A stretch of 33,312 nt of DNA from Desulfobulbaceae bacterium. GTDB taxonomy: Bacteria; Desulfobacterota; Desulfobulbia; Desulfobulbales; Desulfobulbaceae. Shown in pieces: positions 1-33,312 of the stretch. Position 1 is the stretch's first letter; every line of letters starts with the position of its first letter. A program made the translations under genes and the position numbers. Below the pieces are notes generated by a model. It made no database searches. It saw only the letters and a list, made by a program, of their open reading frames with translations, and was not told the origin of the DNA. The stretch spans positions 37,744 to 71,055 of the forward strand of contig JAABPV010000086.1 of NCBI GenBank assembly GCA_011391865.1, read 5' to 3'.

Positions 1-984
1 GTTTGCTCGCATGGACATGGCCGCTGCCGCGAGCGTCAGTGCGCAGAGCAGCCGCAGCCAGCCGTCCGCGAGGAGCAGGCCCCAGAGCGGCAGTATCTGG
101 CAGCAGAGCACGAACAGCGTCGCTGCGGCCAGCCCGCTCAGGCGGTAGTCGAGTGCCGCGAAGACATTCTTGCGCAGGCCGCGCACCATCTCACCCACAG
201 AGCCGTACCACGGCACGCTGACGAAATGGCAGCCATTGAGGCATTCCTGCCTGCCGCCGTTCTCTTTAACCAAGCGGCCCAGCAGGATGTCATCCACCGG
301 ACAGAGACGGATGGAGCGGTGGCCGCCGCACTGCGCATAGAGCGAGCGGCGCACGAGGTTGAAGCCGCCGATGCCAAAGAAATAGCGTGGGTCTGGCTCC
401 AGCGTCCGCCAGGGCTTGAAGACCGTCATCAGGCCGGAGAGGCTGTCTGCTGCCAGCATGGCGAGCAGCGGGCTGGGCAGGTCGAGCTGAAAGATGAGGC
501 AGAGATGGTCGAGCCGCTGACTGAGCATCCGTGCCACGGCGCGGCTAACTGTGTCAGAAGCCAGCCGCACGTCCGCGTCCGTGAAGAGGAGAAACTCGCC
601 CTGAGCCTGCTCTGCGCCGAAGTGGAGCGCGTGATTTTTACCCAGCCAGCCGGGCGGCAGTTCCTTGATGTGAACAACGCGCAGCTGCGGATGCCGCGCC
701 GCCATGCGCTCCAGCAGCTCCGGCGTGGCATCGGTGGAGCGGTCGTCGAGAACGATGATCTCTAAGCGGGGATAGTCCAAGGCCAGCACTGAGGCCAGCG
801 CATCCTCAATATGCCGCTCCTCGTTCAAGGCCGGAATAACAACCGAGACCAGCGGCGGCTCCGCGTCAGCCAAGGGCGCGACCGTGTCCAAGAGGGGAAT
901 GCGCCTTGTTGCGGCACGATTCTCCAGCAGAATGAAAAGGGTCAGGGCAAAGACGAGGAACGCGGCGAAGAGGAGGATGTGCAT
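1..984 (-). CDS. Family 2 glycosyltransferase, membrane-anchored, C-terminus beyond the window
   Basis: The frame stays open from about 984 to the window edge (328 codons, no stop). It is a GT-A glycosyltransferase that would transfer a sugar from a nucleotide donor on the cytoplasmic face of the membrane. Visible in order: a hydrophobic N-terminal helix (MHILLFAAFLVFALTLFILL), the fold entry VSVVIPALNEE, the first acidic motif VLDDRSTD, the segment GWLGKNHAL, the metal-binding DXD as TDADV, and an acceptor-side acidic motif VDDILLG. Further hydrophobic stretches follow GSVGEMVRGLRKN, so the C-terminus probably has more membrane helices. The layout resembles HpnB-like enzymes, but the acceptor cannot be told. 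An in-frame ATG at 1014 would add 10 residues; 984 places the membrane helix at the N-terminus as is usual, but neither start has a strong ribosome site. Divergent from glgP. Confidence 0.85.
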   Translation of the reverse strand, partial: MHILLFAAFLVFALTLFILLENRAATRRIPLLDTVAPLADAEPPLVSVVIPALNEERHIEDALASVLALDYPRLEIIVLDDRSTDATPELLERMAARHPQLRVVHIKELPPGWLGKNHALHFGAEQAQGEFLLFTDADVRLASDTVSRAVARMLSQRLDHLCLIFQLDLPSPLLAMLAADSLSGLMTVFKPWRTLEPDPRYFFGIGGFNLVRRSLYAQCGGHRSIRLCPVDDILLGRLVKENGGRQECLNGCHFVSVPWYGSVGEMVRGLRKNVFAALDYRLSGLAAATLFVLCCQILPLWGLLLADGWLRLLCALTLAAAAMSMRAN

Positions 985-1151
985 AGCGCGGTATGACCTT
1001 GGAAGAAGAAACATTGCGCTATGTAATACCATGCAGTAGCACATGCTTGCAAGAGCCAAGCAGCTCTGCGCCGCAGGAGCGGAACATCTTCCGCGCTTGC
1101 GCAGCTTGCAGCTCAGTCGAACGATGCATCGCACTCCCGTGCAACGGCAGA

Positions 1152-1289
1152 TACTTCTCTCGATCAACGGTGCGTACTTCTCCCGATCAACGATGCGTAC
1201 TTCTCCCGTGCAACGCAACGTACTTCTCCCGATCAACGGTGCGTACTTCTCTCGATCAACGGTGAGTACTTCTCTCGATCAACGGTGCG
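1152..1289. repeat. 23-bp tandem repeat array, six contiguous copies
   Basis: Six head-to-tail 23-bp units start at 1152, 1175, 1198, 1221, 1244 and 1267, with consensus TACTTCTCTCGATCAACGG followed by TGCG. The third unit diverges (CCCGTGCAACG replaces CTCGATCAACG). Degenerate units flank the array on the left (about 1106-1151) and a partial one lies on the right (from 1290). There are no unique spacers, so it is not a CRISPR. The unit length is not a multiple of three and no matching gene is present, so it appears noncoding. It lies in the 437-bp divergent region between the glycosyltransferase and glgP. Function unknown: minisatellite or multi-site regulatory array. Confidence 0.85.
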
Positions 1290-1421
1290 TACCCCTCTCA
1301 GCAGCACCGCGAGGGATGCAGGTTGCCGCCCTCTCGAAAAAAGCAGCAAGCAGATTGCAGTTCCACGCCTGATGCGGTACATCTGTACAACAGCAGATGA
1401 ACCTTCCAGCGGAGCATGACC

Positions 1422-3938
1422 ATGAGCGAGCTGTCCCACGACGACCGGAGCCGGCGCGTCAACAAGATCAAGCGGGCCTTTGCCTACAACCTCTTCTGCC
1501 GCCAAGGCGTGACCCCGCGCACGGCCAGCCTGAACGACTACTATTTAGCCGTCTCCTACGCCCTGCGCGACCGGATGCAGCGTCTCTTTGTCAACTCGAT
1601 GGAGAAGCTGCTGGAGAAGAATCCGAAGATCATCTGCTACCTCTCGGCGGAGTTCCTCACTGGCCCGCATCTGCATAACAATTTAGTCAATCTCGGCCTG
1701 TATGATGACTTCGCGCAAGCGGCAGCAGAAAGCGGCCTTGATCTGCGCAAGATCATCAATCATGAGGAAGAGCCTGGCCTCGGCAGCGGCGGTTTAGGAC
1801 GGCTGGCAGCCTGCTACTTAGACTCGCTTTCCACCCTTGAGATCCCGGCTATCGGCTACGGCATCCGCTATGAGTACGGCATGTTCAACCAGCGGATCAT
1901 CAACGGCTGGCAGAAGGAGTTCAGCGACCGCTGGCTGCATCAGGGCAATCCGTGGGAGATCAAGAAACCGGTGATGGCTTGTGAGGTGGGCTTAGGCGGG
2001 CGGACAGAAGTCTACCACACTGAGACTGGTGCCCGCCGTATCCGCTGGAGGCCTGAGCGACTGATCACCGGTGTGCCGTATGACACGCCCGTTCTCGGCT
2101 ACAAGGTCAACACCGTCAATTACCTGCGCCTCTGGAGCACTGAGTCGCACACCTCCTTTGATTTTGCTGAATTCAATACCGGCGACTACTACAGCGCGGT
2201 GGCGGACAAGCTCAAGGCCGAGACCATCACCAAGGTGCTCTATCCCAGCGACGAGCTGCTTGAGGGCAAGCGGCTGCGGCTGGAGCAGCAGTACTTCCTC
2301 GTCTCCTGCTCCTTGCAGGACATGATCCGCCTGCATCTCTCCAGTCATGAGAGCCTGCATAACTTCCACGAGCACTTCCAAGCCCAGCTCAACGACACCC
2401 ACCCGGCGCTGGCAGTGCCGGAGCTGATGCGCCTCTTGGTGGACATTCACTTCTATGACTGGGACGAGGCCTGGGACATCACCCGCAAGACCCTCTGCTA
2501 CACCAACCACACCCTGCTGCCGGAGGCGATGGAGAAATGGCAGCTTGATCTCTTCGGCAGCCTGCTGCCCAGGCATCTGGAGATCATCTTTGAGCTGAAC
2601 CGCTGCTTCCTCGACGAGGTGCGGATCAAATATCCCGGCGACGACGAGCGGCTGCGGCGAATGTCAGTGATTGACGAGGCCGGGCCGCGCTATGTGCGGA
2701 TGGTCAACCTCGCCTGCATGGGCGCAAAGGCGATCAATGGCGTGGCCGCGCTGCACACTGACCTACTGCGCAGGCACACTCTTGCTGACTGGGATGCGAT
2801 GTATCCAGGCAAGATCCGCAATGTCACCAACGGTGTGACCCCGCGCCGTTGGATTGCGGTCAGCAATCCGCGCCTGACTAAGCTGATCACCGAGGCTGTC
2901 GGCGAAAGCTGGCTGACCAATCTCGACGAGCTGCGCCAGCTGGAGAAGCTGGCCGATGACGCGGCCTTCCAAGAGGCGTGGCGCAGGGTCAAGGAGGCGA
3001 ACAAAGGCGATTTCAGCGAGCTGATCAGCTGCCGCGACCACATCTGCGTTGATCCTGCCGTGATGTTTGACGTGCAGGTCAAGCGCATTCATGAGTACAA
3101 ACGGCAGCACCTGAACATTCTCCACATCATCACCCTCTACAGCCGGATCAAGGCTGATCCGAACCTGAGCATCACCCCGCGCTTCTTCATCTTCGGCGGC
3201 AAGGCCGCGCCAGGCTATTTCATAGCCAAGCTGATCATCAAACTGATCAACTCCGTGGCTCAGGTGATCAACAACGACCCGGCGGTGCGCGGCCAGCTCA
3301 AGGTCTTCTTCATCCCTAACTACAGCGTCAAGATCGGCCACCTCGTTTACCCGATGGCCAATCTCTCCGAGCAGATCTCGCAGGCGGGCATGGAGGCTTC
3401 CGGCACCGGCAACATGAAGTTCTCCATGAACGGCGCGCTGACCATCGGCACCTTGGACGGCGCGAATGTCGAAATCCGGCAGGAGGTCGGCGCGGAGAAC
3501 TTCTTCCTCTTCGGCCTGAACGTGGAAGAGGCGATGGAGCTGCGGCGGCAGGGCTACCGGCCTTGGGACTATTACCAGCACAACGAGAGCCTGCGGGCGG
3601 CCATCGACCTGATTCAAGGCGGCCATTTCAGCTCCGGCGACCGCGAGCTGTTCCGCCCGGTGCTTGACTCACTGCTCTACGACGACCGCTACATGCTGCT
3701 GGCCGACTATCAGGACTACATCGACTGCCAGCAGCGGGTCAGCGACCTCTTCGCCGACCGCAAAGCCTGGACGCGGACATCGATTCTCAATGCCGCCCGC
3801 ATGGGCAGGTTCTCCTCCGACCGCTCCATTCTCGACTACAGCCGCAAGGTCTGGGACGTGCAGCCCTGCCCGGTCGAGCTGAAATCGCAGGAGCTGCCAG
3901 AGGACGGCATCCTTTTTCATCCTAAAACGCAGGGCTGA
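1422..3938 (+). CDS. glgP: Glycogen/starch phosphorylase
   Basis: GlgP releases glucose-1-phosphate from the non-reducing ends of glycogen by phosphorolysis, using pyridoxal phosphate, in the cytoplasm. The 838-residue product is full length for the family (about 800-850). The phosphorylase signature EASGTGNMKFSMNGALTIG is present, with the PLP lysine in GNMK at about residue 666. Other family blocks visible are YLSAEFLTG, GSGGLGRLAACYLDSL, the QLNDTHPALAVPELMR segment and VNLACMGAKAINGVAALH. An in-frame ATG at 1416 lies only one base after GGAG (1411-1414), while the ATG at 1422 has it seven bases upstream, so 1422 is chosen. No other glycogen gene adjoins it, so it is probably transcribed alone from the repeat-bearing region upstream. 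Codon use is GC-rich and core-like. Confidence 0.97.
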   Translation: MSELSHDDRSRRVNKIKRAFAYNLFCRQGVTPRTASLNDYYLAVSYALRDRMQRLFVNSMEKLLEKNPKIICYLSAEFLTGPHLHNNLVNLGLYDDFAQAAAESGLDLRKIINHEEEPGLGSGGLGRLAACYLDSLSTLEIPAIGYGIRYEYGMFNQRIINGWQKEFSDRWLHQGNPWEIKKPVMACEVGLGGRTEVYHTETGARRIRWRPERLITGVPYDTPVLGYKVNTVNYLRLWSTESHTSFDFAEFNTGDYYSAVADKLKAETITKVLYPSDELLEGKRLRLEQQYFLVSCSLQDMIRLHLSSHESLHNFHEHFQAQLNDTHPALAVPELMRLLVDIHFYDWDEAWDITRKTLCYTNHTLLPEAMEKWQLDLFGSLLPRHLEIIFELNRCFLDEVRIKYPGDDERLRRMSVIDEAGPRYVRMVNLACMGAKAINGVAALHTDLLRRHTLADWDAMYPGKIRNVTNGVTPRRWIAVSNPRLTKLITEAVGESWLTNLDELRQLEKLADDAAFQEAWRRVKEANKGDFSELISCRDHICVDPAVMFDVQVKRIHEYKRQHLNILHIITLYSRIKADPNLSITPRFFIFGGKAAPGYFIAKLIIKLINSVAQVINNDPAVRGQLKVFFIPNYSVKIGHLVYPMANLSEQISQAGMEASGTGNMKFSMNGALTIGTLDGANVEIRQEVGAENFFLFGLNVEEAMELRRQGYRPWDYYQHNESLRAAIDLIQGGHFSSGDRELFRPVLDSLLYDDRYMLLADYQDYIDCQQRVSDLFADRKAWTRTSILNAARMGRFSSDRSILDYSRKVWDVQPCPVELKSQELPEDGILFHPKTQG

Positions 3939-4074
3939 ACGGCGAATTTTTGTTGCAATTTCCGGCAGGGGAAGTAATCTGTGGCGCGGAAGAAAAGTGT
4001 CTTGCTGTTGATGCGCGGGCGGGAAACCCGCAGCTGCAAAGTCTTCCGTGCAAGATCGAGTCTGAGGTTTGATT

Positions 4075-4680
4075 ATGCCCTACAGCGATTTCACCTTAAA
4101 GAAAGCCAAAGAGCAGCTTGGCATAAAAGTGGTGGAAGATCAGGATTTATTCGCTTCTGTCCCGGAGATTTCCATCAGCGAATATTTGTCGGCAACACTG
4201 AAATACAACGTTCCTGTGGCTTTGGCTGTCGGCACGGAGAAGATACGTTCCGAGCTGATTATTGCCAATGTTCTGCTTGAAGTGCGGCGGCTGATGGATG
4301 ATCAGATCAGTTTCTTTTCCGGGGTCAATCTCGATATTGACAAGCAGAAGGAATTGAACGGTTTTTGTGATTTTGTCATCAGCAAGTCGCCGGAGCAGTA
4401 TTATCTGAATGCGCCGCTTGTCGCCATTGTTGAGGCAAAGAATGAATACATAGGCGGCGGTTTAGGCCAGTGCATCGCCGAGATGTTTGCGGCACAGATT
4501 TTCAATGCGCAGGAAGGACGGCCTCTGCCAAAGGCCTACGGCGCGGTGACAACGGGGAATGCTTGGAAATTCTTGAAATATGAGAATGGCGCGGCATACA
4601 TTGACCTGCCGGAATATCATATAGCCAATCCTGGCAAGATTATCGGCATTCTGGCGGCGATGGTCAGACTGGAGGCGTGA
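4075..4680 (+). CDS. Conserved hypothetical protein with PD-(D/E)XK nuclease-like motif
   Basis: A 201-residue protein not recognised by name. The motif pattern fits the PD-(D/E)XK fold: a helix with E60 (EKIRSELIIANVLLEV), then D99 in GFCDFVISKS, then E120-x-K122 in APLVAIVEAKNEYI, followed by a glutamine-containing helix (GQCIAEMFAAQ). This resembles the N-terminal nuclease domain of HsdR-type restriction subunits, but the motor domains are absent. A stand-alone nuclease, a restriction-related protein or a non-catalytic member are all possible. A TTG at 4069 is in frame, but TGAGG at 4063-4067 has proper spacing only to the ATG at 4075. It begins the accessory stretch after glgP. The catalytic reading is inference from motifs. 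Confidence 0.7.
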   Translation: MPYSDFTLKKAKEQLGIKVVEDQDLFASVPEISISEYLSATLKYNVPVALAVGTEKIRSELIIANVLLEVRRLMDDQISFFSGVNLDIDKQKELNGFCDFVISKSPEQYYLNAPLVAIVEAKNEYIGGGLGQCIAEMFAAQIFNAQEGRPLPKAYGAVTTGNAWKFLKYENGAAYIDLPEYHIANPGKIIGILAAMVRLEA

Positions 4681-4691
4681 GGAGCCAGAGA

Positions 4692-4723
4692 GCAAGAGCG
4701 TATGGTATTTATCTCGCTCTTGC
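4692..4723 (+). terminator. Hairpin after the PD-(D/E)XK-like gene, possible terminator
   Basis: A perfect 9-bp inverted repeat, GCAAGAGCG (4692-4700) and CGCTCTTGC (4715-4723), encloses a 14-nt loop and starts 12 nt after the stop codon at 4680. No U-run follows, so intrinsic termination is uncertain. It may only be a transcript-end structure. Confidence 0.35.
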
Positions 4724-4731
4724 AGGAAGAA

Positions 4732-4861
4732 ATCGCGAGGCTGATGTTTTATCGCAGAGGCTTGCGTTAGAGTCGCAGGCGGTTGATTTTTAATCGCAGG
4801 CACCGGAAGCAAGAAATCGTGGGCTTGTGAGAAAAAATCGGAGGCCCGCAGGAAAGAATCT
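4732..4861. repeat. Degenerate tandem repeats of about 21 bp
   Basis: Variants of ATCGCAGGC recur at 4732 (ATCGCGAGG), 4751 (ATCGCAGAGG), about 4771 (GTCGCAGGC), 4793 (ATCGCAGGC), 4816 (ATCGTGGGC), 4837 (ATCGGAGGC) and 4858 (ATCTACCTC), spaced 19-23 bp. The stretch between the genes ending at 4680 and starting at 4938 is otherwise noncoding. Because the spacing averages 21 bp it could be a decayed coding segment with a seven-residue repeat, but stops interrupt the plus frame, so a noncoding array is favoured. Confidence 0.5.
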
Positions 4862-4937
4862 ACCTCGCGCAGAAAAACTTACTCATGCCGATTCGTAATA
4901 TCGGCCTAACGATAAAAAAAATCAGGAGGACGTGATC

Positions 4938-5285
4938 ATGCTGACAAACAGCATTCCCAAGCTGCTTCAGGAGGCGGGAGAGGTGCGGCAGGCTTTGGCG
5001 GCAATAGGCGAGGGCCTGCCCGCTGAAATTTCAGCGGCGGCGATGGGGGCAAAGATTGCCGAGCTGGAAGCAGTGGTCGCCGATCTGGACGCGAATAATG
5101 TGGAGCGGACGCGGCTGGTCAATCTCAAGAAGGACAAGGCCGAGGTGGTGAGCGATTACGTTGTGCAGTCGCGGGCAGTAGTCAAGGGGATTTTCGGCGC
5201 GGACTCCTATGAATACGACATGGTTGGCGGCACAAGGGCAAGCGAGCGGAGCAGGCCGAAGAAGAAGGATAAGCCAACGGCGTGA
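4938..5285 (+). CDS. Small conserved hypothetical protein, 115 aa
   Basis: Function not recognised. The N-terminal two thirds is predicted helical and alanine/glutamate-rich (PKLLQEAGEVRQALAAIG; AKIAELEAVVADLDANN), which suggests a coiled coil or helical bundle. The C-terminus carries the basic tail EYDMVGGTRASERSRPKKKD, a tail type seen in families of small bacterial proteins of unknown role. The start is the ATG at 4938, because AGGAGGA (4924-4930) has seven-base spacing to it but only one base to the in-frame GTG at 4932. Its last 76 bp (5210-5285) recur almost exactly at 5862-5937, just upstream of the TIR-like gene. Confidence 0.75.
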   Translation: MLTNSIPKLLQEAGEVRQALAAIGEGLPAEISAAAMGAKIAELEAVVADLDANNVERTRLVNLKKDKAEVVSDYVVQSRAVVKGIFGADSYEYDMVGGTRASERSRPKKKDKPTA

Positions 5286-5324
5286 TTGACAGGCAGAACA
5301 ACAGAAAACTGCCGTAATAAGAGC

Positions 5325-5600
5325 ATGGAAGCAGCGGTCGTCTGGACAGATTATATGCAATACCGCCTTAATCTGCGGGGATTCAATCCTGTCATTATTG
5401 AGGAAATTCTACGCTATTCTTCAGAGCGGTATTTTGACACCATGACAGAACGTGCGGTTGCGGTCGGTCGGCACGGCGATGTTCTTGTCATGGTGCCGTA
5501 TGAAATCAAGGACAATGCCATCATTCCCGTGACCATTCATGCTGCTGACCGCAAACAGATTACGGCGAGAATCAAATCTGGGAGGTTCATAAATGACTGA
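5325..5600 (+). CDS. DUF4258-like small protein, probable partner of DUF2283
   Basis: A 91-residue protein whose second half has the strand pattern and RAVAVGRHGDVLVMVPYEI / KSGRF elements of DUF4258/BrnT-like small proteins, which are often encoded just before a DUF2283 protein. Such pairs have been proposed to act like toxin-antitoxin modules; activity here is inferred only. The stop codon lies inside the start of the DUF2283 gene (8-bp overlap), so the two are translationally coupled. The frame could start at a TTG (5286), but the ATG at 5325 gives the conserved length. The ribosome site is weak. The pair lies exactly between the two copies of the 76-bp repeat. Confidence 0.65.
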   Translation: MEAAVVWTDYMQYRLNLRGFNPVIIEEILRYSSERYFDTMTERAVAVGRHGDVLVMVPYEIKDNAIIPVTIHAADRKQITARIKSGRFIND

Positions 5601-5829
5601 AGGCCGCATGTCGTATTTTGCTCAGGAAGATGTGCTGCATCTTGCCTTGTCGGATGAGGAGGAGGCGGGCAGCGTGGAGGTCGGCCCGAACATCACGGCG
5701 GAGCTGAACGCCGCTGGCGAGCTGATCGGGATTGAGATTTTAAGTGCGAGCGCGTTCATCCGGGATTCGGTGCTGGACAGCGTGCAGGCGCGGCTGCTTC
5801 AGTTGGGGAGAAGAGCGGCGGCGGTATGA
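5593..5829 (+). CDS. DUF2283 family protein
   Basis: A 78-residue protein matching the DUF2283 pattern: an opening strand ending in DVLHLALSDEEEAG, then VEVGPNITAELNAAGELIGIEIL, the typical alternation of short strands with an -N-x-x-G-x-L-I-G-I-E-I/L core. A strong ribosome site (GGGAGG, 5580-5585) sits seven bases before the ATG at 5593; an internal ATG at 5608 is a possible alternative. The start overlaps the upstream DUF4258-like gene. The biochemical role of DUF2283 is not established. An antidote role to the upstream product is the usual guess. Confidence 0.75.
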   Translation: MTEGRMSYFAQEDVLHLALSDEEEAGSVEVGPNITAELNAAGELIGIEILSASAFIRDSVLDSVQARLLQLGRRAAAV

Positions 5830-5861
5830 AGTGGGTGCAGTCTGTCGAGCAGAGATTTCTT

Positions 5862-5937
5862 TGAATACGACATGGTTGGCGGCACAAGGGCAAGCGAGCG
5901 GAGCAGGCCGAAGAAGAAGGATAAGCCGACGGCGTGA
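5862..5937 (+). pseudogene. Duplicated 3' end of the 115-aa gene (direct repeat of 5210-5285)
   Basis: These 76 bp match 5210-5285 with one difference (AAGCCG against AAGCCA, synonymous). The match starts at the codons for E-Y-D-M and ends precisely at the TGA stop; flanks on both sides differ. The frame upstream (SRDFF against ADSY) has no start codon before a stop at about 5827. It is therefore a headless gene end, from a duplication or from a paralogous allele. It precedes the TIR-like gene by 106 bp. Confidence 0.85.
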
Positions 5938-5956
5938 AGGGCTACGCAGTAATGCG

Positions 5957-5984
5957 GCATGGGCGAAAAATTTTTCGCCCATGC
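5957..5984. repeat. Perfect 28-bp palindrome
   Basis: GCATGGGCGAAAAA is followed directly by its exact complement TTTTTCGCCCATGC, with no loop. It lies between the duplicated gene end and the TIR-like gene. The arm is shared, with one extra C, by the hairpin at 30456-30500, so the two look like members of a dispersed palindromic repeat family. It could act as a transcription terminator in both directions (A5/T5 centre) or as a binding site. Confidence 0.8.
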
Positions 5985-6043
5985 GTGAGTTAGGGAACTG
6001 CTTCGCACTCTTGAATTTACTTTACTAATGGAAGTGTTAAAAT

Positions 6044-7324
6044 ATGCCAGCAACAATCTTCTACTCGTGGCAGAGCGATTCAGACAAATCAGTCAATCGC
6101 AATTTCATTGAGGATGCACTCAAAAAAGCCATTCGGCAACTGAACCGCAATGAAGATGTTCTTTCGGCCATGCGTGATGAAGACAGCGTGGAGTTTGACA
6201 AAGACACGCAGGGAGTTCCCGGCAGCCCTCCTATTGTTGAGACGATTCTGGAAAAAATATCCAACGCAGCGGTGTTCGTTCCTGATTTGACCTTTGTTGG
6301 CACGTCGTCCGCTGGCCGCGCCTTGCCAAATCCAAACGTGCTGATTGAATACGGATGGGCTTTGAATGCCCTTGGACACCGCCGCATTGTGTCCGTTATG
6401 AATACGGCGTTTGGAGAGCCTACGGAAAGAACGATGTCGTTTGACATGCGCCATTTGCGGCACCCGATCACCTATCATCTTTCTGAAACAGATGGGCCGG
6501 AGCAAAAGAAGAAAGTCAAAGATGAACTCGCCAAGGATTTGGAACGCGCCCTTGCCACTGTCTTCAAGCAAATGCCAGCAGAGGATGCAGATGCAAATGC
6601 CTTTGTCGGCCAACCCGCAACGTTTAGTCCATCAGCATTCTGGGAGAAGGGCGAGACATTCAGTTTCAACAACGAGCGCATTTCGATACCTGATGTTCCA
6701 AGAATGTTCCTTCGCCTCATTCCAAATAAACCGCTGGTATCAATTGAAACAAGCAAGCAGGTGCTGGAGTTAATCAAGTTCACTAGCCTGAAGCCGATGA
6801 GTGATGGCAATATTGACTGGTTTTATGAACGGAATAAATATGGTGCATTCTCAATCGCCCAGCATGAATGGGGCTTAGTCAGGCATCTCTCTCAACTGTT
6901 CAAAACAGGGGAAATATGGGGTGTTGACTGTTGGACACTAGATCGAGAACTTGTACTCCGACATGACCATTATCCTTATCTTCTTGATTTAAATCCAGGA
7001 GTCCCAGGAGTCTTCCCGTGCGCCTTCTTTGAAGAGGTATTCATCAAGACACTCGAAAATTACCTGAAATTTGTCCGTGAAAAAATCCAGTTATCTCTTC
7101 CAGTAAAACTAACTGTCGGCGCGACAGATGTTAAAGGATTCATGATGGCAAAAGGTTATGGAGTTAGTAGCCGTTTTCTTGGAAACGTTGTTGAAGAGCA
7201 TCTCATCAAGGAAATGATTATTGACAATTACGATACGCCTCCTCGAACAATTTTGAGGCCATTTTTCGAGTACGTGTGGGAAGAATGCGGACTGACTCGC
7301 CCTGACAAGGAAAGTCTTGGTTAG
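6044..7324 (+). CDS. TIR-like domain protein, putative defence effector
   Basis: A 426-residue protein. The N-terminal 150 residues have a TIR-like pattern: a first strand with IFYSWQSDSD, the helix NRNFIEDALKKAI, the loop DTQGVPGSPPIVETILEKI, the strand AAVFVPDLTFVG, then NPNVLIEYGWALNALG followed by RIVSVMN. E102 in LIEYGWAL sits where TIR NADases keep the catalytic glutamate. The C-terminal 250 residues are not recognised and may sense a trigger. TIR-like proteins of this kind occur in anti-phage and NAD-depletion systems; a role here is inference. The start is the ATG at 6044, with GGAAG nine bases upstream. It follows the duplicated gene end and the palindrome and precedes a toxin-antitoxin pair. 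Base composition is lower in GC than in the flanking core genes. Confidence 0.7.
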   Translation: MPATIFYSWQSDSDKSVNRNFIEDALKKAIRQLNRNEDVLSAMRDEDSVEFDKDTQGVPGSPPIVETILEKISNAAVFVPDLTFVGTSSAGRALPNPNVLIEYGWALNALGHRRIVSVMNTAFGEPTERTMSFDMRHLRHPITYHLSETDGPEQKKKVKDELAKDLERALATVFKQMPAEDADANAFVGQPATFSPSAFWEKGETFSFNNERISIPDVPRMFLRLIPNKPLVSIETSKQVLELIKFTSLKPMSDGNIDWFYERNKYGAFSIAQHEWGLVRHLSQLFKTGEIWGVDCWTLDRELVLRHDHYPYLLDLNPGVPGVFPCAFFEEVFIKTLENYLKFVREKIQLSLPVKLTVGATDVKGFMMAKGYGVSSRFLGNVVEEHLIKEMIIDNYDTPPRTILRPFFEYVWEECGLTRPDKESLG

Positions 7325-7379
7325 CAGCGTAAATTCAATAGAACCTTGGCAGTTCACTTGATATTAGGAGAAAGAAAAT

Positions 7380-7574
7380 ATGGCTGCGTCAGAGATAGGC
7401 ATCATAGAACGGCTTGATCAGGAAGACAAGGAGAAGGTTTCGTACTTTATTCGCCTGCTGCTGAACAAGTCAAAATATCAGCAATTAAAGAAAGAAGTTA
7501 TGTCTCGACGGGAAGAAATAAAATCTGGCGAGACAATATCGCATGAAGACTTGTGGAAACAGATGAATGTTTAA
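7380..7574 (+). CDS. Type II antitoxin of a RelE-type pair
   Basis: A 64-residue, charged, mostly helical protein (LDQEDKEKVSYFIRLLL; YQQLKKEVMSRREEIKSGE) that ends ISHEDLWKQMNV. Size, composition and the 8-bp overlap with the downstream RelE-like gene mark it as the antitoxin. It would bind the toxin through its C-terminus and, as is usual for such pairs, could repress its own promoter. AGGAGA lies at the right distance before the ATG at 7380. The exact antitoxin family (RelB- or DUF-type) cannot be named. The DNA is AT-richer than dnaX downstream, which fits acquisition. Confidence 0.75.
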   Translation: MAASEIGIIERLDQEDKEKVSYFIRLLLNKSKYQQLKKEVMSRREEIKSGETISHEDLWKQMNV

Positions 7575-7821
7575 GATCATCTACGCGAAAAGCGTCTTCA
7601 AAGATTTGAGAAAGATCGCTACTGATCAGCTTCCTGTCATCAAAGAAGGAATTGATGATCTTGATAAATTTCCTAATATTTCTCAGTTAAAACATCTGAA
7701 AAATCACTCTGTCGCAGAGTATCGGCTGCGTGTGGGCAATTACAGAGTGCTTTTTGATGTCAACTGGGAGCAGAAGGAAATACACATTTTAAAGATAGGA
7801 CATCGGCGAGATGTCTATTGA
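7567..7821 (+). CDS. RelE/ParE-family toxin
   Basis: An 84-residue protein with the RelE/ParE fold signature: an opening strand FKIIYAKSVFKDLRKI, a helical hairpin, then SVAEYRLRVGNYRVLFDV and the closing strand IHILKIGHRRDVY. RelE members cleave mRNA in the ribosomal A site, and ParE members poison gyrase. The conserved Arg in YRLRVGNYR and the C-terminal HRRDVY favour the RelE side, but this is not decisive. Its ATG overlaps the antitoxin stop, so the two are cotranslated. Only 28 bp separate it from dnaX. Confidence 0.85.
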   Translation: MFKIIYAKSVFKDLRKIATDQLPVIKEGIDDLDKFPNISQLKHLKNHSVAEYRLRVGNYRVLFDVNWEQKEIHILKIGHRRDVY

Positions 7822-7849
7822 TCAGAATTTTTCTATCCTCTGAACCGCC

Positions 7850-9613
7850 TTGTCCTACCTCGTCCTTGCCCGTAAATCCCGGCCTCAGAATTTCGCCCAG
7901 GTTGTCGGCCAGCAGCATATTGTCCGTACCCTCCAGAACGCCCTGCTGCGCAGCCGGGTGCCGCACGCCCTGATTTTCAGCGGAGTGCGCGGTACTGGCA
8001 AGACCACTTTGGCCCGAATCATGGCCAAGGCCCTCAACTGCGAGAGCGGCCAGCCGCCGGAGCCGTGCTGCTCCTGCCGCTCCTGCAAGGAGATCGCCGC
8101 AGGCAGCTCGGTTGACCTGCACGAGATTGACGGCGCGTCCAACCGGGGCATTCAGGAAATCCGCGAGCTGAAAGAGAATATCCGCTTCATGCCGGTCATG
8201 TCGCGCTTCAAGATCATCATCATTGACGAAGTGCACATGCTGACCACTGAGGCCTTCAACGCTCTGCTGAAAACCTTGGAGGAGCCGCCCAGCCATGTCT
8301 ATTTCATGTTCGCCACCACCGAGCTGCACAAGGTGCCGGTGACGATCCTTTCCCGCTGTCAACGCTACGAGCTGAAGCGGGTGGGCAGCAAGGAGCTGGC
8401 CGCACATTTCGCCCGCTTGGCGGAAAGCGAAGGCATCACCATGGAGCCAGCCGCGCTGAACATGGTGGTGCGGGCCGCTGGAGGTTCGGTGCGCGACGGC
8501 CTCAGTCTGCTTGATCAGCTTTTTTCCTACTGCGGCGAGCAGGTCGCGGCTGCTGATGCCGCTGAAGTGTTGGGCATGGTCGGCGGCGATGTGATCGCCG
8601 GAACGGCGAAAGCACTGCTGGCCCACGATCTCGCCGCAGCCTTGGAGCGGCTGGAGACTGTGACTCGCTCTGGCATGGATCTCAAGCGTTTCATCAATGA
8701 GCTGCTGGCGTGGTTCCGCAGTCTCGTGGTCTGCGCGGTGAGCAAAGACCCGGCCCAGCTCCTTGATCTGCCTGCGGACGAGCTGGCTCTGCTGCAAGAG
8801 ACCGCCGCCAGCCATTCGGCGCAGTCGCTCTTCCTGCTCTTCACCCTGCTGATGGACAGCTTGGAAAAGGCGGCGTGGTCGTCGCGGCCCCGCTTTGCTG
8901 TGGAGATGGCCTTCATCCGTGCGGTGCAGGCGGAAGATGTTGTGCCGGTGACTGAGCTGCTGGGCCGCTTGGACAGCATTTTGGCCGGAACGCCGCTGCC
9001 GCAGGCGGCGGAGCCAATGCCGCTCTACGAGAAAAAAAAAACTGTAATTGCTGAAAGCAAGCCGCCAGAGCCTGCGCCAGCGCGGCCAACAGTAGAACTG
9101 CCGTCTGCGCCGCCTATGCCGGAAGAGCCGCCGCATCTGGCGGAGCAGCATCAGCCCGCGCCAAAAGCTGCGGCAGGCGGACGCGACATCCGCAAGGACT
9201 GGCCGGATTTCATCAAATCGGTCAAAAAACCGTGGATCGCTTCGGCTTTGAGCAAGGCGGCCTCGGCCAATCTGGAGAACGGCAAGCTGATTCTCAGCTA
9301 CCATGATTCGGCGGAATGCAGCACGCTCAAAATCAAAGAGCAGTTCGCCGAGCTGACCGCGCTGGCCAGTGATTTTTTTCAGGAGAGCCTGCGCGTTGTC
9401 TTTGATGAGCCGAGAGCCTGCGGCCTGCCGACGGAATCTGGCGGCGGCGCGGACGCGGTGCGCAAGGAGCGGCAGGCTCTGGCCAACGATCCGCTGGTGC
9501 TGATGGCGGCGGAGATTTTCAACGGCCAAGTCAGCGACATCCGCATCGGAGCGCAGTACCGGAAACCGCTGGCAGCAGCTGAAGAGGCGGCTGACGAAAG
9601 CGATGAGGCGTAA
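7850..9613 (+). CDS. dnaX: DNA polymerase III subunit gamma/tau
   Basis: The clamp-loader ATPase subunit that loads the beta clamp at replication forks. Seen in order: MSYLVLARKSRPQNF (family N-terminus), Walker A GVRGTGKT at 45-52, a cysteine cluster (C64, C73, C74, C76, C79) for the zinc site, Walker B IIIIDEVHML at about 122-131, sensor 1 MFATTE at 153-158, and the SRC arginine-finger motif at 168-170. A proline/alanine-rich linker begins near residue 380, followed by a tau-type C-terminus. Full length is 587 residues. The start must be the TTG at 7850 because the family N-terminus begins there; no clear ribosome site precedes it. An A10 run at 9032-9041 may give a short gamma form (separate entry). 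ybaB follows, as in many bacteria. Confidence 0.97.
   Translation: MSYLVLARKSRPQNFAQVVGQQHIVRTLQNALLRSRVPHALIFSGVRGTGKTTLARIMAKALNCESGQPPEPCCSCRSCKEIAAGSSVDLHEIDGASNRGIQEIRELKENIRFMPVMSRFKIIIIDEVHMLTTEAFNALLKTLEEPPSHVYFMFATTELHKVPVTILSRCQRYELKRVGSKELAAHFARLAESEGITMEPAALNMVVRAAGGSVRDGLSLLDQLFSYCGEQVAAADAAEVLGMVGGDVIAGTAKALLAHDLAAALERLETVTRSGMDLKRFINELLAWFRSLVVCAVSKDPAQLLDLPADELALLQETAASHSAQSLFLLFTLLMDSLEKAAWSSRPRFAVEMAFIRAVQAEDVVPVTELLGRLDSILAGTPLPQAAEPMPLYEKKKTVIAESKPPEPAPARPTVELPSAPPMPEEPPHLAEQHQPAPKAAAGGRDIRKDWPDFIKSVKKPWIASALSKAASANLENGKLILSYHDSAECSTLKIKEQFAELTALASDFFQESLRVVFDEPRACGLPTESGGGADAVRKERQALANDPLVLMAAEIFNGQVSDIRIGAQYRKPLAAAEEAADESDEA
9032..9041 (+). promoter_or_regulatory. Probable slippage site in dnaX for a short gamma-like product
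   Basis: Ten consecutive A residues after GAG (codon 394) encode three lysines. If one A is gained in the transcript or the ribosome slips -1, the frame reads AAC TGT AAT TGC TGA and ends after 401 residues. If one A is lost or the slip is +1, it reads CTG TAA and ends after 398. Both ends lie just beyond clamp-loader domain III, at the start of the linker, as in gamma proteins made by slippage on an A-run (Thermus) or by ribosomal frameshift (E. coli). Confidence 0.65.
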
Positions 9614-9634
9614 CCCAAAAAAAGGAGAGAGAAA

Positions 9635-9943
9635 ATGAATTTGTCCGAGATGATGAAGCAGGCCAAGGAATTTCAGGAGAAGATCGGCACTGTGCAGTCG
9701 GATCTGGCTTCCAAGAGCGTCCTTGGCTCGGCTGGCGGCGGCATGGTCACTGCCAAAATGAACGGCAAGGGCGAGTTGATCGGCCTGACCATTGAAAAGG
9801 AGATCATCCGCCCGGAAGACGCGGAGATGCTGCAAGACCTGATCGTGGCCGCTGTGGCCGATGGTGCGCGCAAAGCCTCTGAGCTGGGCCGTAGCGAAAT
9901 TTCCAAGCTCACGGGCGGGTTGAAGATTCCCGGACTTTCATAA
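9635..9943 (+). CDS. ybaB: YbaB/EbfC nucleoid-associated protein
   Basis: A 102-residue DNA-binding protein that forms a tweezer-like dimer. Family features seen: MNLSEMMKQAKEFQEKIGTV at the N-terminus, the glycine-rich GSAGGGMVTAKMNGKGELIG strand pair, IRPEDAEMLQDLIVAAVADG, and a C-terminal GGLKIPGL tail. A strong GGAGAG ribosome site precedes the ATG. It lies 21 bp after dnaX and is presumably cotranscribed with it. The often-associated recR does not follow: the next gene, trpF, is convergent and its 3' end overlaps ybaB by 6 bp. Confidence 0.95.
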   Translation: MNLSEMMKQAKEFQEKIGTVQSDLASKSVLGSAGGGMVTAKMNGKGELIGLTIEKEIIRPEDAEMLQDLIVAAVADGARKASELGRSEISKLTGGLKIPGLS

Positions 9944-10591
9944 GCCGCAGCCATCGAACTGGCGGACAGCGCGGACAAAGGCTCGGATCAGCGCATGATC
10001 TTTGCGGCCCGGACTGCTCTCCACGCCTGAGTTCACATCCACGCCGTAGGGCCGCACCGCCTTGACTGCGGCGCGGATGTTGCTGGCATCCAGCCCGCCC
10101 GCGAGGATGAAATTCCGTTGCAGATTGAGCCGGGGAATCAGCGACCAGTCAAAGGTCTGGCCGGTGCCGCCTTGCTGGCCTTTGCGGTAGGTGTCCAAGA
10201 GGAAGGCCCGGACGTGGGCATGATACGGGGCCACGTCTTCGGCGTGCAGTTGAGGCCCCACGCGCAGGGCCTTGATGATCTGGCAGGGCGCGGCGGCGCG
10301 GGCCAGCCGCTCGCAGTAGTCCGGCGGCTCCTGCCCGTGGAGCTGGGCGCAGCTCAGGCCGCAGAAGCGGATGATCTCCTCGGCCTCACCGCAGTCGCGG
10401 TCCACAAAAACCCCCACCGTGTTGACAAAGGGCGGCAGCTGCTCAATGATCAGGCGGACGGTCTCCGGGTCAACATGGCGCGGGCTTTTTTCATGAAAGA
10501 TGAAGCCCAGCGCGTCCACACCCGCCTCGACAGCGGCCAGCGCGTCGTCCAGATTGGTCGTGCCGCAGACTTTGATGCGGATTCGGCTCAT
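9938..10591 (-). CDS. trpF: Phosphoribosylanthranilate isomerase
   Basis: TrpF catalyses the Amadori rearrangement of phosphoribosylanthranilate to CdRP in tryptophan synthesis. The 217-residue TIM barrel is full length. Visible are the opening strand IRIKVCGTTNLDDAL with the catalytic cysteine in KVCG, ALGFIFHEKSPRHV, VGVFVD, the second-half AFLLDTYRKG with the catalytic Asp, FILAGGLDASN, and the phosphate-binding end VDVNSGVESSPGRKD. It starts 9 bp after trpC on the same strand, so the two are cotranscribed and encode consecutive steps. Other trp genes are not in the window. Confidence 0.96.
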   Translation of the reverse strand: MSRIRIKVCGTTNLDDALAAVEAGVDALGFIFHEKSPRHVDPETVRLIIEQLPPFVNTVGVFVDRDCGEAEEIIRFCGLSCAQLHGQEPPDYCERLARAAAPCQIIKALRVGPQLHAEDVAPYHAHVRAFLLDTYRKGQQGGTGQTFDWSLIPRLNLQRNFILAGGLDASNIRAAVKAVRPYGVDVNSGVESSPGRKDHALIRAFVRAVRQFDGCGL

Positions 10592-10600
10592 GGTCTCGTC

Positions 10601-11365
10601 TCAGACGGAAAGGAAATCCCGCAGCGTTCCGGCCTGCTCTGCGCTGCGCATCAGGCTTTCGCCGATCAGCGCGGCCCGCACTCCCGCCTCTTTCAGCCGC
10701 AGCATGTCCGCCCGGCTGCTGATGCCTGACTCGCTCACCACTGGAATCTCCGCCGGAATCAGCCGCAGCAGGCGGAAGGTGGTCTCCAAATTCATGCTGA
10801 AATCCTGCAAATTCCGGTTGTTGATGCCGATTAGCGTCGCGCCTGCGGCCAGCGTCTTCTCCAGCTCCGCTTCGTCATGCACCTCGGTCAGCACGTCCAT
10901 GCCGCGCTCCTCGGCCTGCTGGCGGAAGTCGCGCAGCTGGGCCTCGTCGAGCAGGGCGGCGATGAGCAAAATCGCGTCCGCGCCAAAGATAGTGGCCTCC
11001 TCAATCTGAATCGGATCAAGAATGAAATCCTTGCGCAGCACCGGCAGCTCGACCGCGCCGCGCACCAACGGGATATATTCAATTGCTCCTTGGAAGAAAT
11101 CCCGGTCGGTCAGCACGGACAGGGCCTGCGCGCCGCCGTCGCGGTAGTTGCGGGCAATGGCGCAGGGATCAAAATCAGGACGGATCACGCCCTTGGACGG
11201 CGAAGCCTTCTTCGCCTCGGCAATGACGGCAATGCCCGGCGTGGCAAGCAGGGCGCGTTTGAAGCCGCGTGGCCACGGCTGCGCCGCTTCCGGCGGACGG
11301 ATGCCGCTGCGTTTCAGAGCGGCGATTTCCTCCCGCTTGCGGGCGGCGATGGTGTCGAGAATCAT
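10601..11365 (-). CDS. trpC: Indole-3-glycerol phosphate synthase
   Basis: TrpC closes the indole ring, converting CdRP (the TrpF product) to indole-3-glycerol phosphate. The 254-residue barrel is complete: MILDTIAARKREEIAALK at the N-terminus, then IAVIAEAKKASPSKGVI with the catalytic Lys, ALSVLTDRDFFQG, VLRKDFILDPIQIEEA, LIGINNRNLQDFSMNLE and VVSESGISSRADM. It is the partner of trpF, 9 bp downstream. The ATG at 11365 has no clear ribosome site and lies 27 bp after the Uma2-like gene, so readthrough from that gene is possible. Confidence 0.97.
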   Translation of the reverse strand: MILDTIAARKREEIAALKRSGIRPPEAAQPWPRGFKRALLATPGIAVIAEAKKASPSKGVIRPDFDPCAIARNYRDGGAQALSVLTDRDFFQGAIEYIPLVRGAVELPVLRKDFILDPIQIEEATIFGADAILLIAALLDEAQLRDFRQQAEERGMDVLTEVHDEAELEKTLAAGATLIGINNRNLQDFSMNLETTFRLLRLIPAEIPVVSESGISSRADMLRLKEAGVRAALIGESLMRSAEQAGTLRDFLSV

Positions 11366-11392
11366 ATTGTTTTTGCTGTGATTAAAAAATTA

Positions 11393-11881
11393 TCAGAGCA
11401 GTACCCGGCAGCCGCACTCCAGCACAATGCTGACTGGCGAAACATGGCGGACAGCGCGGTCTCTGCGGACATGGAGCACCAGCAGAGTGAAGGGGTCAAA
11501 AACAATCACATCCTTCACGCCCTGCGAGAGATAAAAAGGCGGCCCGATTTCCAAATCCTTAGCCTCAAAGCCTTTGCTGACCACCTCAATCACCGCTTCG
11601 GGGATCATAGTCAGGGCTGCGTCTTGCTCCTCCTCGTCCGGCTCACGGCAGAAGATGGAGATGTCAGGCCGCTTCAGGCCACCGGGAAATTGTACATAGA
11701 CATCCGCCGCATGAACGCAGGCACAGGCGGCGCAATCCAGCCGTTCAATGCTCTGCACAATGCGCTCCACATGCTTCTGGTGCCGGTAGACCGGCTGCGC
11801 CTCCCAGAGCGGCAGGCCGTTGACGATCTCCAGACGGATGCCCAGCTCGCTGGCTTGAAGAAGAGGATGCGGCAGGTTCAT
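11393..11881 (-). CDS. Uma2-family (DUF820) putative endonuclease
   Basis: A 162-residue protein with the Uma2 PD-(D/E)XK-like pattern: RPDISIFCREPDEEEQ with the acidic residue in PDISI, then IPEAVIEVVSKGFEAKDLEI with the Glu in IEVVS, and the end motif YLSQGVKDVIVFDP. Family members are common in multicellular and filamentous bacteria and in cyanobacteria, often in many copies; their cellular role is unclear. The likely start is the ATG at 11881 (MNLPHPLLQASELG); the frame extends 22 codons further upstream but with non-family sequence. It sits between the pnt terminator and trpC on the same strand. Confidence 0.85.
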   Translation of the reverse strand: MNLPHPLLQASELGIRLEIVNGLPLWEAQPVYRHQKHVERIVQSIERLDCAACACVHAADVYVQFPGGLKRPDISIFCREPDEEEQDAALTMIPEAVIEVVSKGFEAKDLEIGPPFYLSQGVKDVIVFDPFTLLVLHVRRDRAVRHVSPVSIVLECGCRVLL

Positions 11882-11995
11882 ATTTTTTTTGGTGTTGCGT
11901 GAGTGAAGACAGAGCTTCGCGTCGGCAGGAAGTGAACGGCGCAGCACCGCTCACTTTAAAACATTCCACAATTCGCCTCAATCCAAAAAATGGAA

Positions 11996-12019
11996 AAGGC
12001 GGTTTTCGCAAACCGCCTT
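11996..12019 (-). terminator. Rho-independent terminator of the pnt operon
   Basis: A perfect 10-bp stem (AAGGCGGTTT, 11996-12005; AAACCGCCTT, 12010-12019) with a four-base loop lies 24 bp after the pntB stop. Read on the minus strand it is followed by TTCCATTTTTTGG. It separates the pnt genes from the Uma2-trpC-trpF genes. Confidence 0.8.
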
Positions 12020-12043
12020 CCGCCGAGATGCCGCTTTGTTTTG

Positions 12044-13423
12044 TTAGCTGCTCTTGAACTGCGCGACTAAAGCCTGAATCGACTCCTTCGCGTCGCCGAA
12101 GTACATGCGGGTGTTGTCGTTGAAGAAAAGCGCGTTCTCAATGCCCGCAAAGCCCGGATTCATCGAGCGTTTAAGGACGATAACCGTCCGCGCCCGGTGG
12201 GTCTCAATAATTGGCATCCCGTAAATCGGGCTGGATGCGTCGTTCAAAGCCGCTGGATTAACTACGTCGTTCGCGCCAATCACCACGCAGACATCCACGC
12301 TGTCCATGCGCAGGTTGATGTCGTCCATCTCGATGAGCTGGTCGTAAGGCACGTTGGCCTCGGCCAGCAGCACGTTCATGTGGCCGGGCATTCGTCCTGC
12401 CACCGGGTGAATAGCGTAACTCACCTGCGTGTCGTTCTTTTCCAGCAGCTCGCCCAACTCACGCACCACATGCTGCGCCTGCGCCACGGCCAGGCCGTAG
12501 CCCGGCACAAAGACCACCGAATCAGCGGATTCAAGCATGTAATAGACATCCTCCGCCGAAGCGGGCCGCACCTCGCCCTGCGCAGCAGCGTCGCCGCTTT
12601 TGGCTGCTACGCCGCTGCCAAAGCCGGAGAAGAGGACGTTGGCCAAGGAGCGGTTCATGGCCTTGCACATGATGTTGGTGAGGATGATGCCTGATGCGCC
12701 GACCAATGCGCCCGCCACGATCAGCAGCTTGTTGGAGATGACGAAACCAGCCGCACAGGCTGCTAGGCCAGAGTAGCTGTTGAGCAGGGCGATGACCACC
12801 GGCATGTCCGCGCCGCCAATGGGAATGGTTGAGGTCACGCCGAAGCCAATCGCGACAAGGACGATGAGGATGAAGAGGAAATAGCCGAAGCCGGAGCCGG
12901 GATTCAGGCAGAAGATCAGGGCGGCAAGCAGGACAGCGGCCAGAATCGCGCCGTTGACCATGTGCTGGCCCTTGAAGAGCACCGGCTTCTGGGTGATTTT
13001 CCCGGAGAGCTTGCCGAAGGCGACCATCGAGCCGCTGAAGGTCACGCCGCCAATCAGGGCGGACAGGAAGGTGACGATGGCGATGAAGAGGCTGGTCTCG
13101 ATCTGCTGGTGGTACTCGCTCCACGCTAAAAGCAGGCTGGCGAGGCCGCCGAAGCCGTTGAACAAAGCCACCATTTCCGGCATTTCCGTCATCTGCACTT
13201 TGAAGGCCGCATACGCGCCGACCGCGCTGCCAAGGATGATGCCGAGAATGATCCACTTGTAGTCCAGCCCGGCGGCCAGCAGGGTGACAACAATGGCGAT
13301 GAACATGCCCAGCGCCGAGAGCTGGTTGCCCCGCCGGGCCGTGGCGGGCGAGCCGAGCATTTTCAGGCCGACAATGAACAGGGCCGCCGAGATGACATAG
13401 ACGAAGTTGATGAACAGATTCAC
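12044..13423 (-). CDS. pntB: NAD(P) transhydrogenase subunit beta
   Basis: The beta subunit of the proton-translocating transhydrogenase, which couples hydride transfer between NADH and NADP to proton movement across the inner membrane. Of 459 residues, the N-terminal part has about eight or nine hydrophobic helices (FINFVYVISAALFIVGL and onward), and the C-terminal soluble domain III binds NADP(H), with VVFVPGYGLAVAQAQH, HPVAGRMPGHMNVLLAEA and VVIGANDVVNPAA. The start is a GTG at 13423, with GGAGG well spaced upstream; it overlaps the pntAB stop as GTGA, so translation is coupled. Terminator follows. Confidence 0.96.
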   Translation of the reverse strand: MNLFINFVYVISAALFIVGLKMLGSPATARRGNQLSALGMFIAIVVTLLAAGLDYKWIILGIILGSAVGAYAAFKVQMTEMPEMVALFNGFGGLASLLLAWSEYHQQIETSLFIAIVTFLSALIGGVTFSGSMVAFGKLSGKITQKPVLFKGQHMVNGAILAAVLLAALIFCLNPGSGFGYFLFILIVLVAIGFGVTSTIPIGGADMPVVIALLNSYSGLAACAAGFVISNKLLIVAGALVGASGIILTNIMCKAMNRSLANVLFSGFGSGVAAKSGDAAAQGEVRPASAEDVYYMLESADSVVFVPGYGLAVAQAQHVVRELGELLEKNDTQVSYAIHPVAGRMPGHMNVLLAEANVPYDQLIEMDDINLRMDSVDVCVVIGANDVVNPAALNDASSPIYGMPIIETHRARTVIVLKRSMNPGFAGIENALFFNDNTRMYFGDAKESIQALVAQFKSS

Positions 13424-13719
13424 TTGCCGCCTCCCTCAGTCTTGTCCTTTTTCTTGAACATTTCCAGCATCCGGTCCGTGACCAAGTAGCCGCCGACCAC
13501 GTTCACCGCCGCGAAGGCCACGGCCAGCGTGCCGAGCAGAGCGGCGAAGCCATGCGCGTCGGTTTGCAGCGAGGCCATCGCGCCGATCAGAGTGATGCCG
13601 GAAATGGCGTTCGAGCCGGACATCAGCGGGGTGTGCAGGGTCGACGGCACCTTGGAGATCAGCTCGAAGCCAAGGAAGATTGCCAGCATAAATACAAAGG
13701 TCAGATACACCGCTTCCAT
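13420..13719 (-). CDS. pntAB: NAD(P) transhydrogenase subunit alpha part 2 (membrane part)
   Basis: A 99-residue protein with three hydrophobic helices (VYLTFVFMLAIFLGFELISK; SGITLIGAMASL; ALLGTLAVAFAAVNVVGGYL), matching the membrane piece that is fused to PntA in E. coli but separate in Rhodospirillum-type enzymes. The segment TPLMSGSNAISGI is the family signature. The start is the ATG at 13719, after GAGGA; the frame is open 15 codons further but overlaps pntAA. It has a coupled overlap with pntB and lies 7 bp after pntAA. Confidence 0.94.
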   Translation of the reverse strand: MEAVYLTFVFMLAIFLGFELISKVPSTLHTPLMSGSNAISGITLIGAMASLQTDAHGFAALLGTLAVAFAAVNVVGGYLVTDRMLEMFKKKDKTEGGGK

Positions 13720-13726
13720 TTCGTCC

Positions 13727-14863
13727 TCACTTGTTGATGATGCTCTTATACATCTCACTGACAATCTCGCCGTCGTGGGTGATCAGCGCGCCTTTGATGA
13801 TCTCGTCGTTGCGGTTAAGGTTGAAGACCTTGGCCTTCTTGTCCCAGAAATGCTCGACGAAGTTGCCGAGATTAGACGAATACATCTGACTGGCTGTTTC
13901 AGCCACGCGGCCTGGCAGGTTGCCAAAGCCGATCACCCGCACGCCGCTGATCTCCGTCACCTGATCTAAGACCGAACCCTCGACATTGCCGCCACTCTCT
14001 ACAGCCATGTCGATCATCACGGAGCCAGGCTGCATTCCAGCCAGCATCTTGCGGTCGATCAAGCGCGGCGCAGGGCGGCCAAAGAGCTGGGCCGTGGTGA
14101 TCACCACATCGGCACGGGCGCAGGCTTTGGCCATGCCTTCCTTTTGCAGGGCAAGCTGCTCTGGCGTGAGAGCCTTGGCGTAGCCGTCCTTGGTCTGACC
14201 GGTCTCGCCGAGATCAATCTTGACGAACTTCGCGCCCAGCGATTTGACCTGCTCTTCCACCACAGGCCGCGTGTCAAAGGCCTCGACCACCGCGCCCAGC
14301 CGCTTGGCCGTGGCAATGGCCTGCAAGCCAGCCACGCCCACGCCGATGACAAAGACCCGCGCCGGTTTGATCGTGCCTGCCGGAGTGGTCATCATCGGCA
14401 ATATCTTGTCGAGATGCTCGGCACCGAGGAGCACTGCGGTGTAGCCCGCCAAGTTAGCCTGCGAGGAGAGCACATCCATCTTCTGCGCCAGCGTGCTGCG
14501 GGGGATCATCTCCAAGCTCACTGCGGCAATACCTGCCCGGCGCAGCAGCTCCACCAGCTCGCCCTCGTTGAAGGGATCAAGGTAGCTGACGTGGATGCAG
14601 CCTTTGCGCATCAACTCGATTTCGTCCGCAGGCGGCTTGCGCAGGCGGAGCACCATATCAGCCGACTGAAGCAGCTCGCGCCGCGCCGTGCTGACCGTTG
14701 CTCCGGCCTTTTCATAGTCCGCGTCCTCAAAACGGCAGCTTTGCCCCAGCCCGGCTTCAACTACCAGCTCCGCGCCCAGCTTGACTAACTTTTCCGCTGT
14801 GGCCGGGATTAGGGGAATCCGCCGCTCTCCCGGACAGCTTTCCTTCATGACCGCAATTTTCAT
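13727..14863 (-). CDS. pntAA: NAD(P) transhydrogenase subunit alpha part 1 (NAD-binding)
   Basis: The soluble domain I of transhydrogenase, which binds NAD(H). Its 378 residues resemble alanine dehydrogenase: MKIAVMKESCPGERRIPLIP, FNEGELVELLRRAGIAAVSL, the Rossmann motif VFVIGVGVAGLQAIATAKRL, DTRPVVEEQVKSLGAKF, and SVMIDMAVESGGNVEGS. It is the first gene of pntAA-pntAB-pntB, with AAGGAG before the ATG. The split into three genes is normal for many bacteria. The 182-bp region upstream, between this gene and the glyoxalase-like pseudogene, holds no gene and presumably carries the promoter. Confidence 0.96.
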   Translation of the reverse strand: MKIAVMKESCPGERRIPLIPATAEKLVKLGAELVVEAGLGQSCRFEDADYEKAGATVSTARRELLQSADMVLRLRKPPADEIELMRKGCIHVSYLDPFNEGELVELLRRAGIAAVSLEMIPRSTLAQKMDVLSSQANLAGYTAVLLGAEHLDKILPMMTTPAGTIKPARVFVIGVGVAGLQAIATAKRLGAVVEAFDTRPVVEEQVKSLGAKFVKIDLGETGQTKDGYAKALTPEQLALQKEGMAKACARADVVITTAQLFGRPAPRLIDRKMLAGMQPGSVMIDMAVESGGNVEGSVLDQVTEISGVRVIGFGNLPGRVAETASQMYSSNLGNFVEHFWDKKAKVFNLNRNDEIIKGALITHDGEIVSEMYKSIINK

Positions 14864-15045
14864 AAGCAGCTCCTTAGGTAACTATCAGCAATTCTGATGC
14901 GAAGTCATCTGCGGCATCCTTTCAGCAGTGCCGCTCCTGCGCCGCCTCAGCAACGAGGGCTGTTGTTTTGTACACGAAACGGAGAGGAAAGACTACGGAA
15001 AACAGCAAGGTGATGCGAGGAAGGAGGCGCGGCGGCTGTCTGCTC

Positions 15046-15632
15046 TCACCGGGCCGCCCATTTCTGAAAGAAGCCGCTGCTGTCTCCGGCTTTTGCCTGC
15101 CGTTCGGTCGCTGGGGTCGGTTTTGTCACCGCAGGCCATTTGCCCGGCTGCGGTTCTGGGCCTTCCAAAGCCGCTGGCGGCGGGTCTGCGTCATGCAAGG
15201 CAGGCTCATGCTGGATGTCCTGTCCTTCCGCCGCGCAGCAGAACTCAATGGGAATGCCGTTGGGATCAAAGGAATAGACGGCATGAAAGCTGCCGTGGTC
15301 GATCAGGTCGGAGCAAGGGAAGCCAGCCGCTTCCAGCCGGTCTTTCAGCGTCCAAATTGCGTCGGCGGAGTCCAGCGCAAAGGCGACATGATCAAAGGCG
15401 ATTGGCCCGGAGACCGGGCGGCCATGCAGCTTCCGCTCCACGGGCTGCGCACCGTCCCATTCAAAGAAGCTCAGGCTGGCTTTTTTCCATCAATCTCAAA
15501 GAAGTAATGACGGAACCCTGCCTCGCCAACACCGCTGATCAGGCGCATTCCCAGCAGGTCGCGCCAGAAGCGGATAGTGCCGTTCATGTCGCCCGTCACC
15601 AATGCAAGGTGATTGATGCCTTTGAAGTTCAT
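15046..15632 (-). pseudogene. Frameshifted glyoxalase/VOC-superfamily protein
   Basis: Two pieces in different frames together make one VOC domain. The first, from the ATG at 15632, reads MNFKGINHLALVTGDMNGTI, then FWRDLLGMRLISG and RHYFFEIDGKK, and then meets TGA. The second continues ASLSFFEWDGAQPVERKLHG, then GPIAFDHVAFALDSADAIW, and HGSFHAVYSFDPNGIPIEFC, with the metal-binding His and Glu positions. The switch lies at a run of six T (15481-15486; A6 on the coding strand), where seven would restore one frame of 195 residues. It could be a real recent mutation or a homopolymer sequencing error. VOC proteins bind a metal and include glyoxalase I and dioxygenases; the substrate cannot be told. 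The C-terminal 60 residues (proline- and lysine-rich) are not part of the fold. Confidence 0.75.
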
Positions 15633-15665
15633 CGCCTGTTGCCTGTTGAAGACTTCTTTTTATTG

Positions 15666-17093
15666 TCAAATAAAAAAGTTATTTTCTTTTGTAAGATTAT
15701 CTTTGATAAATTCATTTATATTGTCGCCAAACATCTTGATGTCAAATATGTCGTCCGGCACAGTTGGTTTGGCATAAAAATGCCAAGCTAAAGAAAAACT
15801 ACCTTTCCCTGTTATTTTATCACTGATAGCTTTTTCCATTTCAAGATAAATACATTTAACCTCTTTCGAGGAAAGAAGAATCTGGATGTATTCACTGTAA
15901 TTTACAATCCACACATATTTTTCTATAAACTCAATTTCTTGTTCGTTTAATTTTTTAACTCTAAGCCATTCTTCGATTGAATGCTTCCAATTTTCAATTG
16001 GATCACATAGTGTTATATCATGCAGAGTAACGATCATTCCACACGATTTATTCTTGCTGCTCGAAAAACTCCTGAAGCTCTTCAGCATTTGAGAATAACC
16101 TTTCAATATAGAACTTTTTAAAGAGCTAAAATGAGCCTTTTGCGTTGGGTATTGCGGTAATAACTGATGAAATATGCTTGATTTAAATTCAACAAAAAAA
16201 TAAATATCGTTATCTTCATCTTGGATTACTCCATCAACTCCTTGCTTTGGTTTTTCAAAACGAATATCGAACATTTTTGTATAATCTGACAAAATTCGTT
16301 CAAACTCATCTTCAATCTTCTTTTTGCAAATCATATTTCTATCAAGCATAAGCTCGTAAATTCCATTGCGCATAAAAATTTTAAATAACTGGAGATTTAG
16401 AATTTGCAAATTTCCGTAATTATTTATGAAAAATGGATGTTTTCTGAAAACAGTTAAACTGTTTTTCTCGAAAAGGACTGTTTTGAAACGTTCTTTACTC
16501 TCCAACGCATATTGATGCAGTTTTTCTTCCGTCAGATCGAATAACTCCCAGTATGAATCCACCTCCTCTTGTTTAAGTATGTTCTTAAACAATGATTTAT
16601 CGCATTGTTTTTTCTGAAAATCAGTTTCGGTAATTATGGAAATAAGTGATACAAAACGCAAAAAATTTGAAGCGTTATTATCCAGTTTTTTCGATAATTC
16701 AAGGGCAAATCCAATACTGATCCATCTATATATACCCTTGATTTGATATAATAATTGTTGATGAATAATACTTCTTAACAACCAGAACAAAGAGTATGAT
16801 TTTCCAAATCCTTCTATGACGATTTCTTCATCAGGCAGTTTAACGACAGAGTCGTATAATTTTTCAAAATCATTTTCGCTCATTCTTACTTTTGAATTTT
16901 TGTCGCCAAAATTAACTCCCCAAATAATAATATTAAAAATAAGCCAAGGGTATACATGACTGTTGATTGAAATTTCCTTCCAGTTTTTGGCAAGTTTATT
17001 GACTGCATGTTCTGCTATATCTAATGGACGAAACTTGCAGAGCTTATTCCTTATTGGCTTGAACGATGCGTCATAGTATGATTTCTGTTCCAT
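15666..17093 (-). CDS. AT-rich gene of unknown function with PD-(D/E)XK-like motif, 475 aa
   Basis: Not recognised as any named family. The protein is lysine-, isoleucine- and asparagine-rich, and the gene is markedly AT-rich against its GC-rich neighbours, a sign of horizontal transfer. Near residue 285 the sequence KQGVDGVIQDEDNDIYFFVE followed by FKSS gives D287 and E302-x-K304, the spacing of a PD-(D/E)XK nuclease core, followed by a helix with lysines and GYSQMLKSF. The first 250 residues are helical without clear motifs. A stand-alone defence nuclease is possible but not shown. The start is taken as the ATG at 17093; a GTG at 17105 is in frame. It begins 26 bp after the stop of an orphan mpl 3' fragment. 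Confidence 0.8.
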   Translation of the reverse strand: MEQKSYYDASFKPIRNKLCKFRPLDIAEHAVNKLAKNWKEISINSHVYPWLIFNIIIWGVNFGDKNSKVRMSENDFEKLYDSVVKLPDEEIVIEGFGKSYSLFWLLRSIIHQQLLYQIKGIYRWISIGFALELSKKLDNNASNFLRFVSLISIITETDFQKKQCDKSLFKNILKQEEVDSYWELFDLTEEKLHQYALESKERFKTVLFEKNSLTVFRKHPFFINNYGNLQILNLQLFKIFMRNGIYELMLDRNMICKKKIEDEFERILSDYTKMFDIRFEKPKQGVDGVIQDEDNDIYFFVEFKSSIFHQLLPQYPTQKAHFSSLKSSILKGYSQMLKSFRSFSSSKNKSCGMIVTLHDITLCDPIENWKHSIEEWLRVKKLNEQEIEFIEKYVWIVNYSEYIQILLSSKEVKCIYLEMEKAISDKITGKGSFSLAWHFYAKPTVPDDIFDIKMFGDNINEFIKDNLTKENNFFI

Positions 17094-17119
17094 TATATTC
17101 CACACAAAAATTTCAGGTG

Positions 17120-17235
17120 CTACCTTAATCGCACGTAAATGTTATCAAACCCGCCGTTTGACAGAATGGCGATGACATCGCCTGATTTGGCCTGCGCCAG
17201 CAGAAAAGCAAGAATGGCAGCGGGGCCGGAAAAGC
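17120..17235 (-). pseudogene. Orphan 3' end of a diverged mpl gene
   Basis: On the minus strand this encodes AAILAFLLAQAKSGDVIAIL then SNGGFDNIYVRLR and a stop, matching the C-terminal DAILAFLLKQARPGDVIAIL then SNGGFDNIHMRLLEG of the intact mpl product at 17596-19083. By eye the nucleotide match is roughly 80% over about 100 bp and ends at about 17230, so this is a diverged copy and not a fresh duplication. There is no start codon or upstream coding domain. It directly precedes the 475-aa gene. Confidence 0.85.
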
Positions 17236-17353
17236 GCCGCCGCAAGAAGCAGCATTCTGCTCATTTCTTTTGTGCTCCGAACAAAATTATCTCCTGTTTA
17301 CTAAAATGGCACGATTTTTCCTTAAAAAAATCCGCAGTTCCTAGTTGAAAACC

Positions 17354-17539
17354 GCGAACGAAATGTTTCCCGTCAAAATAATTTTGTAATTATGACAGAC
17401 GACATGTGTTCTGCCTCAAACAACATGTTGTCTGTCACGATTATTTTTTCCCTGCCGCAAACGAAATGTTTCCTGCCAAAATAATTTGGGGTTTATGGCA
17501 AACAACATTTCATCCGAGGCAAACTAAATTTCATCTGCC
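17354..17539. repeat. Array of degenerate ~21-bp motifs spaced 21 or 41 bp
   Basis: Six variants of GCAAACGAAATGTTTCCTGC occur, with the ATG/ATT core at 17363, 17404, 17425, 17466, 17507 and 17528 (steps 41, 21, 41, 41, 21). The skipped positions hold AT-rich units such as CAAAATAATTTTGTAATTAT. One pair forms an inverted repeat (ACAGACGACATG at 17395-17406; CATGTTGTCTGT at 17425-17436, one mismatch). The 355 bp between the mpl fragment and mpl contain no gene; 17241-17353 and 17540-17595 show nothing else. The near-regular two-turn phasing suggests a protein-binding array or a decayed mobile sequence. Confidence 0.7.
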
Positions 17540-17595
17540 GCAAATACGAGTTGATCCGCCAGACTGATTCGGGGGCAGCGACTGAGATTTTTTCG

Positions 17596-19083
17596 TTACG
17601 GCGCAGAGTTGCCGCCAGACTTTGCGGTCAGGCCGACAAGGCGCAGCCCTTCCAGCAGCCGCATATGAATATTATCAAACCCGCCATTTGAAAGAATGGC
17701 GATCACATCGCCGGGCCGAGCCTGCTTGAGCAGAAAAGCAAGAATGGCATCGGTGTCGGGGAAATACTCAGCCGGAATGCCCTGCTGGTTCAGGGCCGCT
17801 GCCAGCTGCTGCGAGGAAAAGCTGTCGCCCGGCGCGGCGTGGTCAAGCGGCATAATCTCCCGCACCACCACCATGTCCGCGCCTGCGAAGGCAGTTTCGT
17901 AATCCCGCTGAAAGACCGCCCGGCGGCTGGTGTTGGTGCGCGGTTCAAAAACAATCAGCAGGCGGCGTTCCGGCCACGCCAGCCGCAACGCGCTGATTGT
18001 CTCGCGCACGGCGGTGGGATGATGAGCGAAATCATCAATCACCGTGATGCCGTTGACTTCGCCGCGCACCTGCTGCCGCCGCTTCACGCCCTCAAAGGAT
18101 GCCAGCCCACGCCGTATTTCCTCGCAGCTGAGGCCAAGATGCTCCAGCAGGGCAATCACGGCCAAGGCATTGAACGCATTGTGCTTGCCCGGCATAGGCA
18201 GGCTGAATGCACCAAACAGGCTGCCGTCTTTCCAAGCGGCAAAGGTCGAGCCAAGCCCATTTGCGGCAAAATCCTGGAGCTGCCAGCGGCAGTTTGCGCT
18301 TGTGCCATAGCCGATTACTTGGCCAGAACAAAGCGCGGCAATCTCCGCCACGACCGGATCGTCCATGCAGGCAATTAACGCGCCTTCTGCCGGAATCAGG
18401 CGGACAAATTCACGGAAGGAATCCTTGATCTGTTCTAAATCGGCGAAAATGTCGGCGTGATCGAATTCAACTGAGGTGACAATGGCGCAAAAAGGCCGGT
18501 AATGTAGAAACTTGGAAACCTTGTTGAAAAAGGCGGTGTCGTATTCGTCGCCTTCGATTACGAAGCAATCGCCGGTGCCGATGCGGTAATTGCTGCCAAA
18601 CGCCTCGACTATCCCGCCGATGAAAAAGCCCGGCGAGCGATCGGCACGGTGCAGAGCCGTCGCCAGCAGCGAAGAAGTCGTGGTTTTGCCATGCGTTCCG
18701 GCCACAACCAATGGCTTGATTGCGCTGTGCAGAAAAAAATGCCCCAGAGCCTGCGGCATGGAGAGGTAGGGAATGCGCAGCTCGGCCAGCCGCTGCGCCT
18801 CCGGGTAAATGGCCCGGATGACATTGCCGACCACGACCAAATCCGGGCGCGGCTCCAGATTCTCCGGCCTGTAGCCCTGCATGACCGCAATGCCAGCCTG
18901 CGCGAGGAAATCCGACATCGGCGGATACACGTTCTGATCCGAGCCGCTGACCACGTAGTCGCTCTCCTTGAGCATCCCGGCTAAGGCAGCCATTGCTGTG
19001 CCGCAGATGCCCATCAGGTGGATATGGCGGACATGCTCTGGCGCACGGTTGAGCTGCGGATCAAGCTGCGCTGTCGTCGTCAT
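17596..19083 (-). CDS. mpl: UDP-N-acetylmuramate:L-alanyl-gamma-D-glutamyl-meso-diaminopimelate ligase
   Basis: Mpl recycles murein by joining the tripeptide L-Ala-D-Glu-meso-DAP to UDP-MurNAc with ATP, in the cytoplasm. The 495 residues have the Mur-ligase layout: N-terminal HIHLMGICGTAMAALAGML, the P-loop GTHGKTTTSSLL at about 129-140, FVIEGDEYDTAFF, VTSVEFDHADIF, the MPGKHNAFNALAVI segment and the C-terminal IDDFAHHPTAVRETI. The HIHLMGICGTAM start and DEYDTAFFNK separate Mpl from MurC. The ATG overlaps the stop of a 60-aa gene (ATGA), so translation is coupled. It implies a meso-DAP peptidoglycan. A diverged piece of its 3' end lies downstream at 17120-17235. Confidence 0.96.
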   Translation of the reverse strand: MTTTAQLDPQLNRAPEHVRHIHLMGICGTAMAALAGMLKESDYVVSGSDQNVYPPMSDFLAQAGIAVMQGYRPENLEPRPDLVVVGNVIRAIYPEAQRLAELRIPYLSMPQALGHFFLHSAIKPLVVAGTHGKTTTSSLLATALHRADRSPGFFIGGIVEAFGSNYRIGTGDCFVIEGDEYDTAFFNKVSKFLHYRPFCAIVTSVEFDHADIFADLEQIKDSFREFVRLIPAEGALIACMDDPVVAEIAALCSGQVIGYGTSANCRWQLQDFAANGLGSTFAAWKDGSLFGAFSLPMPGKHNAFNALAVIALLEHLGLSCEEIRRGLASFEGVKRRQQVRGEVNGITVIDDFAHHPTAVRETISALRLAWPERRLLIVFEPRTNTSRRAVFQRDYETAFAGADMVVVREIMPLDHAAPGDSFSSQQLAAALNQQGIPAEYFPDTDAILAFLLKQARPGDVIAILSNGGFDNIHMRLLEGLRLVGLTAKSGGNSAP

Positions 19084-19262
19084 TTATTCAGTTCCTCCGC
19101 CGACTGCCGGACGGTGTTGAAAATCCGCTCGTAATGCTCCTCGAAATTCGCCGGAGTCACCTTGCCGATTTCGATGAATTTGACCATGATTTCCTTGACC
19201 GCTTTCAGCACCGCCTCGTCAGTCACGGGCCGGACAAAGGGCTGTCCTTTCTGTTCAGGCAT
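19080..19262 (-). CDS. Small conserved protein, copy A (coupled to mpl), 60 aa
   Basis: Function not recognised. The product is helical, with MPEQKGQPFVRPVTDEAVLK at the N-terminus and GKVTPANFEEHYERIFNTV later. It is a near twin of the gene at 21707-21892: over 181 aligned bases I count 17 differences and no gaps, and the first 63 bases of the coding strand are identical. Similarity stops exactly at the ATG. An in-frame GTG two codons earlier (19268) is not conserved in the twin, so the ATG at 19262 is chosen. The stop overlaps the mpl start, and the reading frame is intact in both copies, so it may be expressed and could act in translational coupling. Confidence 0.75.
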   Translation of the reverse strand: MPEQKGQPFVRPVTDEAVLKAVKEIMVKFIEIGKVTPANFEEHYERIFNTVRQSAEELNK

Positions 19263-19286
19263 GTTCACATATATATTGCATAACTT

Positions 19287-21710
19287 TTAAGATGAAATTC
19301 TTCCCCAGCCAAAATCTATTGTTCTTCGTTTTTTCGCTGTTTTTGGTTTATCTGCTGTTTTAGGTCGAATAAGGGTATATATATCGAGACGATGCTCACA
19401 ACCTTTCTCATCTTTAAGGTTTCTGTATCCATTTTCCAAATCTTCTTTTGTAATGAAAAGTATCTTTAATGAATTTCCAGCCATTTGTTGCAGATGTTTC
19501 TTGAAATTGTCTGGGTAGCTTTCAATAAAGCTGCTTATAAAAAACACTTTAAATCCGCATTCTTTAGCAATAGACAGTGGGGGCTTAACTTGCGCCATCA
19601 ACTCATCCCAATTTGGACTTTGCGATTTTGGTGACTGGTTGCTAAAATCCTTGCATTCTCCGGCGATCAAAATACCATCTCCACACGCCAGCAGATCAAA
19701 ATCTGTATCAATTTTCCCTTGATTTACCTTAGCTCCCGGATACCAGATAAATCCATTATGGGTCAACGAACGCAGGAAACGCGCCGTCAAAACTACAGGC
19801 CGCATTCCCTCATCAAATACTGCCAGCCGAACAAGCTCATTCAACGCATATCCTACGCGAACACGGTCTGTTATCAAAATTTGCTTGCCGCATCCTGGAC
19901 ACATAACCGGTGAAGTGATGTCAATATTATCCTGCCAATACTCCCGGTCACAGCTTGGACATTTATCCAAAAGCCATTTACGACGAATAACGTTTATTCT
20001 GGTGAGAAATTCAAGAATATTATCAGGCGTGGATTCTTTTCTTAGCACACTCTTCAGGCTATCGCTAACTCGATTTCGTGCAATATCCTGAAACGGGGGA
20101 GGGTATCGCTCCAAAATAGTTTTAGCAAATTCAGGAAGAGGTTCTAAGTTTTTACAGTTACCAAGCCTCGCTTTTCCTTGCAGTTTGTCATAGACCAATG
20201 GTTCAGACTCAAGGGCCTTAATAATCGACCAGCATTTCCCTGTCAAGGCAATACAGGCTGTACTGAAATCAGGAAAAAGATCAAGTGTCTTTGAATATCG
20301 GATGTTCTTCTCATCTTTTCTAAGAGTGCATCCAGCACGATCTAAAATCACCTGAAAAATTTCATGTTCGGAAGGAAGTTGAAATCTTACCGCAGCAGAC
20401 TCTTCGCTGCCAGTAAATACAACGCTGAGAAATTCTTCTCCAAATCCAACAATAAGCTGATACGAATAATGCTTTCCCGGAAGATTAAGCAGCAAGAATA
20501 TATCAGAGTCCTTTGGGAGGGCAAAATCAAATGGATAACGTGTTGTTTTATCTTCTTTGACCAAATCGCAATAATAGCGCGCAAATGCATATGGATTCGG
20601 ATAAGCAGGATCAACTCTTGGGACTATCACCTCTTCATTTTCTACAGAAACAGTGATTGTTTTCTCTTGTTCATAACAAGATATATCTTTTGCTACAAAA
20701 TTTGTAGTCGCATCAAGCGAATATTCCTTTTTTTGGATCAGCACAATTCGTGACTGTAACCGACGGGCAGCCTTTTGGAGCGCAGTTCTGTTATTTCCGG
20801 CTGTCCGTATGAAACCGTAAGTTGACATGATCTTAGATGAACAAAAAGTCTCTGTCAGACAGTCAAGAACTTTTTGGTTTTCAATATCCTGTTCCCGAAG
20901 CATCAGCAGACTCTCATCAGAACTACCCTGTACGATATGACCTTGCAGATTCCAAAACAGACAGAGATCACGAATTGGCTGTTGTTTATCCAAGAGAACA
21001 ACTGTCGGCGGATCACTAAATAACACCGACGACAGTTGCCTTATTCCTTGGTTGAGAAAATCAAGCCATGACAATTTTCTTGCCATAAAAGTAAACAAAT
21101 TATATAGTTCATAGGCATTGCTTACGCGGACTTCATATATTTCAGCGTTTAGGTATTTAGCAAGATCGTTAGTAATATCATCAGGAAGAAGCCCGTAGGC
21201 CGCTGCAACACAACAACGAAACTCTTCAGCAGCATCTATTTTCAGAAAAAATAAATTGTTCCTTTTAAGATTTGGATATTTCTTATGTTCCTGCCGAACA
21301 ACCTTATCCCAAGGAGTCAGTCCGCCTATACTGCTTTCATCAAAGTTAGAAAGAAAATCATCTGTAATTTCTATAAGCTGAGGAGAATATAGTATGTCTC
21401 TTACATTTGATCCTGCTTTTCTTGGCCGATTAATTGTAAGAGATAGTGCCAAATATTCTTCCTGCTTCCCTGGAACAACAAGAAGTTCTGGAAAGAATAT
21501 TTTAACTTCTTCTTTAGCCCGTTGCAGAGATTCGTCCTTGCGATCTCCGTGCATATCTACAAAAATAAACCGAGCGAATTTGCCTCCCCTGACCATTGAA
21601 AGGAACTTAATAGTTCTCAGAAAGGCATCAATGGTGGTATGAGTTGAAAAAAGCACCGCAATTCGTGGCGGACGAATACGAACACGTAGTTCATGGGATG
21701 TTTCCGTCAT
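19287..21710 (-). CDS. 807-aa protein of unknown function with zinc ribbon and PD-(D/E)XK-like domain
   Basis: Not recognised by name. Visible are a zinc ribbon (CPSC at 584-587, CPGC at 604-607) and, after it, a nuclease-like core: E625 in the helix YALNELVRLAVFDEG, IDTDFDLLACGDGILIAGEC with D670/D672 and E685, then K687, closing with VFFISSFIESYP and LFITKEDLENGY strands. The N-terminal 550 residues start with IAVLFSTHTTIDAFLRTIKF and are otherwise featureless to me. The domain order suggests a DNA-acting defence or restriction-like protein; this is inference. The gene is AT-richer than the core genes and sits alone between two copies of a small gene. Its ATG overlaps the stop of copy B (ATGA), copying the arrangement of copy A and mpl. 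Confidence 0.8.
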   Translation of the reverse strand: MTETSHELRVRIRPPRIAVLFSTHTTIDAFLRTIKFLSMVRGGKFARFIFVDMHGDRKDESLQRAKEEVKIFFPELLVVPGKQEEYLALSLTINRPRKAGSNVRDILYSPQLIEITDDFLSNFDESSIGGLTPWDKVVRQEHKKYPNLKRNNLFFLKIDAAEEFRCCVAAAYGLLPDDITNDLAKYLNAEIYEVRVSNAYELYNLFTFMARKLSWLDFLNQGIRQLSSVLFSDPPTVVLLDKQQPIRDLCLFWNLQGHIVQGSSDESLLMLREQDIENQKVLDCLTETFCSSKIMSTYGFIRTAGNNRTALQKAARRLQSRIVLIQKKEYSLDATTNFVAKDISCYEQEKTITVSVENEEVIVPRVDPAYPNPYAFARYYCDLVKEDKTTRYPFDFALPKDSDIFLLLNLPGKHYSYQLIVGFGEEFLSVVFTGSEESAAVRFQLPSEHEIFQVILDRAGCTLRKDEKNIRYSKTLDLFPDFSTACIALTGKCWSIIKALESEPLVYDKLQGKARLGNCKNLEPLPEFAKTILERYPPPFQDIARNRVSDSLKSVLRKESTPDNILEFLTRINVIRRKWLLDKCPSCDREYWQDNIDITSPVMCPGCGKQILITDRVRVGYALNELVRLAVFDEGMRPVVLTARFLRSLTHNGFIWYPGAKVNQGKIDTDFDLLACGDGILIAGECKDFSNQSPKSQSPNWDELMAQVKPPLSIAKECGFKVFFISSFIESYPDNFKKHLQQMAGNSLKILFITKEDLENGYRNLKDEKGCEHRLDIYTLIRPKTADKPKTAKKRRTIDFGWGRISS

Positions 21711-21892
21711 GATTTATTCAGCTCATCCGCCGATTGTTTGACGGTGTTGAAGATCAGCCTGTAATGCTCCTCAAAATTCGCCGGAGTCACTTTGCCGATC
21801 TCAATGAATTTGACCATAATTTCCTTGGTCGCTTTCAGCACCGCCTCGTCAGTCACGGGCCGGACAAAGGGCTGTCCTTTCTGTTCAGGCAT
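21707..21892 (-). CDS. Small conserved protein, copy B (coupled to the 807-aa gene), 61 aa
   Basis: The twin of the gene at 19080-19262, differing mainly near the C-terminus (HYRLIFNTVKQSADELNKS against HYERIFNTVRQSAEELNK). The frame is intact. The stop TGA shares bases with the ATG of the 807-aa gene. No clear ribosome site precedes the ATG at 21892. The two copies form direct repeats of about 181 bp around the 807-aa gene. It is either the native first copy, with cargo inserted behind it, or part of an imported unit; the identical first 63 bases point to the recombination point lying in that stretch. Confidence 0.75.
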   Translation of the reverse strand: MPEQKGQPFVRPVTDEAVLKATKEIMVKFIEIGKVTPANFEEHYRLIFNTVKQSADELNKS

Positions 21893-21921
21893 CTTGTATA
21901 TGGCGTAAAAAAGAAAAGAAA

Positions 21922-21966
21922 CCTCAGCCGCCCGGAAGAAGGCCAGTTCAGTTCGGGCGGCGGAGG
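21922..21966 (-). terminator. Rho-independent terminator after the secreted protein gene
   Basis: CCTCAGCCGCCCGGAA (21922-21937) pairs with TTCGGGCGGCGGAGG (21952-21966), with one mismatch and one bulge. On the minus strand it is followed by a T-rich run (TTCTTTTCTTTTTT). It lies about 60 bp after the stop of the gene ending at 22027 and would isolate it from the small-gene copy B. Confidence 0.75.
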
Positions 21967-22026
21967 CCGTCTCACAGAGGAAAAACCCTTGAAGGCACTT
22001 CCTCGGAGAAATTTGATGGCCGGTTT

Positions 22027-23043
22027 TTAATTCCTCGCCAGTGCCTCGAAATCCATGGCTTCAGCATAGCGAAGCATGGTGTCCTGATCAACAGCTCGGC
22101 CTTTTATTGTGACAATAAAGCGGCCTGCCACAACAATATTGATCTCGCCGCTGCGTTCGTTGGCGTTGTATTTGATCATCGCCCGCTGCTGCTTGATGGT
22201 CTGGAGATTGCCGCCAGACGCTCCGGCAAAGAGCGGATTGTTGAGCATCATGATGATGGACTGCAAAACCGGCGAGTCGGAGACGATCTCCATGTACAGC
22301 ACCGAGCTGGCTGTGAAGTAGTCGCGGCTGACTGTCGAGCCGCCGCCGAAAACCGCCGCGCCGAGAGATTTGGCCGCAGCCGGTTTGGCTTGCCAGCCGG
22401 GCAGCGGCTCCGGCAGCAGGGCCTTCATCTGCTCGCTCTTTTTCTGACGGATGAGCTGGGCGGCGTAATCAAGATTGGAAATCGCCCCGGCAAGATCATT
22501 GGCCCGGTACTGCCGCACCGCCTGCTCAATCACGTTGATGATGTCGTCATTGGCGAGCCAGCTGGGCTGCGGTGCCAACGGAAAGAGGTCTTTGGCCGCT
22601 TCCGATGCTGCTGCCGGGGCCACCGGAGGAACGGCGGCGTTCGGATTCAGCTCCGCCGTCTCTTGCGGCGCATTCTGCTGTGCCGTCGGCAGCGCAGTTT
22701 GCGGTGGAATTTGCTGAGGCTGCGTCAGATCTGCGGACGGGGGTTGCTCGACAGAAGAATTTTTCCAGAACCAGTTTGGGTCGTCAGACGGCGGCGTAAA
22801 TTCTGCCGGAGCCTGCTGCTGGAGCTGCCCGCTTTGCTGATCTGCGGCAGCAGACGCAGCAGTTGGAGCGGACGGCGTGTCTATGTCTATGGACTGCTGC
22901 TGGCCGCCGCCTTCCGCTTTGTACTGCTGAACAATGGCCTCCATCGCCTTGAGCAGCTCCTCCTCTTTTTCACCCGCCCAAGCCGGGGTCAAGCTGCTGA
23001 CAGCGAAGGCCAGCGACACGACAGCGAATAACGCTCTCCTCAT
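22027..23043 (-). CDS. Secreted periplasmic protein of unknown function, 338 aa
   Basis: A Sec signal peptide (MRRALFAVVSLAFAVSSL, then TPAWAG) sets the start at the ATG at 23043, although the frame is open further upstream. After a short helix comes a long glutamine-, alanine- and proline-rich linker (about residues 45-150) of low complexity, then a folded C-terminus: NVIEQAVRQYRANDLAGAIS, ALLPEPLPGWQA, YMEIVSDSPVLQSIIMMLNN and INIVVAGRFIVTIKG. This C-terminal block recurs in proteobacterial periplasmic proteins of unknown role. A linker of this type commonly lets a protein span the periplasm. A terminator lies downstream; serS is the upstream neighbour on the same strand, about 100 bp away. 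Confidence 0.75.
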   Translation of the reverse strand: MRRALFAVVSLAFAVSSLTPAWAGEKEEELLKAMEAIVQQYKAEGGGQQQSIDIDTPSAPTAASAAADQQSGQLQQQAPAEFTPPSDDPNWFWKNSSVEQPPSADLTQPQQIPPQTALPTAQQNAPQETAELNPNAAVPPVAPAAASEAAKDLFPLAPQPSWLANDDIINVIEQAVRQYRANDLAGAISNLDYAAQLIRQKKSEQMKALLPEPLPGWQAKPAAAKSLGAAVFGGGSTVSRDYFTASSVLYMEIVSDSPVLQSIIMMLNNPLFAGASGGNLQTIKQQRAMIKYNANERSGEINIVVAGRFIVTIKGRAVDQDTMLRYAEAMDFEALARN

Positions 23044-23144
23044 TGTTCGTCCCGTGCAGAAGTTCCGTAAGAAATAGATTTGTTGCGCCTCCTTAGTGAT
23101 ACATCCCGGCTGGGGCGGTGTCAAGCGCGGACGGCAGCCGCGCC

Positions 23145-24416
23145 TCAGAAGCGGCTGCTGAAATACGGCTCCAGCACCTTGGGCAGCTGCACCGTGCCGT
23201 CTGCCTGCTGACAGTTCTCCAGTATCGCCACCAAGGTGCGGCCTACTGCCAAACCGGAGCCGTTCAAGGTATGGACGAGGCGGTTTTTTTTCCCGCCTTC
23301 AGGGCGGTAGCGGATGCCTGCCCGCCGCGCCTGAAAATCGAGGAAATTGGAGCAAGAGGAGATCTCCCGATACGTGTTCTGGCCGGGCAGCCAGACTTCA
23401 ATGTCGTAGGTCTTGGCTGAGGAGAAACCCAGATCGCCCGCGCAAAGGGCCACCACCCGATACGGCAGCTCCAGCAGTTGCAGCACCTCTTCCGCATCAG
23501 CGAGCAGGGACTCCAGCTCCTGTGCCGAGGTCTCCGGGCTGACGAATTTCACCAGCTCGACCTTGTCAAACTGGTGCTGACGGATCAGGCCGCGTGTGTC
23601 TTTGCCGTAGGAACCCGCCTCGGAGCGAAAACAGGGCGTGTAGGCGGTGTATTTCAGCGGCAGCTCGGCCTCGCTCAGGGTCGCGTCGGCGTGGATGTTA
23701 GTCAGCGGCACCTCGGCGGTCGGGATCAGCCAGAGATCGCGACCTTCGAGCTTGAACAAATCTTCCTTGAATTTCGGTAGCTGGCCGGTGCCGGTCATGG
23801 TCTGGGCCGTGACCATGAAGGGCGGCAGAAATTCAGTGTAGCCGTGCTTCTGGGTGTGCAGGTCGAGAAAAAAATTGATTAAGGCCCGTGACAGCCGCGA
23901 GGCAAAGCCTTTCAGCAGACAGAAGCGCGCCCCGGAGAGCTTGGCTGCGGTCTCGAAATCAAGGATGCCGAGCTGCTCGCCGATCTCCCAGTGCGGCTTG
24001 GGCTGAAAGGAGAACTCCGGGATCGCGCCCCAACGTTTCACCTCAATATTGTCCTTGTCATCTTTGCCGACAGGCACCGAGTCGTCGCAGAGGTTGGGAA
24101 TGGACATGACCACGCCTTCCAGCTGCGTCTCGATCTCGGCCAAGACTCTGTCCAATTCCGCAATCCGGTCGGAAACATGGCGCATCTCCGCAATCAGCGG
24201 GTCGGCCTTGGCCTCATCGCCCGCCTTTTTCAGCTGGGCGATGTCCTTGGAGACCGTGTTGCGCTGATTTTTCAGCTGCTCGGTCTCAGCCAGCAGAGTC
24301 AGCCGCCGGGCATCCGTGGCGGTGAAGGTGTCGATCAGTTCGGTGCTCATGCCCCGGCGGAGGCATTTTTCCCGGACAAGGGCGATATTTTCGCGAATAA
24401 AGCGTAATTCAAGCAT
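23145..24416 (-). CDS. serS: Serine--tRNA ligase
   Basis: SerRS charges tRNA-Ser with serine (and tRNA-Sec where present). The 423-residue protein is complete. The N-terminal coiled-coil arm that grips the tRNA long variable arm covers about residues 30-105 ([20 protein letters not shown]). Class II motifs follow: motif 2 as [20 protein letters not shown], the serine-site segment [28 protein letters not shown], and motif 3 as [20 protein letters not shown]. The start [14 protein letters not shown] is the standard family start. Confidence 0.97.
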
Positions 24417-24594
24417 GATGGCAGTGGGTGAAAGTGGGCAGCAGGCTGCGGGTCAGTCGTCCGCCTGCTTTTTTAGCACGACTGAGGCCGCTCCGCAACG
24501 GGTATTCAATTGATTTTGCTCTGCGGGTTTGTTACAAAGAGCAGGTCCGCTGCCAAGGCGGCCTGCGCGTTCAACCAACCCGGCCCAGCATCCT

Positions 24595-25320
24595 GTGCAA
24601 GAACACCTCAAGAGCTTGACAGTTTTTCTCGCGGAGCTGCGCAAATCGCTCCGTTTCGCGGCAGTCAGCCTGTTTGCGCTGACTGCGGCGATCTTCTTCC
24701 TTTCCTCCGGCCTGATCGGGGTCTTTCAGGCGCATCTGCACGAGAAGCTGTACTTCTTCTCGGTGGCCGAACCCTTTCTCGCGCACATCAAGGCTGCCTT
24801 TTTCGGCGCGGTCTATTGCCTGATGCCGCTGTTCATGCACATCCTCTGGAAGGCCCTTGGCAAGCCCTTTGGCGTGACCGGCAGGAGGCTCTTCTGGTTC
24901 ACCGCCGCCACCTGCCTGCTCTTCTATCTCGGCAGCCTGTTCTGTGTTTTCGTCACCCTGCCCTACGGCGCGAGCTTCCTGCTCGGCTTTCAATCCGAGC
25001 ACCTGAAGCCCTTCATCGCTGTTGGCAGCTTTGTTAATTTTGTGACCGTGCTTGTGCTGGCTTTCGGGCTGATCTTCGAGCTGCCGGTCTTCATGGTCTT
25101 TTCCGCCCAGACCGGCGCACTGTCCCGCCGTTTTTACGAGAATAACCGCCGCTATGCCGTGCTGGCCATCGCTATTCTGGCGGCGATGCTGACTCCCACC
25201 CCGGACGTGGTCAACATGGCTCTGATGGGCGGGCCGCTTTATCTGCTCTATGAGGCCGGAATTTTAGTCATCCGCCTGCTGCGGATCGACGAGCAGAGGG
25301 CGGCGGCTAAAACTCTATGA
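24595..25320 (+). CDS. tatC: Sec-independent (Tat) translocase subunit TatC
   Basis: TatC is the signal-peptide receptor of the Tat pathway, which exports folded, often cofactor-bearing proteins across the inner membrane. The family N-terminus is seen as HLKSLTVFLAELRKSLRF, with the conserved Glu of LAELRK. Six hydrophobic helices follow (for example AAVSLFALTAAIFFL; AAFFGAVYCLMPLFMHIL; LVLAFGLIFELPVFMVF; VLAIAILAAMLTPTPDVVNM). The C-terminal TPTPDVVNMALMGGPLYLLYE block is typical. The frame extends upstream to a TTG at 24529, but that segment is not TatC-like. The GTG at 24595 gives a normal N-terminus (241 aa); a TTG at 24616 is also possible, and no start has a clear ribosome site. No tatA/B is nearby. 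The 3' end overlaps the convergent DUF523 gene by 14 bp. Confidence 0.92.
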   Translation: MQEHLKSLTVFLAELRKSLRFAAVSLFALTAAIFFLSSGLIGVFQAHLHEKLYFFSVAEPFLAHIKAAFFGAVYCLMPLFMHILWKALGKPFGVTGRRLFWFTAATCLLFYLGSLFCVFVTLPYGASFLLGFQSEHLKPFIAVGSFVNFVTVLVLAFGLIFELPVFMVFSAQTGALSRRFYENNRRYAVLAIAILAAMLTPTPDVVNMALMGGPLYLLYEAGILVIRLLRIDEQRAAAKTL

Positions 25321-25723
25321 TCTCGATGTCATGCGCGAGCAGCAAAGCGGCGGTCACGCCCGGCTGCGGTGTCAGGCCACAGGAAGGGCTGCGGGCCTTG
25401 AGCAGCACAATGCGGATGTCCTGCGCTTGCGCGATCTGCAAAACAGCCTCGGCTCCGGCGATGAACTGCTGCGTGACATCCGCGCCTTCTTTGGTGATAA
25501 CCGCTGCACAGCCCGCCAAAACTTCCGCGCCGCTGCCGACAAGATCAGCCGGAACGCGGGGCGTAGGCAGGCCGCCAAGCTGCTCCGGGCAGACGGGCAG
25601 CCAGAAAAATTGTTTCAGCAATTCCAAGCAGCGGCGGTCGGGCTTGCTCCGCCCGTCATAACGGGTGCAGAGACCGGTCAGGCAGGCACTGACGATGCAG
25701 CGTTCAAGTTTTGGCGCGGACAT
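25307..25723 (-). CDS. DUF523 family protein
   Basis: A 138-residue protein with the DUF523 pattern: CIVSACLTGLCTRYDGRSKP near the N-terminus, PVCPEQLGGLPTPRVPADLV, and LLKARSPSCGL towards the end. The conserved cysteines (for example in VSACLTG, VCPEQ and SPSCG) suggest metal or Fe-S binding, but the family function is not settled. It is transcribed towards tatC. The 105 bp to the ftsB-like start hold both divergent promoters; I see no strong boxes. Confidence 0.93.
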   Translation of the reverse strand: MSAPKLERCIVSACLTGLCTRYDGRSKPDRRCLELLKQFFWLPVCPEQLGGLPTPRVPADLVGSGAEVLAGCAAVITKEGADVTQQFIAGAEAVLQIAQAQDIRIVLLKARSPSCGLTPQPGVTAALLLAHDIEIIEF

Positions 25724-25828
25724 GGTATAGTTGGAAAAGGATGCGGCTGTGGCAATATAGCCGTTTTTTTGCAGATAATCCAGTGAAATTATTCGCTTGC
25801 CCGCAGAAAAGCGGCGGCGGGAGGCAGG

Positions 25829-26161
25829 GTGCGGCAGCGGAGGCAGGGCTTTAACAGGCGGGAAAAACGGGCGTTGGCGCGGCTGCCGCTGGCTGCGCTC
25901 GTTCTTGCCCTGCTTTTTCTTGCTTTCGCGCCGGGCCGCAGCCTACGCAGTTTGCGGCAGGTGCGCCAGCAAGCTGAGGCAGTGACTGAGGAAAACAAAA
26001 TTCTGCTGCGGGAGACCGTCCAGCTCAACGAAGAAATCCGGCTGCTCCAGCATGACGAGCGGCATTTAGAGAAGATTGCCAGAGAAAAATATGGGATGCT
26101 GAAAAAAAACGAAGAGGTGTATTACGTCTCTCCGCCGTCGCTGGAGGAAAAATCTCCTTGA
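25829..26161 (+). CDS. ftsB: FtsB/DivIC-type septum formation initiator
   Basis: A 110-residue single-pass membrane protein. After a basic N-terminus (RRQGFNRREKRALARL) comes one membrane helix (PLAALVLALLFLAFAPG, about residues 20-36), then a coiled coil (LRQVRQQAEAVTEENKILLR) and the family end REKYGMLKKNEEVYYV. FtsB joins FtsL and FtsQ at the division site and passes on the signal for septal wall synthesis. It could be any FtsB/DivIC/FtsL-type paralogue, so the symbol is by resemblance. The start is the GTG at 25829, five bases after GGGAGG. It is followed at 3 bp by the glycosylase-like gene. Confidence 0.85.
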   Translation: MRQRRQGFNRREKRALARLPLAALVLALLFLAFAPGRSLRSLRQVRQQAEAVTEENKILLRETVQLNEEIRLLQHDERHLEKIAREKYGMLKKNEEVYYVSPPSLEEKSP

Positions 26162-26164
26162 TCC

Positions 26165-26941
26165 ATGCCTGATCCTGCCGCCCTGCTCCAGCTACTCCGT
26201 CAGACCCGCAGCCTGCTGGCTGCTCATGCCGCCTTCGGCCTGAGCAGCTATCCTGCCGCGCCGGAACTGCGCCGTTTCGCAGATAGACGGACAGCGGCTC
26301 CTGCCCCCTCGCCCGCCCGACTGCCGCAGCAGCGGACGGTGCCTGCGGAGAAAAAGACCGAGCCAGTCCAGCCGCAGGCGGCGGTGCTCACTCTGAGCGA
26401 AATCGCCTGGCAGCTTGCTGACTGCCGCCGCTGCCCTGAAGCCGCTCCGCAGCCGGGGCTGGGCGGTGCCTCGCCACGGCTGATGGCAGTCAGCGACTGT
26501 TTTGTCGGCAGCGGACGCGGGCAAGGGCAGCTGTGGGGCGAGGAAGAAGACGCGCTGTTCTGGCGGATGATGGCCAAGATTGAGCTGGACCAAAATGCGG
26601 TATATGTCACCAATGCGGTGAAATGCGCCCAGCAGACCCTGCCGCTCGCGGACGGCTCTGTCCAGAGCTGCCTTTTCTGGCTGGAGCAGGAGCTGCTCAG
26701 CCTGCGCCCGGCCTTGCTCTGCGCGCTGGGCGAAACCGCCGCTTGGCTGCTGACCGGCAGAAAAGTTCCCCTGATGCGGCTGCGCGGCAGGCTCCATCCC
26801 TGCCGCCTGCCAGCCGCTCCGCAGGCGCAGGTGCTGGTCACCTATCACCCCCGCCTGCTCCTTCAGCAGCGTGATCTGCGGTGGATCGCCTTGGAAGATT
26901 TGCAGCTGCTCCAGCGGCGGATGGCTGCCGGGCCGGTCTGA
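26165..26941 (+). CDS. Uracil-DNA glycosylase-superfamily protein, degenerate active site
   Basis: The C-terminal 180 of 258 residues follow family 4 uracil-DNA glycosylases: four cysteines for the 4Fe-4S cluster (C87 and C90 in CRRC, C154 in TNAVKC, C169 in SVQSCLFW), then VTYHPRLLLQQRDLRWIALE with the HP motif. The expected GEAPG motif A is replaced by VSDCFVGSG, so uracil excision cannot be assumed. The N-terminal 75 residues are proline/alanine-rich linker sequence, as in many relatives where an unstructured extension precedes the domain. It is cotranscribed with the ftsB-like gene (3-bp gap). GGAGG is 16 bases upstream, so it probably relies on coupling. Convergent with manC, 7 bp away. 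Confidence 0.85.
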   Translation: MPDPAALLQLLRQTRSLLAAHAAFGLSSYPAAPELRRFADRRTAAPAPSPARLPQQRTVPAEKKTEPVQPQAAVLTLSEIAWQLADCRRCPEAAPQPGLGGASPRLMAVSDCFVGSGRGQGQLWGEEEDALFWRMMAKIELDQNAVYVTNAVKCAQQTLPLADGSVQSCLFWLEQELLSLRPALLCALGETAAWLLTGRKVPLMRLRGRLHPCRLPAAPQAQVLVTYHPRLLLQQRDLRWIALEDLQLLQRRMAAGPV

Positions 26942-26948
26942 TGCCGCC

Positions 26949-28355
26949 TCAGCTCTGCCGCCCATAGACATCGTCAAAGCGGACGATGTCATCCTCGCCG
27001 AGATAGCTGCCGATCTGGATTTCGATCAGCTCCAGCGGGATCACGCCGGGATTCTCCAGGCGGTGGACGGTGCCGAGCGGGATGTAGGTGGACTCGTCCT
27101 CGCGGAGCAGCAGGCTCTGGCCGCCGTTCTCGACTTTGGCCGTGCCTCGTACCACCACCCAGTGCTCGTGGCGGTGATGGTGCATCTGCGAAGAAAGCTG
27201 TGCGCCCGGCGATACGGTGATCCGCTTAATCTGAAAGCGGTCGTGCATTTCCAAGGTGGTGTAGCTGCCCCAAGGCCGGTGCACGGTTCGGTGGCTGCGG
27301 AACTCCGGGCGGCCTTTCTCCTTCAGCTTACTGACGATTTTCTTGATGTCCTGCGAGCGGCTGAGAGGCGCGATCAGCACTGCGTCCGCTGTCTCGATCA
27401 CCAATGTGTCGCGCAGGCCAACCGCCGCCACCAGCGTGTCCTCGGAGCGGATCAGGCAATTTTCCACGTCCTCCAACAGCACGTCGCCGCTGACCACATT
27501 GCCCCGCCCGTCTTTCACCGCCACCTCGTGCAGCGCGCTCCACGAGCCGATGTCGCTCCAGCCGAAATCCGCCTCCACCGCCGCTGCGCAGGCTGTTTTC
27601 TCCATCAGGGCGTAATCCACCGATTTGGCAGGCGACTGCTGCATGGCCGCCTCGTCAAAACGGAAAAAGGCACCGTCGCTGCGGCCTTTCTCCACCGCTG
27701 TTTCCATGCAGCGCAAAATCTCCGGGGCGTGCAGGCGGAACTCGGCCAGCAGCTTGTCCGCCGGAAAGGCGAACATGCCGCTGTTCCAGAGCCAGCCGCC
27801 TTCGGCAAGATACCGCTGCGCCGTGGCCAAGTCGGGTTTTTCGACAAAGGACTCCACTTTGCCGTCCGCTGCCCGGCGGATGTAGCCGTAGCCGGTTTCC
27901 GGGCGGTCAGGGACTATGCCGAAGGTGGTCAGCCAGCCCTGCTCCGCCTGCGCCTGCGCCTTGGCCACGGCGCGGACAAAATCGTCAGGCCGGGCGATGA
28001 GATGATCCGCAGGCAGCACCAGCAGGAGGAGGTCTTCCTGCGCCTGCTGGCGGGCGAAGAGGGCCGCGCCGCAGACCGCCGGGGCCGTGTCCTTGCCCAG
28101 CGGCTCCAGCAGCAGACGGCAGTCCGGGAAGAGCTTCAGCGCGTCAACCTGATTCTTGGTCAGAAAACGATGCTCCTCGCCAACCACGATAAGCGGCGGC
28201 AGCAGCCCCGGCAGCAGGCCGACCCGGATCAGGGTGGTTTGCAGCAGAGTCTGCTCTCCGGTCAGACAGAGAAGCTGCTTAGGATACAGCTCGCGGGAGA
28301 GCGGCCAAAGCCGGGTGCCGGTGCCGCCGGCTAAAATGACAGGCTGAATGCGCAT
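26949..28355 (-). CDS. manC: Mannose-1-phosphate guanylyltransferase / mannose-6-phosphate isomerase
   Basis: A bifunctional type II enzyme. The N-terminal domain makes GDP-mannose from mannose-1-phosphate and GTP: ILAGGTGTRLWPLSRELYPK binds nucleotide, LPADHLI holds the metal-binding Asp, and FVEKPDL is the sugar site. The C-terminal cupin is the isomerase, with RPWGSYTTLEM and the metal-binding histidines of QLSSQMHHHRHEHWVVV, then RGTAKV. The length of 468 is standard. GDP-mannose feeds O-antigen, exopolysaccharide or fucose pathways; no such genes adjoin it. Its 5' side abuts the terminator of the cysteine-rich protein gene. Confidence 0.96.
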   Translation of the reverse strand: MRIQPVILAGGTGTRLWPLSRELYPKQLLCLTGEQTLLQTTLIRVGLLPGLLPPLIVVGEEHRFLTKNQVDALKLFPDCRLLLEPLGKDTAPAVCGAALFARQQAQEDLLLLVLPADHLIARPDDFVRAVAKAQAQAEQGWLTTFGIVPDRPETGYGYIRRAADGKVESFVEKPDLATAQRYLAEGGWLWNSGMFAFPADKLLAEFRLHAPEILRCMETAVEKGRSDGAFFRFDEAAMQQSPAKSVDYALMEKTACAAAVEADFGWSDIGSWSALHEVAVKDGRGNVVSGDVLLEDVENCLIRSEDTLVAAVGLRDTLVIETADAVLIAPLSRSQDIKKIVSKLKEKGRPEFRSHRTVHRPWGSYTTLEMHDRFQIKRITVSPGAQLSSQMHHHRHEHWVVVRGTAKVENGGQSLLLREDESTYIPLGTVHRLENPGVIPLELIEIQIGSYLGEDDIVRFDDVYGRQS

Positions 28356-28391
28356 GATCTGACTGATTCCATATAAAAAAGGAAAGAAAAA

Positions 28392-28414
28392 AGGGGACGC
28401 TCGGCGCGTCCCCT
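28392..28414 (-). terminator. Rho-independent terminator of the cysteine-rich protein gene
   Basis: AGGGGACGC (28392-28400) and GCGTCCCCT (28406-28414) form a perfect 9-bp stem with a TCGGC loop. On the minus strand it is followed by TTTTTTCTTTCCTTTTTT. It stands about 40 bp after the stop of the gene at 28456-29805 and just before manC. Confidence 0.85.
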
Positions 28415-28455
28415 CTGATCCGGCTCAGACGGGGCCGGACTGCCATACGCTGATC

Positions 28456-29805
28456 TTACTGATAAATGCCAAGAGCCTCAAGGGTTTCTTTGGTCATTGA
28501 TCCGCCGACCGCCAGCCCTTTGGCTTCTTGGAATTTCCAAATGGCCTGCTTGGTCTTGTCATGCAGGATGCCGTCCGCCGGACCTGCGTCATAGCCCGCC
28601 TGAATCAGGACATTCTGCACTTTACCGATCAGGCTGGAATGGCCCTTGCCGTCATCTTGGCAGATCGCCTCTTGCCGCCAGACCAGCACCGGCCTGCACG
28701 CCTGCACTTTCTGCGAGACGCAGTCATAAACCGGAGCACCGGGCTGGCAGGTCTTGTCATACAGGGGCACTTGGGCCGTGACCATGCCGTTTCTGCCCGG
28801 AACCGGAAACTGCACCGGCTTGCCGGACTCACAGGCACTCTCCATCACAGCAACTTTTTTATAAACAGGAGGCTTAGTCATCACTGTGATCTCCTCGACA
28901 GTGCAGCTCGTCTCAGGCGGCGGCAGCTGCGGCGGGATGCCGATTTCAACATTGTAGGGAACCACCACCGGCGGCATGGTCTGTTCGGTGAAACGGCAGC
29001 CCTTGTCCGCGCAGGCCAAGCCTCGGATTTTTCTTGTCAGCGGCCCTTTGGTCTCGCTGCACACGGCAGAGCAGTCGGTCATGCCGGAGCCGTTGGGCGG
29101 ACAAGGCGTGGCTTTGCGGTAGAGATGCTCCCAAGGCGACTGCGCCTGCACGGTGATCTCCGTCGAAGTCATGCTTCCGGGCACGCCGGTCGGCTTGGCG
29201 TAAGGGAAAGACAGGTGATGCTGCTGAGTTCTGTAGGTGGGCAGCAGCACTTTTTCAGGATGCGGCACGCATTTTTTGATCCGCAGCTTGCCGTACTCGG
29301 CCTCAGCGACTTTCACATACTGCTCGCCTGCCTTTTTTTGCTTGTCGCAGTCCGCCGCAGGAATTTTGTAGCCGTAGGAAGGCTTGCGCAGCTCAACTTC
29401 TTTGGAGACTGTCTTGGAGCCGCCTTGGCGGACAACCGGGGTCGGGCAAGGCTGGCAGGTCTGCACCGGCTTGGTCACTGTTCTGAATTTGGCGGAAATG
29501 ATGCACTGAGACCAGCACTCGCCGGGCTTGATAGGCGGCGAGCATTTGCCGTCCGGGCAGTCGGGCTGCGGACAGACCGGCGGTGGCGTGTTGCGGCATT
29601 CCCCGTTCGGCCCTGGAGGATTCTGCGGCTGACAGTGACTGCCGTCGGGCTTTTTCTGCTGCTCCTGTGCGCCGATGACGTATTGTTCATCCTCAATAAT
29701 GACAGGTTCTTCTCCAGTGAAAGTTTCCTGCGCCGCAGCAAGGCTCAAGTCCAAGCCCAGCAGGGCAAAGATCATCGCTCCAGCAGTCAAATTCCTCTTT
29801 CTCAT
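28456..29805 (-). CDS. Secreted cysteine-rich protein with C-terminal peptidoglycan-binding domain
   Basis: A 449-residue exported protein. RBS AGGAGG six bases before the ATG at 29805 and a Sec signal peptide (MRKRNLTAGAMIFALLGLDL, then SLAAAQ) fix the start, although the frame is open 65 codons further upstream. The mature protein has 22 cysteines, mostly in C-x2-C to C-x5-C pairs inside proline-rich segments (VCPQPDCPDGKC; ECWSQC; TCQPCPTP; LACADKGC). The C-terminus, SSLIGKVQNVLIQAGYDAG then PADGILHDKTKQAIWKFQEA, is a PG_binding_1 domain that would anchor it to the cell wall. It is likely a disulfide-crosslinked cell-wall or surface structural protein; a specific structure is not known. 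It is flanked by its own terminator and an upstream region of 138 bp before the convergent-side 98-aa gene. Confidence 0.8.
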   Translation of the reverse strand: MRKRNLTAGAMIFALLGLDLSLAAAQETFTGEEPVIIEDEQYVIGAQEQQKKPDGSHCQPQNPPGPNGECRNTPPPVCPQPDCPDGKCSPPIKPGECWSQCIISAKFRTVTKPVQTCQPCPTPVVRQGGSKTVSKEVELRKPSYGYKIPAADCDKQKKAGEQYVKVAEAEYGKLRIKKCVPHPEKVLLPTYRTQQHHLSFPYAKPTGVPGSMTSTEITVQAQSPWEHLYRKATPCPPNGSGMTDCSAVCSETKGPLTRKIRGLACADKGCRFTEQTMPPVVVPYNVEIGIPPQLPPPETSCTVEEITVMTKPPVYKKVAVMESACESGKPVQFPVPGRNGMVTAQVPLYDKTCQPGAPVYDCVSQKVQACRPVLVWRQEAICQDDGKGHSSLIGKVQNVLIQAGYDAGPADGILHDKTKQAIWKFQEAKGLAVGGSMTKETLEALGIYQ

Positions 29806-30138
29806 GCGTTCCTCCTGTTTTTTATGCAATAATGTTACTGAAGCGGCATCATGCCGCTTCCGGGAAGCCTGAGTAAAAAAGTCTTCCAGCCGCTTCCCAA
29901 GTTTCTGTTTCCGCGCCAACTGGGCGTTGCGCAGATATTTTTTAGCGCAACAATGTGGTGCGCCCATCTTGTTTGTAATAAATATTGACCTGAAATACAA
30001 CTTTTTTTATAATTAAATGTTCAAATAATTCCGCCGCCGTCCACGCGGAACTGGCAATGTTTTTATTGCGCTGATTCAATTCATTATTTTCGCTCGCCCT
30101 CAGCATCTCCTCCAACCTTTGCCAAAAACCCCTCTTCC

Positions 30139-30435
30139 ATGCAATGCAAACAGCTGCTCCGTCTGGTGAAAGAATGGCACACGCACGTCAAGCAGGAAAC
30201 CATGGCTCCGGGCCGCATGATGCAGTTTGTGGACAGCCATGTCAAAGAATGCCCTGTCTGCCGTGAAGACAGCCTTCTGCCGCGCGAAATTGAACAAATC
30301 AGGGAGCATGTCATGCCGGATCTGAAAAATAAAGGCTCCCGCGCCAACGAAGACCTCTTCACCCCCGACATCTTTCCGGCAGATGAGCCGGACAACGACC
30401 CGCCGGACGACGCGGCGGCGGACGGCCTGTTCTGA
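30139..30435 (+). CDS. Small protein with HC2-type zinc motif, 98 aa
   Basis: Not recognised by name. VDSHVKECPVCRED holds H34-x3-C38-x2-C41, the pattern of zinc-binding anti-sigma-type (zf-HC2) domains, preceded by a helix (CKQLLRLVKEWHTHVKQE) as in that fold. The second half is acidic and disordered (DEPDNDPPDDAAADG). No sigma factor gene is near and there is no membrane helix, so an anti-sigma role is only a structural analogy. The ATG lacks an evident ribosome site. A hairpin closes it at 30456-30500, before resB. The 138 bp upstream hold no gene. Confidence 0.6.
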   Translation: MQCKQLLRLVKEWHTHVKQETMAPGRMMQFVDSHVKECPVCREDSLLPREIEQIREHVMPDLKNKGSRANEDLFTPDIFPADEPDNDPPDDAAADGLF

Positions 30436-30455
30436 CCGCCCTTTCCGCCCCGCCC

Positions 30456-30500
30456 AGCATGGGCCGAAAAAACTGTTTGACAGTTTTTCCGGCCCATGCT
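30456..30500. repeat. Imperfect 45-bp inverted repeat, kin of the 5957 palindrome
   Basis: AGCATGGGCCGAAAAAACTG (30456-30475) pairs with CAGTTTTTCCGGCCCATGCT (30481-30500) with one A-C mismatch and a TTTGA loop. The outer part is the same GCATGGGC(C)GAAAAA arm as at 5957-5984. It lies 20 bp after the 98-aa gene, where it may end transcription, although no long U-run follows. Confidence 0.75.
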
Positions 30501-30565
30501 TGAATAATCCGAGCCTGTGCTTGCCTGCTTTTTTCATCTCATTTTCACCCTGCTGTTCTTAACTC

Positions 30566-31966
30566 ATGGCTGCTAAAGCAAAAAATTCGGTCTGGGCTTT
30601 TCTCGCCTCAGTGCAGCTAGCCCTGATCCTCATCGGCCTGCTTGCCTCCACCTCGATCATCGGCACGGTCGTGCAGCAAAACAAACCGCCAGAGCATTAC
30701 GTTGAAACTTGGGGCAAAACCGGCGCGGCGGTGATCGATGCGCTGCATCTTGACAACATGTACAATTCGGTCTGGTTTCTGCTTATGCTGGGCGCGTTCA
30801 GCCTGAACCTGACTGTATGCAGCATCGACCGGCTGCCAGGCGTGATCCGTCAGGTGCGCAAAGACAATCTGGATAACAGCCCGGAGCAGCTGCTGAAGAT
30901 GAAACTGCGGCATCACGCCCAAGTCGGCGGCTCTGTGGAGGATGCGGCGGAGCAGGCCGCAGGCTGGCTTGGCGACAAAGGCTGGAAGACCTCGCGCCGC
31001 AGCAGCGAGGACGGCAGCATTCTCCTCTTCGCCCAAAAAGGCGCATGGGCCCGCTACGGTGTTTATGTGGTTCACATATCTATCCTGATCATCCTGCTCG
31101 GCGCGGTGATCGGCTCGCCGACCGTGGCCAAAAAAATCCTCAAAAATGAGCAATTCGCCTTCAAAGGCGGGGTGATGCTGCCGCAGACCCGCGCCACCAA
31201 CCGGATCTTCTCCCATGTCGACGAGAGCGAAATTTCGCTCGGCTTTACTGTCCGCTGTGATTTCTTTGACATGCATTTTTATGACAACGGGATGCCGAAG
31301 GACTATCTTTCCGGCCTGACAGTTCTTGAAGATGGCAAAGAGGTGCTGACAACCGTCATTAAAGTCAACAAGCCGCTGACCTACAAAGGCGTGACCTTTT
31401 ATCAATCGAGCTACAACGACATGCATAGCCCGATCATTCACCTGACCAATGCCGCGACCGGCAAAAAAATGGCCTTCCCGGTCCATCCGCAGCAGTACGA
31501 CAAGACGCACAGCTGGCAGGAGGAAGGCGGCGGTCAAGGAATGCTGCGCATTCAGGCGGCGGAAAGCATTCCCTTGCCGGATGGTAAAGGATCGACTACG
31601 CAAATGCAAATTTGGATGATGGACGCGCAAGGGCCACCCTCAATGTTTAGTATATTTTACAATCAGCCGGTGATCATCGAACGGCCCGGCGCAAAATATG
31701 AGCTGAGCATCGGCCCGCATTACGCCACCGGCCTGCAAGTTGCCAAGGACCCCGGAGTCTGGTGGGTCTACAGCGGCTGCGCCCTGATGCTGATCGGCCT
31801 CTACGCCGCCTTTTTCATGTCGCATCGGAAGATGTGGGTGCTGATCCGCCGCGAGGAGGACGGGCAGACGGAAGCGGTCTTCGCCGGAACCGCCAATAAA
31901 AACAGCGCGGGCTTCGCCGAAACGTTCTCCGCGCTTGCTGAAAATTTTGGCAGAAAAAGCAACTGA
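30566..31966 (+). CDS. resB: Cytochrome c biogenesis protein ResB (Ccs1)
   Basis: ResB works with CcsA/ResC in System II to carry heme across the membrane and attach it to CxxCH motifs of apocytochromes. The 466-residue protein has the family layout: first helix LASVQLALILIGLLASTSII then GTVVQQN, second helix SVWFLLMLGAFSLNLTVCSI, third VVHISILIILLGAVIG, a large periplasmic domain with VKVNKPLTYKGVTFYQSSYN-like family sequence, and a last helix VYSGCALMLIGLYAAFFMS. RPG- and TYKG-type blocks are typical. The ccsB start lies 43 bp after its stop. Confidence 0.95.
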   Translation: MAAKAKNSVWAFLASVQLALILIGLLASTSIIGTVVQQNKPPEHYVETWGKTGAAVIDALHLDNMYNSVWFLLMLGAFSLNLTVCSIDRLPGVIRQVRKDNLDNSPEQLLKMKLRHHAQVGGSVEDAAEQAAGWLGDKGWKTSRRSSEDGSILLFAQKGAWARYGVYVVHISILIILLGAVIGSPTVAKKILKNEQFAFKGGVMLPQTRATNRIFSHVDESEISLGFTVRCDFFDMHFYDNGMPKDYLSGLTVLEDGKEVLTTVIKVNKPLTYKGVTFYQSSYNDMHSPIIHLTNAATGKKMAFPVHPQQYDKTHSWQEEGGGQGMLRIQAAESIPLPDGKGSTTQMQIWMMDAQGPPSMFSIFYNQPVIIERPGAKYELSIGPHYATGLQVAKDPGVWWVYSGCALMLIGLYAAFFMSHRKMWVLIRREEDGQTEAVFAGTANKNSAGFAETFSALAENFGRKSN

Positions 31967-32009
31967 ACGTCCAGCGCAACGACCAGAACTCATTCACAGA
32001 CAATCCGCC

Positions 32010-32861
32010 ATGATCACCAGCTCTCAGCTTTTCGGCATCACGACACTGGCCTACCTGCTCTCGTCCGCCTTCTACATTGGCCTGTTAGTTTTCCGGCAGC
32101 GCAAGGCGGGTCAGATCGGCCTCGCGCTGGCCCTGTTCGGCATTCTCGCACAGACCGTCGGCCTTGGCCTGCGCTGGCGCGAGTCCTATCAGCTCGGCAT
32201 CGGCCATGCGCCGCTGACCAATATGTACGAATCGCTGCTTTTTTTCGCTTGGTGCACGGCGATCATCTATGTTCTGCTGGAGATCAAATTCAAGCATCCG
32301 GTGATCGGTTCTTTCGCCATGCCGATTCCTTTTATCACCTTGGCCTACACATCAGTGGACAAGGGCCTGAGCAAGGATATCAGCCCGCTGGTGCCCGCCT
32401 TGCAGTCCAACTGGCTGATCGCCCACGTCATAACCTGCTTCATAGGCTACGCGGCCTTTGCCGTGGCCGCCGGTCTGGGCATCATGTATCTGATCAAGCA
32501 TTTTTCCCAAAGCGGCGGCTCTTCCGACAGCAGCAGCGGCATCCTGCCGGAGCTGCGGACCTTGGATGACCTGATCCATAAAACCATCATCTTCGGCTTC
32601 ATGTGGCTGAGCGCGGGCATCATCACCGGCGCAGTCTGGGCTAACGAGGCGTGGGGCACCTACTGGAGCTGGGATCCAAAAGAGACGTGGTCTATCATCA
32701 CTTGGTTTGTCTACGCCCTGACCCTTCATGCCCGTTTCACGCGGGGCTGGAACGGCGCGCGCATCGCTTGGCTGGCACTGCTTGGTTTTGTTTCCGTGTT
32801 TTTCACCTATTTCGGAGTCAACTACTGGCTTTCAGGGCTGCACAGCTACGGATCCAACTGA
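32010..32861 (+). CDS. ccsB: Cytochrome c biogenesis protein CcsB/ResC (heme-handling)
   Basis: The partner of ResB. The 283-residue integral membrane protein holds the tryptophan-rich heme-handling (WWD) segment as WGTYWSWDPKETWSIITWFV near the C-terminus, with conserved flanking histidines in helices such as NWLIAHVITCFIGYAAFAV. Early helices are LAYLLSSAFYIGLLVF and IGLALALFGILAQTVGLGL. The ATG at 32010 (MITSSQLFG) starts the family N-terminus; the frame is open 25 codons upstream, overlapping resB. The two genes form an operon. It is named ccsA in some systems. Confidence 0.94.
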   Translation: MITSSQLFGITTLAYLLSSAFYIGLLVFRQRKAGQIGLALALFGILAQTVGLGLRWRESYQLGIGHAPLTNMYESLLFFAWCTAIIYVLLEIKFKHPVIGSFAMPIPFITLAYTSVDKGLSKDISPLVPALQSNWLIAHVITCFIGYAAFAVAAGLGIMYLIKHFSQSGGSSDSSSGILPELRTLDDLIHKTIIFGFMWLSAGIITGAVWANEAWGTYWSWDPKETWSIITWFVYALTLHARFTRGWNGARIAWLALLGFVSVFFTYFGVNYWLSGLHSYGSN

Positions 32862-32893
32862 CCTGCTCTCTGAAAAACAACCGCTTTCCCTGC

Positions 32894-32922
32894 TTGACAG
32901 AATTCTTTTGCCAAGTCAATGT
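32894..32922 (+). promoter_or_regulatory. Possible promoter of the cytochrome gene
   Basis: TTGACA at 32894-32899 matches a sigma-70 -35 box, and AATGTG/CAATGT lies 17-18 bp on as a poor -10. It falls in the 114-bp gap before the cytochrome gene. Only the -35 element is good. Confidence 0.3.
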
Positions 32923-32975
32923 GAAGAAAAAAGCAGGCGGCTTTCGGATATTTTTTTCACAAGGGACGATTTTTT

Positions 32976-33251
32976 ATGCAAAAGGCATTGATTTTCGGCG
33001 CGGCTTTGGCACTGATTTGCAGTGCAGGTTTTGTCTCTGTTATCTCCGCTCAGGAAGATCAGGTGCCGGAACATCTCGTCATCATTGACGGCACCAACAA
33101 ATCCATGAATCCTGCATATTTTTCGCACCGTGATCACCAAGATCGCCTGAAGGACTGCGGCATCTGCCATCACGGCAGGACTGCGGACGGCAAGCAGGAG
33201 CCTTACAAGGCGGGCGTGACGAAACTACAGAAATGGGTGGTGGCTAAATAG
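32976..33251 (+). CDS. Small periplasmic class III-like cytochrome c with one heme motif
   Basis: A 91-residue protein with a Sec signal peptide (MQKALIFGAALALICSAGFV, then SVISAQ) and a single CxxCH at C61-H65 (CGICHH), preceded by FSHRDHQ with H51 and H54. The F-S-H-x2-H pattern is the start of class III cytochromes (c3/c7 type), where the first histidine ligates heme. Normal c3 and c7 proteins have three or four hemes; here the frame ends shortly after the first, in KLQKWVVAK and a stop, so it is either a monoheme member or a truncated one. AAGGGA precedes the ATG. It would be a small electron carrier matured by ResB-CcsB upstream. Nothing is seen in 33252-33312. Confidence 0.85.
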   Translation: MQKALIFGAALALICSAGFVSVISAQEDQVPEHLVIIDGTNKSMNPAYFSHRDHQDRLKDCGICHHGRTADGKQEPYKAGVTKLQKWVVAK

Positions 33252-33312
33252 AAAGTGATGCCCTTAATTTGAGATTATAGCGAACAATAAAGAGGCGTGT
33301 TGCGAGTTCATG

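Follow-up and report, generated by a model that had tools for sequence, protein, structure and literature searches.

Gene content at the mpl locus

The window, by which we mean the whole 33,312-nt stretch of Desulfobulbaceae DNA analyzed here, carries on its minus strand, in the direction of transcription, a native 365-aa gene of unassigned function (22027-23124), a 61-aa small gene (copy B, 21707-21892), an 807-aa ORF (19287-21710), a second small gene of 60 aa (copy A, 19080-19262) and mpl (495 aa, 17596-19083). The coordinates of both small genes and of the 807-aa ORF agree with a first-pass annotation made from the sequence, which had also taken the 807-aa ORF to replace mpl. The replacement was not borne out: mpl is intact and scores 403.6 bits against the TIGR01081 equivalog model (cut-off 388.7), the true murC lies elsewhere in the genome (C7, 548 bits), and the 807-aa ORF is an additional gene.

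The gene order found in relatives is serS, the 365-aa gene, the small gene and mpl. Five genomes represent the genus (Candidatus Electronema and allied Desulfobulbaceae, the window included), and in all four others the small gene directly precedes mpl. The same adjacency is found at all 29 loci of the family, nearly all of them with the 365-aa gene before the small gene, and at the order level in 41 of 41 relatives (the 29 family loci plus 12 further loci, three other families included). Two adjacent small genes occur in the window genome alone among the 59 family genomes with a match; one other genome (G035) also has a second match, located on another contig. Since relatives place mpl directly after the small gene and the adjacent pair is confined to the window genome, the window carries an insertion of the 807-aa ORF and one small gene between the leader and mpl.

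Copies A and B lie in a direct repeat of 191 nt with 90% identity, which is not a chance match, because of this identity and because the protein family encoded by the two is conserved throughout the phylum. Substitutions separate them at 17 of the 180 coding positions (18 of 183 counting the stop codon), with none in the first 63 nt and all 17 in the remaining 117, as the first-pass annotation had estimated by eye (about 91% identity). A clean 5' run of 63 nt is improbable under random placement (P = 0.0004), as is a run of that length anywhere in the gene (P = 0.008). Among the positions variable in relatives, the two copies disagree at 0 of 17 that fall in the 5' part and at 14 of 47 that fall in the 3' part (Fisher P = 0.013), and the 63 nt without a difference between A and B are not constant across species. 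Each copy overlaps the next gene by the four nucleotides ATGA (B with the 807-aa ORF at 21707-21710, A with mpl at 19080-19083), and the proteins that follow begin MTE and MTT, so that the earlier description of two parallel constructs, each sharing its TGA with the ATG of a Met-Thr gene, holds.

Of 395 phylum genomes sampled, 142 (about a third) carry a member of the small-gene family, which is present as a single copy in 139. Residues K23, E24, V27, K28, F29, I30, E31 and F40 are invariant in an alignment of 40 sequences. Neither Pfam nor NCBIfam gave a match, and comparison of the small protein with the PDB, by profile and by fold, returned nothing significant. The structure model is a confident helical hairpin (pLDDT 88), and the small gene represents a single-copy family of the phylum without a Pfam model.

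The 807-aa ORF and its remote relative

We take the 807-aa ORF to be a foreign gene because its composition (GC 0.40, GC3 0.33) contrasts with that of mpl (0.59 and 0.70) and because searches of the remaining genomes of genus and class found no homologue. It is nearly an ORFan: within the phylum it matches one protein only, of 817 aa and from genome G400, in the C-terminal part of that protein (21% identity over 342 residues), and plasmids, phages and viral contigs gave none. The two proteins have in common four zinc-ribbon cysteines (C584, C587, C604 and C607) and the invariant residues D672, E685 and K687, which form a D...(D/E)xK motif of catalytic type (D672...E685-x-K687 in the ORF). The G400 protein approaches the NERD family (PF08378; E = 5.5e-4, 20.8 bits), just under the cut-off of 22.1, whereas the 807-aa protein itself has no Pfam, PADLOC or NCBIfam domain match beyond weak zinc-ribbon matches, and a nuclease fold of the NERD or PD-(D/E)XK type is putative. 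A search of solved structures returned only chance zinc-ribbon matches, and an AlphaFold model from the two-sequence alignment (pLDDT 31.5) was discarded as unusable. From the shared residues we infer that the protein is probably a defence nuclease with a NERD/PD-(D/E)XK-like C-terminus. It is accompanied by neither a methyltransferase nor an integrase, and the cargo is this single ORF.

Translation and transcription signals

To judge Shine-Dalgarno strength, random 20-mers of the window served as background (mean -2.6 kcal/mol, 5% quantile -6.9, 1% quantile -9.1). The Shine-Dalgarno of mpl, GGAGGA, lies within the end of the small gene and reaches -9.5 kcal/mol in copy A and equally in UBA5173 (L032); among the other genus members it is -8.4 in L033, -6.9 in Electronema sp. 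KV (L034) and weak in E. aureum (L035). In four of the five genus members, the window included, the mpl signal is located inside the small gene. For the 807-aa ORF the corresponding value is -3.3 kcal/mol against the random mean of -2.6, i.e. no real signal, and the small genes themselves have none (about 0 kcal/mol). Translational coupling through the small gene is plausible because the strong Shine-Dalgarno of mpl sits inside it and the 807-aa ORF has none; lacking its own signal, the ORF probably depends for its translation on ribosomes finishing copy B. The idea of the small gene as a coupling leader, raised in the first-pass annotation, thus gains support, both from the position of the mpl signal and from the small-gene stop codon, which overlaps the mpl start at all 29 family loci (offsets of -1, -4, -8 or -17).

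Just upstream of copy B, conserved hairpins and a U-rich tract occupy 21893-22030 on the minus strand (fold z = -3.7; conserved in L032, L033 and L035), a candidate terminator or attenuator. An Rfam search of the locus gave a sub-threshold chance match only, and none for these hairpins. Neither is present before copy A, and both copy A and mpl are therefore probably transcribed from a start before copy B.

Accessory-gene turnover and other features of the window

In Electronema-like cable bacteria the mpl locus is a place of gene turnover, since the accessory genes downstream of mpl differ from one genus member to the next. In the Electronema sp. KV genome these are HNH and EcoRII-C restriction genes (L034:10834-12925) next to a transposase, the HNH gene resembling those of phosphorothioate-type restriction; E. 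aureum has a membrane protein of the LIC_10190 family, and L032 and L033 encode proteins without an assigned family. Only the 807-aa ORF was found to lie between small gene and mpl.

Downstream of mpl in the window lies a 479-aa gene (15666-17105, minus strand, GC 0.31), a GapS1-like anti-phage candidate that matches NF047931 over 350 residues (E = 1e-17). Gamma-Mobile-Trio elements are described as encoding anti-phage proteins called GapS1 or GAPS1 (Mahata et al. 2024, cited in PMC12774648). The score of 64.2 bits is far below the curated cut-off of 320, and the 807-aa protein itself has no match to this model. Between the 479-aa gene and mpl is a degenerate second copy of the mpl 3' end (17130-17229, minus strand), 81% identical to 17660-17759, and E. 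aureum has such a copy too (L035:10083-10262). Resemblance to mpl stops near the same point in L032 and L033. In the interval 17352-17546 a palindromic AT-rich repeat occurs twice, in copies that are imperfect (72%) and spaced by 103 nt; one 59-nt relative is on contig C35.

Elsewhere in the window, a 117-aa gene (4932-5285) belongs to a paralogous family with about 10 copies in the genome and a 3' end, conserved at the DNA level, that encodes YDMVGGTRASER. The 84-nt 3' end of this gene recurs (95%) behind a two-gene unit that includes a DUF2283 protein (4932-5937). We dropped the family as a candidate mobile-element target, its roughly 10 paralogous copies having no common follower. A low-GC gene at 6044-7324, weakly similar to the CAP12/Pycsar TIR domain (E = 0.003), adjoins a ParE-like toxin gene (7567-7821), and a tandem array of a 23-nt unit lies at 1111-1297.

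Origin of the two copies

Upstream of copy B the window is collinear with relatives, as it is downstream of copy A, where mpl follows; therefore each copy has one native flank. Over the last 120 aligned positions, copy A is closest to E. aureum (104 of 120) and copy B to UBA5173 (106 of 120), and the two copies agree with each other at 102, an assignment of alleles that draws on 120 sites and five genus genomes. Because the 3' parts resemble different genus members, a recent simple duplication alone would not be enough. One 3' part was probably imported, with a crossover within the first 63 nt, in line with the earlier suggestion of an imported 3' part and an integration in the identical bases.

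We consider the following explanation likely as a whole. In the ancestral operon, the small gene and mpl would have had overlapping stop and start codons, and the small gene would have contained the mpl ribosome-binding site. Exactly at the junction between them, a foreign gene of low GC was then inserted together with an extra whole small gene, giving the order B, 807-aa ORF, A, mpl. Insertion at exactly this junction would sever mpl from its signal, which the extra small-gene copy avoids: mpl would retain its own overlapping leader in copy A, and the newcomer, with a presumed role in defence, would now be translated by coupling to copy B. During or after the insertion, at least one homologous exchange with DNA of another genus lineage would have occurred, and one of its crossovers would lie within the first 63 nt. 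The variable defence-type genes nearby also speak for this explanation. On the other side, no donor that links a small gene to the 807-aa ORF was found, the genus being represented by five genomes.

Within this explanation, either target duplication or import through recombination could have produced the second copy, two routes considered on five genus genomes. Tentatively, the entry of the 807-aa ORF may have been an insertion with long target duplication that copied the whole 186-bp small gene, followed either by replacement of the 3' part of one copy through exchange with another lineage or by homogenization of the 5' parts. The anatomy is that of the restriction-gene insertions described for H. 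pylori in PMC1643837 and PMC3031569, relatives have the empty site, a second partial duplication (the mpl 3' end) lies on the other side of mpl, and the mpl genes of the genus resemble one another in patches, which shows that the locus has undergone exchange. Against it, copies that agree at only 102 of 120 positions beyond the identical 5' part require a second event, and no methyltransferase or integrase accompanies the ORF. The other route, somewhat doubtful in our view, is a single-crossover integration of circular DNA bearing a small gene and the 807-aa ORF, in which copy B would join a recipient 5' part to a donor 3' part and copy A a donor 5' part to a recipient 3' part. It predicts what is seen in the copies (one hybrid point within the shared 63 nt, native flanks before B and after A, and 3' parts of two lineages), but merely about 2.4 kb lie between them, without replication or mobilization genes, and no plasmid match was found.

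An old tandem duplication of the leader that diverged gradually, received the 807-aa ORF between its copies later and owes its 5' identity to gene conversion would look alike. Every residue invariant in the family is retained in A and B alike, and of the 13 changed codons 8 are silent; however, no relative has an adjacent small-gene pair, and copy B has alleles in common with L032 and copy A with L035, so we regard this history as unlikely. Very unlikely is the proposal, made in the first-pass annotation, of a cargo site, in which the small gene would be dedicated to accepting many downstream genes through the same overlap. Outside the order the small gene is indeed followed by different genes (rph, nuoA, TrmJ/TrmH-like, proS, ribD, ubiE and others, named from reading their translations and not from a database result), some of them overlapping. 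These followers look like lineage-fixed housekeeping neighbors, not exchangeable cargo, and within the order mpl always comes next, with the adjacent duplication restricted to the window genome. That annotation had held that a cargo role would fall if homologues always preceded mpl, a constancy that was found within the order (41 of 41) and gives way to other followers across the phylum. An assembly chimera of two strains is hardly credible even for a draft genome of 87 contigs, given that a mis-join at a repeat leaves one copy at the joint, not two around a unique insert, and that the identical stretch is just 63 nt.

Wider significance

The preferred explanation, insertion at the junction with the leader copied, illustrates how a translationally coupled operon could take in a foreign gene while the core gene behind the insert keeps its start signal. 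A candidate defence protein and a single-copy family of small proteins not described before also emerge from the locus. A far broader and improbable extension is a genus-wide mode in which accessory defence genes gain access to core operons through duplication of the leader upstream, the newcomer capturing the native leader and the core gene receiving a fresh copy with a ribosome-binding site, with the leader perhaps assisting the start of the next gene. If true, such an insertion mode would keep both genes translated, and the leader would be a previously undescribed phylum-wide small protein. When 370 kb of the genome were surveyed for low-GC segments lying between long direct repeats, several candidates appeared; for the best one outside the window (L073:11275-13257) an empty site in relatives was not shown, and we do not claim recurrence.

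Comparison with insertions with long target duplication

Insertion with long target duplication is known from strain comparisons in H. pylori, where it is frequently linked to restriction-modification genes (PMC1643837) and the duplications are described as long and variable (PMC3031569); both sources describe the work of Nobusato et al. 2000. The window differs in that its repeat copies diverge at about 15% of positions beyond the first 63 nt, that the repeat is a complete small gene apparently acting as a leader, and that the cargo is a lone NERD-like near-ORFan, not a restriction-modification system (frequent in H. pylori insertions, not obligatory). The likeness lies in an accessory gene placed between long direct repeats of host sequence (191 nt, 90%), in the empty site of the four other genus genomes and at all 29 family loci, and in a probable nuclease-type cargo with no need of a transposase. 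By analogy, the event appears to work like a long target duplication, here with diverged repeats and a cargo other than restriction-modification: a real and well-defined insertion with leader duplication, ordinary in kind.
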